This document shows positions 1 to 64,000 of a DNA stretch of 64,000 nt, in pieces. Positions within the stretch are counted from its first letter, which is position 1. Every line of letters starts with the position of its first letter. Below the pieces are notes generated by a model. It worked only from the letters and a program-made list of their open reading frames with translations, made no database searches and was not told the origin of the DNA. Position numbers and translations under genes: made by a program. This stretch comes from Candidatus Saccharimonadota bacterium. GTDB taxonomy: Bacteria > Patescibacteriota > Saccharimonadia > Saccharimonadales > Saccharimonadaceae. Location of the stretch: assembly GCA_017514905.1 (NCBI GenBank), contig JAFWIK010000002.1, forward strand, positions 1 through 64,000. The letters are read 5' to 3'.

Positions 1-323
1 CCACTGAAGACCTTTGCCCGGCTGGCTGGAGAATGCCTACTGGTGGCTCTAGTGGTGAGTATAATTCATTGTATGGTTACTATAATACTACTCAAACTGC
101 AACAAATACCGCTAGCCTCCAATATAATCTTTCTACTCCTCGGTCGGGCTACTTCTACAGTGGCTCGGCGGTCAATCAGGGCTCGAACGGCTACTTCTGG
201 TCTTCTACTAGGTACAATGACACCAGCATGTACTACCTCCGCGTGGATTCAAGCAGTGTCTACCCCGCGATCGACTACAGTCGCCTCGTCGGAATCTCAT
301 TGAGGTGCTTGCTAGATTCCTAG
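1..323 (+). CDS. FISUMP-domain surface protein, C-terminal fragment (5' end outside window)
   Basis: The reading frame is open from base 3 and ends at the TAG at 321-323. Its first residues, TEDLCPAGWRMPTGG, match the CPxGWRLP signature of the Fibrobacter succinogenes major paralogous (FISUMP) domain, which two other genes here also carry. The end holds the motifs GYFWSST, YYLRV and SLRCLLDS. Between these anchors the residues differ strongly from the paralogues at 10856-12787 and 60763-62124, and many are NNC codons. These proteins are exported and probably displayed on the cell surface; binding function is inferred from the C-lectin-like fold proposed for such domains. The N-terminus is not visible. 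Confidence 0.8.
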   Translation, partial: TEDLCPAGWRMPTGGSSGEYNSLYGYYNTTQTATNTASLQYNLSTPRSGYFYSGSAVNQGSNGYFWSSTRYNDTSMYYLRVDSSSVYPAIDYSRLVGISLRCLLDS

Positions 324-365
324 TTTTGCCTTTTTAAGTTCCTTGTCTGCCATAAATTTAGTTTC

Positions 366-599
366 GCCAAGCACATTTCATTCTAAAGCAATAAAAATGA
401 TTTGTTACGTTGTGATTTTGATAAAATCCCAGTCATGCGAGCGCTCCCTGAGCGGATAAGTAGAATAATAGTAGCCAGAAAGGTTCGGTCTGAGCGCGCT
501 ATAGAACAATTGTAATAAGGCGTAAAGCGCTCGCATCTGCCGGATTTTGTGAAAATCACTAACGGAACAAGTCCTGCTTTAGAATGAAATGGGCTTGGC
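366..599. repeat. Large imperfect inverted repeat downstream of FISUMP gene (family F, long copy)
   Basis: The left arm begins GCCAAGCACATTTCATTCTA at 366 and its imperfect complement ends with GGGCTTGGC at 599. The arms run about 60 bp each and contain TTGTTACGTT-type and GATTTT-type segments. The loop carries a second inverted pair, GCGAGCGCT near 437 and AGCGCTCGC near 527. A shorter relative lies at 62891-62986, also 3' of a FISUMP segment. The stretch 324-619 contains no credible gene. Confidence 0.8.
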
Positions 600-619
600 A
601 ATATGAAAATACGATATAC

Positions 620-648
620 TTGCGCATTTCCCTCCTCTGTGCTATAAT
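620..648 (+). promoter_or_regulatory. Promoter of rpsB-tsf
   Basis: A TTGCGC box at 620-625 and TATAAT at 643-648 are separated by 17 bp, a standard housekeeping sigma arrangement. The transcript would carry a leader of about 75 nt before the rpsB ATG at 734. Confidence 0.75.
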
Positions 649-674
649 AAATGCATTATTAATTTAACGAAACA

Positions 675-716
675 GTTTTTGGGAGGTTTCCTGGCGAAAT
701 GTCGAGACCCAAAAAC
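675..716 (+). promoter_or_regulatory. Hairpin in the rpsB leader, possible autoregulatory site
   Basis: GTTTTTGGG at 675-683 pairs exactly with CCCAAAAAC at 708-716, enclosing an internal 24-nt loop. It lies between the promoter and the rpsB Shine-Dalgarno sequence (GAAAGGAAA, 721-729). S2 mRNA leaders in other bacteria are known autoregulatory sites; that this hairpin binds S2 is inference. Confidence 0.4.
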
Positions 717-733
717 AGTGAGAAAGGAAATCT

Positions 734-1420
734 ATGACTGTAGCAGTCGATATGAAGGCTCTACTCGAAAGTGGTGCGCATTTTGGCCACAAGACGAGCC
801 GCTGGCACCCCAAGATGGCGCCATACATTCATAGCAAGCGCCAAGGCGCTCATATTATCAACCTCGAAAAGACCGTCGAAGGCCTCGAAACGGCTTTGCC
901 GAAGATCACTGAGATTGTTAAAAATGGCAAAAAAATTCTTTTCGTCGGTACTAAGAAGCAAATCAAAGATGCCGTCAAAGAAACTGCCGAATCGGTTGAT
1001 ATGCCCTATGTGACAGTACGCTGGATTGGCGGTGCTCTAACTAACGTCGAAACCGTTAATCGCCAAATTAAGAAACTTAAAGATTTGGAACGTAAGATGG
1101 CCTCTGGCGAGATTGAAAATCGCTATTCTAAGCTCGAGGTTCAAAGATTCCAAGAAGAAATCGATCTTTTGAACGAACGCTACGGCGGTATCAAAGAAAT
1201 GACCGAGCAGCCAGCGGCTGTGATCGTAGTAGATGCTATGGAAGATAAGAACGCCGTGAAAGAAGCTAACACTCTCGGTATTCCAGTTTTTGCAATGGTT
1301 GACACCAACGTGGATCCATCGAACATTGACTACGTCATTCCATGTAATGACGATTCTCTCAAAGCGACCAAGCTAATCCTTAGCTACTTCGCTGAAGCAA
1401 TTAAAGAAGGTAAAAAATAA
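734..1420 (+). CDS. rpsB: 30S ribosomal protein S2
   Basis: The 228-residue product is near the usual S2 length and opens with the conserved MKALLESGAHFGHKT block. Further on come the family segments ILFVGTKKQ, WIGGALTN and the late block PVFAMVDTNVDP. S2 joins the small subunit late in assembly, near the platform, and is needed for binding S1 and mRNA. The start is set by a purine-rich GAAAGGAAAT site just upstream. The gene is followed 15 bp later by tsf, the near-universal rpsB-tsf pair, and both share the promoter at 620-648 and the terminator at 2041-2070. Confidence 0.98.
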   Translation: MTVAVDMKALLESGAHFGHKTSRWHPKMAPYIHSKRQGAHIINLEKTVEGLETALPKITEIVKNGKKILFVGTKKQIKDAVKETAESVDMPYVTVRWIGGALTNVETVNRQIKKLKDLERKMASGEIENRYSKLEVQRFQEEIDLLNERYGGIKEMTEQPAAVIVVDAMEDKNAVKEANTLGIPVFAMVDTNVDPSNIDYVIPCNDDSLKATKLILSYFAEAIKEGKK

Positions 1421-1435
1421 TAATTAGGAGGCAAA

Positions 1436-2026
1436 ATGGCAGAAGTTACCATTGAACAAATTAAAAAATTAAAGGAACTTTCTGGTGCCGGCTTGACTGA
1501 CGCCAAAAAAGCTTTGGTCGAAGCCAAAGGTGATTTTGACAAAGCCCTAGAGGCCATGCGAAAAAAAGGTCTTACTAAGGCCGAAAAGCGTGGTGACCGT
1601 GAAACTCGCGAGGGCCTAATTGAATCATATATTCATGATGGCCGCCTCGGTGCAATCGTCGAAGTAAACTGTGAAACCAGTTTCGTCGCCAAGACCGATG
1701 AATTCAAGACCTTGGCTCATCAAATCGCGATGCAAATTGCGTCAATGAATCCACTTTACGTCTCTGAAGCTGATATTCCAGAAGCAGATCGCAATAAAAA
1801 AATCAAAGAACTAGAAGAAAACTTCAAAGGCCCAGCCAACATGAAAGACAAAATCATCGAAGGCCAACTCAAAAAAGCCTTTGCCGAGAAGGTCTTGATG
1901 AGCCAACCTTACATTCTTGACGATACTAAAACTGTGGAACAGTTTATTAAAGAAGCAATTGCAAAAACTGGTGAAAATATCACAATACGTCAATTTAAAC
2001 GACTTGAACTCGGTGTAACCGAGTAA
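1436..2026 (+). CDS. tsf: Elongation factor Ts
   Basis: EF-Ts is the guanine nucleotide exchange factor that recycles EF-Tu. The 196-residue product is a short form, comparable to Thermus and organelle-type proteins and much shorter than the roughly 280 residues of E. coli. The N-terminal UBA-like domain (residues 5-40) carries LSGAGLTDAKKAL. The exchange motif appears as CETSFVAKTDEFKTLA around residues 78-93, where TDFVA is the canonical core. The second half of the core domain and the dimerisation region are reduced. An AGGAGG site lies 7 nt before the ATG. It is the last gene of the rpsB operon. Confidence 0.97.
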   Translation: MAEVTIEQIKKLKELSGAGLTDAKKALVEAKGDFDKALEAMRKKGLTKAEKRGDRETREGLIESYIHDGRLGAIVEVNCETSFVAKTDEFKTLAHQIAMQIASMNPLYVSEADIPEADRNKKIKELEENFKGPANMKDKIIEGQLKKAFAEKVLMSQPYILDDTKTVEQFIKEAIAKTGENITIRQFKRLELGVTE

Positions 2027-2040
2027 AGGTTTAGATTATA

Positions 2041-2070
2041 ATAAACCGCTTTAAAAGCGGTTTATTTTTT
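2041..2070 (+). terminator. Intrinsic terminator of rpsB-tsf
   Basis: ATAAACCGCTTT at 2041-2052 pairs with AAAGCGGTTTAT at 2054-2065 and runs into TTTTTT. It starts 14 bp after the tsf stop codon. Confidence 0.9.
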
Positions 2071-2074
2071 AACC

Positions 2075-2113
2075 AAAAAAATTTGGGCGCCCTCGCAGTA
2101 TAAGCGCCCAAAT
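2075..2113 (-). terminator. Intrinsic terminator of the leftward surface-protein operon
   Basis: ATTTGGGCGC at 2081-2090 pairs with GCGCCCAAAT at 2104-2113. Read on the minus strand, the stem is followed by a run of Ts (AAAAAA on the plus strand at 2075-2080), so it terminates transcription arriving from 2150-4178. Confidence 0.85.
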
Positions 2114-2149
2114 TACAGTGCAGATTAATTCAAATAAATTGTTTAAAAG

Positions 2150-3088
2150 TTATTTCCTAGTTTTCTTGTCGTGTTTAATGATATAAATCGTGCCGCCTAT
2201 GCCAACAATCGCGAAGATCATTAATCCAGTAGTCAAATAATCAGACTTCGAGATATTTAGGCTACCCAGCAAACCACCGGTATCAGGCGTCTTAGTATCG
2301 TCACCGCCAGTACCAGGCACAGGTATTGTCTTGTAATAATATACATAGCTTATCTTTTTATAAAGCGAATTACCGTGCCTATCAAATGCTTCGATTTCAA
2401 CCGTATATTTTCCAGAAGGTAGTCCTAGTTCATCAAATGGTATCTTTACTTCTTTGGTTGGAGCCTGTACGATAATTGGAGATATTTCGATTGGGTTACC
2501 TTTTTCGTCAAGGATAGTAATCTTTATTTCCTTAACCTTGCCATCATCCTCTGGTCCACCCTCATCTGGATCGTAATCCAAATCGACTATTGGATCACCA
2601 GTGTCGCCATCTTCAGTGATACTTGCTTCTACCGGCACAAACGAAAACTTCAAAGTTGTCGTATCGCTTACACCACCTACACCAGTACCTTTTACCGTCA
2701 AAACGTAATCCCCATAGTCATAATCGCCTTCCAAAAAATCAAACGAGAACGTTCTACTTCCTGCCTCATAATCCAGGTCTTCGTTTAATAGGGGAACACT
2801 ATGTTTGTTGCCATCTTTGTCCGTAAATGTCAACGTCGCTTCAATATGATTGAGATTCTCATAATTAATCGTCACATCATGTTTTGGTGTCGTGACCACT
2901 TCGTCTGTTTTTAAATCGCTCACAATATCAACATTTGGCTTGTCGCCTACTACGCGGATCTGTACCGTATCGGTGACGCTACCTGTTGCCATTGCTTCTG
3001 GTCCCGGCAAAAATGCCGCAAAAACCGTGATTGCTGCTACCAAAAGGAGCCCAAGCAATCCTAAAATTTTCTTTTTTGTTTTTTCCAT
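2150..3088 (-). CDS. Exported surface protein with PDTG motif and C-terminal membrane anchor
   Basis: I do not recognise a specific family. The start chosen is the ATG at 3088 (MEKTKKKILG), because the frame upstream begins only with GTG. The 312-residue product has a lysine-rich start, a signal segment at residues 8-30 (ILGLLGLLLVAAITVFAAFL), then a long acidic region that looks like two or three beta-sandwich repeats. Near the end comes PVPGTGG...TPDTGG, followed by one membrane helix and KHDKKTRK. This resembles a sortase-type sorting tail, but the motif is not LPXTG. It is downstream of, and probably co-transcribed with, the gene at 3153-4178. Confidence 0.7.
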   Translation of the reverse strand: MEKTKKKILGLLGLLLVAAITVFAAFLPGPEAMATGSVTDTVQIRVVGDKPNVDIVSDLKTDEVVTTPKHDVTINYENLNHIEATLTFTDKDGNKHSVPLLNEDLDYEAGSRTFSFDFLEGDYDYGDYVLTVKGTGVGGVSDTTTLKFSFVPVEASITEDGDTGDPIVDLDYDPDEGGPEDDGKVKEIKITILDEKGNPIEISPIIVQAPTKEVKIPFDELGLPSGKYTVEIEAFDRHGNSLYKKISYVYYYKTIPVPGTGGDDTKTPDTGGLLGSLNISKSDYLTTGLMIFAIVGIGGTIYIIKHDKKTRK

Positions 3089-3152
3089 ACTCTGCACTCT
3101 CTTTTATTTTTTATATTTTTGTTTTGGTTTTGTAAGGAATACCGCTAAATGG

Positions 3153-4178
3153 TTACGCAGCTAACCTAGAACGGCGTTCTTTACGCTTCCTGACGAAGAT
3201 TATAGCGCATATGATTATTATTGTCAATAGTATTATTGTGAAAAATACTAGAGGTAGAGGATTAATAAATATAATTTGTTCAATAATTTGTGGTTCTTCG
3301 CCATTTACGCTGACCGACCAAGTTGCTTTATAAATACCGAATCCCGGAGCATCTTTCCATTCATCCGAAATCGAAAGCTCAGTTTCTGGAATCACTGAAA
3401 TATGTACTCCCCCGTTTTCGGTCTCATAACTAGAGCCACCTAAAATGCTTTCAACTTTCAATATGCCTTTGGCGCCAAAATCTACGTTACCATTATTTTT
3501 GACCTTTGCTGAGGCAAAAATTCCACTTCTAGTCGTTCCATTTTCATTGATGTTCTGCTCAATTTTCATATCTTTGACTTCGTGAGAACGATCTAGCTCA
3601 CCTTCTGTAGAATGTCCGTATACCACCAACCCTGGGCTGGCCTCAGTTTTAATACCATTCGCAGAGGTTACGCTGGTTAAAGTATGTGCAAACAAAACTG
3701 CATACTGACCACCAGCCGGAATACTGTCTGGCGTAGAAACGCGGTAGTTTACGGTGATACTTTCTTTAGCCTTGATGGTAAAAGTCGGTTTTTTATCCCA
3801 CTTGCCACCAGCGTCTTTAAAAGTGATCCATCGTGTAATTTGAGTAAAACTATTTTCATTGCTAAAGCCTAATTGATATGCGTCGGCTTCTTCCGAATAA
3901 ACATACGAATATGGAGCTGCATACACCTCGATATCTATGTTTTTGTCACCATCATTTTTAACTTCAAAAGAATCTTCATATTTAGATGACGGTGAAATCT
4001 CAAGTACTTTACTAACTGGCGTCAAACTAATATTGGTGCCCGAGCTATTTGTTTCTGTAGTCTCACTGGTTTTCTCTTCCTCACCCTTTTCTTCGTCAGC
4101 TCTAACGGAACCAGCTAGGCCAACGCTTAAAGAAAGCGCAAAGATTGCGGTTGATAATAGAACAAGCTTACTCTTCAT
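3153..4178 (-). CDS. Membrane-anchored extracellular protein resembling DUF916 / WxL-associated proteins
   Basis: The 341-residue product has a signal peptide (residues 1-27, ending SVRA-D), an acidic linker, then two beta-rich domains. The first, about residues 50-170, contains LTPVSKVLEISPSSKYEDSF and PDSIPAGGQYAVLFAH. It resembles the immunoglobulin-like domain of DUF916 (COG4072-type) proteins. The second spans about 190-300. One membrane helix (about 310-330) and a KRKERRSRL tail follow. The orientation suggests an outside adhesion or scaffold role. A strong AAGGAGGT site precedes the ATG. It forms a two-gene operon with the neighbour at 2150. Family assignment is by general resemblance only. 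Confidence 0.65.
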   Translation of the reverse strand: MKSKLVLLSTAIFALSLSVGLAGSVRADEEKGEEEKTSETTETNSSGTNISLTPVSKVLEISPSSKYEDSFEVKNDGDKNIDIEVYAAPYSYVYSEEADAYQLGFSNENSFTQITRWITFKDAGGKWDKKPTFTIKAKESITVNYRVSTPDSIPAGGQYAVLFAHTLTSVTSANGIKTEASPGLVVYGHSTEGELDRSHEVKDMKIEQNINENGTTRSGIFASAKVKNNGNVDFGAKGILKVESILGGSSYETENGGVHISVIPETELSISDEWKDAPGFGIYKATWSVSVNGEEPQIIEQIIFINPLPLVFFTIILLTIIIICAIIFVRKRKERRSRLAA

Positions 4179-4214
4179 TTACCTCCTTAGTTTTAGTTAT
4201 GGCGCCTAAACGCT

Positions 4215-4305
4215 TGGTGCGCGCGACTGGACTTGAACCAGCACAGCCGTAATTGTGGCCACTACCACCTCAAGGTAGCGTGTCTACCAATTCCACCACG
4301 CGCGC
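4215..4305 (-). tRNA. tRNA-Leu (anticodon GAG)
   Basis: Read on the minus strand, a 7-bp acceptor stem GCGCGCG/CGCGCGC closes the molecule. The anticodon stem CTACC/GGTAG encloses the loop TTGAGGT, giving anticodon GAG. A long variable arm and the GGTTCAAGTCC T-arm fit a class II tRNA-Leu. The discriminator A and an encoded CCA end lie at 4218-4215. Confidence 0.95.
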
Positions 4306-4342
4306 ATTACTATTATTATAGCACAATTTTTTGTAAAGTGTA

Positions 4343-6079
4343 TTATGGTGTTTTATTTTTAGTAGATTTAGAAACTGCCCACATGTTAATATCTGAAAAG
4401 CGATCAATCGCTGTGACTAATCTTACATTATTGCCAAAAGTACGTACGTTTTTATTATAATAGTAAGTCAGGTTTGGCTGATATAAGCCAATTATTGGCA
4501 CGCTGTTTGATAAATATTCCAAAATGGTTTCATATTTACGTGCTCTCAAATCGCGGTCCAAGGTGTCTCTTGCCCCCAGGATCAAATCGTCCACTATGGC
4601 ATTGCGATAATTTGACAAGTTAAGTCCAGAATTTGAAGCTTGCGAAGAATGAAAATATGGCAAAAGATCAGGATCAGTGCCAAGCTCAATATCATAAAGT
4701 AAAATATCATAGCTTCTTTTTGCTACAATTTCACCAATAAATTCTTGATTTTCATCATAGGTATTTAAATACACTTCAAAACCTAGTTTTTCTAGTTCTT
4801 CCTTTAAGACTTCAGCTACTTGTGGTAAGTACCCAGAATTGACTGTAGTTAAGTTAATTTCTGGTTTTGTATCAGGATAGAGCTCTTTGATAGTTGTTTT
4901 AGCCGCTTCCACATCTCGTTCTGGCAATTCTGGATATTTCGATAATTTAATTTGTGATTTAAGCACCGGATAGTCTAGCGGCGTAGTATCTGGAGCTGCT
5001 GCACGGATTTTATCGATATTAATTCCCTGCCGAATTGCAGCACGCATTGCAGCTTTTTTAGTTACCTCACTAGTTGTATTGAAAAAGATAAACGCTCCGT
5101 AATTCAAACTAGAATTTTTTGCTATAAAACTACCAGAGTTAATCTGATAGGTTTCTCTGCCAGAAAGTTCAGCTGTCGCTGTGACCGAGCCATTATTAAT
5201 GGCTTTAATTATATCATCCTTCGTCTCATAGGTGTGAATTCCGAAACTATTTAAAAGCACCTTGCCTTTATAATAATCTGGGTTAGCAGATAGATAATAC
5301 ACTTTTTCTTCAGTGCTATTTGTTGTTTGGACAGCATTAAAGCTAAAAGCACCAGAAGTAACTGGAGCGTTCGAAAAATTATTTTCCACTAAATTTTGCG
5401 GATCAGTGTTTTCTAGAACATGCTTTGGCACAATTGGAAAATTTAATGCCGTCATAAAATCAGCATAAGCCGAAGGCAGAGTAAACGTGATTGTCTTATC
5501 TTCGTTTTCCTCTATTTTAACTTTAGTCAGATTAGAACTATAGATTGTATTAACCAAAGGGTTTTTGATTAAATTTGCTGTATATATAACATCCTCATTG
5601 GTAATGGGAACGCCATCCGACCATTTCAGTCCATCCCTCAGCTTTACAGTCCAAACCGTACCATCATCGTTTGGCCTGATTGACTTAGCTAGACCAATCC
5701 CAGCATGCCCAGAATAATCTACAGTAGAAAGCGTTGCGAACATAAGCTTACTTAAGACCTTTTCACTATTGGTAGTAGCAAAAAGTGGATTTAATGATTT
5801 AACACCACCAAGCGTGGCTTCTGTATAAGTCCCGCCTTCACTAAAGACATTTACGGCGTATGATCCGCTGAACCAAAAAGCCTGCGTGATTGCAAAAAGT
5901 ATCAGTGCACCCACGAGTAAACACCACTCTACTACCAAAAGTCTTACATTCGCGATGTGCGAAAATCGCATAAATAAGTTTTCCTTGATATGCTCCTTGC
6001 CTTCTTCCCCGGCTTTTACCGAAGCACGCGAAAACTTTCTAATAAACCTCTGCCCACGCTTTCTAATTGAACTTTTCAT
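4343..6079 (-). CDS. Peptide-type ABC transporter substrate-binding protein (SBP_bac_5 family), membrane anchored
   Basis: The 578-residue product has a basic N-terminus and one membrane helix at about residues 50-72 instead of a lipoprotein signal. Next come SBP family 5 hallmarks: GGTYTEATLGGVKSLNPLFA, a WTVKLRDGLKWSDGVPITNEDVIYTA block (about residues 135-160) and PYFHSSQASNSGLNLSNYRN near the end. Family members bind oligopeptides or nickel for an ABC importer. No cognate permease or ATPase gene is nearby. In this kind of reduced bacterium it may serve peptide uptake from a host. It is 3 bp downstream of secG and likely co-transcribed. Confidence 0.88.
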   Translation of the reverse strand: MKSSIRKRGQRFIRKFSRASVKAGEEGKEHIKENLFMRFSHIANVRLLVVEWCLLVGALILFAITQAFWFSGSYAVNVFSEGGTYTEATLGGVKSLNPLFATTNSEKVLSKLMFATLSTVDYSGHAGIGLAKSIRPNDDGTVWTVKLRDGLKWSDGVPITNEDVIYTANLIKNPLVNTIYSSNLTKVKIEENEDKTITFTLPSAYADFMTALNFPIVPKHVLENTDPQNLVENNFSNAPVTSGAFSFNAVQTTNSTEEKVYYLSANPDYYKGKVLLNSFGIHTYETKDDIIKAINNGSVTATAELSGRETYQINSGSFIAKNSSLNYGAFIFFNTTSEVTKKAAMRAAIRQGINIDKIRAAAPDTTPLDYPVLKSQIKLSKYPELPERDVEAAKTTIKELYPDTKPEINLTTVNSGYLPQVAEVLKEELEKLGFEVYLNTYDENQEFIGEIVAKRSYDILLYDIELGTDPDLLPYFHSSQASNSGLNLSNYRNAIVDDLILGARDTLDRDLRARKYETILEYLSNSVPIIGLYQPNLTYYYNKNVRTFGNNVRLVTAIDRFSDINMWAVSKSTKNKTP

Positions 6080-6082
6080 AGT

Positions 6083-6310
6083 CTATGATGGAATTAATAG
6101 TAACCCTAAAATTGATGAAACGAATATTACAGCCATCACAATAGTGGTAATAAAAAGAGATTTCTCGAGACCACGCCTAGTGGTGTAGAGCTCGCCTGAA
6201 CTACCGAACCCAGCACCCAGCGACGCCCCACGACGCTGTAATAGGATCAAAATTATAGTCAAGAATGCTGATATAAATACTACTGCTTCTAGAAAACTTC
6301 CGATTTGCAT
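6083..6310 (-). CDS. secG: Protein translocase subunit SecG
   Basis: SecG is the small accessory subunit of the SecYEG channel. The 75-residue product has two membrane helices (about residues 5-25 and 50-73). The loop between them carries the conserved LLQRRGASLGAGFG and GSSGELYTTRRGLEKSLF segments. An AAGGAG site precedes the ATG. A TAAAAT box that overlaps the uvrC stop codon could drive it. Placement next to a binding protein has no obvious functional link. Confidence 0.93.
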   Translation of the reverse strand: MQIGSFLEAVVFISAFLTIILILLQRRGASLGAGFGSSGELYTTRRGLEKSLFITTIVMAVIFVSSILGLLLIPS

Positions 6311-6329
6311 AAAATAACTCCTTGTGAAT

Positions 6330-7673
6330 TCATTTTAGCATATTTTTTCGTTTGAGTAAAGAATGATACGTAATCGCAAAACGATGTGCTTCTTCGTCAA
6401 TCCGGGCAATCAGTCGCGCAATATGCGAACTATTTGATAATTCCAAATTGTTCCAATCGAGGGCTTTCGGAGGCTGCTGCCGAGAATGAGGGCTTGGTCC
6501 CCGTGAAGACGGGAGCGAGCGACCCGTCCCGAGATTGGACAGATTTGGAATTATCAATACTACTTTGCTGCTGCGCGAATGATTGCCTGACTTATCGCGG
6601 CCGACCACCGGAATACCGTACGGCTCCACTAACGGCAAAATCGCATTTACTTGCGTGATCCCCCCATCGAGTAGTATGAGATCCGGAAAGTCCCATTCTG
6701 GATGTTTGAGCCTGCGCGAGATTACTTCCTTCATACTTTTAAGATCATCATTCCGAGAAGTTCGTACTTTGAACTTGCGATATTCGCTTCGTGCCGATGC
6801 GCCATTGATAAATACCACCATACTTCCCACCGTGTTTTCGCCTGATTGATGTGAAATATCATAGCCTTCAATTCGGCGTGGGGGCTTTTCGAGCAGTAAT
6901 AATTCTTGTAGTTGTTTTAAGGCTTGATCTGATGAAATATCCAAAAATTCTTTGTCCGAGAATACGATTTTCTTTTTGAGTTCTCTTAACCCCATCAACT
7001 GGTCACGTGCTTCTGCTGCTTTTTCGAAGTCCCCTTTTTCAGCTTCTTCCTTCATAGTTTTCTTGAGGTCAATTAATAGTTTTTCGCGATCCCCTTCTAA
7101 ATAGCGGATTAGTTTTTTAAGATTGTGTTTATAATCTTTAGCAGTTGTCTTTCCGATTTCGATCCCCGGTGTCAAACCAAGATCGGTATCCAATGTTTTT
7201 TTGCCAGTATAGGGTTTAGTGTAATACGGAAAAATCCGACGGAGCATTCTTACGGCTTTATCGACTACGAGTTTACCGTAAAACGGCCCGATATATGTAG
7301 CCTTATCGTCAACTGGCGTCCTAGTGAAGCTAAGATAAGGTACTTCTTCATTCATAGTAATTCTAATATAAGAAACGGTTTTATCGTCACGTAAAAGAAT
7401 ATTCCATTTTGGCATATACCGCTTGATCATCTCAGACTCTAGAAACAGCGCGTCCATTTCAGTGTCTACGACAATCCAGTCAGTATCGGCAATTTCTCGC
7501 ACCAAAGCCTCAGTTTTGACATCCTTTTTAGACTTTTGAAAATACTGTCGTACCCGGTTTTTAAGCACAGCTGCTTTGCCTACATAAATAATCTCCCCTG
7601 CCGCGTTTTTATGAAAATAAACTCCCGGACTAGCCGGGAGTTTACTGAGTTTTTGTTTTAATGCCATGTCCAT
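6330..7673 (-). CDS. uvrC: Excinuclease ABC subunit C, C-terminally short and carrying an inserted palindromic element
   Basis: UvrC makes the dual incisions in nucleotide excision repair. I chose the ATG at 7673 (MDMALKQKL) because a TATAAT box ends 6 nt upstream. The 447-residue product has the GIY-YIG nuclease domain (LPASPGVYFHKN...IIYVGKA, first 90 residues), a UVR motif (GDFEKAAEARDQL, about 215-228) and the RNase H-like domain (GYDISHQSGENTVGSMVVF...DLILLDGG). It ends at EEAHRFAITYHSLLKRK, so the helix-hairpin-helix domain normally found there is missing; most UvrC proteins have about 600 residues. Positions 6434-6557 are a palindromic insert translated in frame as about 40 extra residues between GRDKSGN and ARLIARIDEEAH. 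Confidence 0.93.
   Translation of the reverse strand: MDMALKQKLSKLPASPGVYFHKNAAGEIIYVGKAAVLKNRVRQYFQKSKKDVKTEALVREIADTDWIVVDTEMDALFLESEMIKRYMPKWNILLRDDKTVSYIRITMNEEVPYLSFTRTPVDDKATYIGPFYGKLVVDKAVRMLRRIFPYYTKPYTGKKTLDTDLGLTPGIEIGKTTAKDYKHNLKKLIRYLEGDREKLLIDLKKTMKEEAEKGDFEKAAEARDQLMGLRELKKKIVFSDKEFLDISSDQALKQLQELLLLEKPPRRIEGYDISHQSGENTVGSMVVFINGASARSEYRKFKVRTSRNDDLKSMKEVISRRLKHPEWDFPDLILLDGGITQVNAILPLVEPYGIPVVGRDKSGNHSRSSKVVLIIPNLSNLGTGRSLPSSRGPSPHSRQQPPKALDWNNLELSNSSHIARLIARIDEEAHRFAITYHSLLKRKNMLK
6434..6557. repeat. Intragenic palindromic element, family B (uvrC copy)
   Basis: TTGATAATTCCAAATTGTTC at 6434 is complemented by an arm ending TTTGGAATTATCAA at 6557. The core reads GGCTTTCGGAGGCTGCTGCC, then CCCGTGAAGACGGGAGCGAG, a diverged relative of the trmD, iscS and alaS cores. 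It is read through in frame by uvrC, giving NLGTGRSLPSSRGPSPHSRQ. Confidence 0.85.
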
Positions 7674-7710
7674 ATTTTTATTATACAACTTATCCTAAAA
7701 AAGTCAAATT

Positions 7711-9027
7711 CTAGGCATCATCTTCAATGTCGTAGTCATCATCGTCGTCGTCATCATCATCGTAGATGTCTACTGTCGGACCACTAGTGTATTGACCAAA
7801 GATTTTCTGAAGAGTAGTCATCAAATCTTTAGCATCGGATGGTTCTTCAATGGTGAGGCTAGATGGATACGAGAAGCTAAAATCAATCGTAGCCTTCATT
7901 GTGGCGCAAGCTCGGTAGCAGTCAGCGCCATCAGGGCAACAATCTTCCGTCGCTGATTTGCTAGTATAGAGTCTAGTAAAGTTGCTGTCATTATCTACCT
8001 CTACATAAATATCAGTGCCTTCACTGAGGTCAGTGGTACCAGTAGAAGTAGTAGTGTTTAGACAATTGGCAGCTTTCTTGATCAAAGTAGATTCCTTCGC
8101 CTTTTCCTTGAAGCTGTTATAAGCCTCTTTGTCAACTACGACTTTGTAAACTGGACCGCTACCTTTGCTAGCCAAGGTCACACCCTCAGTTGTAGAAGAA
8201 ATAAATGGATTATTGCGATAAGCATCAACTAGACTTTGATCGCCTTTATTAATTTCTTCAGCAAGATCAGTCACGCAGGTAGCTTGGCTACCAGTATTCA
8301 TGCTTTCGCTGAGGGACTTCAAATCGTCAGTCGAAACCTTGAGCCATTTGCCATCAAGCGAGTCAAAGACATCACCAAACGCTGACATGTAGTATGAAAC
8401 AATTGCTTTGCTACTAGCCCCACTTGTGCCAGCTACCATTTTAATGTATTCGGTCACTGCATCTTCGATACCGCTGATATTCAAGTAAATATCACCGCCT
8501 TCGGTGCTAATGGCTTCTAGGTCGAGTGAAAGCTTGCTACTACCACTGATGTCTGCAACTAGAGTTGCCTTCAAATCACTAGCAGATGACTTGGTATCCA
8601 TATCGGATTGAAGCTTGAGAGACATCTTGGACAGCATAGAACTCGAATCGTCCGATTCTACTTCTATGGTGCCATCGACTTTCACATATTGTGGCACATT
8701 ACCACTCGCAAGCTTATCTAAGGCCTTTGCTACTGGATCGCTATTGCCGCCAGCTAGAAGGATTGCCGCAGTTATGCCTGCACCAGCTAGAACCAAAATC
8801 GCCACGACTAGGCCGATAATAAGGCCGGTTTTCTTCTTTTTGGGTGGCTCCTCGGCTGGCATCGCTGCCTTTACCATTGGCCTGGCCATTGGATCGGGTG
8901 CAGGAGCCGCTGCCGTTGGATGCGCAGGCTCAGCCGGATTAGCATTTAAATTGCCAGCCCCAGTTGCAGGCTGGGTTTTTGCACCTTGGTGCAAGGGATT
9001 TGGCGTTTCCCCGGTTTTTTCGCTCAT
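7711..9027 (-). CDS. Membrane-anchored protein with proline/alanine-rich N-terminus and acidic tail
   Basis: I do not recognise the family. The start chosen is the ATG at 9027 (MSEKTGETPN), which has a CGAGGAG site 6 nt upstream. The 438-residue product begins with about 65 proline- and alanine-rich cytoplasmic residues and a KKKK stretch. One membrane helix follows (TGLIIGLVVAILVLAGAGITAAILL). The outer region, rich in serine and threonine, is about 340 residues long and has paired cysteines (ATCVTD, AANCLN, DCCPDGADCYRAC). The last 20 residues are mostly aspartate, which suggests calcium or other cation binding; this is inference. It is monocistronic and convergent with uvrC. Confidence 0.6.
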   Translation of the reverse strand: MSEKTGETPNPLHQGAKTQPATGAGNLNANPAEPAHPTAAAPAPDPMARPMVKAAMPAEEPPKKKKTGLIIGLVVAILVLAGAGITAAILLAGGNSDPVAKALDKLASGNVPQYVKVDGTIEVESDDSSSMLSKMSLKLQSDMDTKSSASDLKATLVADISGSSKLSLDLEAISTEGGDIYLNISGIEDAVTEYIKMVAGTSGASSKAIVSYYMSAFGDVFDSLDGKWLKVSTDDLKSLSESMNTGSQATCVTDLAEEINKGDQSLVDAYRNNPFISSTTEGVTLASKGSGPVYKVVVDKEAYNSFKEKAKESTLIKKAANCLNTTTSTGTTDLSEGTDIYVEVDNDSNFTRLYTSKSATEDCCPDGADCYRACATMKATIDFSFSYPSSLTIEEPSDAKDLMTTLQKIFGQYTSGPTVDIYDDDDDDDDDYDIEDDA

Positions 9028-9106
9028 AAAAACTCCTCGTTTATTGTTAATTAAACTCATTATAGCATAAGCTATTTTTAATACAATACGTGATATAATA
9101 ATGTTT

Positions 9107-10387
9107 ATGGATAATTTTTTGATTAGTGATATAAAAGCAAGACAAGTTTTGGATTCGCGTGGTAATCCTACGGTAGAAGCCGAAGTTTATCTAAAAAATG
9201 GCGGGTTTGGTCGCGCTATTGTGCCGTCTGGTGCTTCAACTGGTAGTGGCGAAGCTTTGGAACTACGTGATGAGGATCCAGAGCGTTATCTCGGCAAAAG
9301 TGTTTTAAAAGCTGTTTGGAATGTAAATGACAAAATTCGCGATATTTTGGTAGACAATACCGCCGATCCGCGTATGGTCGACCAAATTATGTTGGATCTC
9401 GATGGCACGCCGAACAAATCTAATTTAGGCGCCAATGCAATTCTTGCGGTTTCTTTAGCCAACGCTAAAGCCAACGCAATGGCTCGCCAAATACCCTTTT
9501 ATCAATACGTGGCAGAACTCGCTGGCACAGCTGACCAACTGTCAATTCCGATGCCGATGATGAACGTAATGAATGGTGGCGCGCACGCTTCTTGGTCTAC
9601 GGATTTCCAGGAATATATGATTATTCCGCGATCCGCTAGCACCATTGCCGAAGCCATACAAATGGGCGCGGAAGTTTTTCATCATCTTAAGGCGGTTTTG
9701 AAAGAACGTGATTACCCCACTACGGTGGGTGATGAGGGCGGCTATGCACCAAAAGTACGTGAAGGCGACAATGAGCCGCTCGAATGCATCAAACTTGCGA
9801 TCGAAAAGGCCGGCTACAAGCTCGGCGAAGACATTGCGATTGCCATGGATATTGCTGCTTCAGAATTTTACGACAAAGATCATTACGTGCTCAAAACTAA
9901 CGGCGATTGGAAATCCGCAGATGATTTAATGAACTGGTATGATTGGATTATTAATAACTATCCGGTAGTTTCAATCGAAGATGGCTTAGCCGAAAACGAC
10001 TGGCAGAATTGGGCCAAAATGACCGAGCGCTTTGGCTCCAAGATCCAATTAGTAGGTGATGATTTGTTTGTTACTAACGCCAAACTGCTCGAAAAAGGTA
10101 TTGCTGAAAAATGCGCTAACGCAATTCTGATTAAACCAAACCAAATCGGCACTCTTACCGAAACGATTGACGCTGTGATGCTGGCCAAGCGTGCCGGATA
10201 CAAAACTGTAATGTCGCACCGCTCCGGCGAAACTGAAGATGTCTCCATCGCGCACCTCGCCGTCGGCCTCGGCACCGGTCAAATCAAAACCGGCTCCCTC
10301 TCCCGCACCGACCGCGTCGCCAAGTACAACGAACTCATCCGCATTTCCGACAACAATCCTTCCCTTCGCCTCGCCCAGCCATTCTAG
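9107..10387 (+). CDS. eno: Enolase
   Basis: Enolase converts 2-phosphoglycerate to phosphoenolpyruvate in glycolysis. The 426-residue product has the N-terminal KARQVLDSRGNPTVEAEV block, VPSGASTGSGEALELRD, the metal-binding aspartate and glutamate segments (AMDIAASEFY, SIEDGLAENDW, LVGDDLFVTN), the catalytic lysine in ILIKPNQIGT, and SHRSGETEDVSIAHLAVGLGTGQIKTGS. The start chosen is the second ATG at 9107, because the TATAAT at 9094-9099 places transcription initiation right there, giving a leaderless mRNA. An ATG at 9101 in the same frame is the alternative. It stands alone and is divergent from the 7711-9027 gene. Confidence 0.97.
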   Translation: MDNFLISDIKARQVLDSRGNPTVEAEVYLKNGGFGRAIVPSGASTGSGEALELRDEDPERYLGKSVLKAVWNVNDKIRDILVDNTADPRMVDQIMLDLDGTPNKSNLGANAILAVSLANAKANAMARQIPFYQYVAELAGTADQLSIPMPMMNVMNGGAHASWSTDFQEYMIIPRSASTIAEAIQMGAEVFHHLKAVLKERDYPTTVGDEGGYAPKVREGDNEPLECIKLAIEKAGYKLGEDIAIAMDIAASEFYDKDHYVLKTNGDWKSADDLMNWYDWIINNYPVVSIEDGLAENDWQNWAKMTERFGSKIQLVGDDLFVTNAKLLEKGIAEKCANAILIKPNQIGTLTETIDAVMLAKRAGYKTVMSHRSGETEDVSIAHLAVGLGTGQIKTGSLSRTDRVAKYNELIRISDNNPSLRLAQPF

Positions 10388-10404
10388 CTAGAAAGACTTG
10401 CTGC

Positions 10405-10510
10405 TTGACAAAATTATCTGCTATGCTAATATAAAAGCATAAGAGACATAGATCTAGAAACTATACCTCTGGGTTTGGATTAAGTCGCTTTTAGCGGCTT
10501 AATTTTTTTC
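10405..10510 (+). ncRNA. Putative small RNA with own promoter and terminator
   Basis: TTGACA at 10405-10410 and an extended -10 (TGCTAATAT, box 10427-10432) form a promoter. A transcript starting near 10439 would run through about 40 nt with no open frame into a terminator at 10479-10510 (ATTAAGTCGCT/AGCGGCTTAAT plus a T run). No gene follows on this strand until 10856. I do not recognise the RNA family. Confidence 0.5.
10479..10510 (+). terminator. Intrinsic terminator
   Basis: ATTAAGTCGCT at 10479-10489 pairs with AGCGGCTTAAT at 10493-10503 and is followed by seven Ts. It ends the putative small RNA and any eno read-through. From 10511 to 10780 I see no credible gene; the only frames are unsupported minus-strand ones without known motifs. 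Confidence 0.88.
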
Positions 10511-10792
10511 TTCGGCTACCTCGCCATAACGAGAGCTTTACGGTAATTCTTATTCGCCAAAGCGATAATCGTATGCCCATCTAAACTCCTTTCTGAACTT
10601 CTGACGTATCTAGAATGGTGGTTTACTGAAGCTCCACACCCGCACGAAAAATTCCTGCTGTGTATTACCAAACCCCACCAACCCCGAAGCCAACCCGCAC
10701 GCATTATAAGCACATCTTAAAATGAATTTCAACTCCCATGACTGCTAAAAAGCATAGACAGATAAAATGTTCATAATTATTGCAAAAAATCC

Positions 10793-10821
10793 TTGACGCT
10801 AAATAGTGGTTTAGCTATAAT
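10793..10821 (+). promoter_or_regulatory. Promoter of the FISUMP gene at 10856
   Basis: TTGACG at 10793-10798 and TATAAT at 10816-10821 have a perfect 17-bp spacing. The predicted leader is about 28 nt. Confidence 0.8.
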
Positions 10822-10855
10822 ATAAGCATAACAATATAACCATAGGATCTCGGGA

Positions 10856-12787
10856 ATGACGGAACGTTTTTATAGAACTAATCAAACTAGTGCATCAACT
10901 AGTCTATATATAACTGTCGGAGGCCTATTAAGTATTACAGCTCTCTCTGCAGCTCTTCTCTCTTCTATCTACGTTTCTGCTGATAGTTCTTCTGCCAATG
11001 CTTCTGTCACGGTCCCCGAAGCTTGTACTATGACTTCTACTGTAGATACTGCTCATACTGCTAATATTGATCCTGGTACTTATAAAAGTGATGGTATCGG
11101 ACAAACCACTATCTCTACTACTTGTAATGATACATCGGGCTATGCTATTTATGCTATAGGATACACTGGTGATGAATATACTGGCACTAATCATACTAAA
11201 CTCGTAGGAGCTAACTCTGGTACAGCTATTGCTACTGGTACCACTCATACTGGTGATACTTCCTACTGGTCTATGAAACTTACAGCTGGTACGAATGCTC
11301 CTATCATTGATAATAGCTACAATGACTTTAACGTAGTACCAGACACTTACGTAAAAGTCGCTCATAAAACTTCCGCTACTGGTTCTACTGCTTCTACCAT
11401 TACTACTACTTATGCTGCTTATATCTCAAGTTCCCAAGTAGCTGATTCTTATAGTGGCAAAGTTAAATATACGATGGTGCATCCAAATGATGCCTCTGCA
11501 CCACTCGCCCCACTCGCCGAGTCAGATTGCCCAGCCAATAAGATCTGCTATGCCCCCAATGCTTCTGACATTGTTGGCTCTATGAGTTCACTTGGTACTG
11601 TGACGGCTTCTGCTACAGCTGGCGCACAATCTACTTCTTCTAACGCTACACCTACTCTCATTGCACCAAACTATTCCCGCTCTAATTATGGCTTTGCTGG
11701 TTGGAGCCCAGATTTTGTAGCCACATCTTCTAGTACGATCTACGGCCCAAACCAAACTATCACTACTAGCACCTCCGGTACTGGAGATGCCGATGTTTCA
11801 CAGCATGGCCTTATCCTTTACCCAGTCTGGGTGGCTAGTACTGGTAATCTCCAAAGCTGGAATGGTTGCACTAGCCTCACTCAAGCTAGTGCTAGCGGGG
11901 TTAATACCCTAGCTAGCGTAACTGCTCTGACTGACCAAAGAGATAACAATACCTATGCTGTAGCAAGACTCTCCGATGGTCACTGCTGGATGATAGAAAA
12001 TTTAAGACTAGATAGTACTAATAGTGACAATTCTACTGGAGCTCTTTCTCAGGGTTACGGTACATCCGCTACTTATGGTAACTTCGGTGGTCTAGCTGAT
12101 ACTGAAAATGCTAACTTTACAGATAGCACTACCGCTAACTCCCTTTACTATTCTGGCACTCAAGACGGTACTGCTAGTATAGACATTGGCGCTACCAACT
12201 ATCCAGACTATCGCATGCCTCGCTATAACAACAATAACACTAATAGAAGCCTCACTGCCAGCTATAACGGAACAGGTAATACTACCTACTATCAATGGTA
12301 TGGTTATGGTAACTACTACACTTGGCATGCTATTATTGCAGATTTAACCTATAATGGCACTAATAATCAATCCACTACTGGCACTTCACTTTGTCCTACT
12401 GGTTGGCGGCTTCCTCAAGGTGGTAATAAAACTAGAATAGAATCAAACGATGATAATGATTTTTGGAACTTAATGGTGGATGCTCTAAATGGTGGTATTA
12501 ATCCGGCTAATTACGATAGTTTTAGCTCTCCATATTACACTGGTTCAACAGAAGCAGGTCCTGTATCAGCAAAGTTGAGAAGCTATCCTAATAATTTCGT
12601 CTACTCCGGCTACTTCTATGCGGCGTCGGCGTACGATAGGAGTAGAAGCGGCAGCTATTGGTCGTCTACAGCGTACGGTTACAACAGCTCGTACTACCTA
12701 TACCTGTATAGCTCTTACGTCGGCCCGGGTACGGGTGGCAGCAATAAGTACAGCGGCCTATTTGCCCGTTGTCTGGTAGGCTCTTAG
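10856..12787 (+). CDS. FISUMP-domain surface protein with InlB-type repeat
   Basis: The 643-residue product has an N-terminal membrane/signal helix (about residues 17-40, ending SSIYVSADS). An N-terminal beta-rich domain runs to about residue 210. A Listeria-Bacteroides/InlB-like repeat follows (NYSRSNYGFAGWSPDF, about 270-290). The FISUMP region occupies the last 300 residues: DGHCWMIENLRLDS, LCPTGWRLPQGGN and the end segment GSYWSSTAYGYNSSYYLY...GLFARCLVGS. The last 60 residues are more GC-rich than the rest and very unlike the paralogues at the exposed positions. It has its own strong promoter and is followed by the CGCTA repeat block at 12861-12961. Role as a host-binding surface protein is inferred. 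Confidence 0.85.
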   Translation: MTERFYRTNQTSASTSLYITVGGLLSITALSAALLSSIYVSADSSSANASVTVPEACTMTSTVDTAHTANIDPGTYKSDGIGQTTISTTCNDTSGYAIYAIGYTGDEYTGTNHTKLVGANSGTAIATGTTHTGDTSYWSMKLTAGTNAPIIDNSYNDFNVVPDTYVKVAHKTSATGSTASTITTTYAAYISSSQVADSYSGKVKYTMVHPNDASAPLAPLAESDCPANKICYAPNASDIVGSMSSLGTVTASATAGAQSTSSNATPTLIAPNYSRSNYGFAGWSPDFVATSSSTIYGPNQTITTSTSGTGDADVSQHGLILYPVWVASTGNLQSWNGCTSLTQASASGVNTLASVTALTDQRDNNTYAVARLSDGHCWMIENLRLDSTNSDNSTGALSQGYGTSATYGNFGGLADTENANFTDSTTANSLYYSGTQDGTASIDIGATNYPDYRMPRYNNNNTNRSLTASYNGTGNTTYYQWYGYGNYYTWHAIIADLTYNGTNNQSTTGTSLCPTGWRLPQGGNKTRIESNDDNDFWNLMVDALNGGINPANYDSFSSPYYTGSTEAGPVSAKLRSYPNNFVYSGYFYAASAYDRSRSGSYWSSTAYGYNSSYYLYLYSSYVGPGTGGSNKYSGLFARCLVGS

Positions 12788-12839
12788 AGCTTTTCCTCCC
12801 CTGGATTTTAACCCAAGGTAATTTCGGTTTACCCCTCAA

Positions 12840-12853
12840 GAAGCGAAAGCTTC
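12840..12853 (+). other. Small hairpin with GAAA tetraloop downstream of FISUMP gene
   Basis: GAAGC at 12840-12844 and GCTTC at 12849-12853 enclose the tetraloop GAAA. Known DGR target genes often have a GRNA-tetraloop hairpin just after the variable region; here the stem is only 5 bp and lies 53 nt past the stop, so the link is weak. Confidence 0.35.
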
Positions 12854-12860
12854 CTTTGTC

Positions 12861-12961
12861 ACTATATATAATATATAGTGACCATCAACCACTATATCTA
12901 GCGTCCAGAATCTACCAAAATACGCTACATCTAGCGTATCACCGAACAATTCCCGAACAAA
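12861..12961. repeat. 3' flanking repeat block with paired CGCTA-N4-TAGCG palindromes (copy 1)
   Basis: The block opens with a perfect palindrome ACTATATATAATATATAGT (12861-12879). Two 14-bp inverted repeats follow: CACTA-TATC-TAGCG at 12890-12903 and CGCTA-CATC-TAGCG at 12923-12936, with starts 33 bp apart. It ends with CCGAACAAT/CCCGAACA direct repeats. The same order and spacing recur at 62998-63093. Confidence 0.85.
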
Positions 12962-12973
12962 ATCATAAATTGG

Positions 12974-13687
12974 TTACATATCCCTAGCGAGCTCCGCTGC
13001 CTCGCGGAACCCATCATAGAAGTTTTCGGAAATCTTGGGATGGCCAATTTTATTCGCAGCCTTTACGACTTCTGTCACGTCATTTGTGACTCTAAAAATG
13101 TCAGTGTCATTCTTATTGATGAGCCCTAGAAAAACCATGTTTTTAATCACACGATTAAAAGCACGCCAATAGTTTCTACCAATTAGAAATACTGGCATCT
13201 TGGGCATCTTCCCTTCCTGCATTAAACAAAGGATTTCCGAGATTTCGTCCATTGTGCCAAACCCACCTGGGAAAAAGACAAAAACCTTCGCTGCCATTGC
13301 GAGCGAAACTTTGCGAGCAAAGAAGTATTCAAAATTCATATAATCAGTAAGATATTTATTTGGGAACTGCTCGTGCGCTAGCACAATGTTTAGGCCGATC
13401 GTGCGCCCACCGATTTCGTAGGCCCCGTGTGAAGCTGCTTCCATAATACCGGGGCCACCGCCAGTTACCACAGTATGCCCGTTTTCGGCAAGTAGGTGCC
13501 CTAGCTTAAAAGCCATTCTGCAATAGACTGAATCTTGCGGCAGTCTGGCGGAGCCAAAAATTGTCACACCCTGCGGGAAGGACCGTACTAGCTGCAAGCC
13601 CCGCCCAAGGTCCTTGGCATACGCGTTGGCACGCTCTAGGTCTGCGATTGATAATTTTTTGAGTAGTTCTTCTTCGGCCTTAATCAT
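12974..13687 (-). CDS. LOG family protein (TIGR00730, 'lysine decarboxylase'-like nucleotide hydrolase)
   Basis: The 237-residue product carries both LOG signatures, GGGPGIMEAASHGAYEIGG (about residues 76-95) and PGGFGTMDEISEIL (about 139-153). Family members are Rossmann-fold phosphoribohydrolases that act on nucleoside 5'-monophosphates; in plants and actinobacteria they release cytokinins. The biological substrate here is unknown. An AAGGAG site precedes the ATG. It is the last gene of the gapA-rpiB-rpe-pfkB operon, 8 bp after the kinase, so a link to ribose phosphate metabolism is plausible. Confidence 0.88.
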   Translation of the reverse strand: MIKAEEELLKKLSIADLERANAYAKDLGRGLQLVRSFPQGVTIFGSARLPQDSVYCRMAFKLGHLLAENGHTVVTGGGPGIMEAASHGAYEIGGRTIGLNIVLAHEQFPNKYLTDYMNFEYFFARKVSLAMAAKVFVFFPGGFGTMDEISEILCLMQEGKMPKMPVFLIGRNYWRAFNRVIKNMVFLGLINKNDTDIFRVTNDVTEVVKAANKIGHPKISENFYDGFREAAELARDM

Positions 13688-13695
13688 GTTGCTCC

Positions 13696-14658
13696 TTATA
13701 TTTTTTGTATTGGCATTAAATGTAATTTTTCTTTGCCGGTCAAAACTCCAGCGTTGGCTCCAAGTTTAGAGACTACAGCTGTGGAGTTAGCCGAAGCAAA
13801 AACGAGTGAATCTTTGAAGGACTTACCGGCTGCAAAATGCGCCAAGAATCCAGAGCCGAACGCATCGCCAGCACCCGTGGCATCTTTGACTTTTTGGTCT
13901 TCATAGATGCCAAAACGGTAAGTCTCGGTGCCATCGCTCGCAATTCCGCCCATCTGCCCATCCGTAATGATCGCGATTTCTACATAACTAATGAGATGAT
14001 AGAGTAGCTCAGACAAGACTACTCCTGGCACTAATTTGCCAGCTTCGGATTTGTTTACATTCAAAATATCGACATATTCAAATAGCTTTAATAGTTGTTC
14101 TGGATGTTCAAGTTCTTTGACACCAGGATTAAACATGATATTAATATCTAGTTTTTTCGCATATTTCATAAATCGCTCTAACGTATCCAAATCTCCACGC
14201 AAAGTAGTAATATAGAGCCAATCCGGCTGGATCAAGTCCAAATCTTTTTCTGAAAAATTACCAAACTGTTCTGAAGCACCCCGACAGGTCAGAATCGTCC
14301 GCTCACCGCTCTTGCTATCTAGTAGAATCACAGACGTGCCAGTATTTTTGCGTTCCAAGAAATTAATATAGCTACTATCAACTCCTTCTCTATCTAGAGT
14401 CTTAACGATTGCAGCCCCAGCTGGATCGTGGGAAATATTGCCTAAGAATACTGCTTCGTGTCCATGCCTTGCGAACGTAATCGCCGAATTGATACCGCCG
14501 CCACCAACTTCATAAGAAATTTTATCGATATCAACCTTGGAGCCAACTAACATCTCGCCAAAAATTGCGCTATCACCAATCCTTGTTGGGGTTAAATCAT
14601 CTCGGTCAACCAAATATATATCTTGTAGGGCACTGCCTAATGAAACGATCCTAGCCAT
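13696..14658 (-). CDS. PfkB-family carbohydrate kinase
   Basis: The 320-residue product has the PfkB/ribokinase fold. The N-terminal GGGGINSAITFARHGHEAVFLGNISHDPAG block binds the sugar. The C-terminal signature DATGAGDAFGSGFLAHFAAG carries the catalytic aspartate and the anion hole. Substrates in the family include ribose, fructose, adenosine and other sugars; sequence alone does not decide. The neighbours (ribulose-5-phosphate epimerase and ribose-5-phosphate isomerase B) favour ribose, ribulose or a nucleoside. Its start codon overlaps the last base of rpe, which points to translational coupling. Confidence 0.88.
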   Translation of the reverse strand: MARIVSLGSALQDIYLVDRDDLTPTRIGDSAIFGEMLVGSKVDIDKISYEVGGGGINSAITFARHGHEAVFLGNISHDPAGAAIVKTLDREGVDSSYINFLERKNTGTSVILLDSKSGERTILTCRGASEQFGNFSEKDLDLIQPDWLYITTLRGDLDTLERFMKYAKKLDINIMFNPGVKELEHPEQLLKLFEYVDILNVNKSEAGKLVPGVVLSELLYHLISYVEIAIITDGQMGGIASDGTETYRFGIYEDQKVKDATGAGDAFGSGFLAHFAAGKSFKDSLVFASANSTAVVSKLGANAGVLTGKEKLHLMPIQKI

Positions 14659-15314
14659 TAGAGCACTACTCCATTTTTATCAATTTCGGCTACTAATTCT
14701 TGGAAAGTTTGAGCTGGGTTTTCGGACTGAGCAATTGCAGAACCAACATTTATTACGTCAAGATCAGCATGTGCCAAAGCCCGAATATTTGTCATATTAG
14801 CTCCGCCGTCCCAACCAATTTCCACTTCTGGCTTCATATTACGAATCAGAGGAATCTTTTCCATTTGCATCAAATCGGCCGGAGCGCCTTGTACGCCAGG
14901 CTGTCCTGCAAAGATCAAGACATGATCCGCCGCATCAATGTATTGTTTGACGTTGCCAGGAAAAGTGGAAGGTAGAAGTGCCACTCCAACTTTGATGCCG
15001 GCGTCCTTTAACGCCTTAAATGTAGGCAACAAATCTTCGTTAGCTTCGGCATGCAAAATGCAAAGCGAAGGATTTAACTTTAAGATCGTATCCAGACTCT
15101 CGGAAGGGTTTGCCGCCATCAAATGCAGATCAGCTTCCCAGTTGCGCGGCCACCAAACATTAGTCACATCTAGTGTCTCGTTTGGAGCAAAAATTCCGTC
15201 CGTCACATCAATTTGTACGCGGCGCGTAAAAACATTAATCCGCTCCACTTGAGCCCGATATTCAACTTTGTTATCGGTCAGTATAGCTGGTACGATAGAA
15301 ACTGTTCTAATCAT
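14658..15314 (-). CDS. rpe: Ribulose-phosphate 3-epimerase-type protein
   Basis: The 218-residue product is a TIM barrel with IQVDVTDGIFAPN-like metal site (here VQIDVTDGIFAPN, about residues 35-47), LHLMAANPSE (where canonical enzymes have DVHLMV..P), and VEIGWDGGANMTNIRAL near the C-terminus. Rpe interconverts ribulose- and xylulose-5-phosphate in the pentose phosphate pathway. Several canonical positions differ, so a related hexulose-phosphate substrate is possible. The gene overlaps rpiB by 8 bp upstream and the kinase by 1 bp downstream. Confidence 0.85.
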   Translation of the reverse strand: MIRTVSIVPAILTDNKVEYRAQVERINVFTRRVQIDVTDGIFAPNETLDVTNVWWPRNWEADLHLMAANPSESLDTILKLNPSLCILHAEANEDLLPTFKALKDAGIKVGVALLPSTFPGNVKQYIDAADHVLIFAGQPGVQGAPADLMQMEKIPLIRNMKPEVEIGWDGGANMTNIRALAHADLDVINVGSAIAQSENPAQTFQELVAEIDKNGVVL

Positions 15315-15759
15315 AATCTTCCCTTTCGTCTAAACGATTAATGCGCCTCACCCGGCGTTCTAAACTTGCAAAAGTCGTGTTAAGAAACGTCATTGCAATT
15401 GCCCCCATGGCTTTTTCGTCCAAAAAATGCGCCGACATGCAAAGAATATTAGCATCTTCGTGTTCACGTGCTAAAACTGCCGACTCAGTACTATCGCAGT
15501 GTGCTGCCCTGATGCCCTTAAAACGATTAGCTTGAATGGTCATGCCGTGTGCCGAATCACAAATTAGAATTCCCACTGAGCCTGGGTTTTCACGCACATT
15601 TTTTGCAACGGCCACCGCTGGGTCATTAAAATCATCACCCTCAACGTATTCAAAAGCCCCGAGGTCCGTAGCCTTGAAGCCTTGTGCTGTCAAGAACTCT
15701 AATAAAGAATTCTTTTTCTCTAGACCACGATAATCTGCTCCGAGGTATACTTCCATCAT
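15307..15759 (-). CDS. rpiB: Ribose 5-phosphate isomerase B (RpiB/LacAB family)
   Basis: The 150-residue product matches the RpiB length. It opens with VYLGADYRGLEKKNSLLEFL (canonical GsDHAGf.lK), and carries GILICDSAHGMTIQANRFKGIRAAHC, where the usual GTGIG loop is CDSAHGM, and DANILCMSAHFLDEKAM. It interconverts ribose-5-phosphate and ribulose-5-phosphate. The start overlaps the end of gapA by 4 bp. Confidence 0.85.
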   Translation of the reverse strand: MMEVYLGADYRGLEKKNSLLEFLTAQGFKATDLGAFEYVEGDDFNDPAVAVAKNVRENPGSVGILICDSAHGMTIQANRFKGIRAAHCDSTESAVLAREHEDANILCMSAHFLDEKAMGAIAMTFLNTTFASLERRVRRINRLDEREDYD

Positions 15760-16760
15760 TCAGCCTTTCCAAAATCCACAGCTAACTCTACTAGGCGGTT
15801 AGAATAGCCCCACTCGTTATCATACCAAGCTACTACTTTGACGAGATTGCCTCCCACTACGTCAAGCAGTGGCAAATCTACAATGCATGAATGTGGATCA
15901 CCGATAAAATCCGAAGAAACCAGCTCCTCGTCTGTTACGTCTAAAATTCCCTCAAAGTAAGGTTCCTTCGCAGCCTTTTTAAATAGATTAGCCAGAGCTT
16001 CCTTTGTGGTCTCAACTTTTAACACCGCGGTAATGTCAGACAAAGAAACTACCGGAGTTGGCACTCGAATCGACAGCCCCGTGAATTTATCCTTTAAGGA
16101 CGGGACTGTAAGAGCAGCAGCTTTTGAGGCGCCAGTTGTAGTTGGAATGATATTTTCCGCTGCAGATCTGGCTTCACGCAGATCCTTCGCTGGTGCATCT
16201 AGCACTCGCTGGGAGGCTGTGTAGGAATGCACGGTTGTCATCATCGCTTTTTCGATGCCATATTCATCCTCCAGAATTTTCATAATTGGTGCAATGCAAT
16301 TGGTTGTGCAAGAAGCGTTAGATAAGATCAAGTCAGAGTCATCTACGACTTCCTCGTTTACGCCGAGTACTACAGTCTTAGCGCCCTCGCCCTTGGCCGG
16401 AGCAGAAATCACCACTCGTTTTGCGCCAGCTTTGAGGTGCGCTTTGGCATCTTCAGGCTTAGTAAAGCGACCAGTTGATTCAATCACTACATCGACACCA
16501 AGTTTTTTCCATGGCAAATTGGCAGGATCTGTCTCGGCAAAAACCGGAATTTCGCGCGTATTAACAATAATAGATTTTTCAGTTGCGCTGACTTTTTTAT
16601 CATAAGTGCCGTAAGACGAATCGTACTTTAAAAGATGCGCTAGAGTCTTTGCATCCGTAATATCATTAATCCCAACAATTTGCGCATCACGACGTTCCAA
16701 CAAAATCTTGAAAGCATTTCGCCCGATCCTGCCAAACCCGTTAATTGCAACTTTTACCAT
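15756..16760 (-). CDS. gap: Glyceraldehyde-3-phosphate dehydrogenase, type I
   Basis: The 334-residue product has the NAD-binding NGFGRIGRNAFKI start, the catalytic-cysteine motif SNASCTTNCIAPI (about residues 148-160), the histidine in HSYTASQRVLDAP, and WYDNEWGYSNRLV near the end. It oxidises glyceraldehyde-3-phosphate in glycolysis. The ATG at 16760 is chosen because TAGGAGG lies directly upstream; an in-frame ATG at 16808 would add 16 unlikely residues. It heads a five-gene operon with rpiB, rpe, a PfkB kinase and a LOG protein, tying glycolysis to ribose phosphate handling. Confidence 0.97.
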   Translation of the reverse strand: MVKVAINGFGRIGRNAFKILLERRDAQIVGINDITDAKTLAHLLKYDSSYGTYDKKVSATEKSIIVNTREIPVFAETDPANLPWKKLGVDVVIESTGRFTKPEDAKAHLKAGAKRVVISAPAKGEGAKTVVLGVNEEVVDDSDLILSNASCTTNCIAPIMKILEDEYGIEKAMMTTVHSYTASQRVLDAPAKDLREARSAAENIIPTTTGASKAAALTVPSLKDKFTGLSIRVPTPVVSLSDITAVLKVETTKEALANLFKKAAKEPYFEGILDVTDEELVSSDFIGDPHSCIVDLPLLDVVGGNLVKVVAWYDNEWGYSNRLVELAVDFGKAE

Positions 16761-16892
16761 TTTACCTCCTAATCTTCTTATGCCTATTATAACACAAAAA
16801 TTAAGCATTTTTGGTAATTTATGCGAGATAAAAAAGCTCTTTTCAAAGCATAATGAGATTTAGACCAGATTTGTTCGCCTGCGTTCAATAAA

Positions 16893-17098
16893 TAAACAAC
16901 AGAAAATACGGGTGGTTGGACCTGATATTTTTGTAGCGTAACAGTGATTTGAAATTTTAACACGTATATTCCTGACGCAACCGAGAAAGTTGCCCGTTAG
17001 GGCAACCTTCCCCGGCTTGCCAGTGTATGACGTGCTTATAATTTCAAGTCCAGCTACAAAAAACAGGTCCAACCAGGACCCGTTTTTCGCTGTTTTAT
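16893..17098. repeat. Palindromic element, family A (intergenic copy at the rpsG 3' end)
   Basis: Locus-specific outer arms (left centred on GGTTGGACCTGATATTTTTG, 16914-16933; right its complement near 17055-17080) enclose the family A core. The core runs from GTAGCGTAACAG through CACGTATATTCCTGACG and CCAGTGTATGACGTGCTT to AAGTCCAGCTAC. On the minus strand the core is open in the same frame as the mnmA and tatD copies (AGLEIISTSYTGKPGK). It occupies most of the gap between gap and rpsG; no other gene is seen at 16761-17094. Confidence 0.85.
17059..17080 (-). terminator. Terminator of the rpsL-rpsG operon
   Basis: On the minus strand GGTCC (17080-17076) and GGACC (17070-17066) form a stem with loop TGGTT, followed by TGTTTTTT. 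It lies 15 bp past the rpsG stop and forms the right outer arm of the family A palindrome. Confidence 0.7.
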
Positions 17099-17571
17099 CT
17101 TGCAAAGTGCGCAAATGCGCGGTTGGCCTCAGCCATGCGGTGGCAATCTTCCTTCTTCTTGAAGGCTGCACCAGTCTCGTTGTATGCATCAACGATTTCG
17201 GCTTCGAGACGTTTCGCATATGGCATACCCCTGCGGGCTCGTGCGGATTGCACTAACCACGAAAAGGCAAAGTGTAGTTGTCGGTGTCCAGCGATCGGAA
17301 ATGGAATCTGGTAGTTAGCGCCACCAACTCGACGAGATTTCACTTCGAAATCTGGTGAAATATTGGCGATGGCTTTTTCCAGCACTTCTACTGGGTTTTC
17401 AGACTTCAATTTTTTAGCGGCGCCTTCGATGGCAGAATAAACTGCACGTTCTGCTACTTGACGTTTGCCATTTAACATGGACTTGTTGATTAATCTTTGG
17501 ACCAAGATCGACTGATATTTGCGATCTGGGTTGACTTTACGAATTAATGATTTAGTAGTTTTACGCGGCAT
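17095..17571 (-). CDS. rpsG: 30S ribosomal protein S7
   Basis: S7 nucleates assembly of the 30S head by binding the 3' major domain of 16S rRNA and lines the E site. The 158-residue product begins PRKTTKSLIRKVNPDRKYQS and carries LINKSMLNGKRQVAERAVYSA, ENPVEVLEKAIANISPDFEVKSRRVGGANYQIP and the C-terminal HRMAEANRAFAHFAR. The ATG overlaps the rpsL stop region (TAA and ATG share bases at 17571), the conserved str operon order. EF-G and EF-Tu genes do not follow; a palindromic element and gap do. Confidence 0.97.
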   Translation of the reverse strand: MPRKTTKSLIRKVNPDRKYQSILVQRLINKSMLNGKRQVAERAVYSAIEGAAKKLKSENPVEVLEKAIANISPDFEVKSRRVGGANYQIPFPIAGHRQLHFAFSWLVQSARARRGMPYAKRLEAEIVDAYNETGAAFKKKEDCHRMAEANRAFAHFAR

Positions 17572-17984
17572 TACTTACCCTCCTTTTTGGCACCGTACTT
17601 GGAACGGCCCTGCTTACGACCTTGCACACCCTGGAGATCTAAAGTTCCACGTACAATGTGATAACGCACACCAGGCAAATCTGGCACACGACCACCACGT
17701 ACTAATACTACGGCGTGCTCCTGCAGATTGTGGCCTTCACCACCGATGTAAGCCCAAACTTCCTGCCCATTAGTTAGACGTACACGAGCAACTTTACGCA
17801 TCGCGGAGTTAGGCTTTTTTGGTGTCTTAGTGGTCACTTTGATACAAACTCCACGCTTTAAAGGCGCTGCCTTCTCATAACGCTTGGTCTTTAGAGTATT
17901 GATAATAGAACCAAGAGCTGGAGACTTTGACTTCTTGACCGCTTTTTTGCGCGGCTTACGAATCAACTGATTGATAGTTGGCAT
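17571..17984 (-). CDS. rpsL: 30S ribosomal protein S12
   Basis: S12 sits at the decoding centre and controls accuracy. The 137-residue product has [41 protein letters not shown] and [12 protein letters not shown]. The first streptomycin-contact lysine (PKKPNS) is present. At the second site, where nearly all bacteria have RVKDLPG, this protein has RVPDLPG, so the lysine equivalent to E. coli K87 is proline. A TATAAT box and a GAGGA site precede the ATG. It is co-transcribed with rpsG. Confidence 0.97.
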
Positions 17985-18092
17985 AAATATCCTCTTATTA
18001 TAATTAATATGGTGCCTGATTTTTTACAGCAATCAAAACCAAGCTGAAACTCTTGCATCTTATTATACCACAAAATTTAAATAATACTAGTC

Positions 18093-19343
18093 CTAATTTC
18101 CAATGCGAGTAAAATGTTCAATATCACCGTCGCCCAGTTCGTTATTTCCGTATGCATATACAAGTGCATAAAACTCTGTGCCGTTGCCAATACGAAGTGC
18201 TTCGTGAACATTGGTTGATTCAGCAGATTGAGTAAAATCATGCCGTTCTTTTTTCCAGGTACATGCTTTTCCACCATAAGTACATGCGCCATTTGGTTTT
18301 AGTACAAGCTTATTTTGATTGGCGAAATCGGCCCCCACCACGTCATCATCCATTCTATAAGTGCCATAAGCAATCGTATATTTATTATCAAGGCGAATTC
18401 CTTTTTTTGCCTCCTCCTCACGACGCTTCTTTTCTTCATCGGCTTTCTTTGCGGCTTCAATCTCGGCGTTTTCTTTCTTCACTGCGTCCATTTCCGCTAC
18501 GCGTTTTTCCATACTATCAACCATTTCTCGAATCATTTGCGCATGCTTTTCGGCGACTTCCTGTAAGGCCTGATATTCATATGATCCTTCTTTTATGGTG
18601 CTCTTTAATTCTTTCTCCTCATAGTCCACTGGTAATGTTTTCGCTTGCGTATCATCTTCGACTTTTACAAAAGTTTGTTCAAACTTGGTCAAAGAATGAT
18701 CCTTGCCGTCTTTATCGGTCACGGTGTCTACGTCGTCGGCTTCAAATCTATACTTGGGCGACGTTTTGACGTGATTTGGATTTTCGGAATCACTAGCCGA
18801 TGTAATGTCTTCACCTAATTTCGAGTAGTAATCGACATTACCTTTTTCGTCACGTGAGTGAATATAATAATCGCTCTTTTTCTGTTCTATGTTATAAAGT
18901 AACTCGACGCTGGAAGGCGAGAAATAAAAAGAATTTCGCACTCCCTCTTCGGTAATCCAATAGTAGGTTAAATAGTTCGTGTCATCTGTAACGTAATTTA
19001 CCGCCATGACCGGATTATCTACGCCTTCTACATCATAAAACTCCACTGAGTACTCATTTGCTTCAGCTTCAATTTTCCCATTACTATCTTTCAGCTGCGG
19101 GTCTAAGTGATGCTCATCTAGATACACATAGTATGTTTGCGCCCAATCTTCTTCTAGGGGCTGATTTTCAATCGCATTCGAAATAACTATTCCAATTATC
19201 ACGCCAACTATCGTCAAACCACCGATTATAGAACCAATAATTGTCCACAGTGTTTTTCTCGACATTTTCTTGCCGGTTTTTGTCTCGGCCTTATCTTTTT
19301 TAGTTTTTTTCGCAGTTTCCTTTTTCGTCATTTTATGTACCAT
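18093..19343 (-). CDS. Single-pass membrane protein with coiled coil, unknown function
   Basis: I do not recognise the family. The 416-residue product starts with a lysine-rich cytoplasmic segment (first 30 residues) and one membrane helix (LWTIIGSIIGGLTIVGVIIGIVIS, about 32-55). An extracellular region follows that is rich in aspartate, tyrosine and glutamate. A charged coiled coil lies at about residues 265-325 (EMVDSMEKRVAEMDAVKKENAEIEA). The C-terminal 90 residues have two cysteines (ACTYGGKACTWKK) and may form a small disulphide domain. It lies 4 bp downstream of trigger factor and has no clear Shine-Dalgarno sequence, so it may be coupled to it. Confidence 0.6.
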   Translation of the reverse strand: MVHKMTKKETAKKTKKDKAETKTGKKMSRKTLWTIIGSIIGGLTIVGVIIGIVISNAIENQPLEEDWAQTYYVYLDEHHLDPQLKDSNGKIEAEANEYSVEFYDVEGVDNPVMAVNYVTDDTNYLTYYWITEEGVRNSFYFSPSSVELLYNIEQKKSDYYIHSRDEKGNVDYYSKLGEDITSASDSENPNHVKTSPKYRFEADDVDTVTDKDGKDHSLTKFEQTFVKVEDDTQAKTLPVDYEEKELKSTIKEGSYEYQALQEVAEKHAQMIREMVDSMEKRVAEMDAVKKENAEIEAAKKADEEKKRREEEAKKGIRLDNKYTIAYGTYRMDDDVVGADFANQNKLVLKPNGACTYGGKACTWKKERHDFTQSAESTNVHEALRIGNGTEFYALVYAYGNNELGDGDIEHFTRIGN

Positions 19344-19347
19344 TTAT

Positions 19348-20625
19348 TTATTTATTAACTTTTACTAAATAATCCAAAGTTGCTTCAATAATCATGCGGT
19401 TTTTAATGTCCATTTTAACATTAGGATCCTTGAGACTCTTAAGCGCCTCTGGCGATTTCTTGTAAACATCTCTTAGTTCCGCAATTTTAGCTGCCACCTC
19501 ATCGTCCGAAACGGTGATTTTTTGTTTGATGGCGACATTTTGGAGCGCAAGCGAAGCTTTTACACGGTTCTCGGCAATCTTTTTCGCTTGTTTTTCCCAA
19601 GAATCTTTAGTTTCGCCGTTTTTCTCGAGGAATTCATCGAAAGACAAACCCTGAGCGGCAGCATTTTTAGTAATATCGTCACGAATTGCGTGCATTTGGT
19701 CGTTAATTAGTATTTCTGGCGCAGGCACTGTGGATTTTTTGACCAGAGCGTTGACCAAATCATCCTTGTATTTTTCCTCTAATTTGTGCTCATTTTGCAT
19801 TTTGAGATTTTTCTCAATGTCTTTTTTGAGCTCGTCGAGATTTTTGAATGGACCGCATTTTTTGGCCATCTCGTCATCGATTGGTGCTTTTTTGATTTCG
19901 TTAACTTGTTTCAAAAGCACTTCGAATACTGTCTTGGCGCCAGCGAGATCTTTCACACCGTAATCTTTTGGGAAAGTAAGCTTGAGATCAAACTTATCAC
20001 CTGGCTCGTGTCCGACAACTCCTTCTTCAGAACCTGGGATGAAAGTCTTTGAACCCAGCGTCAATTTATAATCTTTCGCTGAACCACCCTTGAACGGCTC
20101 ACCATCTTTCTTACCAACGAAATCTAGGATCACTTCATCACCCATCGCAGCGGCCTTTTTGACGGCCTTTTTCTCGGCAAATGAGGTAGCGATATTGTTC
20201 AAAATTTCATTGACATCTTTAGTTGTGACTTTAGCTTCTGGATATTTGACGCCGAGCTTCTTGTAGTCGCCTAGTTTCACTTCGGGAATAATATCGGCCG
20301 TAGCAGTATACTCTACAACCTGATCTGGCACATATTTAGTCACGTTGACATTTGGCATGACTAGTGGAGATTTCTCTACCTGTTTAAAAGCTGCAACCAC
20401 AGTGGTTCGCACAGCGAAATCTACCGTTTCGGCATTAAGATCGTTTTCAGGAATAAATTTTTTGGCCACGTCCACTGGGACCTTACCCTTGCGGAATCCC
20501 TCTACCGCAAGCTCTTTAGCTAATTTCTCTAGAGCCTTTTCTTTGGCTGGTTTTAGGTCGTCTGCATCTAGAGTTACAGTCAACTCCACTCTAGAGTCAG
20601 AAATCTTCTTTGACTTTGCTTTCAT
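19348..20625 (-). CDS. tig: Trigger factor (ribosome-associated chaperone and prolyl isomerase)
   Basis: The 425-residue product has the three-domain plan. The N-terminal ribosome-binding domain contains EGFRKGKVPVDVAKKFI (canonical GFRxGKxP). A FKBP-type isomerase domain spans about residues 150-235 (GDEVILDFVGKKDGEPFKGGSAKDY...IPGSEEGVVG). A helical C-terminal chaperone domain follows. It binds nascent chains at the ribosome exit tunnel. TATAAT and GAGGAG motifs lie upstream of the ATG. The membrane-protein gene at 18093-19343 follows 4 bp later. Confidence 0.96.
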   Translation of the reverse strand: MKAKSKKISDSRVELTVTLDADDLKPAKEKALEKLAKELAVEGFRKGKVPVDVAKKFIPENDLNAETVDFAVRTTVVAAFKQVEKSPLVMPNVNVTKYVPDQVVEYTATADIIPEVKLGDYKKLGVKYPEAKVTTKDVNEILNNIATSFAEKKAVKKAAAMGDEVILDFVGKKDGEPFKGGSAKDYKLTLGSKTFIPGSEEGVVGHEPGDKFDLKLTFPKDYGVKDLAGAKTVFEVLLKQVNEIKKAPIDDEMAKKCGPFKNLDELKKDIEKNLKMQNEHKLEEKYKDDLVNALVKKSTVPAPEILINDQMHAIRDDITKNAAAQGLSFDEFLEKNGETKDSWEKQAKKIAENRVKASLALQNVAIKQKITVSDDEVAAKIAELRDVYKKSPEALKSLKDPNVKMDIKNRMIIEATLDYLVKVNK

Positions 20626-20648
20626 TTTTTCTCCTCTATTATCTATAA

Positions 20649-22235
20649 TTATATCACAACTTTGGCTAAAATCTCGGTGCGAAAATGTGTCAGCGTAAAT
20701 TTAGAATTGGCACCTAACTTGATATCCGGATTTAGAATATTATTGTGGTCAAATAGTTTTTTGATATCGCTGTAAAGTTTCTTTTCTGGCTCCAGCATGG
20801 TAGTGTTAGTCACCACAGCTTTTAAGCGCCCCTCTGGTGTGCCGCCAGCTAATTTGCCACCTTCACGATTGATAATGTAAGCCCCCGCTCTTAAGAAAGT
20901 AGTTGCCTTTTTATTGAAATCTGGATCATTTAGATCGAATTTTGGTCTTAAGCTAAAGATCGAATTGCTTAGCGAACCGAAAATTTCCATTTTGAGACCT
21001 AATTTTTCTTCGATTACCTTAATGTCTTTTAAGAAAATGTCGAGATTATGTATCGGCAGATAGAAATCTGTCAAAACTGGAACGCGTTCACCGTTTTTGA
21101 CGTAACTTAGATAATTTGTGAGCGAGTTCTCAAATTCATTAAGAGTAGGTCGATCGTTTTGTGACTCAAAGATAAATCTAGCTGTGCGCGGGAATTCATC
21201 CTGCATACTCATAATTTTTTTGATAATCCACTTGGATCTTTCATCAAAATTGGCAAACACTACAAATCCGTCATCAAGCTTTTTGATCACACCATCTAAG
21301 TTTTTGCCAGTCTCACGTGCCTCCATGATAATGCTAAGATCGTATAGATTGAGCTGCCGCGGTTTTAGGGCGCTAATGGTGTCAGCATATTTAACGGCTT
21401 GGTCGATCTCTTTAAAAGTGGCAACGACACGTTCGGGTTTATTTTTAAGTGGTACTGCTTTTAGGATTACTTCCGAAATAATGCCTAACGTTCCTTCAGC
21501 GCCAAAGAATAATGGCATCAAATCCAAAGTCTCCTTCACTGGCACTTGGGCGATAGCAGAATAACCCGCCAGGCTGTGGTTTTCTTTGCCGATTTTTTCA
21601 ATCAAATCACGGTTTTCTTTTGTGATCTTGGCCATTTTGCGATAAAGCTCACCCTCAAAGGATTTTTCGACGGCTTTTTTGGCCAAAGCATATTTTTTGT
21701 AACGCTCAGTCTGGAGACAGTCACCGTTGGCTAAGACCACTTCAATCTTTTCAACGTAATTAGAAATTCCACCGTATTTACCGGCACAATTATCGGATGA
21801 AAAACTTGAAATTAAGCCACCAATTGTCTCACCATCGCGCCCATCAATTGGAATGGTGAGACCAGAAACCGACAACGCTGTGTTTAACTCTTTCAGTGTA
21901 ATACCAGACTGCACACGTACCAATTTTTCACGTGTGTCAATTTCTAGAAGATGATTTAGTTTTTCGGTAGAAATGATCACGCCGTTAGACAAATCTGCAC
22001 CTGTAGTATCGAGACCGGAACCTCTCGCCGTCACTGCGACGTTAATGTCTTTAGTTGCGAGCTGGTTAAAAAATCGTATCAATTTACGAATATCATCTGT
22101 AGACTCCGGAAATGCCACAAACTTCGGCTTAACCATCAGTGCAGATTGATCTTTTGCATAAGTATCAAGAATTTCAGGGCTATCAAAAACATTGCCGACA
22201 ATCAGTTGATTCAAATATTTCGTTATTTTCCCCAT
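20649..22235 (-). CDS. FAD-binding oxidase of the GlcD / D-lactate dehydrogenase type
   Basis: The 528-residue product has an N-terminal FAD-binding_4 (PCMH) domain with ARGSGLDTTGADLSNGVIIST (about residues 65-85), IDGRDGETIGGLISSFSSDNCAGKYG, and FFGAEGTLGIISEVIL. A FAD-oxidase C-terminal domain follows, ending DHNNILNPDIKLG. Such flavoproteins oxidise 2-hydroxy acids such as glycolate or D-lactate. No GlcE, GlcF or Fe-S partner is adjacent, so the electron acceptor is unknown. A TATAAT box lies 10 nt before the ATG with no Shine-Dalgarno sequence. Confidence 0.85.
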   Translation of the reverse strand: MGKITKYLNQLIVGNVFDSPEILDTYAKDQSALMVKPKFVAFPESTDDIRKLIRFFNQLATKDINVAVTARGSGLDTTGADLSNGVIISTEKLNHLLEIDTREKLVRVQSGITLKELNTALSVSGLTIPIDGRDGETIGGLISSFSSDNCAGKYGGISNYVEKIEVVLANGDCLQTERYKKYALAKKAVEKSFEGELYRKMAKITKENRDLIEKIGKENHSLAGYSAIAQVPVKETLDLMPLFFGAEGTLGIISEVILKAVPLKNKPERVVATFKEIDQAVKYADTISALKPRQLNLYDLSIIMEARETGKNLDGVIKKLDDGFVVFANFDERSKWIIKKIMSMQDEFPRTARFIFESQNDRPTLNEFENSLTNYLSYVKNGERVPVLTDFYLPIHNLDIFLKDIKVIEEKLGLKMEIFGSLSNSIFSLRPKFDLNDPDFNKKATTFLRAGAYIINREGGKLAGGTPEGRLKAVVTNTTMLEPEKKLYSDIKKLFDHNNILNPDIKLGANSKFTLTHFRTEILAKVVI

Positions 22236-22298
22236 GCCACTTACGATTATAGCACAAAAACTTTAAGTTTGGTTTGGAGTTTTGGCTGATTAAATAGT

Positions 22299-22535
22299 TT
22301 ATTTATTTGGTTTAGCAGTATCTTTTTCAGGGCTCTTTTCTTCGGCAGCGCCTACTGGCTTTTTGAAAATTAGATCCATTTCAAGCATCTTGCCACTAGG
22401 ACCAAATAGGACCGGTATAAAACCGACATACTCGTAGCCTTTTTTCTCAACGTACTCATCAATTACCTCACGATGTTCCTTAATGTTGGCGTTAATGAGT
22501 TTGTTGTTTGCGTATTTTAGCCTCACAAATTCCAT
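22299..22535 (-). CDS. Small conserved-looking protein, possibly DUF4177-like
   Basis: The 78-residue product contains YVEKKGYEYVGFIPVLFGPSGKMLEMDLIFKKP. The pattern of a wide aromatic strand and a closing IFKK resembles DUF4177-type small proteins, but this is a weak match. The tail is charged and disordered (EEKSPEKDTAKPNK). A TATAAT box and GGAGG site support expression. It lies between the GlcD-type oxidase and the FocA-type channel, all read leftward. Function unknown. Confidence 0.5.
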   Translation of the reverse strand: MEFVRLKYANNKLINANIKEHREVIDEYVEKKGYEYVGFIPVLFGPSGKMLEMDLIFKKPVGAAEEKSPEKDTAKPNK

Positions 22536-22577
22536 AAAACCTCCTTTTCTTCATTATAACACAGAAATAATAAAGAG

Positions 22578-23354
22578 CTACTTCGCTTTTGCTTTTGGCT
22601 GGTCTTGATGCGGATAAGCCAAGAAAAATCCACAGCCAATCAGTCCAGCACCACCGATGATATTGCCGAGAGTCACGGGCAGCAGGTTGTTTATTAGGAA
22701 TGCATCCATATTGAGGCTTGTACTAATTCCGCTTTTAATTGCCATAAAAATTCCAGCCGGACCGTAATACATATTGGCCACAGAATGTTCGAACCCGCAC
22801 AGTACGAACAGCATAATTGGCCCAAAAATTACCAGAATCTTGCCGCCCACGGTCTTGGCGCTAAACGCCATAAAAATCGCGAGACATACTAGCACATTGC
22901 AAAGCACACCGCGAAGCAGCGCTTCTAAGAAGCTAAGATTGGTTTTTGTCTCGGCTGTGTTTATTACTGCTTCGGCGGCGGGATCTAAAACGCCACTATA
23001 GACCGCCGTAATGGCGACGAGGAGAGCGCCTATAAAATTGCCGAGAAACACAAACCACCAGTTTTTTAGAAGTGATTTCCATTTGATTTGGCCTTTAATC
23101 GCCGCAATGATCATTAAATTATTCCCTGTAAAAAGCTCGCTGCCGGTGATCACTACCATAATCAGACCGATCGGAAAAACGCAAGCTCCGGCGAGTTTGC
23201 CAGCATAAACATTCCCGAAAGTAGCTCCTACCCCTGCAAGTGCGATTAAAGCACCTGCAAAAATACCCAGTAGTAGCATTTTACCAGCGCTAAGACTCGC
23301 TTTTGTTTGTCCTACTTCTACGGCTTTTGCAACCGTTTCTTTTGGCGTTAACAT
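22578..23354 (-). CDS. Formate/nitrite transporter family channel (FocA/NirC)
   Basis: The 258-residue product has six predicted membrane helices. FNT signature segments are present: AGALIALAGVGATFGN in helix 1-2, GSELFTGNNLMI and NWWFVFLGNFIGALLVA in the middle, and GVLCNVLVCLAIFMAF and NIIGGAGLIGCGFFLAY later. These channels pass formate, nitrite, lactate or hydrosulfide. In a fermenting reduced bacterium, export of a short acid is the likeliest role. A GGAGG site precedes the ATG. Codon use matches its neighbours. Confidence 0.9.
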   Translation of the reverse strand: MLTPKETVAKAVEVGQTKASLSAGKMLLLGIFAGALIALAGVGATFGNVYAGKLAGACVFPIGLIMVVITGSELFTGNNLMIIAAIKGQIKWKSLLKNWWFVFLGNFIGALLVAITAVYSGVLDPAAEAVINTAETKTNLSFLEALLRGVLCNVLVCLAIFMAFSAKTVGGKILVIFGPIMLFVLCGFEHSVANMYYGPAGIFMAIKSGISTSLNMDAFLINNLLPVTLGNIIGGAGLIGCGFFLAYPHQDQPKAKAK

Positions 23355-23408
23355 TTACCTCCTCCGCCACCCGTTATATTATCAAAACACCTTTTTTACG
23401 AAAGTCAA

Positions 23409-23493
23409 TGGTGCCCGAGACAGGACTTGAACCTGCACACCTTGCGGCATATGCTCCTAAGGCATACGTGTATACCAATTTCACCACTCGGGC
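23409..23493 (-). tRNA. tRNA-Leu (anticodon UAG)
   Basis: The acceptor stem GCCCGAG/CTCGGGC closes the minus-strand molecule. The anticodon stem TATGC/GCATA encloses CTTAGGA, giving anticodon UAG. A long variable arm and GGTTCAAGTCC T-arm fit class II tRNA-Leu. CCA is encoded (23411-23409). Confidence 0.95.
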
Positions 23494-23534
23494 GTGGCTC
23501 CATTATATCATTTTTCTCTAGGTGTATCAAGCAA

Positions 23535-23571
23535 CAAAAAATCCCGTGCTTTTGGAACTCGGGATTTTTTT
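23535..23571. terminator. Bidirectional intrinsic terminator
   Basis: AAAAAATCCCG at 23535-23545 pairs with CGGGATTTTTT at 23560-23570. On the minus strand it ends transcription of the gene at 23583-24026, before tRNA-Leu. Confidence 0.88.
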
Positions 23572-23582
23572 ATTTAGTAGAC

Positions 23583-24026
23583 TTAAGCTTCTTTTCTAGC
23601 TAAGGCTCTTGAAGAAAGATAAGTTACTAAAAGTCCTGCCATTAAAGCAATCGGCAAAGTATCTTCCGGGCCAGTAGTTGGCATTGGTGCATCGGTTTGC
23701 ACTGCGGCGCTAGCATCGGTGCTATTTGATTTTTCTGACTTTTTACTATTGTCAGTACCTTTGACTGTTGGCTTGTCACTGTCCGAACTAGTGTCAGTAG
23801 TTTTGTTGTTAGTTTTATCTTCGGTTTTTTGATCATCTTGACCAGAATCCTTGTTGTCATCAACTACTGCTGTAGTTTGGCTTTCGCTAGTCCCCGGCTT
23901 CCCAGTCTTTTTCGTAGCGACTACGATAATAGCTGCAACTAAAATCAAGATAATTGCAACTGCTACAGTAGCTACTGCGATAATCTTGCGGCGTTCCTTC
24001 TTTTCCGCCTCTTCTTGCATATACAT
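23583..24026 (-). CDS. Small membrane protein with PTTG sorting-like C-terminus
   Basis: The 147-residue product has a cytoplasmic start rich in glutamate and lysine, a membrane helix (about residues 16-37) and a low-complexity serine, threonine and aspartate linker. The tail is MPTTGPEDTLPIALMAGLLVTYLSSRALARKEA, a motif-helix-basic arrangement like a sortase signal but with PTTG. Two membrane segments flank a disordered outer loop. No enzyme motif is visible. An AAGGAG site precedes the ATG. Compare PDTGG at 2150-3088 and PNTG at 46043-47770. Confidence 0.6.
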   Translation of the reverse strand: MYMQEEAEKKERRKIIAVATVAVAIILILVAAIIVVATKKTGKPGTSESQTTAVVDDNKDSGQDDQKTEDKTNNKTTDTSSDSDKPTVKGTDNSKKSEKSNSTDASAAVQTDAPMPTTGPEDTLPIALMAGLLVTYLSSRALARKEA

Positions 24027-24079
24027 AATAAAACTCCTTATACTTCCATTATACCATACTTTCTCTAAAAAAGCAAGAT

Positions 24080-24598
24080 TTACCCCTTAGTGTAGAGCGA
24101 AATATGCGCCGCAGCATATTGATGAGTCTTTAAAAGCTCCATCCCTGGCATTTGCGGCGCCGTATCTGGGTGCGACAAAACCAAAATGCCCGCTGGTTGT
24201 ACTAACTTTTCTAGAACCAAAATTTTCGTATCATCGTATTCGTCGTAGGGTGGGTCGGCCATCACCAAATCAAATTGACCTTCTGCCTCGTAGACATCAC
24301 CTTTAATAACGGTAGCATCTTCGTTTACGCCAGCTTTCTTTAAATTAGCCTTGATTACTTGGATAGCTTTGGTATTGTTTTCGACCAAAGTAGCATGGCT
24401 AGCACCTCTCGATAGAGCTTCAATGCCGAGTGCTCCACTGCCCGAAAAAGCGTCAAGCACCGAAGCGCCTGGCAGATATTCGCCAATCATATTAAAAAGC
24501 GCCAATCTTTCCCTTGCTCCCATTGGATGAGTTTTACCACCTGGCGTAGCAATTGTGAGTCCTTTTAGTTTCCCTGAAGTGATTCTAATCGTATCCAT
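24080..24598 (-). CDS. rsmD: 16S rRNA (guanine966-N2)-methyltransferase RsmD
   Basis: The 172-residue product shows the class I methyltransferase fold with the RsmD pattern. IRITSGKLKGLTI starts it; RERLALFNMIGEYLPGASVLDAFSGSGALGIEALSRGA binds AdoMet; MADPPYDEY is the catalytic (D/N)PPY motif at about residue 117. It methylates G966 of 16S rRNA in the small subunit. It begins 1 bp after recG ends, so the two form an operon. Confidence 0.94.
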   Translation of the reverse strand: MDTIRITSGKLKGLTIATPGGKTHPMGARERLALFNMIGEYLPGASVLDAFSGSGALGIEALSRGASHATLVENNTKAIQVIKANLKKAGVNEDATVIKGDVYEAEGQFDLVMADPPYDEYDDTKILVLEKLVQPAGILVLSHPDTAPQMPGMELLKTHQYAAAHISLYTKG

Positions 24599-24599
24599 T

Positions 24600-26615
24600 T
24601 TAATTCAAAGTCGTTATTTGTTGATATTTGGTAATGCCATCCATTAGCTCTTTATATTTTAACATATTTTCTGGATTTTGCAAAAAAGTGGTTACATCCT
24701 TTTGGGCCCTGGCGATTAGTTTAGTATCAGAAAGCGAAGCAATTCGAAGGTCCAAAGCCCCATGCTGCAAAGCTCCGTAGATTTCGCCTGGACCTCTTAG
24801 CTTGAGGTCAACTTCTGCCAGATGGAACCCATCCGACGACTTTTCTAGTTCCCGGAGCCTCCGAGACGGTGCTGTGTCACCCGCTGTTAGGAGAAAACAA
24901 TATGACGCTACTTGGCCACGTCCGACGCGCCCTCTCAGCTGATGTAGCTGCGCTAATCCGTAGGATTCAGCGTTTTCGATTACCATCAAGGTGGCGTTTG
25001 GCACATCTACGCCAACCTCTATCACCGTCGTAGAAACTAAAATGTCAATTTTGCCAGCGTTAAAACGTGTCATGATTTCGTCTTTTTCGGCTGGCTTCAT
25101 CCGACCGTGCAAGTATTCAATTTTGGCCTTTGGAAAAACGCGTTGTAATTTGGCCGCGCGGGATTTTACCGAAGTAGTCTCGGTGCGCGGATCATCATCG
25201 ATGGCTTTACAAACCCAATATACCTGCTGATGAACCCGTAAAACTCCTTCAATTTGAGGGTACAATTTTTCCTTGGTTTCGACTTCGGTAATGATTTTGG
25301 TTGTAATTGGCTGCCGACCGCGTGGCATCTCGTTTAGAATTGATACGTCAAGATCGCCGAAGATCGTTAGCTGCAAAGAACGTGGTATCGGCGTCGCCGT
25401 CATGGTGAGAAGATGCGGTGCTAGACCCTTTGGTGATTTCAGAGTCAGTTTCTGCCTTTGCTCCACGCCAAAACGGTGCTGCTCATCAATCACGACTAGA
25501 GCCAACCGCTTGAATACCGTGTCGTCCGTGAGCAGAGCGTGTGTGCCAATCACTAAATCAATCTTACCCTCAGCAATCTGCCGCTTTAATTCGGTTTTAT
25601 TTTTGGTCGCACCAGTCAGAAGTGCTAACTTGACGCCTAATGGCTCCAAGATCTTGACTAAGCCATCATAATGTTGTGAAGCTAAAATTGCCGTTGGTGC
25701 AAGTAAAGCCACTTGATTTCCAGAAAGAGCTGCCTCGTAAGCCGCGAGTGCTGCCACCATCGTTTTGCCAGAGCCCACGTCACCTTGGAGTAGTCTATTC
25801 ATTGGTACTGGCTTTTCCATATCTTGGAAAATTTCCCAGGTGGCTTTTTTCTGTGCGCCCGTTAATGTAAAGGGTAAACTCCGAACGAATTTTTGAATCT
25901 TGGTTCGGTCAAAAGCAATTGGGATGGCCTTTAGTTTTTCGTTTTCGCGACGGTTGAGCTTCGCCGCCAGAATGAGTTCGAATAACTCCTCGTAGGCTAG
26001 ATAATCCCTGGCGTTTTGAGCCGACTTAATAGAATTTGGAAAATGAATATAAAACAGCGCGTTCTTGCGCGTCCCGGGCTTGACGCTCGGTAATAGGTCG
26101 GGAATTTCGTTAAAAGCATCGCGTGACAAACTAATTAAACGTCGGAAATTTTGAGGTTTCAGACTACCGTGTGCTACGTAAACTGGGTTTAGACCGACGG
26201 TCGGATCGACATCACTTACTTCAGCCGCCGAGGGCGAAATAAGACTAAAACGCCCATTTTTGAACTCATAATTTCCCTTAAAATAATATTCTTTGCTGCT
26301 ATCGAATTGTTTGATTCTGTAGCCTTGATTAAACCACACGACTTTGATTGCGCCTGTGTCATCTCTAATTACGCCCTCCGTTACCGACAGATTTCGCCGC
26401 TTGGCTCGACGCGTGCTGAGAGAATCAATTTTCCCTTTCACTACCACTTTGCCTGGACGAATTCCAGAAATCGAGGTGGGCGCAGTATAATTCTCGTAAT
26501 CCCGAGGCAAGTTGTAAAGAAAATCTCGCACCGTACGGATCCCGTATTTTCTTAAAGTCTCAGCAGTCTTATTTCCTACTCCCTTCAAAACATCTACGTC
26601 GGCAAATAAATCCAT
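24600..26615 (-). CDS. recG: ATP-dependent DNA helicase RecG
   Basis: RecG remodels stalled replication forks and branch-migrates Holliday junctions. The 671-residue product has the N-terminal wedge domain (OB fold, about 1-150). Walker A is GDVGSGKT (about residue 280), the DEAH-type box is DEQHRFGVEQR, motif III is LLTMTATPIPRSL, and motif VI is QLHQLRGRVGRGQ. The length is near the usual 690. The ATG follows a TATAAT box after 6 nt (positions 26622-26627), so the mRNA is probably leaderless. rsmD follows immediately. Confidence 0.97.
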   Translation of the reverse strand: MDLFADVDVLKGVGNKTAETLRKYGIRTVRDFLYNLPRDYENYTAPTSISGIRPGKVVVKGKIDSLSTRRAKRRNLSVTEGVIRDDTGAIKVVWFNQGYRIKQFDSSKEYYFKGNYEFKNGRFSLISPSAAEVSDVDPTVGLNPVYVAHGSLKPQNFRRLISLSRDAFNEIPDLLPSVKPGTRKNALFYIHFPNSIKSAQNARDYLAYEELFELILAAKLNRRENEKLKAIPIAFDRTKIQKFVRSLPFTLTGAQKKATWEIFQDMEKPVPMNRLLQGDVGSGKTMVAALAAYEAALSGNQVALLAPTAILASQHYDGLVKILEPLGVKLALLTGATKNKTELKRQIAEGKIDLVIGTHALLTDDTVFKRLALVVIDEQHRFGVEQRQKLTLKSPKGLAPHLLTMTATPIPRSLQLTIFGDLDVSILNEMPRGRQPITTKIITEVETKEKLYPQIEGVLRVHQQVYWVCKAIDDDPRTETTSVKSRAAKLQRVFPKAKIEYLHGRMKPAEKDEIMTRFNAGKIDILVSTTVIEVGVDVPNATLMVIENAESYGLAQLHQLRGRVGRGQVASYCFLLTAGDTAPSRRLRELEKSSDGFHLAEVDLKLRGPGEIYGALQHGALDLRIASLSDTKLIARAQKDVTTFLQNPENMLKYKELMDGITKYQQITTLN

Positions 26616-26644
26616 GCCATCATTATAGCATATTAAAGGTAGTG

Positions 26645-27388
26645 CTACTCTGCCTTGCCGCTATGCTCTTCGCGCCATTTATCGACTTCACCGTGATTGC
26701 CAGAGAGTAGCACTTCTGGCACTTTCATGCCGCGAAAATCTTCGGGCCGCGTATACTGCGGATACTCCAAATTATCGCCGTCCGAAAAAGATTCAATTTC
26801 GGCGGAAGTTTCTCCACCTAGCACGCCCGGAATTAATCTTACGATCGAGTCGATGATGATGAGTGCCGGCAGTTCTCCACCGGTGAGGACGTATTTGCCC
26901 AGCGAAATCTTGTAATCTACAATCGACAAAATCCTTTCGTCGTACCCCTCGTAATGCGGACAAAGAATTATGTAATGAGGGTTTGCATCCGAATTCGGGG
27001 GATTCCGGAGCGCGGCAGCGCGAGGATTAGCGCGCTCGCCCCGTGGCGACGGGCGCGAGCGACGCGACCCCGAATTGGATGCAAAGCCTCTTGCTAATTC
27101 TTGGCTCCAGATTTCGCCTACGGGGGTAGGCAAAATCACTTTGGCGTCTGGGTCTTTGGCTTTCACTGACTCGATGGCAGCAAAAACAGGCTCACAGCGA
27201 AGCAACATGCCGTCACCCCCACCATACGGAGTATCATCCACAGATTTATGAGGCCCCAAGCCAAAATCACGTAAATTCACAAAATCAAACTCCGCCAGGC
27301 CTTTTTCGGTCGCTTTCCACATCATTGAAGTCTTAAGATATGGCTCCAAAGCCTCTTTAAAGAGTGTAATTATTGTGAATTTTATCAT
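26645..27388 (-). CDS. trmD: tRNA (guanine37-N1)-methyltransferase with inserted palindromic element
   Basis: TrmD makes m1G37 next to the anticodon, preventing frameshifts. The 247-residue product starts KFTIITLFKEALEPYL and carries DDTPYGGGDGMLLR, the SPOUT knot segment HYEGYDERILSIVDYKISLGKYVLTGGELPALIIIDSIVRLIPGVLG, and PQYTRPEDFRGMKVPEVLLSGNHGEVDKWR. Between QELARGFA and NPHYIILCPHYEG lies an extra segment of about 30 residues encoded by the palindrome at 26977-27090, which remains in frame. The insertion sits just before the AdoMet-binding knot. A TATAAT-like box ends 7 nt before the ATG (leaderless). Confidence 0.95.
   Translation of the reverse strand: MIKFTIITLFKEALEPYLKTSMMWKATEKGLAEFDFVNLRDFGLGPHKSVDDTPYGGGDGMLLRCEPVFAAIESVKAKDPDAKVILPTPVGEIWSQELARGFASNSGSRRSRPSPRGERANPRAAALRNPPNSDANPHYIILCPHYEGYDERILSIVDYKISLGKYVLTGGELPALIIIDSIVRLIPGVLGGETSAEIESFSDGDNLEYPQYTRPEDFRGMKVPEVLLSGNHGEVDKWREEHSGKAE
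26977..27090. repeat. Intragenic palindromic element, family B (trmD copy)
   Basis: GAGGGTTTGCATCCGAATTC at 26977 pairs with an arm ending GATGCAAAGCCTC at 27090. Bases 26991-27075 are identical, in reverse complement, to 42281-42365 in iscS. The 114 bp equal 38 codons and are translated as SNSGSRRSRPSPRGERANPR and onward. Confidence 0.95.
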
Positions 27389-27427
27389 AAAACATATTAT
27401 ACCATATTTTTGGAATAAAAAAAGTGC

Positions 27428-27456
27428 TTGACATTATTATTTTTATGGCTTATTAT
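27428..27456 (+). promoter_or_regulatory. Promoter of the putative stable RNA upstream of obgE
   Basis: TTGACA at 27428-27433 and TATTAT at 27451-27456 are spaced by 17 bp. The region TATTATAAACGTAAG closely resembles the promoter at 39810-39838 (TATTATAAACATAAG). Confidence 0.8.
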
Positions 27457-27462
27457 AAACGT

Positions 27463-27606
27463 AAGCTGGTACGCTTCACAGGGGTTCCACTGATTAATTA
27501 GTGGAGTGTGGAGACTTACATTAAAACAAACAGCGGATCAAAACAAACCAATGTGCCCCAGGGTGGGCGCGCATCAGCGCGAAGAAGAGACTGAGCGATC
27601 AGCCTC
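27463..27606 (+). ncRNA. Putative structured RNA between trmD and obgE
   Basis: A strong promoter leads into about 145 nt with no supported open frame. GTAAG near 27461 pairs with CTTAC near 27516, and inside it CTTCACA/TGTGGAG and TTCCACT/AGTGGA make a long stem. ATGTGCCCC/GGGCGCGCAT forms a second hairpin (27551-27574). AAGAAGAGACTGA/TCAGCCTCTTCTT (27582-27611) forms a strong 3' stem next to the obgE promoter. It does not match the SRP, tmRNA or RNase P cores I know. Confidence 0.5.
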
Positions 27607-27627
27607 TTCTTGTGTTATAATGGGTTT

Positions 27628-29127
27628 ATGTTTGTTGATAAAGCTAAAGTGAGTTTGAAAGCCGGTAAAGGCGGTAATGGTGCCGTTTCTTTTCGCCGCG
27701 AAATCTATATTCCAAAGGGTGGACCTGACGGCGGCGATGGCGGCAAAGGTGGCGATATTGTTTTTCTTGCCGACAAAGACACTAATAGCTTAGTCGATTT
27801 TCGTTTCACGCCGATTCTCGAAGCCGCGAACGGTAAAAATGGTTCGGGCCAACGCTCCGCTGGCCGCTCTGGCGAGGACCTCATCGTCAAGGTGCCCGTC
27901 GGCACCAGCGTCTACAGATTAGAACACGACGGATATCCTCGCGTTCTAGTGGCGGACCTAGTGCAGAATGGTCAAAAGGTGATTATCGCCCATGGTGGCG
28001 ATGGCGGTTTTGGCAATGCTCACTTCAAGAGTTCCACTCGCCAAGCTCCTCTAATTGCAGAAGTCGGCGAACCCGGCGAAGAATTTGAAGCGGAACTCGA
28101 ACTTAAATCCATGGCTGATGTTGGTCTGGTTGGTCTACCAAACGCTGGTAAATCTACTTTTCTGTCCGTTGTCTCAAATGCTAAGCCCGAAATTGCTGAC
28201 TATCCATTCACCACGCTTACCCCACATATTGGGGTAGCGACCGTAGATGGTAAAGATCTGCTAATTGCTGATATCCCCGGACTGATAGAAGGGGCTGCTG
28301 AAGGTAAAGGCTTGGGTCATGACTTTTTACGCCATGTAGATCGTACCTCAGTTTTATTGCATCTCATCGATATCTATAATAATGATACCGGTGAAGCATA
28401 CCAAACTATTAGAAATGAGCTAGAAAAGTACTCTGACTTAGCTTCGCGTCCTGAAATCATTGCCCTCACTAAGTGTGAAGGTGTCGGCGAAGATATCATT
28501 AAAATGCAGATGGCTTCCATCCTCAAAAAGAACCCAAACGCCAAAATCTTCGCGATTTCTAGCCAAGCCCATCAAGGCATCACTGAGCTACTCAGGGAAC
28601 TCGCGGCGGGGGTGGCTGAATGCCATTTTTCTGGACCGGATGTAGAGTCCTCGACGTCATACATTGGAAACAAAGAACGAGCGACAAAAGATGGTTTTGT
28701 GAGCATTCGCGACAACGGGAGCGAACTAGCGAGCGAGCCCCGTAACGACCGTCGCAGGAGCCGAGGAGACGAAAAGCTCGCTTTTCGTCTTGAGGCGACG
28801 CCCAACGGACGACCCTCGGTCGACGGGAGCGAGCGAAGCGGCGAACAAAATCATCTTTTGAGCGAAGTTCCTACGATTTCACTCAAAAATGACCAACTGA
28901 AGGATACTTGGCAAGTCAAACAGGATGGCGACAAATTTATCGTAACCGGCGAAAAAATTGAGAAGTTCGCCCGCCGTACGGATCTCGATAACTATGCCAG
29001 CCTCAATCGTCTCCGTGATATCATGAAAAAAATGGGTATTCATGCTGAGTTAACGTCTCGGGGCGCCAAACCTGAGTCCATCATTGAAGTTGCTGGCAAA
29101 GATTTTACTTTGGTCGAAGACTGGTAG
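27628..29127 (+). CDS. obgE: GTPase ObgE/CgtA with inserted palindromic element
   Basis: Obg is a ribosome-associated GTPase for 50S maturation and stress control. The start chosen is the ATG at 27628 (MFVDKAKVSLKAG); TATAAT at 27616-27621 makes it leaderless. The 499-residue product has the glycine-rich Obg fold (GGPDGGDGGKGGDIVFLAD...), the G domain (GLPNAGKSTFLS, DIPGLIEGAAEGKGLG, ALTKCEG) and the C-terminal OCT domain (LRDIMKKMGIHAEL...GAKPESIIEVAGKDF). The linker between the G and OCT domains, about residues 350-415, is enlarged by the element at 28675-28870, which reads through in frame. Confidence 0.96.
   Translation: MFVDKAKVSLKAGKGGNGAVSFRREIYIPKGGPDGGDGGKGGDIVFLADKDTNSLVDFRFTPILEAANGKNGSGQRSAGRSGEDLIVKVPVGTSVYRLEHDGYPRVLVADLVQNGQKVIIAHGGDGGFGNAHFKSSTRQAPLIAEVGEPGEEFEAELELKSMADVGLVGLPNAGKSTFLSVVSNAKPEIADYPFTTLTPHIGVATVDGKDLLIADIPGLIEGAAEGKGLGHDFLRHVDRTSVLLHLIDIYNNDTGEAYQTIRNELEKYSDLASRPEIIALTKCEGVGEDIIKMQMASILKKNPNAKIFAISSQAHQGITELLRELAAGVAECHFSGPDVESSTSYIGNKERATKDGFVSIRDNGSELASEPRNDRRRSRGDEKLAFRLEATPNGRPSVDGSERSGEQNHLLSEVPTISLKNDQLKDTWQVKQDGDKFIVTGEKIEKFARRTDLDNYASLNRLRDIMKKMGIHAELTSRGAKPESIIEVAGKDFTLVEDW
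28675..28870. repeat. Intragenic palindromic element, family D (obgE copy)
   Basis: The left arm GAACGAGCGACAAAAGATGG (28675) matches the complement of the right arm ending ATCTTTTGAGCGAAGTTC (28870). The core starts TTCGCGACAACGGGAGCGA, shared exactly with the second mnmA element, and has an internal hairpin GACGAAAAGC/GCTTTTCGTC near 28768-28790. It encodes about 65 extra residues of ObgE. Confidence 0.85.
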
Positions 29128-29149
29128 TTGTTGTAAAAATTACAACAAC
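29127..29149. terminator. Short hairpin after obgE
   Basis: GTTGTTGTAA at 29127-29136 pairs with TTACAACAAC at 29140-29149, overlapping the last base of the obgE stop. There is no T run, so termination is uncertain. It sits between convergent genes. Confidence 0.5.
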
Positions 29150-29193
29150 AAAACAACAACAATCCGCATTTATATTAATAAAGTCTAATATAA

Positions 29194-30294
29194 CTAATGG
29201 ATGTAATTAAATCTACCCACCGCACTTGCCGGGATAGTCGAACGAATTACGCGATAGTTCACACCATAATTCATTTCCGTTACCACAATTGAACCATCGC
29301 TGTTAACGGATTCTACGTATCCAACGTGACCATACCAACCAGACGAGGTTTGGAAAACTGCACCAGCAGATGGCGTTCGATTTACAACATAGCCAGCTCT
29401 AGCCGCATTACGTGCCCAAGCATTAGCGTTGCCAAGGTTTGAAGGCAAATCTTGCCTCTTGTACCAAGCCCACTGTGTACACTGGCCACGACCATAAGGA
29501 CCGCCTAAATTATAGAAATATCCGACTACCTCAATGTTTTGGCGTTCTGATGAATTACCGAGATAAGTATAGCTACTATTTGTATGCGTTGAGCGACGTG
29601 AAGACCATCTTCTAGCTGGAGCCACATATTCTGGCCTTTCGGTCTCTGGTAGACTCCCGTCTTTAATTACAATCCTCGCCCCTTCGGTGAGACCAGATAC
29701 TTCTAGGTCATTTAAAGCAATGATTTCATCAGATTTGGAGCCATATTTCTCGGCAATCGAGTCTATAGTGTCGCCGGGCTTCACGGTATAAACAATGCCA
29801 GATGTGCTTGGAATATAGAGCACAGTCCCAGCTGCAACATCTACAGTCTTTAGGCCGTTAGACCATCTGATTTGATCTGCCGAAACGTTATATTTTGAAG
29901 CCAAAGTGTCGACATTTTCGCCCTCTTCTACTACATGCTCGATCACCCCACGCGAAACTGAAATGTTAGTGAGGTTTGGTTTTTCGAGTTTACCAGTAGT
30001 GGTCTGCCCTGAATCGTAAATCGTGGTGGTCACAACGTAATTAGAGGCCACATCGGTGGCACTGGCAAGCCCTAAAGCATCGGATAGATCTGCTACCACA
30101 TAAAGCTCAGACATCTGATCTACAGACACATCGTAATCAGTCTTAGCAAAAGAATCTAGGCTCAGTGTAGTATCCTGGTCCCTTTTGTCGATCGAACCAC
30201 AAAAAACTAAGGCTATTACCGCCACGCCAGCCAAAAAATACGGTAAAACCTTACCTAACCATCCTGAAAAAATATTCTTCCTTCGTTTTGTCAT
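29194..30294 (-). CDS. LysM-CHAP peptidoglycan hydrolase, membrane anchored
   Basis: The 366-residue product has an N-terminal membrane helix (about residues 15-32). Two LysM repeats follow (VEEGENVDTLASKYNVSADQIRWSNGL and VKPGDTIDSIAEKYGSKSDEIIALNDL). A C-terminal CHAP amidase/endopeptidase domain carries the catalytic cysteine in GQCTQWAWYKRQ and the histidine in GWYGHVGYVESV. It cleaves peptidoglycan peptides, probably for cell separation or attack on host wall. Its ATG overlaps the end of the RuvX-MltG gene by 4 bp, so both wall enzymes are co-expressed. Confidence 0.92.
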   Translation of the reverse strand: MTKRRKNIFSGWLGKVLPYFLAGVAVIALVFCGSIDKRDQDTTLSLDSFAKTDYDVSVDQMSELYVVADLSDALGLASATDVASNYVVTTTIYDSGQTTTGKLEKPNLTNISVSRGVIEHVVEEGENVDTLASKYNVSADQIRWSNGLKTVDVAAGTVLYIPSTSGIVYTVKPGDTIDSIAEKYGSKSDEIIALNDLEVSGLTEGARIVIKDGSLPETERPEYVAPARRWSSRRSTHTNSSYTYLGNSSERQNIEVVGYFYNLGGPYGRGQCTQWAWYKRQDLPSNLGNANAWARNAARAGYVVNRTPSAGAVFQTSSGWYGHVGYVESVNSDGSIVVTEMNYGVNYRVIRSTIPASAVGRFNYIH

Positions 30295-31715
30295 AATGAT
30301 GCGTTACAGAGGTCTTGGCAATGGCTGTAGATGTTCTGAATGTGCTCTGCCTCTGTATAACTATAATACATCAAACCATCGTCTCCTGTCAAGAAGTAAA
30401 GATAAGCTGTATCTGAAGGATTAGCTACAGCTAGAAGCGCTGAGAGTCCAGGGCTCGAAATCGGCCCACAAGGTAGCCCCTGTCGATTTCTGGTATTATA
30501 ACAAGAATCAAGCGTTAAAGCGCTCTGATTATCCTGGTATTTTTCTCTATTAGGGTCGACTACATCCAGAGCATACGAAACCGTTACGTCACTACCTAGC
30601 ATTATTCCGTTAGCAAGCCGCGACAGAAAGATTTGAGCCACTGTTGGCTGCTCAGATGAAGGAGCTTCTCTTTGTACGATGGAGGCCAAGGTAATTCCCT
30701 CATAAAGTGACAAACCTTGTTTCTTGTAAGCGTCTTTCAGGTGGTTTTTGTTAATCACCTCATTCATTGCCTCTAAATATCGGTTTAAAATTTCCTTTAC
30801 CGGAGTATTATTATAAAATTCATATGTTTCGCCAAACAAGTATCCTTCAAGCGTTGCGCCTTCGGGTCGATCTTTCAAAAAACCGTAATCGTAATCTGCG
30901 TTAAAAGCTTCCTCGACTTCTTCACTTGAAAAACCTGCTTCAACCAGATTTTTTTTGATTTCAAAAATCGTTTCACCCGGTTTAATAGTAAAATTGAACT
31001 TTGCATCTTCCTGCGCTTGCTCTAACTTAGCGTAGTATTCTTGCCGCTCTCGACGGCGAATTTCTCTCACTACTAGTAAAGTTGCGCCGGTCGCCAGTAA
31101 GCCCACAATTACCAGTATAATGATACCAGATGTCCACTTGGTGGCGGTTTTTACTTTATGTTTAGCTTTTTTAGTCTTTAGTCTCACTTTATCTGCTCCC
31201 TTTTTAGTCATATTAGTTACAGCTTCTCCCGCGTCTGCCACCGCTGCCTTCACATTTTCTGTCTTACTAGATTTCTCCGTAGGCTGAGGTTCAGTTTCTT
31301 TTTGTGCCGCTGATACGGTATAACTTTCCAAAAAATCTTGTAAAATAATCGTCGCGGCCTCAGTATCAATATCACCTTTTTCGTATTTCTTTTTCCGAGC
31401 CTTTAATCTTTCTTCCGCTACTACTGATGTCAAAGATTCGTCCTGGAACTTAATATGCGCACCAGGTATCATTTCAGTGAGTTTTTTGGCAAAATTGCGG
31501 GCATATAAAGATTGTGCCGTTTCGTTACCTTCGTTACTGCGTGGCAAACCCAGGACAAAGAAGTTCGTATTGTTTAGTCTAGCAATCTGATTTAATTCTT
31601 GCCATTCGTTACCATTAACTTCAACAAAACCTACCGGCACCGCTATTCTAGTGCCAGAGTCAGCTTTTGCCACACCAATTCTTTTTTCGCCAATATCTAA
31701 CCCAATTACCCGCAT
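30291..31715 (-). CDS. RuvX/YqgF – MltG fusion protein
   Basis: Residues 1-130 form a YqgF/RuvX RNase H-like domain: RVIGLDIGEKRIGVAKAD, FVLGLPRSNEGNE, FQDESLTSVVAEERL and DTEAATIILQDFL. RuvX is linked to 16S rRNA processing or Holliday junction cleavage. After a charged linker, one membrane helix (about 183-205) leads to a MltG (YceG) domain: FTIKPGETIFEIKKNL, GYLFGETYEFY, the catalytic glutamate in ASIVQREAPS and GLPCGPISSPG. MltG cuts nascent glycan strands outside the membrane. The two domains are normally separate proteins. The fusion places the RuvX domain in the cytoplasm and MltG outside, which fits the topology. Confidence 0.9.
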   Translation of the reverse strand: MRVIGLDIGEKRIGVAKADSGTRIAVPVGFVEVNGNEWQELNQIARLNNTNFFVLGLPRSNEGNETAQSLYARNFAKKLTEMIPGAHIKFQDESLTSVVAEERLKARKKKYEKGDIDTEAATIILQDFLESYTVSAAQKETEPQPTEKSSKTENVKAAVADAGEAVTNMTKKGADKVRLKTKKAKHKVKTATKWTSGIIILVIVGLLATGATLLVVREIRRRERQEYYAKLEQAQEDAKFNFTIKPGETIFEIKKNLVEAGFSSEEVEEAFNADYDYGFLKDRPEGATLEGYLFGETYEFYNNTPVKEILNRYLEAMNEVINKNHLKDAYKKQGLSLYEGITLASIVQREAPSSEQPTVAQIFLSRLANGIMLGSDVTVSYALDVVDPNREKYQDNQSALTLDSCYNTRNRQGLPCGPISSPGLSALLAVANPSDTAYLYFLTGDDGLMYYSYTEAEHIQNIYSHCQDLCNASL

Positions 31716-31721
31716 TTTTAT

Positions 31722-33461
31722 CTATGATTCTTTTTTCTCGTTATTTTTTTGGTCAGAATCTTGGTTTTGATTTTGCTCAACCCCATTGCCATTTTGATCT
31801 TTGATTTCAAACTTGACATGAATCTTATTTAGATCGTTTGGAATTGACATTACCCACGGGAACGATCGGTTAATTTCAACATCAGAAACACCATATACTT
31901 CTCTGATTTCTCGCTGAGCATCACCAAGCCCCTTACCCTTAATCTTTTCGACCAACTCACCTTCTGTGATTTTTGGACCGACGTAGTACTGAGCCTTCAA
32001 CTTATTGGTAGAGCCAGGCTTCACCTGGGAGGCATTTTCAACGTAAATATTTTTAATCTCATAAATCTTTTGATCGTCTTCTAGATTGGCTTTTTTATTG
32101 ATAAACTGTTCTAGTTTGATTTTATCAATTGTATAAACTGAAGCAGAAGTTGTCATCTTGAGAGACGGTTTGACACCTTCCTTCACTTCTTCGTCGGCTG
32201 CGGGTGAAACTGTAACCGCAGAAGCAGACTGCTCAAAGCTGACATCGATAATATAGTAGTCATCCCCAATTGAATCATACAATTTCTGCTTTACCTCTTC
32301 TTCTTTTGCGGAAGTCAACTCGTTTTGCGCTTTAATAACGTCAGATTGCTGCACTATGACTACTTCGTTATCAGTACCTCCAGTCACAGCTGTTTCAGAA
32401 CATCCGCCCACTCCAGAAAGAGTCAACCAACCACAAGATGGGTCGATGTTATATTTAGTCCCTGCTTCTGCAGCTTCTACGTTAACCTTCAATGTCTTGA
32501 CGCAGCCATTTTTTTCTTTCCATGTTATTACTTCGTCAACGCTCATTCCTTCCTTAAAATTATCACACTCGGTGACTGTCTTTCCATCCCAAGATATAGA
32601 AGCTGTAGGATTTGCGATAAATTTTAATCCATTCACGGTCAATGACTCTATAGGATAATTCCCTTCTGTAGAAAATTTATGTTTGATCGTTACACTACCA
32701 GTTGCTTTTTCACCTAAATTCTTCTTGCCGGTTGCTTCAAATGTTACTTCCTGCGGAATATCAATTTTCTTTTGTTCAAGATAAAATTTACCCTCCTCAG
32801 CATTCTCTTGATTTATATTATCTGTAAAAGAAATACTTTCAGAAAAACTTTTCTGATCAGTTTTTATTGCTACCACAATATCTACAGCGGGAGCAACCAC
32901 AAAAGCCCAAACCAAAAAGATGACCAAAGCTAAACAACCAATCCCAGCCGCAATAGACAATTTTTTGTGATTCTTAATCCAGTTCACAAATTTATTACCA
33001 CTTTTATTGTCGGATTTTTTTGCCGGTTTCTTTTTTGGTTTTTCTTCTTCTTCTTCTTTTTTAGACTCCTCCTCGGCTTTCTCTGCGGTTTCGTCTGTTT
33101 TTTCCTCTTCTGCGTCGGTTATATCGTCTGGCTCTTCAATTAGATCTTCTTTTTCAGTCTTGTCTACATCTTCATTCTTGGCTATTTCTGGAATAACTGG
33201 TGCTGATTGGAGATTCTTCGCTACTGGAATCTTGGCAGATGCAGCCAATTTAATAATAGAAGGATCGACCGTTACTAGTACGACGGTTTTTTCGGCTGTA
33301 GCGCCAGTCTTGGAAATTAGCTTAATATTTACTACGCTTCGAAAAACACCGGCTTTTTTTGGCGGTACGATGGCAACGATTTTTTCTTTTGAGTTTTCGA
33401 TTTTAAGAATGATATCTGTGATATCATCTTCAGGCTCAATATAAATCACATCTTTGTTCAT
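31722..33461 (-). CDS. Large membrane-anchored protein of unknown function
   Basis: I do not recognise a known family with confidence. The 579-residue product has a cytoplasmic N-terminal domain of about 85 residues (VIYIEPEDDITDIILKIENSKEKIVAIVPPKKAG). A highly acidic and lysine-rich linker (about 105-160) leads to one membrane helix (LSIAAGIGCLALVIFLVWAFVVAPAVDIVVA). The outer region is about 370 residues and beta-rich. Its first half has three cysteines (ECDNF, NGCVKT, CGWLTLSGVGGCSE). It heads the operon with RuvX-MltG and LysM-CHAP, which suggests a role at the cell wall. A TAAAAT box 7 nt before the ATG suggests a leaderless mRNA. Confidence 0.55.
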   Translation of the reverse strand: MNKDVIYIEPEDDITDIILKIENSKEKIVAIVPPKKAGVFRSVVNIKLISKTGATAEKTVVLVTVDPSIIKLAASAKIPVAKNLQSAPVIPEIAKNEDVDKTEKEDLIEEPDDITDAEEEKTDETAEKAEEESKKEEEEEKPKKKPAKKSDNKSGNKFVNWIKNHKKLSIAAGIGCLALVIFLVWAFVVAPAVDIVVAIKTDQKSFSESISFTDNINQENAEEGKFYLEQKKIDIPQEVTFEATGKKNLGEKATGSVTIKHKFSTEGNYPIESLTVNGLKFIANPTASISWDGKTVTECDNFKEGMSVDEVITWKEKNGCVKTLKVNVEAAEAGTKYNIDPSCGWLTLSGVGGCSETAVTGGTDNEVVIVQQSDVIKAQNELTSAKEEEVKQKLYDSIGDDYYIIDVSFEQSASAVTVSPAADEEVKEGVKPSLKMTTSASVYTIDKIKLEQFINKKANLEDDQKIYEIKNIYVENASQVKPGSTNKLKAQYYVGPKITEGELVEKIKGKGLGDAQREIREVYGVSDVEINRSFPWVMSIPNDLNKIHVKFEIKDQNGNGVEQNQNQDSDQKNNEKKES

Positions 33462-33511
33462 ATATAGAATTTTACCACATTTTTTAAAGCTTGTGTTAAA
33501 ATAATATGTAG

Positions 33512-34963
33512 ATGAATTTATTTACATCCAAAAAGTCAAAAGAACCCGCTTCAAATCAAGCAGCTTTGGCTGAGATTGTCTTGAGATATATCCATGACGG
33601 TGTAATTACTACTGATAAAGCCGGCACTATTCAGTTTATTAATCCGGCAGCAATTACCATGACCGAATGTGGATCAGCAGACAAAGCTGTAGGCTTAGAT
33701 TGTAGTCTGGTTTTAAGGCTCGAGTCAAAAGAAGGACGCGACTTACCAGAAGCCGAGAATCCCTTAATTCAAGCCATGCGAACTGGACAAGCAGTCGAAG
33801 CGGTACAGGTTGCCCTAATTGCGATGCAATCCGAAAAACGCATTCCAATTGCTTTGTCGGTTTTAACCGTTGAAAGTACTGCTCAGAATCGTATCATTAC
33901 TTTTCGCAACATTACTAAAGAACTCGAAGAAGAAGGCGAGCAAACCGAATTTATTTCTACCGCCTCACATGAAATGCGAACTCCGGTAGCCACCATTGAT
34001 GGCTATTTATCGCTCTGTTTAAACCCTCAGACTGCCACTATTGATGACCGAACGCGTGGGTATCTCACTGCGGCCCAAGCTGCTTCCAAACACCTAGGTA
34101 AGCTTTTTCAAGATTTGCTTGATGTCACTAAGCTTGATGATGGCAAAGTCCGCCCTCACTTTGAACCAGTTGAAATGGTCAGTCTAGTCAAAACTATCTC
34201 GGATGATTATGTCGAGCAAGCGACCGAAAGAAAGATTAGTCTTAAATTTGGCTCTGATGATTCTGGCGCCGAGCAAATACACCAAATCGGCCAGGTAGTA
34301 TATGGTTTTGTCGACGTAAATTTTATGCGTGAAATTTTAGATAATCTAGTAGAAAATGCGATCAAATATACCCCAGAAGGCGGCTCGATTTATATCAACG
34401 TACGCGGCGACGGTGATCGTGCCCTTATTAATGTCACTGATACTGGCATTGGCATTTCTTCTGAAGACATTGGTCACATTTTCCAAAAGTTTTATCGAGC
34501 CGATAACTCAGATACGCGTGAAATTGGCGGCACTGGCCTCGGCCTTTATTTGGTCAAACAGCGCGTCGAAGCCATGGGCGGCAAAGTCTGGGCTGAATCA
34601 GCTTTTGGTGAGGGCTCGACTTTCTTCGTTTCTTTACCGCGTATCTCTAGTGATGAATATGAAAAACGCATGATTGTTGTTCGCCAAATCCAAAATCAAA
34701 AGAAGATGATGGCTCAGTCCACGATGCCACCAGCTCAATCAGGCGTACCTATGCCAATTCAACCATCCGCGACGACTCAGCCCCCCATGCCAACTCAGCC
34801 AGCTATGTCTGCCTCCGCTCAACCAAACACCGTTGCATCCACAGCGGCTCCGCCCAATTCCCCTACAGCAGTTCCAGTTGGCCCTCCAGTGACGCCACCA
34901 GTTAATTCACCAATTACAAACCAAAATAATATTATTAATAACTTAAACGGAGAAAAAAGATGA
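33512..34963 (+). CDS. Cytoplasmic sensor histidine kinase with PAS domain
   Basis: The 483-residue product lacks membrane helices. A PAS domain spans about residues 18-135. The H-box is FISTASHEMRTPVATI with the phosphorylated histidine at residue 153. HATPase motifs follow: N-box NLVENAIKYTPEGG, G1 DTGIGI, F-box FQKFYRAD and G2 GTGLGLYLVKQ. After the kinase core comes a tail of about 90 residues rich in proline, alanine, glutamine and threonine. The response regulator gene overlaps by 4 bp. The signal is unknown. The ATG follows an AATAAT-like box with no Shine-Dalgarno sequence. Confidence 0.93.
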   Translation: MNLFTSKKSKEPASNQAALAEIVLRYIHDGVITTDKAGTIQFINPAAITMTECGSADKAVGLDCSLVLRLESKEGRDLPEAENPLIQAMRTGQAVEAVQVALIAMQSEKRIPIALSVLTVESTAQNRIITFRNITKELEEEGEQTEFISTASHEMRTPVATIDGYLSLCLNPQTATIDDRTRGYLTAAQAASKHLGKLFQDLLDVTKLDDGKVRPHFEPVEMVSLVKTISDDYVEQATERKISLKFGSDDSGAEQIHQIGQVVYGFVDVNFMREILDNLVENAIKYTPEGGSIYINVRGDGDRALINVTDTGIGISSEDIGHIFQKFYRADNSDTREIGGTGLGLYLVKQRVEAMGGKVWAESAFGEGSTFFVSLPRISSDEYEKRMIVVRQIQNQKKMMAQSTMPPAQSGVPMPIQPSATTQPPMPTQPAMSASAQPNTVASTAAPPNSPTAVPVGPPVTPPVNSPITNQNNIINNLNGEKR

Positions 34964-35667
34964 GTAAAATAATGATAGTAGAAGACGATTCCTCCCTCAG
35001 GGAGATATACAGCATCCGAATTACTGCCGAAGGTTATGAAGTAGTTTCCGCTGGTGATGGCGAAGAGGCTTTAGCCGTAGCAGTACGCGAAAAACCAGAT
35101 TTAATTTTATCCGATGTGATGATGCCAAAAATATCCGGTTTCGATATGCTAGATATTTTACGCTCTACTCCAGAAACAGCTAATATTAAGGTCATCATGA
35201 TGACAGCGTTGTCGGCAGATGATCAACGTGAGCGCGGTGAACGCTTGGGCGCCGATCGTTACCTCGTAAAATCACAAGTTGGTATCGAGGACGTGGTTAA
35301 CACAATTCATGAAGTAATGGGCGATAAGGCAGTTAATGCGCCTGCTCCAGAAGCAGCGCCTGCTCCAGGAGCAGCGCCGGCTCCAGAAGCTACTCCAGCT
35401 AATGCTCCAGCTCCAGCACCGGTTCCGAGTTCGGCCCCAGTAGCAGCACCGGTTCCGAGTTCGGCTCCTGCATCAGTGCCAGCACCAAATTCTACTCCGG
35501 CCACTACATTATCTCAAGTACCAGAAACGGCGCCAGCTCCCGAACCAGAAGCTACTCCAGCTAATGCCCCAGCTCCAGCACCGGCCCCAGCCTCAATCCC
35601 AGTAGATCCAGCTCCAACTGCTACACCACAGGTCGAAAATGGACAATCAGAAGATCCGGCTCAATAA
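34960..35667 (+). CDS. Response regulator with receiver domain only and Ala/Pro-rich tail
   Basis: The 235-residue product has a CheY-like receiver domain (residues 1-122) with acidic residues at 9-10, the phosphoacceptor aspartate at 52 (LILSDVMMPK), a threonine in MMTAL and the lysine in RYLVKSQ. No DNA-binding domain follows. Instead about 110 residues of low-complexity repeats (APAPEA, PVPSSAPV, ATPANAPAPAP) form the tail. It is probably the partner of the upstream kinase and may act by protein contact. The last 29 bp overlap the next gene. Confidence 0.9.
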   Translation: MSKIMIVEDDSSLREIYSIRITAEGYEVVSAGDGEEALAVAVREKPDLILSDVMMPKISGFDMLDILRSTPETANIKVIMMTALSADDQRERGERLGADRYLVKSQVGIEDVVNTIHEVMGDKAVNAPAPEAAPAPGAAPAPEATPANAPAPAPVPSSAPVAAPVPSSAPASVPAPNSTPATTLSQVPETAPAPEPEATPANAPAPAPAPASIPVDPAPTATPQVENGQSEDPAQ

Positions 35668-36424
35668 GTTTTTAGCCGAACGCTTAGGAGTTTCGCGACG
35701 CGAGGCAGATGATTTGATTGCCGCGGGTAAAGTCACGATTAATGATGACAAAGCGATTTTGGGCGCAAAAATTGACAAAAATGATAAAGTATGCTATAAT
35801 AAAAAGATAGTTCCGTTTCAAGCGGATTTTTCTTATCTTGCGTTTAATAAGCCCATCGGTTACGTCTGTTCACGTCGTGCTCAAGGGTCCACACCAACAC
35901 TATATAATCTTTTGCCTATCAAATACCAAAAGCTCAAAACTGTTGGTCGCCTAGACAAAGATACTTCCGGCCTGATTCTACTTACAAACGATGGTGATTT
36001 TGCTTTTCAAATGACGCACCCAAAATTCCACAAAGAAAAGGTTTATGAGGTGGAGCTAAACAAGCCTCTAGAGCCCCTACACCAGCAAATGGTTTCCGAT
36101 TACGGCGTCATGTTAGATGACGGACCAAGTAAATTTACCGTCATAAAAGACGATTCTATCCCCTCTAATCAAGGGGAGTTCCAGGATGTAACAACGCGAG
36201 AATTAACGCGCGAGTCTCGTAGCGATGGATACGAAAGGTGCAACTCTGCAGACAAGATAACACAAAATCGTTACATTGTAACTTTATCCGAGGGTCGTAA
36301 TCGCCAGATTAGACGAACGTTTGCTGCGCTTGGCTACCGAGTCATCAAGCTTCACCGCACACAATTTGGCAAATATCAACTTAATACTCTAGCTCCAGGC
36401 GAATTTACAGAATTCAAAATTTAA
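35639..36424 (+). CDS. rRNA pseudouridine synthase (RsuA/RluB family) with inserted segment
   Basis: The 261-residue product has an N-terminal S4 RNA-binding domain (IRLNKFLAERLGVSRREADDLIAAGKVTIN). The catalytic domain carries the aspartate in GRLDKDTSGLILLTNDGD. The C-terminal EGRNRQIRRTFAALGY is a family hallmark. Between VIKDDSI and YIVTLSEGRNRQ lie about 35 extra residues (GEFQDVTTRELTRESRSDGY and following). These match the peptide encoded by the iscS element in frame, so they are a degenerate family B insertion. It converts a 23S (or 16S) uridine to pseudouridine. The start lies inside the regulator gene. Confidence 0.92.
   Translation: MDNQKIRLNKFLAERLGVSRREADDLIAAGKVTINDDKAILGAKIDKNDKVCYNKKIVPFQADFSYLAFNKPIGYVCSRRAQGSTPTLYNLLPIKYQKLKTVGRLDKDTSGLILLTNDGDFAFQMTHPKFHKEKVYEVELNKPLEPLHQQMVSDYGVMLDDGPSKFTVIKDDSIPSNQGEFQDVTTRELTRESRSDGYERCNSADKITQNRYIVTLSEGRNRQIRRTFAALGYRVIKLHRTQFGKYQLNTLAPGEFTEFKI
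36177..36245. repeat. Degenerate palindromic element, family B (rRNA pseudouridine synthase copy)
   Basis: ACGCGAGAATTAACGCGCGA at 36193-36212 matches the trmD core segment GCGCGAGGATTAGCGCGC with few changes, and CGTAGCGATGGATACGAAAG follows in the order of CGTGGCGACGGGCGCGAGCG. The outer arms are eroded. It is translated in the same frame and sense as the iscS copy. Confidence 0.6.
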
Positions 36425-36445
36425 TTCTTATGTTATAATAGTATC

Positions 36446-37669
36446 ATGAGTACAATTCTTGGTCTCGATATTGGTACTGAATTTGTCAAAGCCGTGCTAG
36501 CTCGGCCTACAAAAAAAGGTGATCTAGAAATTCTCGGTATTGGCAAAGCACGTCAAGTTGAAGGCAACATGCATGCTGGTGCCGTTGCAGATATTCCAGC
36601 TGTAGTCAACGTATGCGAAGAGGCCTTAGTTCAAGTCGAAGATCAAGCCGGTGAGCGGGCCGAGCTTACTGTAGTTGGTATTGCCGGTGAACTTATCAAA
36701 GGCAACACTACGACGGTTAATTATAAACGCAAAAATCCCAACAAGCCTATCACCGAAACTGAAATGAATGAAATCATTAAAAAAGTTCAGCAGAAATCCG
36801 GTGAAATTGCCAAAAAGACGGTTGCTCTTGAAACTGGTAATGATAATGTGGAAGTTCGTTTGATCAACTCTGCTATCGTTTCCCTTTTGATTGATGGCTA
36901 CAAAATTAGTAATCCAATCGGCTTCAAAGGCTCCGATGTCGTAATTCAATTCTATACGGCTTTTGCTCCCCTCATTCATGTCGCGGCCATTGAAAAAGTT
37001 TGTGCAGAATTAAACCTCGATCTCTTGACTGTGGCAGTCGAGCCATTTGCGGTATGCCGCGCCTGTCTAGGCGATGACCTCGATTCGAATTTCTCTGGCA
37101 TCGTCATGGATATCGGTGGCGGCACTACTGACATTGCTGTAGTAGAAGATGGTGGGGTGGAGGGTACCAAAATGTTTTCCATCGGCGGCCGCAGCTTTAC
37201 TCATCAAATTGCCGAGTCGCTAGGAGTTGATTTTGAAACTGCCGAGAATTACAAACTGGATTATGATACTACTAAGCTAGACGATCGTGTTAAGGCCAAA
37301 GTTGAAACTGCGATCTCACGTAATCTCAGCGTTTGGCTGACAGGAGTTCAGGTGGCGCTTGAAGAATTTGACAGTGCTGGCAGCCTTCCTCGTAATGTTA
37401 TGCTATGTGGTGGTGGCGCTAGCTTGTCGCTGCTACAAGAAAAGTTAGCCCTTTCCGATTGGTATGAAGGATTACCATTTTCTCGCCGGCCCGTAATTCA
37501 TCTTATTGATGTGAATGATTTACCGAACCTAATTCTAGATAGCGATAGTAAACTTGATCATTCTTTTGCTACAGCCTTAGGTCTTCTCCGCGTAGGTATA
37601 GATACTGTGGCGGGTGCTCCAGAAGAAAACAAACTTAAAGCCAAAATTAGTAAACTCCTCCAAAAATAG
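36446..37669 (+). CDS. FtsA/PilM-family actin-like ATPase
   Basis: The 407-residue product has the ASKHA fold: phosphate-1 motif ILGLDIGTEFVKAVLA at the start, phosphate-2 motif GIVMDIGGGTTDIAVVEDGG (about residues 217-236) and the adenosine motif VMLCGGGASLSLLQEKL. An SHS2-like insertion follows subdomain 1 (about 75-160). This fits FtsA (cell division, tethering FtsZ) or PilM (type IV pilus). No ftsZ or pil genes are next to it, so I leave the choice open. TATAAT at 36434-36439 and 6 nt to the ATG predict a leaderless mRNA. Confidence 0.85.
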   Translation: MSTILGLDIGTEFVKAVLARPTKKGDLEILGIGKARQVEGNMHAGAVADIPAVVNVCEEALVQVEDQAGERAELTVVGIAGELIKGNTTTVNYKRKNPNKPITETEMNEIIKKVQQKSGEIAKKTVALETGNDNVEVRLINSAIVSLLIDGYKISNPIGFKGSDVVIQFYTAFAPLIHVAAIEKVCAELNLDLLTVAVEPFAVCRACLGDDLDSNFSGIVMDIGGGTTDIAVVEDGGVEGTKMFSIGGRSFTHQIAESLGVDFETAENYKLDYDTTKLDDRVKAKVETAISRNLSVWLTGVQVALEEFDSAGSLPRNVMLCGGGASLSLLQEKLALSDWYEGLPFSRRPVIHLIDVNDLPNLILDSDSKLDHSFATALGLLRVGIDTVAGAPEENKLKAKISKLLQK

Positions 37670-37685
37670 CTGACCATTGAATTAA

Positions 37686-37705
37686 CTGTTGTAAAAAATA
37701 CAACG
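37686..37705. other. Short hairpin between convergent genes
   Basis: CTGTTGTA near 37688 and TACAACG near 37699 form a small stem with an A-rich loop between the ATPase gene and alaS. It resembles the hairpin after obgE but has no clear T run. Confidence 0.35.
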
Positions 37706-37709
37706 ATAT

Positions 37710-39761
37710 TTATTCCAGCACAGCTTTAATTCGGCGCACTCCAGCCGAGGAAGATTCTTCTTTTTTAATTCTGAAGTGACCAAGAACCCCAGTATGCTCC
37801 ACGTGTGGCCCACCACAAACTTCGCGTGAAATTGGTTTTTCAAAATCACCGATTGTATAGACTCTGAGTTTTTCGGGATATTTATCCCAGAACTGGCCAT
37901 GCGCCTTCAGGGTATTTCGCGCATAAGCTTTGTCATATTCATCAAATACTACTGGAAGATCCGCTTTAATCCACTCATTCACTTGATCCTCGACAGCTTT
38001 TTTCTCTTCGTCAGTCATTTTGTGGTCCAAATTAAAGTCGAACCTTAATCTCTCTGCCGTAGTATTAGAACCGCGCTGCATTATGTCTGGCGAAACTAAT
38101 TTCTGAAGCGCCGCAAGTAGTAGGTGTGTTGCTGTATGGTACTTCACGGTCTGTTCACCATGGTCCTCAAGCCCACCCTTAAACATGCCCTTCGACGCGG
38201 TTTGCGACCTTTCACGCTGTTCTTTTAAAGCTGTCTCAAATTCTTCACGGTAATTTTTTGTCAGTTTAATCCCTTCACGGTAGCATTCCTCCACCGAAAG
38301 TTCCATTGGAAAACCATAAGTATCCTGTAACTTAAATAAATCCCGGCCAGACAAGATGGCACTTTCGTCTCGACTCGGGGCATTTCGGAGCGCGGCAGCG
38401 CGAGAATTAGCGCCGGCCGCCCGTGGCGGACTGCCGGAGGAGTCGAGTGAAGAACGAGCTGGCTCGTTCTTCCGAGACGACGACGAGCAGACGACTTTAG
38501 TCGACGGGCCGGCCGGACGCGGCCCCGAGTGAGATGAAAGCGCCATCTTCTTTAACTCGCGTAATCCTTTATTTAAGGTTTGTCGAAAGGTCTTTTCCTC
38601 GTGAAGCATTATCTCGAGCGCTTTTTCGCGCTGGGTCAAGATTGAATCTGGTAAATCTGCATAAATGTCTGCTACTACTGGGACGATTTCTGCTAGGAAG
38701 TTTGTGGCAATCCCGAGGTCTAGCGCCCGTAAAATCGCTCTACGTAAGAGTCTGCGCATGGCATAACCCTGTGTTTTGTTTGATGGGACGAGCCCCTGAG
38801 CTGCTAGTAGGTATGCGCCACGAATATGGTCAGCAATCACCCGCATTTCATCGGTGTTATTATCATAAGATTTGCCTGAAATTTTCCCAAGTTTATCAAT
38901 AATAGGTTTCATTAATGAAATCTTAAACACGTCAAACGAGCCAATCGCCGCTGCAGAAATCCGCTCCAAACCGCCACCAAAGTCCACATTTTTTTGCTCT
39001 AATTCGGCAAAAGTCCCATCCTCAAGTCGTCGATATTGCATAAACACCGAGTTGCCAATTTCCATAAATCTCGCTCCATCTGAAGCCGGATGTGCTTGGC
39101 CGAAGCGTGATACATCTTGTTTATCTTCGCCAAAATCATAAAATACTTCCGAATCCGGCCCACACGGGTCACCGATCGGAGTGTCTTCGAGCCCGCCACC
39201 CCGACTCCACCAGTTTTCGTGGTCATCATAAAAGAAAATACGCTCCCCTGGCTTAACACCGCGCTTATCGCCTTCGTCTGCCGAACCAATTTCAGCAATT
39301 TTAGCCTCAATTCCGGCGTTTTTGAATACTCTCTGCCAAATTTCTGCAGTATCGTTGTCTTTTGGAATGCCATATTTTTCGTTTCCGATAAAACAAGTCA
39401 CATACAGCTTATTCGGATCTAGCCCTACAACTTTGGTCAAAAATTCAAAAAAGCTCTCAATCTGTTCTTCCTTAAAATAATCACCGAGCGACCAATTTCC
39501 TAGCATTTCAAACACAGTAGTATGCCTCGGATCGCCTACGTCGTCGATGTCTTGCATTCTAAGAGAAGGTTGCACGTCGGTCAATCTTTTGCCTTCCGGA
39601 TGCTTTTTGCCTAAAAGATACGGCAAAAGTGGCTGCATTCCTGAACTAGTAAAAAGCGTAGTCGGATCACCCTCTAGAACTAGTGGTGCCGGCTGGATTA
39701 CTTTGTGCCCTCTTTTTTCTTGAAACTCTAAAAATTTTTTTCTAATTTCATTTGCATCCAT
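37710..39761 (-). CDS. alaS: Alanyl-tRNA synthetase, C-terminally short, with inserted palindromic element
   Basis: AlaRS charges tRNA-Ala. The start is the ATG at 39761 (MDANEIRKKFLEF); a TATAAT box ends 7 nt upstream and the longer frame to 39971 is not supported. The 683-residue product has the class II catalytic core (FTSSGMQPLLPYLLG, GDPRHTTVFEMLGNWSLGDYF, FGGGLERISA), the tRNA-recognition domain, and the editing domain (HTATHLLLAALQKL, with EVCGGPHVEHTG). It ends after HFRIKKEESSSAGVRRIKAVLE, so the DHHA1/C-Ala region is missing; most AlaRS proteins have about 870 residues. A 193-bp palindrome at 38355-38547 adds about 64 residues between core and editing domains. Confidence 0.96.
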   Translation of the reverse strand: MDANEIRKKFLEFQEKRGHKVIQPAPLVLEGDPTTLFTSSGMQPLLPYLLGKKHPEGKRLTDVQPSLRMQDIDDVGDPRHTTVFEMLGNWSLGDYFKEEQIESFFEFLTKVVGLDPNKLYVTCFIGNEKYGIPKDNDTAEIWQRVFKNAGIEAKIAEIGSADEGDKRGVKPGERIFFYDDHENWWSRGGGLEDTPIGDPCGPDSEVFYDFGEDKQDVSRFGQAHPASDGARFMEIGNSVFMQYRRLEDGTFAELEQKNVDFGGGLERISAAAIGSFDVFKISLMKPIIDKLGKISGKSYDNNTDEMRVIADHIRGAYLLAAQGLVPSNKTQGYAMRRLLRRAILRALDLGIATNFLAEIVPVVADIYADLPDSILTQREKALEIMLHEEKTFRQTLNKGLRELKKMALSSHSGPRPAGPSTKVVCSSSSRKNEPARSSLDSSGSPPRAAGANSRAAALRNAPSRDESAILSGRDLFKLQDTYGFPMELSVEECYREGIKLTKNYREEFETALKEQRERSQTASKGMFKGGLEDHGEQTVKYHTATHLLLAALQKLVSPDIMQRGSNTTAERLRFDFNLDHKMTDEEKKAVEDQVNEWIKADLPVVFDEYDKAYARNTLKAHGQFWDKYPEKLRVYTIGDFEKPISREVCGGPHVEHTGVLGHFRIKKEESSSAGVRRIKAVLE
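38355..38547. repeat. Intragenic palindromic element, family B (alaS copy)
   Basis: GATGGCACTTTCGTCTCGAC (38355) pairs with the arm ending GAGATGAAAGCGCCATC (38547). The core CATTTCGGAGCGCGGCAGCG then CGAGAATTAGCGCC matches trmD. It is extended by a nested hairpin GAAGAACGAGC/GCTCGTTCTTC (38449-38472) that the other copies lack. The peptide SRAAALRNAPSRD parallels PRAAALRNPPNSD in TrmD. Confidence 0.9.
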
Positions 39762-39809
39762 ATCAAGCATTATATCATATTTCCCAGTGGAAAAATAATT
39801 ACCTACTAG

Positions 39810-39838
39810 TTGACAATAGTATATTAGCGTGCTATTAT
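39810..39838 (+). promoter_or_regulatory. Promoter of the small Lys/Cys-rich protein gene
   Basis: TTGACA at 39810-39815 and TATTAT at 39833-39838 are 17 bp apart. This is one of the two consensus-like promoters in the window (the other at 27428), which suggests strong expression. Confidence 0.8.
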
Positions 39839-39867
39839 AAACATAAGTAAAATAAAAGGAAATATTT

Positions 39868-40068
39868 ATGGCACAAACAAAGAAAAAAACTGCAACTAAA
39901 ACTGCGAAAAAAACAGCCTGCAACAAATGCCGCAAAAAGGCTTGCATGCGCACTAACAAAAGCAAAGGCATCAGCAGCGAAGAGCGTAAAGATGTTTATA
40001 TTGTCACTGCTATGGGTATGATCACTGGCCTTCTGCTTTGCGCGAATGCTGTAATGTTAATGGCCTAA
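39868..40068 (+). CDS. Small lysine- and cysteine-rich membrane protein
   Basis: The 66-residue product starts AQTKKKTATKTAKKTA, a histone-like lysine/alanine/threonine stretch. A cysteine pair cluster CNKCRKKACMRTN follows, then SSEERKDVY and one membrane helix (IVTAMGMITGLLLCANAVMLM). No known family is recognised. It has a near-consensus promoter, an AAGGAAA ribosome site and its own terminator (40079-40109), so it is likely abundant. The basic tail could bind nucleic acid or the membrane surface. Confidence 0.7.
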   Translation: MAQTKKKTATKTAKKTACNKCRKKACMRTNKSKGISSEERKDVYIVTAMGMITGLLLCANAVMLMA

Positions 40069-40078
40069 TTTATAGTTC

Positions 40079-40109
40079 AAAAAATAACCCCCTCCGGGGT
40101 TATTTTTTT
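40079..40109. terminator. Bidirectional intrinsic terminator
   Basis: AAAATAACCCC (40081-40091) pairs with GGGGTTATTTT (40096-40106) with T and A runs on both sides. It serves the small Lys/Cys-rich gene and the mnmA operon; the mnmA stop codon overlaps it. Confidence 0.9.
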
Positions 40110-41388
40110 ATTCTGCAATTATTCCACCGCCTAGACAAATTTCGCCATCATATAGTACGGCAGACTGCCCCGCCGCCGGACGCTTGACTTCACTTTCAAA
40201 ATGTAAGGTTTTTCCATCAAAAGTCGCTGGAACTAGTGGTGCCCGGTGCCTCAGGCGAACAGAAACCTGTTTTTTCTGAAGCGTAAAATGATTTGAAAAA
40301 TCTGAAACGTATATTCCAGACGACGCCGAGAGGTTCGTCTGCGTAGCAGACGGTTCTCCCGGCCGTCCTGTGTATGACGTTTCTGATTTTTTAAGTCCAG
40401 CTTCAGAAAAAACAGGTTCTGTTCGCATGATGACATTCTTCAAGATTAGTTCCTTGGTCCAGATCGCCTCATGATTCAGATTCCTTGACACGTAAATAAT
40501 GTTCTTTTTAATGTCTTTTTTGACGACATAATATGGCAAACCTTCATTCACTACACCTTTTTCGCCTTCGAGATATAACCCATGTCGCTGTCCGATTGTA
40601 TAAAACACTGCTCCTTCGTGATAACCTAGTACTTTGTCAGTTTCAATTTCGCGAATTTCGCCCGGTTCAATTTCAATATACTCCTTAAGAAAATCTTTCA
40701 TTCCCACTTCGCCCACAAAACAAACTCCCATCGATTCCTTTTTGTACGCGTTGTGTAGGCCCTTTTCCTTGGCTAATTTCTTAACATCAGGCTTTAGCAT
40801 CTCGCCGATCGGAAAGATTGTATGCGCCAAAGCCTCGTCCGAAATCCGATACAAAAAATATGTCTGGTCTTTATTCTCATCTACGGCTCTTGCAAGAGCT
40901 ATAGCCGTTTCGAGTCCGTTCGCGACAACGGGAGCGATCGACGAAGCGAGCCCTGTAACGACAGGAGCGAGCGAGGAGGGACGAGAAATGGCCATAGCTC
41001 TTGCATAATGCCCTGTGGCGATAAAGTCAGCTCCAGTCGCCATGGCTTTTTCGTAAAACAATTTGAACTTAATCTCTTGGTTGCACATGATGTCGGGGTT
41101 CGGCGTATTGCCTTTTTTGAATTCTTCCAGCATATAATCCACCACTTTTTGCCGATATTCTTCTTCAAAATCCCAGACTTCAAACGGAATTCCAAGCTTT
41201 ACTGCCACGCGCTTAGCATCTGCTAAGTCCTCCGCCCAAGGGCATTTCATACCGGGCAGATCTCTTGACCAGTTTTTCATGTAAATACCGACCACGTCAT
41301 AACCTTGTTCCTTCAAAAGTAAGGCCGACACGCTTGAATCTACTCCGCCGCTCATTCCAACATAAACTTTTTTTCTTTGAGTTTTCAT
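40108..41388 (-). CDS. mnmA: tRNA-specific 2-thiouridylase MnmA with two inserted palindromic elements
   Basis: MnmA thiolates U34 of tRNAs for Lys, Glu and Gln. The 426-residue product (usual length about 360) has the PP-loop GMSGGVDSSVSALLL, the first catalytic cysteine in NPDIMCNQEIKF, ATGHYAR, DENKDQTYFLY, the second cysteine in SMGVCFVGE and the GQRHGL block. Two in-frame insertions account for the extra length. One follows GHYARAMAI (element 40891-41005). The other sits between MRTEPVF and SVRLRHRAP in the C-terminal beta-barrel (element 40257-40424). Both catalytic cysteines remain. It overlaps iscS, its sulfur donor, by 4 bp. Confidence 0.95.
   Translation of the reverse strand: MKTQRKKVYVGMSGGVDSSVSALLLKEQGYDVVGIYMKNWSRDLPGMKCPWAEDLADAKRVAVKLGIPFEVWDFEEEYRQKVVDYMLEEFKKGNTPNPDIMCNQEIKFKLFYEKAMATGADFIATGHYARAMAISRPSSLAPVVTGLASSIAPVVANGLETAIALARAVDENKDQTYFLYRISDEALAHTIFPIGEMLKPDVKKLAKEKGLHNAYKKESMGVCFVGEVGMKDFLKEYIEIEPGEIREIETDKVLGYHEGAVFYTIGQRHGLYLEGEKGVVNEGLPYYVVKKDIKKNIIYVSRNLNHEAIWTKELILKNVIMRTEPVFSEAGLKKSETSYTGRPGEPSATQTNLSASSGIYVSDFSNHFTLQKKQVSVRLRHRAPLVPATFDGKTLHFESEVKRPAAGQSAVLYDGEICLGGGIIAE
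40257..40424. repeat. Intragenic palindromic element, family A (first mnmA copy)
   Basis: GAACAGAAACCTGTTTTTTC at 40257 pairs with AAAACAGGTTCTGTTC ending at 40424. The core has GAAACGTATATTCCAGACG, CGAGAGGTTCGTC, GGTTCTCCCGG and TGTATGACGTTTC, shared with the tatD and intergenic copies. It is translated in frame as GLKKSETSYTGRPGEPSATQ and following. Confidence 0.92.
40891..41005. repeat. Intragenic palindromic element, family D (second mnmA copy)
   Basis: TGCAAGAGCTATAGCCGTTT (40891) pairs with AATGGCCATAGCTCTTGCA ending at 41005. The core TTCGCGACAACGGGAGCGA and GCGAGCCCTGTAACGAC is shared with the obgE element. Confidence 0.88.
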
Positions 41389-42623
41389 GATTTTTTGACT
41401 CTCTTATATTCAGACGAAACGGCATTATTAATGATCTTCGCTGCGTCACGCATTTGTTCTTCAGTGTTTGTTTCTCCCAAACTGAGTCTCAAAGATCCAG
41501 CAATTTGGGAGTCATCTAGTCCTAGAGCTTTTAAAACGTGTGATTTTCGACCTTTTGAAGCCGCACAGGCCGCTCCAGTTGCTACATACACCCCTTTTTC
41601 CTCTAAGAGATATATTAACCTCTCTGCATCAATACCATTATAGCATAAAACTATAAAATTGTCAAGAGCATGTTTTTTATTAATCAACTCATAATTCTCT
41701 AATTTGTTTAGTAATATTTTGCGCCAGGCAGCGTATTTTTTACGGTTTCCATTTAAATGCTCGCTTGCAATTTCTACGGCTTTCGCAAAGCCAATCACTC
41801 CAGGCACATTTTCCGTGCCAGAGCGCAAACCATTTTCCTGTCCGCCGCCAACCGTCATGGGTTGTAATTTTGCCTCGTGTGAAACATATAAAGCTCCCAC
41901 ACCCTTTGGCCCGTAGATCTTTGCGGCATTTAGTGTCAAAAGATCTATACCTAGTCTGGCCACTTTGATATCTAAAAGATTTAAAGCTTGCGATGCGTCA
42001 GAATGGAGTAGTAGTTCCCTTTTGACTCCTCGTTTGAAACGATCTAACTTGATATTGCGAATCAGGCTAGCAATTTCAGCCAAAGGTTGCACTACGCCGA
42101 TCTCATTATTAACTAGACTGACAGAAATTAATTCCGTTTCATCGGTAATTTTATTCTTCAAATCTGCCAGGTCAATTAGCCCATTTTTTAACACTTTAAT
42201 AGTTTGTCCACCGTAGCGTTGGGCGACCGACCGCACCGAATCATGCTCCGTTTCTAGATATAGTACAGAATTTACACTTGATTCGGGGTCGCGTCGCTCG
42301 CGCCCGTCGCCACGGGGCGAGCGCGCTAATCCTCGCGCTGCCGCGCTCCGGAATCCCCCGAATTCAAGTGTAAAATCTGTACTAATAGCTGTAAACGCCA
42401 GATTATTTGCTTCAGTCGCGCCAGCGGTAATGACGAGGTCCGACGCCTTGGCGCCGATCGCATGCGCAATCGTTGCTTTGGCCGCTTCATAATCTGCCGC
42501 AACTTTTTTCGCTGGTAAATATGCGGCTGAAGGGTTAAAAAAATCATCCAAAAAGTACGGCTCCATTGTCGTGAGCACCCGTTTATCAACTGGCGTTGCC
42601 GCCGCATGATCCAGATAAATCAT
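41385..42623 (-). CDS. iscS: Cysteine desulfurase (IscS/NifS family) with inserted palindromic element
   Basis: This PLP enzyme removes sulfur from cysteine for tRNA thiolation and perhaps Fe-S clusters. The 412-residue product starts MIYLDHAAATPVDKRVLTTM. It carries ITAGATEANNLAF, EHDSV, SLVNNEIGVVQPL, the PLP lysine in NAAKIYGPKGVGALYV, and the persulfide cysteine in GAACAASKGRKSHVLKALG. The residue before the PLP lysine, usually histidine, is alanine. The element 42261-42384 adds about 40 residues between AFTAIST and SVLYLETEHDSV. The mRNA is probably leaderless (TATAAT-like box 6 nt before the ATG). mnmA follows with a 4-bp overlap. Confidence 0.95.
   Translation of the reverse strand: MIYLDHAAATPVDKRVLTTMEPYFLDDFFNPSAAYLPAKKVAADYEAAKATIAHAIGAKASDLVITAGATEANNLAFTAISTDFTLEFGGFRSAAARGLARSPRGDGRERRDPESSVNSVLYLETEHDSVRSVAQRYGGQTIKVLKNGLIDLADLKNKITDETELISVSLVNNEIGVVQPLAEIASLIRNIKLDRFKRGVKRELLLHSDASQALNLLDIKVARLGIDLLTLNAAKIYGPKGVGALYVSHEAKLQPMTVGGGQENGLRSGTENVPGVIGFAKAVEIASEHLNGNRKKYAAWRKILLNKLENYELINKKHALDNFIVLCYNGIDAERLIYLLEEKGVYVATGAACAASKGRKSHVLKALGLDDSQIAGSLRLSLGETNTEEQMRDAAKIINNAVSSEYKRVKKS
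42261..42384. repeat. Intragenic palindromic element, family B (iscS copy, inverted relative to trmD)
   Basis: TAGTACAGAATTTACACTTG (42261) pairs with CAAGTGTAAAATCTGTACTA (ends 42384). Bases 42281-42365 are the exact reverse complement of 26991-27075 in trmD. Both genes are on the minus strand, so the same DNA is translated from opposite strands in the two proteins; here it gives EFGGFRSAAARGLARSPRGD and onward. Confidence 0.95.
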
Positions 42624-42641
42624 AAAAATATTATAACATAT

Positions 42642-43031
42642 TTAGCTGTTTGCTACAAATTCATACTCTTTGCCGTCAGCCGAAAGAGTCAACTTACCGT
42701 TTGACTGGTCCAAAGTGTAATCATACTCATTCTCTAGTTCGTACAACCAATCCGTTTCGATTTTCAGTTTACCGTCTTCGAGTGCCCATTTGAATTCATA
42801 GTCATTTTCGTGACCATTAGTAGTCAAAGTGCCCTTTCCAATTTCAGTGAAGTCCCACACGACTTTATCCGAATCGCTCAGGGTCCAATTTTCCTGTGCT
42901 ACCAAATAATCTCCATCTTGTGCCGCCGCGCCCTTGTTTAAATTCATTACCAAAAAAACAATGCCAGTAACGAGCGTTGCTAGCCCCACTATTAAAGTTG
43001 TAATAGCCCAAACTAATTTCTTTTTTCTCAT
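42642..43031 (-). CDS. Small membrane-anchored protein, lipocalin-like size, unknown
   Basis: The 129-residue product has a KKK start, one membrane helix (about residues 7-30) and an extracellular beta-rich region of about 95 residues (VVWDFTEIGKGTLTTNGHENDYEFKWALEDGKLKIETDWLYELENEYDYTLDQSNGKLTL). The alternating strand pattern resembles DUF5640 or lipocalin-like domains, but I cannot assign it. A TAAAAT box 6 nt before the ATG suggests a leaderless mRNA. It stands alone between tatD and iscS. Confidence 0.55.
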   Translation of the reverse strand: MRKKKLVWAITTLIVGLATLVTGIVFLVMNLNKGAAAQDGDYLVAQENWTLSDSDKVVWDFTEIGKGTLTTNGHENDYEFKWALEDGKLKIETDWLYELENEYDYTLDQSNGKLTLSADGKEYEFVANS

Positions 43032-43068
43032 AGCTTCATTTTATCATAAGAACAAAAAAATGCCAAAA

Positions 43069-43956
43069 TTAAAGCTTAAATAGCGCTTCAGTGTTTGCCG
43101 TGGTAACTTTTTCGACGGTAGAAAAGTCAGAGTCAAGCGTCTCAGCCAGCCAGTTCGCGATATCTAGGATATGACTAGGTTCGTTCGTTTGGTTACGGAA
43201 TCCTTTCGGCGCTAGAAATGGCGCATCAGTCTCTAGCATGATTCTCTCAAGTGGTGGCATCGGCAAAGTCGAATAGGTCGCTAAGCCGTTTACGCCAATA
43301 TAAAAATCAGTTTCATTTAGAATCCGCTTTAATACTTTTTTACTACCAGTAAAAGAATGTACCACACCGCGAGCTTTAGGAAAATTTGCCACCACAGCAA
43401 AGAAGTCCGGAAAAGCTCCGCGTACGTGAAATGACAGTGGCAGATCATTGTCTTTCGCGAGCTGCAACATCTGCTCGAACAGCCTAATCTGCGCCGCCCG
43501 ATCGTATCCTTCATCATGGTAATCCAGCCCGACTTCACCAATCGCGACGGGCAAGATTGGTTTTTGCCCTTTCTGAAGCGTAAAGATTTGATTTGAATTT
43601 TTAACACGTCTATTCCTGCACCGAAGGTCCGACCTCTGGTCGACGCACCCGAGAGGTTCGTCCCGTAGGGACGGTTCTCCCGGCGTGCCAGCGTATGACG
43701 TGCTTAAAAATTCAAGTCCAGCTGAAGAAAAGGCAAAACCAGTCTTGCCCGTCTCGGATGGATGTATGCCATAGGTCCAGTACACATAATCATGCTTCGA
43801 CGCAAATTCTGCTGCCGCCAGAGAATCCTCGTGCGACGTGCCAATACAGACGATTTTTTTTACGCCGAACTTTTCTGCGCGTTTCAGACAGTCTTCCGCT
43901 TGTTTTGCAGTATAAAACTCCTTATCGTGTAGATGGCAGTGCGAATCAATTAACAC
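43069..43956 (-). CDS. tatD: TatD family metal-dependent DNase with inserted palindromic element
   Basis: TatD enzymes are 3'-5' DNases of the amidohydrolase fold. The 295-residue product has the metal ligands in LIDSHCHLHDKEF, the histidine in YGIHPSE, the glutamate in AIGEVGLDYHDEG, the histidine in LSFHVRGAF and LETDAPFLAP. Between GIHPSETGKTGFAF and LPVAIGEVG lie about 50 unusual residues from the element at 43546-43753, in place of the short helix usual at this site. All catalytic positions remain. The gene starts within the last bases of typA, so it is co-transcribed with it. Confidence 0.93.
   Translation of the reverse strand: MLIDSHCHLHDKEFYTAKQAEDCLKRAEKFGVKKIVCIGTSHEDSLAAAEFASKHDYVYWTYGIHPSETGKTGFAFSSAGLEFLSTSYAGTPGEPSLRDEPLGCVDQRSDLRCRNRRVKNSNQIFTLQKGQKPILPVAIGEVGLDYHDEGYDRAAQIRLFEQMLQLAKDNDLPLSFHVRGAFPDFFAVVANFPKARGVVHSFTGSKKVLKRILNETDFYIGVNGLATYSTLPMPPLERIMLETDAPFLAPKGFRNQTNEPSHILDIANWLAETLDSDFSTVEKVTTANTEALFKL
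43546..43753. repeat. Intragenic palindromic element, family A (tatD copy)
   Basis: GACGGGCAAGATTGGTTTTT (43546) pairs with the arm ending AACCAGTCTTGCCCGTC (43753). The core CACGTCTATTCCTGCACCGA, CGAGAGGTTCGTCCC, GGTTCTCCCGGCGTGCCAGC and GTATGACGTGCTT matches the rpsG-side and mnmA copies. The peptide AGLEFLSTSYAGTPGEPS is in the same frame as in MnmA. Confidence 0.92.
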
Positions 43957-45775
43957 GGTTTTCGCGCTTTCTTTTAATTGGATCGAGCTGGCGTTTGCGT
44001 AGTCTCAAAGATTTTGGTGTAACTTCCAGTAACTCGTCGTCAAGCAAAAAATCTAAGCATTGTTCTAGAGATAATTGTGTGTAAGGTGTGAGCTGAATCG
44101 CTCCATCCGAGGCGTGCGTTCGCATGTTGGTGAGTTGCTTTTCACGACAAACGTTGATATCTAGATCAGCTTTTTTATTAGAGAGCCCTACAATCATGCC
44201 CTGGTACACATCGACTTGCGGTGGAATGTATAAAATCCCGCGCGCTTGAGCACTATCAAGTGCGTAAGCCGTAGAAACACCAGCCTCCGAGGCAATAAGA
44301 GCGCCATTTCTTTCTGGCTTGTAGCGTCCTTCTACTGGTCGATATCCAGATGGAATACTCGACATAATTGCCGTGCCTTTGGTCCCTGTCAGCAGATTGT
44401 TACGAAGACCAATTAGGGCGGCAGTCGAAATTTCATACACGAATCTCGTGGTTCCAGTCGTAGTGAGCTCCTGGGATTTAAGCTCTGCTTTGCGAATCCC
44501 TAGCTCCTGACTAACAGCTCCAACAAATTCTGGTGCTACTTCTACAGTTAGTTCTTCCATTGGCTCGCATTTTTTACCATCGATTTCTTGATAAACCACT
44601 TCTGGTCGCCCAGCTTCTAGCTCGTAGCCCTCACGTCGCATGGTTTCAATTAAAACCGAAAGATGTAGTTCGCCACGTCCTGACACTTTATAACCAAGGC
44701 CACTTGGCTGCAATCTAAGAGCAATATTGGTCTCAAGCTCTTTTTCTAGCCTTTCCGCGATTTGTCGTGAAGTTGTAAACTCGCCTTCACGTCCTTTAAG
44801 TGGCGAAGTGTTCGGCCCAATATAGATTGAAAGCGTCGGGTCCTCGAGCGAAATTCCAGGTAATGCCTCTGGATTATCCCCAGTGGCAATCGTGTCACCG
44901 ATGCTAGCTTCATTCACGCCCGTGATTGCCACAATGTCTCCAGCAATTGCCTCAGTTACTTCTTCTTTGCTTAGCCCACGATAGGAAAAAATCTGATCAA
45001 CCTTTGAATTAATGCTCCCAATTTCATCCCCAGAAGGCTTCAAAATTTTTACACTTTGGCCTTTACGTAATTTCCCCTCAAAAATCTTACCAATACAATA
45101 CTTGCCAAGATAATTATCTCCCGCTAGGGCTGCAACGAGCAACCTCGTTTCGTCACTTTCAGATTCAACTTTTGGTGCAGGGATATCATTAATGATTGAT
45201 TCGAAAATCACATGTAAATCATCATCTAAATCAGTTGTTTTGCCAGCTCTCCCCTCACGTGCAATGGCATAATAAACGGGATAAAAAAGTTGTGATTCGT
45301 TAGTTGCAAGTTCTAAAAATAGGCTTTCAATTTCACTTAAAACCTCATTAATCCTGGCAGCTGGCTTATCAATTTTATTAATGACAACTACCGGCTTTAG
45401 ATTTAGCTCCAAAGCTTTTTGCAGCACAAATTTAGTTTGTGGCATCGGACCCTCTTGAGCATCTACAATTAGAAGCACTCCGTCTGCCATATTTAGCGTA
45501 CGTTCCACTTCGCCGCTAAAATCCGCATGTCCTGGTGTGTCGATAATATTGATTTTATAACCGTCATAATACACGCAGGTCTGCTTTGCTGTGATAGTGA
45601 TTCCACGTTCATGCTCCTGGTCCATCGAATCCATAATGAGGGTCTGTGACATTTCAGCTTGGTTATCGCGAAAAGTATGTGATTGCTTCAAAAGTCCATC
45701 AACTAAAGTCGTTTTGCCATGATCAACATGGGCGATAATTGCCACATTGCGGATTTTATCTTTATCTAAAGTCAT
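43946..45775 (-). CDS. typA: GTP-binding protein TypA/BipA
   Basis: BipA is a translational GTPase related to EF-G that helps ribosome assembly and stress responses. I use the ATG at 45775 (MTLDKDKIRNVAI), which follows a TATGAT box by 7 nt; the frame from 45811 adds unlikely residues. The 609-residue product has AHVDHGKTTLVDGLL, DTPGHADFSGEVERTL, VINKIDKP, EF-G-like domains III and V, and the BipA-specific C-terminal region (DVYQGMIVGLSNKKADLDINVCREKQLTNMRTHASD). tatD overlaps its end. Confidence 0.97.
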   Translation of the reverse strand: MTLDKDKIRNVAIIAHVDHGKTTLVDGLLKQSHTFRDNQAEMSQTLIMDSMDQEHERGITITAKQTCVYYDGYKINIIDTPGHADFSGEVERTLNMADGVLLIVDAQEGPMPQTKFVLQKALELNLKPVVVINKIDKPAARINEVLSEIESLFLELATNESQLFYPVYYAIAREGRAGKTTDLDDDLHVIFESIINDIPAPKVESESDETRLLVAALAGDNYLGKYCIGKIFEGKLRKGQSVKILKPSGDEIGSINSKVDQIFSYRGLSKEEVTEAIAGDIVAITGVNEASIGDTIATGDNPEALPGISLEDPTLSIYIGPNTSPLKGREGEFTTSRQIAERLEKELETNIALRLQPSGLGYKVSGRGELHLSVLIETMRREGYELEAGRPEVVYQEIDGKKCEPMEELTVEVAPEFVGAVSQELGIRKAELKSQELTTTGTTRFVYEISTAALIGLRNNLLTGTKGTAIMSSIPSGYRPVEGRYKPERNGALIASEAGVSTAYALDSAQARGILYIPPQVDVYQGMIVGLSNKKADLDINVCREKQLTNMRTHASDGAIQLTPYTQLSLEQCLDFLLDDELLEVTPKSLRLRKRQLDPIKRKRENRVN

Positions 45776-45852
45776 AAGTAATATCATAACATATTTTTCA
45801 TATAAAAACAACTGGCTTTGCCTTTTATTATAAAATATGGCATAATGATTTT

Positions 45853-46056
45853 ATGACTAATCGAAGCAAACACCTAGATCCAAACCGAGTCTATGAGCCC
45901 AAACGTTGCTGGGTAGGTGATACCCATAAGATTATTTATGATACTTTAGAAGAGGCCGAGCTAGCTGCAAAAGTGGCCGAATATGATCATCATTCTGGCC
46001 AGCTCAAGGCCTACAAATGCCCTTACGCCGACCATTATCATCTTAGTTCAAATTAG
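45853..46056 (+). CDS. Small conserved-looking protein with His/Cys-rich end
   Basis: The 67-residue product reads NRSKHLDPNRVYEPKRCWVGDTHKII, then EEAELAAKVAEYDHH and ends YKCPYADHYHLSSN. The closing C-P-x-x-x-H-x-H pattern, with an earlier cysteine, could bind zinc; such short proteins with CPYCxxxH-type ends occur near mobile and phage genes as well. A CATAAT box 6 nt before the ATG fits the leaderless pattern. Its last 14 bp overlap the convergent gene at 46043. Confidence 0.6.
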   Translation: MTNRSKHLDPNRVYEPKRCWVGDTHKIIYDTLEEAELAAKVAEYDHHSGQLKAYKCPYADHYHLSSN

Positions 46057-47770
46057 CCTTTCCGGTGTTGGGTGCTTTTGGCACAAAGAAATTGTCAGAA
46101 TCAGCACTAGCGTTTTTCCTTTGTTTGCTTATTTCTATTGTCACCGCCTCACCCCGCGAGTCCGCATTGAGTGGCACCAACGTCAAAACATTCTCCCGAG
46201 AGAGGTTTAATCCACCAACCGTGATTTCTGTCTCATCTATAATACCTAGTATTTTATCATTTAGGGCCACTACTGTCTGCGCGCCGGTGTTAGAAAACTT
46301 CACATTTATACTGTCACTATTTAACATTTTTTCGTTGATAGTTAGAACTGGCAGAGTGCTTGAAGCAGTCTCTTCTACGCGCGGCAGCGAATCGTAACGC
46401 TCCATAATATAATCCGTGAGTAGGTTCAGCTCGTCAAAATTAGTGACAACTTTACCATCAGTCTGTCGTGCCAGCTCTGTATAATTATCTCCATAAGACG
46501 CATTGGTAATAATATAGAAATTCACAGGATCAATCTTTTTGCTGAGTTTTACCACTTCATCAAAAGTCATTCCGTCGCGGTCCGGTGCCAAAAAATTCGC
46601 ATCTGTCAAAACCACCAAGGATTTAGTCGAACCGCGTTTCCATTTGAGACTATTCATCACATGAAAAGATGCTGAAAGCAGAGATTCTGGTGTGTCGCCG
46701 CCACCATTAACTTGGATAGCGTCGAGTTCGCTCGAAAAATTCTCAATCGTACAGGTTTCAAAATTGCAGTGTTGCACCGGCGTATACGGATCGTTTAGAT
46801 CGCGGTAATCGTATAGTGCCACACGCCCACCAGCAGCGAAAGTCTCCTTTGCTAACCTTAAAGCCTCGGTTTTATACTCATCAATCATACTTGACATTGA
46901 ACCAGTCGAATCAATCAAGATTGCCGTGTCGTGTGGTGAAGAAATATGATTTTTTAGCCCAAACGCTTTGGTGATTTTATCAAAGATTACGCGCGAAGCA
47001 TCTTCATAAAGGTTTTCACTAATGTACGCTAGATGGTCGCTCATATTAAAATGCGAACTGCAAAAAATGTCGCGTTTGTTACACCAAGTGCCGACCTTGC
47101 CCACCAAGTTTTCTGGCTCGTATGGTATATAGGCGCCGAGCAGACCTTTATATGCTTGGCAATCCGGTACATACATCCGGTAATCTGATAAATTCTTACC
47201 ACTACATGCGGCTGGCATTAGGCCTTTCCCTTCTGGTAAATATAGTTTTGGATCACCGAAAGTAGCGGCGTAGATGATCCGATCGCTTTTTAGTCTTTTT
47301 AATGCTTTTGACACTACCATTGCACCTTGCGAATAGCCACCAATCACATATTTAGTTTGCGGACAACTAGCCCCATTCACTAGTTTAGTTAAATTGCTTA
47401 CGCCAGTATTCACACTATCGCCAAATTCATAAGCTTCGCCTGCGCCAACCCAGGCCCCGAGTGTGACGCCAATTTTATCGAGGCCAATGCCCACGGCTGG
47501 GTAATCTAGATCGATGAACTCATATTTTAGTTTTACGGTTTCGAGTTTAGTCTGGATTGTCTTTTTAAATTCCAAGTAGTTTTTGTCTTTCCATCTTTCT
47601 CCGCCCGAGCCACGCGCAAACACCACACGTAGATCTGGGCAGCTGCTAGCTTGCACCGGAATCCGTGGCATGCTTATGCTAAAAAGAAGCATAGACACGA
47701 TTACAAAAAAGCGGATTTTGATGTGACTTTTTCGCCCACCCAATTTTTTAATTGGGATTTTTCCTCGCAT
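46043..47770 (-). CDS. Secreted cutinase-like esterase with VWA domain
   Basis: The 575-residue product has a signal segment (about 18-42) and then a cutinase-family alpha/beta hydrolase. It shows CPDLRVVFARGSGGE, the nucleophile elbow GGYSQGAMVVSKAL and the late C-x4-D-x2-C and H-x2-Y arrangement (WCNKRDIFC...DHLAYIS). A VWA domain follows (about 285-450) with the MIDAS-type start AILIDSTGSMSS and VVLTDANF. A beta domain of about 95 residues comes next, and the protein ends FFVPKAPNTGKANLN with a PNTG motif but no membrane helix after it. Cutinases hydrolyse lipid esters and are common in Actinobacteria, the usual hosts of Saccharibacteria. The activity on host lipids is inference. Confidence 0.85.
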   Translation of the reverse strand: MRGKIPIKKLGGRKSHIKIRFFVIVSMLLFSISMPRIPVQASSCPDLRVVFARGSGGERWKDKNYLEFKKTIQTKLETVKLKYEFIDLDYPAVGIGLDKIGVTLGAWVGAGEAYEFGDSVNTGVSNLTKLVNGASCPQTKYVIGGYSQGAMVVSKALKRLKSDRIIYAATFGDPKLYLPEGKGLMPAACSGKNLSDYRMYVPDCQAYKGLLGAYIPYEPENLVGKVGTWCNKRDIFCSSHFNMSDHLAYISENLYEDASRVIFDKITKAFGLKNHISSPHDTAILIDSTGSMSSMIDEYKTEALRLAKETFAAGGRVALYDYRDLNDPYTPVQHCNFETCTIENFSSELDAIQVNGGGDTPESLLSASFHVMNSLKWKRGSTKSLVVLTDANFLAPDRDGMTFDEVVKLSKKIDPVNFYIITNASYGDNYTELARQTDGKVVTNFDELNLLTDYIMERYDSLPRVEETASSTLPVLTINEKMLNSDSINVKFSNTGAQTVVALNDKILGIIDETEITVGGLNLSRENVLTLVPLNADSRGEAVTIEISKQRKNASADSDNFFVPKAPNTGKANLN

Positions 47771-47861
47771 TTTTTCTCCTATTTTGATTAACGCGGGATT
47801 ATAGGCATATTCTCACCAAAATTTCAACCCCCTCGCGCCTGCTTATGCTATAATACATAAT

Positions 47862-48407
47862 ATGAGTAAGCAAAAAGATTGGGACGAATACTTTATGAGC
47901 ATCGCCGAAGCGGTGTCAAAAAAATCTAAAGACCCTTCAAGCCAAATGGGCTGTGTGATCGTAGATGATAAAAAACGTGTAGTTTCGATGGGTTATAACG
48001 GTTTAATTCAAGGTGCCGACGAGTCCAAAATGACTCTTAGTGAGCGTCCAATGAAATATTATTTTGCCATTCATTCCGAAATGAATGCGGTAATTTTCGC
48101 GCATCAGGACCTCACTGGCTACACGATATATAATCGCGTTGCCACTTGTGAAAATTGCCTCAAGTATTGTCTGCAGGCTGGCATTAAAAGGTTCGTTTAC
48201 AAAGAACTTCGTGTGCATTCGCATACTACCGATCCCAAAAAATCTATGACTAATGTCGAGACCGACGAAGCGGTGATTCGACTCCTCGCCTCAATGCCGG
48301 AAATCGAAACCCTCAATCTCGAAAATGGCAAAACCTACACGCAAGACATTCTCGATTCTTACGCCAAGGATTCTGCTGAATATCAAAGACTCGCTCAGTG
48401 GGTTTAA
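47862..48407 (+). CDS. dCMP deaminase family protein (ComEB-like)
   Basis: The 181-residue product begins KDWDEYFMSIAEAVSKKSKDPSSQMGCVIV, the standard dCMP deaminase start. The zinc site is HSEMNAV and CENCLKYCLQAGIKRFVY (H/C-C type; the usual P before CxxC is T). It would turn dCMP into dUMP for thymidylate synthesis; nearby tmk and ung fit a dUMP/dTTP theme. TATAAT at 47849-47854, 7 nt before the ATG, indicates a leaderless mRNA. A related cytidine substrate cannot be excluded. Confidence 0.9.
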   Translation: MSKQKDWDEYFMSIAEAVSKKSKDPSSQMGCVIVDDKKRVVSMGYNGLIQGADESKMTLSERPMKYYFAIHSEMNAVIFAHQDLTGYTIYNRVATCENCLKYCLQAGIKRFVYKELRVHSHTTDPKKSMTNVETDEAVIRLLASMPEIETLNLENGKTYTQDILDSYAKDSAEYQRLAQWV

Positions 48408-49055
48408 TCACCACTCAATTGGCTTCATGTCATGTTTGGCTAAGAACTCATTACATTTAGAAAATGGTTTGCTGCCAAAAAATCCGTTAAAAGCTGATAA
48501 GGGCGATGGGTGTGCTGATTCTAGCACTAAATGTTTAGAAGTATCAATCAAGGCTTTTTTGTTGCGCGCGTCTCTGCCCCACAGAATAAATACTAAATGT
48601 GGCCTAGTTTGATTTAAATATTCAATGGTCGCGGTTGTAAAAGTCTCCCAACCTTTGCCACTATGCGATTTAGGTCGGTGCGCTTCCACGGTGAGAACCG
48701 TATTTAAAAGCAGTACGCCTTGTTTTTGCCAATTCGCTAAACTACCATGCGGATTAACATGATGACCAATGTCATTGTCAATTTCTTTATAGATATTGAT
48801 GAGTGATGGCGGGATCGGCTGCGAATTTGGCACTGAGAAAGCCAGACCTTCCGCTGCCCCTGGAGTGTGATACGGGTCTTGGCCCAGAATCACCACTTTT
48901 ACTTCGTTTAAATCCGTTGCAAAGGCTCGAAACACCAGGCCTTTAGGTGGGAAAATCGTTTTGTGCTCATACTCTTCGTGCAAAAATGCCGATAGCTCTT
49001 TAAAATACGGCTTTTCAAACTCCGCCTTTAAAAATGGTTTCCAACTCTCGTGCAT
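48408..49055 (-). CDS. ung: Uracil-DNA glycosylase
   Basis: Ung removes uracil from DNA at the start of base excision repair. I use the ATG at 49055 (MHESWKPFLKAEF), 6 nt after a TATAAT box. The 215-residue product has the catalytic aspartate in VVILGQDPYHTPGAAEGLAFSV, the LLLNTVLTVE block and the leucine loop motif SAHPSPLSAFNGFFGSKPF. The stop codon abuts that of the convergent deaminase gene, with a shared 1-bp boundary. Confidence 0.97.
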   Translation of the reverse strand: MHESWKPFLKAEFEKPYFKELSAFLHEEYEHKTIFPPKGLVFRAFATDLNEVKVVILGQDPYHTPGAAEGLAFSVPNSQPIPPSLINIYKEIDNDIGHHVNPHGSLANWQKQGVLLLNTVLTVEAHRPKSHSGKGWETFTTATIEYLNQTRPHLVFILWGRDARNKKALIDTSKHLVLESAHPSPLSAFNGFFGSKPFSKCNEFLAKHDMKPIEW

Positions 49056-49134
49056 AAAAAAATTATAACACAAACCTCTCGCGGGCTATTTATATATAAA
49101 AACTCGTTTCCCGGCGTATGTTATAATAACAAGT

Positions 49135-49737
49135 ATGTATATCGTTATTGAAGGCCAGGACGGCACTGGGAAATCCACTCAAGCCGAATTATTAAAAAAA
49201 CATTTTGAGGATCAAGGTAAAAAAGTCGTAATGTTAGAAGAGCCGGATGGTGATTTACCGCAAGCTCACGATTTGCATGATATGATTCTCACGCGTGGCT
49301 ACAATCTAGAACCACTCACCAACGTCTTATTATTTACCGCAGCCCGCGTAGAGCTCTGGAAAAAAATCGCAGAGCCCGTATTAAAAGAGGGTGGCGTCGT
49401 AATTTCTGCTCGCAATTACTGGTCTACTCTCGCTTATCAAGGTTATGGCGAAGGTATTTCGCGTAGCAAGATTATCAGAATCACGAAAGATTTATTACCC
49501 GAAAAATATTTCCGCCCAGACTACGGTTTTATCCTTACGGTCTCAGATGAGGAACGTTTGAAACGCCAAAAAGCCCGTGGCAAAGCTACCGAAACTTTCG
49601 AAAAAAAGCCTGATGAATTCCAGGAACGTGTGGATCACGCTTATCCTAAAATTGCGAAAGAATTTAATTTGAATATAATTGATGCTTCCGGCACTATCGA
49701 AGAAATCTTCGAGGCAATTATTAAGAAGCTGAAGTAG
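49135..49737 (+). CDS. tmk: Thymidylate kinase
   Basis: Tmk phosphorylates dTMP to dTDP. The 200-residue product has the P-loop IEGQDGTGKSTQAELLKKHF, a variant of the DR(Y/H) motif in ISARNYWSTLAYQGYGEG, and the LID-type segment RLKRQKARGKATETFEKK. TATAAT at 49122-49127, 7 nt before the ATG, indicates leaderless transcription. It stands alone between ung and the ABC exporter genes (convergent with the latter). Confidence 0.93.
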   Translation: MYIVIEGQDGTGKSTQAELLKKHFEDQGKKVVMLEEPDGDLPQAHDLHDMILTRGYNLEPLTNVLLFTAARVELWKKIAEPVLKEGGVVISARNYWSTLAYQGYGEGISRSKIIRITKDLLPEKYFRPDYGFILTVSDEERLKRQKARGKATETFEKKPDEFQERVDHAYPKIAKEFNLNIIDASGTIEEIFEAIIKKLK

Positions 49738-49738
49738 T

Positions 49739-51529
49739 TTATTGCTCCGCAAACTGTGAATTGTATAGCTCCGCGTAGAACCCATTCAATTTGAGTAACT
49801 CCTCGTGAGTGCCCTGCTCTACGATATTACCATTACGCATTACTAGGATTAGGTCAGAATTACGAATAGTTGATAGTCGATGCGCAATTACGAACGAAGT
49901 GCGGCCAGAAGTCAGCTTTTCAAAAGAATCTTGAATCAGTTGTTCGGTACGAGTATCTACGTTTGAAGTCGCCTCATCTAGAATCATCATCGGTGGATTT
50001 GCCACCATCGCTCTAGCAATCGTAAGGAGTTGTTTTTCGCCAGCTGAAATATTGTCTGAATCTTCAGAGATTTCCGAATGGTAAGCTTTTGGTAGTGCTT
50101 CAATAATATGGTTAACATTTGAAGCCTTCGCTGCATGCTTGATATCGTCGAGCGTCGCTGATGAATTACCATAGCGCAAATTTTCTTCTACCGTACCACT
50201 AAATAGCCAAGTATCCTGCAGGACCATACCAAACATTTGTCGTACATCTGATCTTTTCATCTCGCTTGTTGGTACGCCATCAACCGTAATATATCCAGAA
50301 GTGGGTTCATAAAAACGCATTAATAAGTTTATGATTGTGGTTTTGCCAGCGCCCGTTGGGCCCACGATGGCTACTTTCATGCCAGGCGTAATCTTGGCCG
50401 AAAAATTCTTGATTACTGGTCGATCTTCAATATAGCTAAAGTTTACATTATGAAATTCCACCTCGCCACGAGCTTTCGTAATCGCCTTTGGAGGCTCCTT
50501 GTCTGGTTCTTCTTCTTTCTCATTCAAAAAATCAAAAATTCGTTCCGATGCTGCGAGCAAAGCTTGCATAGTCGAAGTCGATGATGCGATTTCTGTAATC
50601 GGCCGGTTAAATTGCGACACATATTGGATAAATGCTTGGATGTTACCTATGCTGATACGCCCCTCGATCACGAATATGCCGCCAAGTGCACACACCGCCA
50701 CATAGCCGAGATTAGTAAATATATGTGTGACCGGGAAAGAAAGTGACGAAAAGATTTGGGCTTTACACGATACTCGCGTCAGCTTGTCGTTAACCCTGGA
50801 AAATTCCCTCAACGCGTCGTCTTCATAAGAATTGGACTTAATCACGATTTCGCCAGAATAATCTTCTTCGATTTCGCTATTTAACACCCCGAGCGTATTT
50901 TGCTGCTCGCGGAAATATTTTTGGGCATAACGCATGATGCGCCCTACCACTAATACTGAAACCGGCACCACCACAAAAGCGATAAGCGATAATGGCACGC
51001 TGATTGTTAGCATGATAATCATCACGCCCACTAGGATAGTAAACGATAGCGAAACGTCGGCAATTTCCTGCGACATCGAAGTAGTAATTACGTCAACGTC
51101 ATTTGACATTCTAGATAGAGTATCGCCATACTGGTGTTTATCAAAATAAGCAATCGGTAACTTAAAGACTTTATCCAAAATTTTTTCGCGAAGTTCTTTA
51201 GTATATTTAGCAGATACTACTGCCAGAATATATGCCTGGCCATAGTTTAACCCTGCCGAAGTCAAGAATAAAATGATAGCTAAAGTCGCTTTGCCACCGA
51301 GCGCTGCCCAATCAATGTTGGGATAAGTTTGAACTGCAATAGTGGTCATGTCACCTAGAATTTTAGGTATGAATAATCCAAACAAGGCTGAGCCGACTGA
51401 TAGCAAAATTGAGACAGTTATCGCAAAACGATGTCCTTTAAGAGATTTCAAAAACACTTTGAATGAGGAGAGCATACTTTTTTTACCTTGCCCAGTATAG
51501 GCAAGAGGGCTACCAAATGAATTAGCCAC
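49739..51529 (-). CDS. ABC exporter half-transporter (subunit with catalytic Walker B)
   Basis: The 596-residue product has six membrane helices (about 30-330) and a nucleotide-binding domain. Walker A is GPTGAGKTTIINLL, the Q-loop is FGMVLQDTWLF, and Walker B is MMILDEATSNVD with the catalytic glutamate. The signature motif is degenerate (NISAGEKQLL in place of LSGGQ). Together with the overlapping upstream gene it would form a heterodimeric exporter of the YheIH/LmrCD/BmrCD type for drugs, lipids or peptides. The overlap with its partner is 8 bp. Confidence 0.93.
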   Translation of the reverse strand: MANSFGSPLAYTGQGKKSMLSSFKVFLKSLKGHRFAITVSILLSVGSALFGLFIPKILGDMTTIAVQTYPNIDWAALGGKATLAIILFLTSAGLNYGQAYILAVVSAKYTKELREKILDKVFKLPIAYFDKHQYGDTLSRMSNDVDVITTSMSQEIADVSLSFTILVGVMIIMLTISVPLSLIAFVVVPVSVLVVGRIMRYAQKYFREQQNTLGVLNSEIEEDYSGEIVIKSNSYEDDALREFSRVNDKLTRVSCKAQIFSSLSFPVTHIFTNLGYVAVCALGGIFVIEGRISIGNIQAFIQYVSQFNRPITEIASSTSTMQALLAASERIFDFLNEKEEEPDKEPPKAITKARGEVEFHNVNFSYIEDRPVIKNFSAKITPGMKVAIVGPTGAGKTTIINLLMRFYEPTSGYITVDGVPTSEMKRSDVRQMFGMVLQDTWLFSGTVEENLRYGNSSATLDDIKHAAKASNVNHIIEALPKAYHSEISEDSDNISAGEKQLLTIARAMVANPPMMILDEATSNVDTRTEQLIQDSFEKLTSGRTSFVIAHRLSTIRNSDLILVMRNGNIVEQGTHEELLKLNGFYAELYNSQFAEQ

Positions 51530-53348
51530 GCTTCCCCCTTTCTGATATACCTACGCTCGCCGCGCCTACTTTCGTCACATTCGTCGCCTCTTGTCTTGTT
51601 TTCTCTGCTATCGCCATTTCTTTTTTGAATTCTTTATCGGAAAACTGTGATTTAACGATTTCCTGGTAAACCTTGCAAGATCTTAACAGCTCAAAATGTT
51701 TACCTTTCCCCACAACTTTACCATCATTTAAAACTATAATTTGATCGGCGTCTTTAATTGTGCTTATTCTCTGTGCTACAATTAGCGTTACCGTCTCTGC
51801 AGTGACTTCTTTAAGAGCAGCTCTTAGCTTCGCATCGGTCCGCATATCAAGTGCCGAAAATGCATCGTCAAAAACAAAAATATCCGGATTCTTGCAAATT
51901 GCTCGGGCGATCGAGAGACGTTGTTTTTGTCCACCCGATACGTTAGTTCCACCTTGCGCAATATGCGAGTTATATTTGTCCGGCAGTTTTTCAATAAAGT
52001 TTTCGGCTTGTGCGATTCTAGCCGCTTTTTTCATTTGCTCTTCTGAAGCGTTCGGCGCTCCAAACTTAATATTCGATCTTATCGTTCCCGCAAAAAGGAC
52101 TCCTCGTTGTGGTACGAAGCCAATTCTTTTAATCAGGTCTTCTTTGGCGTAGTTTTCTACTGGCAAGCCATTGATTAACACTTTCCCGCTTGTGGCTTCA
52201 TAAAACCTCGGTACTAAATTAATCAGTGTCGACTTTCCAGAACCAGTTGAGCCAATAAACGCCGTAGTTTCGCCTGCGACCGCTTTAAACGAAATGTTGT
52301 CCAAGATTTTTTCCTCGGCTTCTGGATAAATAAAATCTACATTTTTAAATTCCACTGAGACGGTTTTTTCTGGTATGCCGTTAGTTTTTTCGCGCCAATG
52401 GATACGCGTTGTTTTTTTCAGGACATCATTTATACGATGCGCTGAGACGTTCGCACGCGGCAGCATGACAAATAACATCGACATCATCAGAAACGACATC
52501 ATCACAAACGTCACATATTGCGCAAATGCCGTCATATTGCCTAAATATGCAAAGTCTTTTGACAGAAGTGAAATCCCCACCCACGAACATAGTAGCGTGG
52601 TGCCATTAAATATAATATTAATCAAAGGATTCTGTAGTTCTAATATTTTATCGATAAAGATTAGTAGTCTAGTTAGTCTATCGTTGGACCTTACAAATTT
52701 TTTCTTTTCTAATGATTCATTGTCAAACGCTCGCACTACTTTGAGCCCAGTCAAATTTTCACGCGTGATCAAAGTTATTTTATCGATCAATTCCTGGAAA
52801 ACTTTGAATTTCGGCATCACAATCGAGATAATCGTAACTGCCGAACCAAGGATTGCTGCCGCTCCAACTAGAATGATCCAACTCATATCGGGTGCCGTCT
52901 GAATTGCCATAATAATAGAAATTACCAAAAATAGCGGCGCCCTCAACATAATTAAGAAAATCATTATCATCACGTTTTGTACTTGATTTACATCATTTGT
53001 AGTACGAGTAAGTAGTGATGCCGTACTAAAACTTTTGAGGTCAAGTAAGTTAAAGTTCAGAATTTTAGTGAAAATCGCCGCGCGCACATCGCGGGCAAAA
53101 TTGGTTCCGACGCGTGCAGCAAAAACACTGGATGTCAAAGCACCTGCTGCCGAAATTGCAGCAAGTCCAATCATTTTGAGACCAGTCAGCCAAATATAGT
53201 TAGTATCACCAGCCACAATGCCGTTGTTGATAATATCCGCCATCAGCGCTGGTAACCTCAAAGTTGTATAAACCTGTAGAGCGGTTGCAAATAGGAGGAT
53301 TATCACCTGCCACCAATACGGCTTCAAAAATCGGAACAGTTTAAACAT
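51522..53348 (-). CDS. ABC exporter half-transporter (subunit with degenerate Walker B)
   Basis: The 608-residue product has six membrane helices and a nucleotide-binding domain. Walker A is GSTGSGKSTLINLV, the signature is the canonical VSGGQKQRLS, but Walker B reads DIFVFDDAFSALD, with aspartate where the catalytic glutamate should be. Together with the 49739-51529 subunit this is the classic split of one active and one inactive ATP site. A tail of about 40 charged residues follows the NBD. A TATAAT box lies 9 nt before the ATG. The substrate is unknown. Confidence 0.93.
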   Translation of the reverse strand: MFKLFRFLKPYWWQVIILLFATALQVYTTLRLPALMADIINNGIVAGDTNYIWLTGLKMIGLAAISAAGALTSSVFAARVGTNFARDVRAAIFTKILNFNLLDLKSFSTASLLTRTTNDVNQVQNVMIMIFLIMLRAPLFLVISIIMAIQTAPDMSWIILVGAAAILGSAVTIISIVMPKFKVFQELIDKITLITRENLTGLKVVRAFDNESLEKKKFVRSNDRLTRLLIFIDKILELQNPLINIIFNGTTLLCSWVGISLLSKDFAYLGNMTAFAQYVTFVMMSFLMMSMLFVMLPRANVSAHRINDVLKKTTRIHWREKTNGIPEKTVSVEFKNVDFIYPEAEEKILDNISFKAVAGETTAFIGSTGSGKSTLINLVPRFYEATSGKVLINGLPVENYAKEDLIKRIGFVPQRGVLFAGTIRSNIKFGAPNASEEQMKKAARIAQAENFIEKLPDKYNSHIAQGGTNVSGGQKQRLSIARAICKNPDIFVFDDAFSALDMRTDAKLRAALKEVTAETVTLIVAQRISTIKDADQIIVLNDGKVVGKGKHFELLRSCKVYQEIVKSQFSDKEFKKEMAIAEKTRQEATNVTKVGAASVGISERGKRG

Positions 53349-53402
53349 ATATATTATATTATAACACTTGTTTCACACTCGTACTCATACTCATAAACTA
53401 TC

Positions 53403-55439
53403 TCAATTGCATTTGCCATTTTTTAGATCCGAAACTTTGCCAGTGGCTTTGAGATAATGTTCCAAAGAATCATACTTACCGTTATTGTATTTGCCAGTAG
53501 CGATTTCTGTGGCCGGTTCCACTCCCACATAGCGATAATGCCAGGTTTCAAATAGCCCCGTAGTGCCATTTGCATCTACGTTGAGTGGTTCACTCATTGA
53601 TCCTCCCGCCCATTCTGCTGGGAAACGATCAATAAAACCGTATTTATACGAATTAGCATACAACCATTGCCAGTCGATATGCTGATTATAAGTATCGGTA
53701 TCTAATGACGTACCATAGGCTGGGTCCAAAAGATCGCAGGTTAGTCCTGTGTGATGGTCCGAAGTACCTGTTTTGGCGCAGAGCCTACCGCACGTAGTAC
53801 CTCGCGCGCGGTAGCACGAGCGCGTTTCAAAGGTGTGTCCCGGATAAGCTTTTTCATAGGCTTTAACCATCTGGTTTAGGTGTTCGGCCGCCTCCGGCGT
53901 AAGTAAATTATCGCCATTATTTTTGTTTCCTTCAATAATTCCGTATCGCGAAGATACACTTACAAGCCCGGCTTTACGCCCGTCAATATAGCTAATGCTG
54001 ACTGGAAAATTCGGGTTAATTAGCACCAAATTACCAAAGCTAAGTGTGCAGTTTTCGGAATTACTACTGTCACTTTGAGCTTGGTTTTTATCTGTATTCT
54101 CTTTTTTTTCTTCAGTTAGCTTTTCGGCTTCGTTTGACGTTCCCTCTTCAGTGGGTTCAGCTTCATTCGGCTCGGCTTCCACGTTTGTAAAATCGGTGTC
54201 ACTACTTTTACTCCAACCGAAACTATGCGACAGTCTCTCGCCCAAACTCGGTTCCGCTGCATATTCTGCTGCTGACACTTCCACTTCGTAATTAGAGTTA
54301 CCAATTTGAATCTTTAGCGTCCCGCTTGTTCCATCCATCAAAAGCTCCACATTTTTGTCCGCCGTGCTCCAGCCAATTGCCTTTAATTCCGTGCTCGCAG
54401 TGATCGTTACTGGGCCAGTCCACCAACTATTATAATAACCTACCGTTTGCCCCGCCGATACTATTATTTGTTCTTTCACCAAATTCTGCATATCCACTGT
54501 GATATCTAAACTATCATTAAACGATTGTATCCTAGTAGGTGCACCAAGAAGCGCCGTAGTAACGATATGTTCGCCTTCTAGATAACCAGAGACTAAACAA
54601 TACCCCGAAGCATCACCAATATAGCCTGTTTTTACACCAATGATTCGGTTCCGTCCTAAAGTCTGGTTCGTATTGGTGATTTTCCCAGCTACCGGGATTT
54701 CGTACTCAGCGGTTCCTACAATTTCTTTAAGTACCGGGTTAGCTAGGACTTTTTGTCCTAGCATTGCTAAATCGCTCGAAGTGCTAGTAGTGCTAGGATC
54801 AAATCCACTTGCATCTGCTCCTACTGTCGTATCATTGATGCCCCACTCCTTCAGTTTTGAATTAGCATAGTCGCGATACGCTTCGAGCGAACCAAAAGCC
54901 CAAACCGCTAAGGCGTCTGCCATGTTGTTTGACGACGGCAAAAACACTGCCATCAGTGCATCATATTCACTAATTATTTCACCAATCACCACGCGTGTAT
55001 TGGAACCGCCATGCATTTTATACCATAGGTATCGATTAAACATATCGTTTGAAATGGTTAGAGTCTCGCCTTTTTCTCCTACATTAAATGGTTTTTGCTC
55101 CATCACCATGAGTCCCAAAATCATTTTAGCAGTACTTGCTGTCGGCAAGACCTTTTTCTCACTGCTCATTGAATGCGTAATTTTACCATCAATCGCTACA
55201 GTATAGTCGCCATAATCTAGCTTGGTGAGCTCATCAAGATTTGCAAATTCTGGTAGGTTGAAAGTCGTATTCAGTTCGATTTCGGCTTTTGCCGTGAGGG
55301 CACTGATAAAAAGCCACGTTAAAAACCCTACAACAAATACACCAAAAACTATACCCACAATTACTGGTGGTCGTCTCCAAAAATTATTTCGTTGCTGCGA
55401 CTTCTTTAATTTCAATTTGGTGCTCTTTTCTTCTTTCAA
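53403..55439 (-). CDS. Fusion of serine D,D-carboxypeptidase (DacA) and VanY-type peptidase
   Basis: The 678-residue product has a membrane helix (about 25-47). An S11 penicillin-binding domain follows with STAKMILG (SxxK), SSNNMADAL (SxN) and GVKTGYIGD (KTG). A beta domain and an acidic linker (about 395-450) lead to an M15B VanY domain with SCYRARGTT, the zinc motif SDHHTGLTCDLLDP and ETWHYRYVG. Both domains trim the terminal D-Ala of peptidoglycan stems, one by a serine and one by a zinc mechanism. They are normally separate proteins. The start overlaps the flippase-like gene by 56 bp; a later start is possible but would cut the basic tail. Confidence 0.92.
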   Translation of the reverse strand: MKEEKSTKLKLKKSQQRNNFWRRPPVIVGIVFGVFVVGFLTWLFISALTAKAEIELNTTFNLPEFANLDELTKLDYGDYTVAIDGKITHSMSSEKKVLPTASTAKMILGLMVMEQKPFNVGEKGETLTISNDMFNRYLWYKMHGGSNTRVVIGEIISEYDALMAVFLPSSNNMADALAVWAFGSLEAYRDYANSKLKEWGINDTTVGADASGFDPSTTSTSSDLAMLGQKVLANPVLKEIVGTAEYEIPVAGKITNTNQTLGRNRIIGVKTGYIGDASGYCLVSGYLEGEHIVTTALLGAPTRIQSFNDSLDITVDMQNLVKEQIIVSAGQTVGYYNSWWTGPVTITASTELKAIGWSTADKNVELLMDGTSGTLKIQIGNSNYEVEVSAAEYAAEPSLGERLSHSFGWSKSSDTDFTNVEAEPNEAEPTEEGTSNEAEKLTEEKKENTDKNQAQSDSSNSENCTLSFGNLVLINPNFPVSISYIDGRKAGLVSVSSRYGIIEGNKNNGDNLLTPEAAEHLNQMVKAYEKAYPGHTFETRSCYRARGTTCGRLCAKTGTSDHHTGLTCDLLDPAYGTSLDTDTYNQHIDWQWLYANSYKYGFIDRFPAEWAGGSMSEPLNVDANGTTGLFETWHYRYVGVEPATEIATGKYNNGKYDSLEHYLKATGKVSDLKNGKCN

Positions 55440-56496
55440 AATTCATAATTCCATACGTCACTAGCCCCATTATAATATAAATATAGTATGAGAAGAAGCG
55501 CCAAACTAGCATAGCCCAAAAAACATAGCCGGACGAAAGCGCCGAAAATACCACAAAGAACGTACCTTCCGCCGCACCAGCATTACCAGGTGTTGGAATA
55601 AAGTACACCGCGGAAGTCACTGCTACCGTCGTAACAAAACACGGTAAGAAGTCCACGTCACCGCCAAATGCCGTCAGCACGAAAAACGGAATCGTCGAAA
55701 CCAGAACGTGGAAAGCGACTGACAGTAGTACAGTTTTAAGAAACAGCCCTCGCGTTTTGAGGATCATCCGTACACATTTAGCGTATTCATTGACTTCATA
55801 CTCCACCCTTTTAGTAGTTTTCTTTTGGTCTTTGACGATGTGGACTTTAGCCAAAAACTTCACCACAATGTTAATTAGCTCGGCAGTTGCTTGCGGCAAA
55901 AATGTTGCGATCATTACCGTTACTGGCCAAAATGCGTAGAATAAAAGACCAAAACAAGCTGTGCCGATTAACACTGCGTTGTCGATCGAAGCGCTACCAA
56001 ACAAGAAACAAAAAATAGCAATAATGATAAAGCCAATTTGCCCGGCGATCATAGCGAAAACCGGAATCGCTGTTGATTCCCCGTCTGGCAACTCGCTGTT
56101 TTTACGCATATAATAAATCTGGAAAGGTTGTCCACCAATGGCTGCTGGCGTAATGCTATCGTAATAACGTCCTAAGAAATAAGTCCTTCTAGCCACCTTA
56201 TGCGCTCTTTTTACATCAAAGTTCTTTTTGGTCATCGACCTCATAATGAGCACGTATTTACTAATTTCGGCCACCATTGCCAGCACAAAACAGATTACTG
56301 GTGGTAGCAAAAACCACCAGTTAATTTTGACTTCTGAAAGTTGTGCTGCATTTTGAGAATTGCCAAATTCTGAAAACGCAGTAATTGCAATCACTACGAT
56401 ATTGATTAGCACGAAAAGCACGATTAAAATCGGCTTTTTCATCATTTTTTTAGGAATCAACTTTTTGTCGTCGATATCGGGCTCTTTGTCTGTCAT
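55384..56496 (-). CDS. Lysylphosphatidylglycerol synthase TM-region / UPF0104 family membrane protein
   Basis: The 370-residue product has about eight membrane helices. Segments NAAQLSEVKINWWFLLPPVICFVLAMVAEISKY, GRYYDSITPAAIGGQPFQIYYM and FIPTPGNAGAAEGTFFVVF are hallmarks of the LPG_synthase_TM (UPF0104, AglD-like) family. Members flip or transfer lipids, including lysyl-PG and glycolipids. Without the synthase domain, a flippase role is likelier; the substrate is unknown. The gene is sandwiched with the AI-2E-type permease (4 bp upstream) and the DacA-VanY gene in one operon. Confidence 0.87.
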   Translation of the reverse strand: MTDKEPDIDDKKLIPKKMMKKPILIVLFVLINIVVIAITAFSEFGNSQNAAQLSEVKINWWFLLPPVICFVLAMVAEISKYVLIMRSMTKKNFDVKRAHKVARRTYFLGRYYDSITPAAIGGQPFQIYYMRKNSELPDGESTAIPVFAMIAGQIGFIIIAIFCFLFGSASIDNAVLIGTACFGLLFYAFWPVTVMIATFLPQATAELINIVVKFLAKVHIVKDQKKTTKRVEYEVNEYAKCVRMILKTRGLFLKTVLLSVAFHVLVSTIPFFVLTAFGGDVDFLPCFVTTVAVTSAVYFIPTPGNAGAAEGTFFVVFSALSSGYVFWAMLVWRFFSYYIYIIMGLVTYGIMNFERRKEHQIEIKEVAATK

Positions 56497-56499
56497 AGT

Positions 56500-57603
56500 C
56501 TATTCTCGGGCTGCTCTTAGATTCGGTATTTCTTCAATCAAAACTCGTATGCAGCCTGCAATTGGAATGGCGATTATAGCCCCGAGCAGTCCAAACATAT
56601 ACATCCCAATCACGATGGCTGAAAGGATTATAACTGGCTGCAGTTTCAAAGCATCACCTTGAATCTTTGGCGCAATCACGTTGTTTTCAATTTGTGCATA
56701 TACAATATAGATCACAATAAAGATCAATGCTGCCACCCAGTTTGAAGCAAGTAGGATTAGCGCAACGATCGAGCCACCGATAAATTGTCCAAACATTGGA
56801 ATCATATAAAACAACATCGTCACCATACCCATCGGGATTGCCAAGTTCGGCGAAAAGCCCATGATGAGAGAAAGAATAAACACAATAATCATGGTGGCAC
56901 AACCGTCAATAATAGCAACTAGAATTTGCTTTGAAACGTAGGTCGAAACTACATCTGCCATCCTTGTAATGATGCGTCGATATTCTTTGACTCCCTTACG
57001 ATTTTCGTTGGATTCCAGACTGCCCCAAAGCATTTCCATCAGACCCGGACCTTCTAGCAGGAATAGCAATGTGAGAACGAGCACTAGCGCAATCTTTGCA
57101 ACAATATCTGTAATACCGCTGAGGCTAGACATCAAGTTATTACCAAAAACCCCTAGGATGTTATTCGAAAGATCCATTATAGCATGGTCGATTTGTTCAT
57201 GTAAATCGGAAATCCCAAAATTTTGACCAAATTTATTAATTCCATCCCAGCCGCCAAATGATTTTTCAAAAGTATCCGGAAAATTCTGAACAAACTTGGT
57301 AGATTCATTCACCACGACAGGGCCCACAATCGCAATGATCGAACCGATCACCAAAACCACAATGATGTAAGCCATCACGGCAGAAAGTGATTGATGTTTT
57401 TTGTCTTTGCCAAAAACGTGCGCAAAGAAACTATTGACCTTATTCACAAGCGGACGGAGCGCCAATGCCAAGAAAATCGAAGCTCCGATGATTACTAGGC
57501 CAGTAGCAGCCTTATATAGAATAAAAATAATTACCGCTATGAGGAGTGGCACCATCCAAAACTTCACGAATGTTTTTAAATCTGTTTCAATTTGTTTAGA
57601 CAT
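56500..57603 (-). CDS. AI-2E family transporter (PerM/YtvI-like permease)
   Basis: The 367-residue product has seven or eight membrane helices. It shows the family segments LALALRPLVNKV, AYIIVVLVIGSIIAIVGPVVVNES, and the C-terminal GQFIGGSIVALILL...YIVYAQIENNVIAPKIQGDALKLQPVIILSAIVIG. Family members export autoinducer 2 or act as Na+/H+ antiporters; the role here is unknown. The ATG follows AAGGAGG. It heads the operon with the flippase-like and DacA-VanY genes. Confidence 0.9.
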   Translation of the reverse strand: MSKQIETDLKTFVKFWMVPLLIAVIIFILYKAATGLVIIGASIFLALALRPLVNKVNSFFAHVFGKDKKHQSLSAVMAYIIVVLVIGSIIAIVGPVVVNESTKFVQNFPDTFEKSFGGWDGINKFGQNFGISDLHEQIDHAIMDLSNNILGVFGNNLMSSLSGITDIVAKIALVLVLTLLFLLEGPGLMEMLWGSLESNENRKGVKEYRRIITRMADVVSTYVSKQILVAIIDGCATMIIVFILSLIMGFSPNLAIPMGMVTMLFYMIPMFGQFIGGSIVALILLASNWVAALIFIVIYIVYAQIENNVIAPKIQGDALKLQPVIILSAIVIGMYMFGLLGAIIAIPIAGCIRVLIEEIPNLRAARE

Positions 57604-57652
57604 TAAACCTCCTTATAGCCTTATTGTAGCATAAATGTTATAATTGTGACAA

Positions 57653-58210
57653 ATGAAATTATTGATGCATACATGTTGTGCACCATGTAGCGTGTACTGT
57701 ATTGAGAGACTAAGAGCAGAAGGCATTGAGCCGACTTGTTTTTGGTATAATCCCAATATTCATCCATATATGGAATATAAAATGCGCCGTGATTGCCTGA
57801 AGGAATATACCAAAAAAGTGGGCGTCGAATTAATTTTGCACGAAGAATACGGCCTGGACGATTTTTGCCGTCACGTCGTCTCTGACATCCCCAATCGTTG
57901 TGTCAACTATTGCTATCCCAAGCGTCTTGGCGAGACTGTGCGCTATGCGGCCGAAAACGGTTTTGACGCTTTTACCACTACGCTACTTGTTTCGCCATAC
58001 CAAAAACACGAAGAACTAAAAAAGGTCTGTGAAAAACTAGCCAAGGAATCCGGTCTTGAATTTGTCTATCGTGATTTCCGCGTGGGATTTCGCTATGGCC
58101 AAGCCAAAGCTCGCGAGGCAGGGCTATATATGCAAAAGTATTGTGGCTGTATTTTTTCTGAGGAAGAGCGTTATCAGAAGCAGATTCAAAAAGACTTGCT
58201 GGGCGGGTAA
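57653..58210 (+). CDS. queH: Epoxyqueuosine reductase QueH (DUF208)
   Basis: QueH reduces epoxyqueuosine to queuosine in tRNA, replacing QueG. The 185-residue product has HTCCAPCSVYCIERL, FWYNPNIHPYMEYKMRRD, the double cysteine pair in NRCVNYCYPKRL, FDAFTTTLLVSPYQ and YCGCIFSEEERY at the end. These cysteines bind an Fe-S cluster. A TATAAT box at 57639-57644 and 8 nt to the ATG predict a leaderless mRNA. queA and tgt follow on the same strand. Confidence 0.96.
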   Translation: MKLLMHTCCAPCSVYCIERLRAEGIEPTCFWYNPNIHPYMEYKMRRDCLKEYTKKVGVELILHEEYGLDDFCRHVVSDIPNRCVNYCYPKRLGETVRYAAENGFDAFTTTLLVSPYQKHEELKKVCEKLAKESGLEFVYRDFRVGFRYGQAKAREAGLYMQKYCGCIFSEEERYQKQIQKDLLGG

Positions 58211-58214
58211 GTCT

Positions 58215-58347
58215 GTTGCATAATTCATCAATATCGAAGGACATAAAGAAAAAATCTTTGATTTTTTCGCCGAAAGGGCGGAGTGACGTGATAAAATCTT
58301 TAAATTATCACGTCACGGAGCTCCTGAGATATGATGAATTATGCAAC
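58215..58347. repeat. Palindromic element between queH and queA
   Basis: GTTGCATAATTCATCAATATC at 58215 pairs with the complement ending GATGAATTATGCAAC (58347). Inside is a second perfect stem TGACGTGATAA/TTATCACGTCA (58284-58315). It is the same kind of nested structure as the intragenic elements but with a core I see nowhere else here. It lies just upstream of the queA promoter. Confidence 0.82.
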
Positions 58348-58383
58348 AATACAATTACGCAAAAATATGTTATAATATGTTTT

Positions 58384-59433
58384 ATGTTAGTATCAGACTA
58401 TAATTATGATTTGCCAGAGGAAAGGATTGTAAAATTCCCTCCCAAAGAACGTGGCACGACTAGACTTTTAGTTTTAAATCGTAAAACTGGTGAGATGAAA
58501 GACTCATATTACAAAGATTTTGTTGATTATTTAAATCCAGGAGATGTCTTGATCCTAAACGATACCCGCGTGATGCAATCGCGTTTGTTTTGTGAACTGC
58601 CCGACGGCCGCAAGCGCGAAATCGTTGTGCTTGAAAAGCACGGCGACGAACCTCAGCGCGTGATGTATCGCGGCAAACTTCACGACGGTGACGTCTTAAA
58701 GATCATGCCGACGAAACTTGGAGATGTTGCTTTCGAGGGGGCGTTCCGAGAAAGCAATACTCCAAGTTTTGTCATCTCTCACATTTTAGGCGACGGTATT
58801 GCAGAAGTTGAGTCCGATACACCACTTTCTGAACTCGCTGAGAAATACGGCACCGTTCCCTTGCCGCCCTACCTTCACCGCGACGCCACCGATTCTGATA
58901 AGAAACGTTACCAAACCGTTTGGGCCAAGAATATGGGTTCTGCAGCAGCTCCTACCGCCAGTCTGAATATGACGGATGAGCTTCTAGAAAAAATCCTTAA
59001 AAAAGGAGTCACGATTAAATATCTAACTTTGCACGTCGGCCTCGGCACTTTCTTGCCGATTCGTTCTGATAATGTCGAAGACCACAAAATGCATTCCGAA
59101 TGGTTCCGCATTCCAGAAGATACGATTGAGGAAATTAAAACTGCCAAAGCTTCTGGTCACCGTGTGGTCGCACTAGGCACTACGGTTACTCGTACGTTAG
59201 AGTATTATGGCAAAACCGGTAAAACCGAAGGTGAAGACGATATTTTTATTTATCCTGGTTTCGAATTTACCACCGTCGATGCAATTTTGACGAATTTCCA
59301 CGCTCCCAAATCTACCGTTCTCATGCTCGCCGCCGCTTTCGCCGGCTGGGATCATCTCCATGCCGCCTATGACCACGCCGTGAAGGAAAAATACAACTTC
59401 CTGAGCTATGGAGATTCAATGTTTATATGTTAA
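58384..59433 (+). CDS. queA: S-adenosylmethionine:tRNA ribosyltransferase-isomerase QueA
   Basis: QueA transfers and rearranges the ribosyl part of AdoMet onto preQ1 in tRNA. The start is the ATG at 58384 (MLVSDYNYDLPEERI) because TATAAT at 58371-58376 lies 7 nt upstream and the frame beyond runs through the palindrome. The 349-residue product has LPEERIVKFPPKERGTTRLLVLN, the NDTRVM block, AAPTASLNMTDELL, LHVGLGTFLPIR and TTVTRTLE/FHAPKSTVLML. It lies between queH and tgt. Confidence 0.97.
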   Translation: MLVSDYNYDLPEERIVKFPPKERGTTRLLVLNRKTGEMKDSYYKDFVDYLNPGDVLILNDTRVMQSRLFCELPDGRKREIVVLEKHGDEPQRVMYRGKLHDGDVLKIMPTKLGDVAFEGAFRESNTPSFVISHILGDGIAEVESDTPLSELAEKYGTVPLPPYLHRDATDSDKKRYQTVWAKNMGSAAAPTASLNMTDELLEKILKKGVTIKYLTLHVGLGTFLPIRSDNVEDHKMHSEWFRIPEDTIEEIKTAKASGHRVVALGTTVTRTLEYYGKTGKTEGEDDIFIYPGFEFTTVDAILTNFHAPKSTVLMLAAAFAGWDHLHAAYDHAVKEKYNFLSYGDSMFIC

Positions 59434-59447
59434 ATAAGAAATTACAT

Positions 59448-60723
<1,276 letters not shown>

Positions 60724-60762
60724 TCTATTTGCAAAAATATTCCGCTCGTGTATAATAAAAGC

Positions 60763-62124
60763 ATGAGAAGTCATATATGTACTGAAAAGATGGCGCTAAG
60801 CACCTTTTTGTTAGGCTTAACTATAATTAGCTCTGCACTTCTAGTAGAAGGCGCCTCCGCCGTTACTTACCAAGATAGTGTCGATGTTTCTTTCACTTTT
60901 AATCCCACTATTTCTATTAATCTTTCTTCCGATACGGCTAGTACCGATTTAATCATTGATAACCTTGCCCCTGGTTCTGTCGCAGATAGTAATACTCTCA
61001 CTGTGAGTGTTATAACAAACGCTGCCTACGGTTATTATCTCACCGCTACAGCTGGCACCTCTTCTACTAATACGGATTTAGTAAATACTAGCAACAGTAA
61101 TTATAAATTTACTAGCTTAGCTCCAAATGCAGACTTATCTACTCTCACTACCGACAATACTTGGGGCTATCGTACTTCAGACGATAATGGTTCTACTTGG
61201 TCTAATTATTCAGGTCTTCCAAAAGATAATAACGACGAAGGTGCTACTGGAAAGTCCCTTATTGAAACCACCAGCCCGGCAGATAATAGGTCCATCAAAT
61301 TCAAAATCGGCGCAAAGGCTTCAACCGACCAAGCCTCAGGCACCTATACCAATATCATTACTTTCTACGCTGTGACTAGCCCAGAGCCAGAACCACCAGT
61401 CGGCCCAGATCCTCCAGTTACTTGCAATACTCCAGTACCAAACATCACCTATATGCAAGAAATCAATTCATCTAATGCCGCTACTGTCATGAGTAATATG
61501 ACTGATAATGCACAGTACTATCTACGCGACTCTCGTGACGAAGAACCTTACTGTGTATCCAAAATTAAAACTAAAAACGCTAGTGAAGAAGATCAGTACG
61601 CTATCTGGATGACTCAGAACTTAAGAATCACCGGCATAGTTAACTCCACTAACTCTAACTTTAGTACCCACGAAAACGTCAATGTCTGTGAAGGAGATCT
61701 CACCGGCGGTGATAGCTACGACGAGGCTAGATGCCACGATTCAGGAAACACAGAAAACGGCGTCTGGTACAATTACGCCGCAGCCAGCGCTAAGACTATT
61801 CTTACAAGTAATAACTCCACCCTGGATACTGAAAACATTTGCCCAGCCAACTGGACTTTACCTAGTTACGATACTAGTAAACCAGCGGGCTCCATAAATA
61901 GTTTAGTCGGTTCGGATTCGGTTTATGCCTTCTCCCCAGTTACCGGTGGCTACTACCGCGGAGGCTCCGTTTACGTTCCTGGCAACGGCTACTGGTGGTC
62001 TACGACGGCTAGCAGTAGCAACTATCGTTACTACCTCTACTACAATGGTAGTAGCCTGGGTACCAGCAGCGGCAGCTCTCGCAACTTCGGGAACTATATT
62101 CGCTGCGTGAGAGCATCGTTATAG
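60763..62124 (+). CDS. FISUMP-domain surface protein
   Basis: I use the ATG at 60763 (MRSHICTEKM); TATAAT at 60751-60756 lies 6 nt upstream. The 453-residue product has a signal peptide (residues 1-33, ending VEGASA). An N-terminal beta-sandwich domain follows (YQDSVDVSFTFNPTISINLSSD...) to about residue 205, with a proline-rich hinge (PEPEPPVGPDPPV). The FISUMP domain starts near residue 210 and carries DEEPYCVSKIKTKN, YAIWMTQNLRI, ICPANWTLPSYD and the end segment GNGYWWSTTASSSNYRYYLYYN...GNYIRCVRASL. The C-terminal segment is unlike its paralogues at exposed positions. A three-hairpin element follows. Confidence 0.85.
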   Translation: MRSHICTEKMALSTFLLGLTIISSALLVEGASAVTYQDSVDVSFTFNPTISINLSSDTASTDLIIDNLAPGSVADSNTLTVSVITNAAYGYYLTATAGTSSTNTDLVNTSNSNYKFTSLAPNADLSTLTTDNTWGYRTSDDNGSTWSNYSGLPKDNNDEGATGKSLIETTSPADNRSIKFKIGAKASTDQASGTYTNIITFYAVTSPEPEPPVGPDPPVTCNTPVPNITYMQEINSSNAATVMSNMTDNAQYYLRDSRDEEPYCVSKIKTKNASEEDQYAIWMTQNLRITGIVNSTNSNFSTHENVNVCEGDLTGGDSYDEARCHDSGNTENGVWYNYAAASAKTILTSNNSTLDTENICPANWTLPSYDTSKPAGSINSLVGSDSVYAFSPVTGGYYRGGSVYVPGNGYWWSTTASSSNYRYYLYYNGSSLGTSSGSSRNFGNYIRCVRASL

Positions 62125-62143
62125 GTGCTTCTCCCCCTAGTCC

Positions 62144-62283
62144 TCCATCGGACGAGTGAGCGAGTAAAAATCGGAAACTTGTTTACGATTTTTCGAGCCA
62201 CGAGGAACGAAAGACACTGGAAGTGTCTACTAGAACGTGTGCCCTCGCCCGGGGCGAGGGCACGGTGAAATAGTAGCGATGGA
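62144..62283. repeat. Compound hairpin element downstream of the third FISUMP gene
   Basis: TCCATCG at 62144-62150 pairs with CGATGGA at 62277-62283, enclosing three separate hairpins. These are AAAAATCG/CGATTTTT (about 62166-62192), GACACT/AGTGTC (62213-62227) and GTGCCCTCGCC/GGCGAGGGCAC (62239-62263). It may act as a terminator or as a folded recombination substrate. No gene is seen at 62284-62385. Confidence 0.75.
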
Positions 62284-62385
62284 CATCAATAACTCAAAAA
62301 GAGATTTAGAAAAAAGATGACACAAATTCTGGTCACAAATAAAATCAGTGTCACCAACATACTGGATCTGTTTCACTCCAGCTGC

Positions 62386-62592
62386 TCGTAGTACACCCCA
62401 ATTAAGACTGCTCTCGCTGGCCGCTGGTATGGCTCGCTTGGAGGCACTGGCACCAATGGCTACTGGTGGTCACCTGTGGTAAACAGTGGCGGCGGCTCGT
62501 ACCATTTGGACACCAATTCCGATGGGCGCGTTACCCCTGACCTCAGCAGCGCTCGCGACGATGGGTTTAGCGTACGTTGTCTTGCTCGGTAG
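62386..62592 (+). pseudogene. Remnant of a FISUMP-domain C-terminus
   Basis: One frame reads TPIKTALAGRWYGSLGGTGT, NGYWWSPVVNSGGGSYHLDTN and ends DGFSVRCLAR with a TAG at 62590-62592. These are the anchor motifs of the FISUMP end (NGYWWS and SVRCL). A TAG stop lies directly upstream and there is no start, so only the variable end of a former gene is left. It is followed at 62891 by the family F hairpin and at 62998 by the CGCTA repeats. From 62593 to 62880 I see nothing identifiable. Confidence 0.75.
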
Positions 62593-62890
62593 TGGTTTAG
62601 TTTTCAGGGGTTTCGTTTCTTCCCGCCTTTCCGAAACTTCCGATAAGTACGATAGCACAATTTTGATAACATCAGAGATTACAAGTGATAAGTCAGGATG
62701 GCTCTGCTTCTAAACTCTGGTGACAGAAATCTAGATATATGACAACGTAAAATAATGATTTAGAAATCACTGCACCAAGAAATCTGGTAACATTGGAGAA
62801 TCGTGACAATGAACAATTGAGGCTGAATAGAGAACCTAGTTCCTTGTTAGTTCCTTGCTTGCCACAGGTTTAATCTAGTTTTTTTGAAAG

Positions 62891-62986
62891 GCCTTTTTCA
62901 TTCTGAAGCAATAAAAAATGATTTGTTACGTTGGGATTTTGTGAAAATCACTAACGTAACAAGCCCTGCTTTAGAATGAAGGAGGC
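62891..62986. repeat. Inverted repeat element, family F (short copy)
   Basis: GCCTTTTTCATTCTGAAGCA (62891) pairs with TGCTTTAGAATGAAGGAGGC (ends 62986), with TTGTTACGTT/AACGTAACAA inside and a GTG loop. It matches the arms at 366-599 almost base for base. In that copy the loop has been expanded by about 110 bp. Confidence 0.88.
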
Positions 62987-62997
62987 TTGGCAAAACA

Positions 62998-63093
62998 ATA
63001 TATAATATATAGTGACTATCAACCGCTATGTCTAGCGTCTAAAATAAGCCAAAATCCGCTATATCTAGCGTCTCACCGAACAAATCCCGAACA
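62998..63093. repeat. 3' flanking repeat block with paired CGCTA-N4-TAGCG palindromes (copy 2)
   Basis: An AT palindrome ATATATAATATAT leads to CGCTA-TGTC-TAGCG at 63024-63037 and CGCTA-TATC-TAGCG at 63057-63070. The starts are again 33 bp apart, and CCGAACAAA/CCCGAACA direct repeats follow. The sequence is about 80 percent alike to 12861-12961 by eye. Confidence 0.88.
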
Positions 63094-63128
63094 CTTACTC
63101 ATTTTTTTGTATTATTACTATGGCGTGA

Positions 63129-63157
63129 TATAATACTTTTCAACGAAGGAAGGATAG
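63129..63157 (+). promoter_or_regulatory. Promoter and ribosome site of the KilA-N gene
   Basis: TATAAT at 63129-63134 and GAAGGAAGG at 63146-63154 precede the ATG at 63159. This is a conventional leadered gene, unlike most neighbours. Confidence 0.65.
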
Positions 63158-63158
63158 T

Positions 63159-64000
63159 ATGGCAAATAATAATAACGAAGGGATTCTTATGCCAAAAGAA
63201 ACTATCCATGCCAAAGGCTTGACCATCGGCATCTACTCCAACGATTTTAATAACGAGTTTATCTCACTCACAGATATTGCAAAATATAAAAAGATACAAG
63301 ATACGAAATTCATAATTAGGAACTGGATGCGCAATCGCGATACAATAGAATTTCTCGGTATTTGGGAACAATTGCATAACCCACGTTTCAATGGTGCCGG
63401 ATTTGGCACCATTAAAAATGAAGCAGGAGCAAATTCCTTCGTAATTTCGCCAGAAAGATGGATAAATGAGACCAACGCAATCGGCATGGTAAACAAACGA
63501 GGTAGATACGATGGTGGAACGTACGCCCATGCCGATATCGCCATGAGCTTTGCCACTTGGATTTCCCCAGAGTTTCAGCTTTATATCATGAAAGATTACC
63601 GTAGACTTAAAACTGACGAGAATTCTCGTTTATCCCTCAACTGGAATTTAAATCGTGAAGTCAGTAAACTCAACTATCATATTCATACGGATGCCGTTAA
63701 AGATAGTCTCCCACCCGACCTCACTCCGCGTCAGATTCATTTTACCTATGCTAGTGAAGCGGATTTACTAAATGTTGCTCTTTTTGGCATGACTGCCAAA
63801 GAATGGCGAGACGAGAACAAATCCAAGAAAGGTAACATCCGCGATTTCGCTAATCTCAACCAACTTCTAGTGCTTGCGAACTTAGAGAGCTATAACGCTA
63901 TCTTGATCAAACAAGAAAAACCACAAAGCGAACGTTTGGTTCTGCTTCGTGAAATGGCGATCACTCAATTAAAGACGTTTATAGGTCATGAAATACATTT
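63159..64000 (+). CDS. KilA-N domain protein, N-terminal part (continues beyond window)
   Basis: The frame starts at the ATG at 63159 and stays open to the window end (280 residues seen). The first 120 residues fit the KilA-N DNA-binding domain: ISLTDIAKYKKI, IIRNWMRNRDTIEFLGIWEQLHNPRF, ERWINETNAIGMVNKRGRYDGGTYAHADIAMSFATWISPEFQLYIMKDYRRL. A C-terminal region follows (FTYASEADLLNVALFGMTAKEWRDENKSKKGNIRDFANLNQLLVLANLESYNAILIKQEK) of the type found in KilA-N proteins of mobile elements and phages. Such proteins act as phage anti-repressors or DNA-binding factors. It marks the accessory end of the window. Confidence 0.9.
   Translation, partial: MANNNNEGILMPKETIHAKGLTIGIYSNDFNNEFISLTDIAKYKKIQDTKFIIRNWMRNRDTIEFLGIWEQLHNPRFNGAGFGTIKNEAGANSFVISPERWINETNAIGMVNKRGRYDGGTYAHADIAMSFATWISPEFQLYIMKDYRRLKTDENSRLSLNWNLNREVSKLNYHIHTDAVKDSLPPDLTPRQIHFTYASEADLLNVALFGMTAKEWRDENKSKKGNIRDFANLNQLLVLANLESYNAILIKQEKPQSERLVLLREMAITQLKTFIGHEIH

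Follow-up and report, generated by a model that had tools for sequence, protein, structure and literature searches.

A predicted secreted cutinase–VWA protein of gut Saccharibacteria ends in a conserved sortase-type motif without a membrane helix

The window analysed here, a stretch of 64,000 nucleotides that is part of a 700-kb genome, encodes a 575-aa protein in which a cutinase-like esterase is joined to a von Willebrand A (VWA) domain and whose C-terminus carries a motif of the sortase type. The conservation of this tail among relatives, and its recurrence in unrelated proteins, lead us to infer strongly that it is probably a functional sortase-type signal. The wider proposal, that of an exported esterase with its own binding domain held by a sortase at the bacterial surface through a helix-less signal, we regard as evenly balanced. 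Its esterase part taken alone, an ester hydrolase of the cutinase/acetylxylan-esterase clan, is very probable, judging from conserved residues and the predicted fold. The enzyme and adhesion domains belong to known families, and their fusion is also found outside the Saccharibacteria. No relevant report on cutinase–VWA proteins or on sortase signals in Saccharibacteria was found in the open-licence literature and, as far as that literature shows, a recurrent and strictly conserved helix-less sortase signal has not been described.

The gene lies at 46043..47770 on the minus strand, with an ATG start and a TAA stop at 46043-46045. Residues 1-41 (47648..47770, minus strand) form a predicted Sec-type signal peptide with the hydrophobic core FFVIVSMLLFSISM, likely cleaved after VQA according to the sequence, and residues 17-32 are helical in the predicted model. 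The cutinase-like alpha/beta hydrolase domain follows at residues 43-270 (46961..47644, minus strand), where Pfam Cutinase PF01083 matches residues 43-260 (E 7.7e-19; 68.7 bits against a cut-off of 25.9). The VWA or integrin beta-I-like domain spans residues 276-461 (46388..46945, minus strand) and is matched above cut-off by VWA_4, PF25106, over residues 284-426 (E 3.5e-11). A C-terminal beta-sandwich domain at residues 470-548 (46127..46363, minus strand), delimited by beta strands at 476-547 in the AlphaFold2 model, is without a Pfam match. The terminal motif PKAPNTG occupies residues 564-570 (46061..46081, minus strand) and is followed only by KANLN, so that the protein ends in ...PKAPNTGKANLN and then the stop, with no membrane helix. 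A convergent open reading frame of about 67 aa at 45853-46057 on the plus strand overlaps the 3′ end of the gene, and in several relatives tblastn finds counterparts of the region at this position.

Conservation within the family agrees with these assignments. The catalytic serine and histidine, whose conservation the first-pass annotation had singled out as decisive, are unchanged in all 59 aligned sequences, together with the catalytic aspartate: Ser147 in GGYSQG (47330..47332), Asp234 between Cys230 and Cys237 (47069..47071), and His246 in DHLAY (47033..47035), all on the minus strand. Six cysteines (44, 136, 189, 204, 230, and 237) are equally invariant (59/59). In the VWA domain, the metal site D287-x-T289-x-S291, E362, and D390 (within 46388..46945, minus strand) is kept at D287 in 58/59, T/S289 in 58/59, S291 in 59/59, E362 in 56/59, and D390 in 57/59 rows, and the acidic residue E362 agrees with a metal site of the integrin-beta/hemicentin kind. 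The same annotation had proposed a secreted cutinase–VWA protein, and this description holds: both Pfam families are recognised, the triad is invariant, the metal site is intact, and the N-terminal signal sequence and invariant cysteines support a predicted export.

The AlphaFold2 model, built on 55 sequences, has a mean pLDDT of 84.3. When this predicted model was compared with known structures by VIA-align, residues 43-268 matched cutinase-like enzymes, acetylxylan esterases, and the mycobacterial Rv3802c/MSMEG_6394 with Z scores of 19.6-21.4; the matches at Z 20.6-21.4 covered 184-200 residues with an rmsd of 2.4-2.9. Residues 276-461 matched integrin beta I domains with a Z of about 21 (21.1 for the integrin beta3 I domain). 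The active site and the metal site are in this way established by conservation and by the predicted fold, and the VWA domain would bind its ligand in a metal-dependent manner.

The first-pass annotation had also pointed to an end in PNTG without a membrane helix. This end is genuine and typical of the genus: of about 60 distinct relatives, 49 reach their stop 2-7 residues past [IVL]PK[AT]P[ND]TG, or past a motif close to it, with no helix in frame. The residues after the motif are commonly RR, KR, or RK, with R or K coming next in over half of the 59 rows; the window copy, with KANLN, is without this commonest ending. Within the motif, P567 is conserved in 58/59, T569 in 53/59, and G570 in 56/59 sequences, while the linker before it varies so much in length and sequence that it cannot be aligned. 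Every codon of the motif differs at synonymous sites among the 49 relatives, which indicates that selection acts on the peptide. An artefact of assembly or conservation at the DNA level was ruled out, the motif being present in scores of genomes and spelled with every synonymous codon. A helix hidden by a frameshift was likewise ruled out: a weak hydrophobic stretch lies downstream in only 3/49 relatives and none was found in the other 46/49. Distant relatives carry a classic signal, for example L060, which ends with LPSTG, a helix, and KRKRR.

From the missing helix, the first-pass annotation had concluded that the protein could be released. The absence of the helix stands, but the conclusion is probably incomplete, since a motif that is under purifying selection and homologous to sortase signals indicates capture at the surface rather than plain release. 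In its simple form, release would mean that the helix was lost, that the enzyme is diffusible, and that the motif no longer serves a sortase and persists by chance or in a structural role. The lack of an in-frame helix in the cutinase–VWA tail fits this reading, as does the established knowledge that classic sorting requires one. Strong conservation of the motif behind an unalignable linker, despite synonymous drift in each codon, speaks against it, as does the occurrence of the same motif in unrelated helix-less proteins. The tail is moreover disordered in the AlphaFold2 model (pLDDT of about 35), which makes a structural role unlikely. We therefore consider simple release quite unlikely, although the motif may be a relic that some other role, for instance the binding of a partner, has preserved.

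Those unrelated proteins came from a pattern scan of 147 genomes of the genus, in which PK[AT]P[ND]TG was found 88 times and the pattern in reverse about 5 times; this difference ruled out a chance motif. The cutinase–VWA copies were without a helix in 58/59 cases. In 14 of the other carriers, the protein continues for more than 20 residues past the motif, nearly always as a helix and a charged tail; 9 more are short, of which one (L177) is cut by the contig end. Examples of the helix-less kind are a Lipase_3 hydrolase (PF01764, 1.7e-7), a CHAP-like protein, and several exported proteins of no family. Beyond the genus, most helix-less matches to the pattern are short frames or classic helix-bearing signals. 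A preference for Asn in helix-less and Asp in helix-bearing motifs (Fisher p 8e-5) is only suggestive, the rows being related and the helix-bearing set having been picked by pattern.

In the Lipase_3 family, 20 members carry a motif followed by a helix and a K/R tail, whereas 12 stop at the same position after PKxPNTG or a near variant. The form PKxP[ND]TG is present in 11/12 helix-less ends against 0/20 helix ends (Fisher p 9e-8, uncorrected for relatedness). By parsimony, the tree implies about 5-6 switches between the two states, the count of about 6 including a masked row (L297) that is to be disregarded, and at least 2 switches are forced on well supported branches. The tail is thus modular. 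The window genome has a Lipase_3 protein of its own (L308, G000:C8:2862-4430), which is helix-bearing and has the motif KVPDSG in repeated form. A 914-aa frame, L218 (G251:C16), has an internal PKVPNTG directly followed by a Lipase_3 protein that ends in PKVPNTGRR, and appears to be two helix-less proteins fused together.

The same family bears on whether the tag is read by something other than a sortase, be it an extracellular partner, a receptor on the epibiont surface, or a factor of export or quality control that recognises a C-terminal PKxPNTG[RK]x. The stricter and longer motif of the helix-less Lipase_3 form (PKxP[ND]TG), compared with the helix form, agrees with such a reader, and so does the placement of the motif at a free C-terminus, within 2-8 residues. 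However, in Lipase_3 relatives a true sortase signal can stand in its place, and the TG core of the motif is exactly the scissile bond of sortases, which leaves a non-sortase reader improbable in our estimate.

The window's genome encodes two sortases, one of 406 aa that is class C-like and one of 234 aa that is class F-like, named after the nearest subfamily model with both below cut-off. Sortase genes were found in 58/58 genomes of the genus tested; with sortases in all genomes searched, their presence cannot be correlated with the helix-less tail. Classic signals end other proteins in the window, namely TPDTG at 2150-3097 and MPTTG at 23583-24026. Classic sorting relies on the membrane helix and charged tail to hold the precursor back, and a precursor without a helix would normally be lost to the medium. 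In the absence of this helix, fixing by a sortase could take place after release, from the outside. The chemistry has a direct precedent: in living S. aureus, endogenous SrtA incorporated added peptides of LPXTG with a cationic cluster and no hydrophobic domain about 20-fold more readily than the motif alone (PMC4723074).

The events that we propose would begin with Sec export of the cutinase–VWA protein and cleavage of its signal peptide, followed by folding with three disulfides. The soluble protein would then expose its C-terminal PKAPNTG-x-x, and a sortase, by which the helix-less end is presumably processed, would cut between Thr and Gly and join the protein to an acceptor in the cell wall or on the surface. 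The VWA domain would bind a ligand on a neighbouring cell or in the matrix, where the esterase would cleave acyl esters and supply fatty acids to a cell that is not self-sufficient. The nature of the acceptor (the cell's own wall or that of a neighbour), of the VWA ligand, and of the lipid substrate is conjecture. A more radical version is trans-sorting, in which hydrolases leave the cell in soluble form and are fixed covalently from outside by a sortase, possibly that of the host actinobacterium, resulting in a decorated host wall; we consider it a long shot.

Two readings of the substrate are compatible with the sortase-type tail. One, put forward by the first-pass annotation, is a host-directed esterase of mycolates or other lipids, with the VWA domain binding the actinobacterial host while the enzyme strips lipids from its envelope. 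The resemblance of the fold to Rv3802c and MSMEG_6394, a weak similarity to phage LysB, and the cross-phylum homologue in Arthrobacter favour it, and Saccharibacteria are epibionts that parasitise Actinobacteria, mycolata included (PMC12592800). Fungal acetylxylan esterases and cutinase-like enzymes, however, match the fold equally well or better: these esterases, the plastic-degrading cutinase-like enzymes, and the mycobacterial lipase all score alike, so the fold singles out no substrate. Arthrobacter is also not known to produce mycolates, which counts against this reading. The window protein scored 16.3 bits against the Culp6 equivalog NF050160, for which the cut-off is 570, and its relation to LysB and other actinobacterial cutinases is at the level of the superfamily only (parts of the domain are about 22-44% identical); viral contigs gave weak cutinase matches only. 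A host-lipid esterase is thus a tentative reading, on the doubtful side.

The other is de-esterification of cutin or acetylated hemicellulose in the ruminant gut, with the VWA domain binding feed particles. Most close relatives were recovered from compartments of the ruminant gut, and acetylxylan esterases and plastic-degrading cutinase-like enzymes are among the best structural matches. On the other hand, the family is also present in other families of the Saccharimonadia and on an Arthrobacter plasmid, and degradation of plant polymers is rare in small epibiont genomes, so that action on plant polymers is, on the whole, unlikely.

The Arthrobacter homologue (L265) is the best match in a plasmid collection, an 838-aa frame at about 311-314 kb of plasmid NZ_CP104273.1 from Arthrobacter sp. 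zg-Y1110 of marmot gut. It consists of cutinase, VWA, PKD-type repeats, LASTG, a helix, and RRRR. Its cutinase half is unannotated on NZ_CP104273.1, where the CDS on record begins further downstream, under the name PKD domain protein. L265 is 49.6% identical to the Saccharimonadaceae protein L064, clearly above every other relative, and the two form a pair, supported at 100/100 in the full tree, at 100/99 once the long outgroups are removed, and at 86/62 in a reduced set that includes distant outgroups. In the AU test, holding L265 with both outgroups gave a p of 0.046, and holding it with the Rhodococcus protein alone gave 0.23. A plasmid-borne fusion at about 50% identity to L064 indicates exchange with Actinobacteria, and gene exchange between them and Saccharibacteria, in either direction, is likely judging by the sequences. 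Together with the known epibiont life of Saccharibacteria on Actinobacteria (PMC12592800), this homologue lends indirect support to the actinobacterial link that the first-pass annotation had suggested.

Relatives of the window protein, at 40-74% identity, were found in 44 contigs, nearly all from Candidatus Saccharibacteria and mostly from the gut of sheep, goat, buffalo, yak, and cattle. In the Saccharimonadaceae, 51/199 genomes have a match, including nearly every sampled genome of the same genus. Most loci retain the same neighbouring genes (dCMP deaminase, uracil-DNA glycosylase, TypA, and TatD), and the locus is therefore one that the genus has inherited; in this ruminant-gut genus, the fusion is old and mostly syntenic. 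A chance open reading frame was ruled out by the same contigs and genomes, with their mostly shared neighbourhood. In the phylum as a whole, matches to the Cutinase profile are rare (7/287 genomes).

The window also contains interspersed repeats (26995-27048, 28694-28766, 36171-36224, 38375-38428, 40349-40410, 40907-40979, 43642-43731, and 16974-17063). Copies lie in frame inside TrmD, Obg, an RsuA-like protein, AlaRS, MnmA, and TatD, with one copy intergenic, and add R/S/P/A-rich peptides to these housekeeping proteins, an arrangement that we take to be reminiscent of the Rickettsia palindromic elements. Moreover, the repeat pairs 12861-12959/62995-63093 and 542-601/62934-62993 are 87-92% identical and lie about 50 and 62 kb apart.

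On the question of how Saccharibacteria attach to their hosts and feed, an esterase with its own integrin-like binder offers a conserved and expressible candidate. Textbooks require a membrane helix of a sortase signal; a conserved motif that does without one, recurs on exported enzymes unrelated to each other, and alternates with classic signals in the Lipase_3 family runs counter to this rule, and hints at an unusual route for fixing enzymes to the bacterial surface. The Arthrobacter homologue in turn suggests that genes have passed between Saccharibacteria and the phylum to which their hosts belong.

When compared with known systems, the protein has the fold of the Cutinase/CE5 enzymes (PF01083; 7cc4, 1bs9, and 5w95, the last being Rv3802c) at a Z of about 21, and shares their GYSQG nucleophile elbow, the Asp between two cysteines, the HxxY histidine motif, and the disulfide cysteines; it differs in being fused to VWA and beta-sandwich domains and is only 17-25% identical. 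LysB of mycobacteriophages and Gordonia phages, which acts on the host envelope at lysis, belongs to the same superfamily (best E 2e-6, 29% identity) but has neither a VWA domain nor a sortase motif. The VWA domain shares the fold (Z 21) and the DxTxS...E...D metal site of integrin beta I and hemicentin-type domains (VWA_4, PF25106), but is bacterial and joined to an esterase. The Arthrobacter protein is likewise a fusion of cutinase and VWA and covers 74% of the window protein at 33% identity, but ends with its PKD-type repeats and a classic signal. The tail itself shares the P-x-T-G core of the LPXTG signal, and helix-bearing relatives in the same genus have the same motif; it differs from the classic signal in lacking the hydrophobic helix, in ending 2-8 residues past the motif, and in its stricter PKxP[ND]TG. 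Like the peptides offered to S. aureus SrtA (PMC4723074), the natural tail of the genus is a motif with a short basic end.
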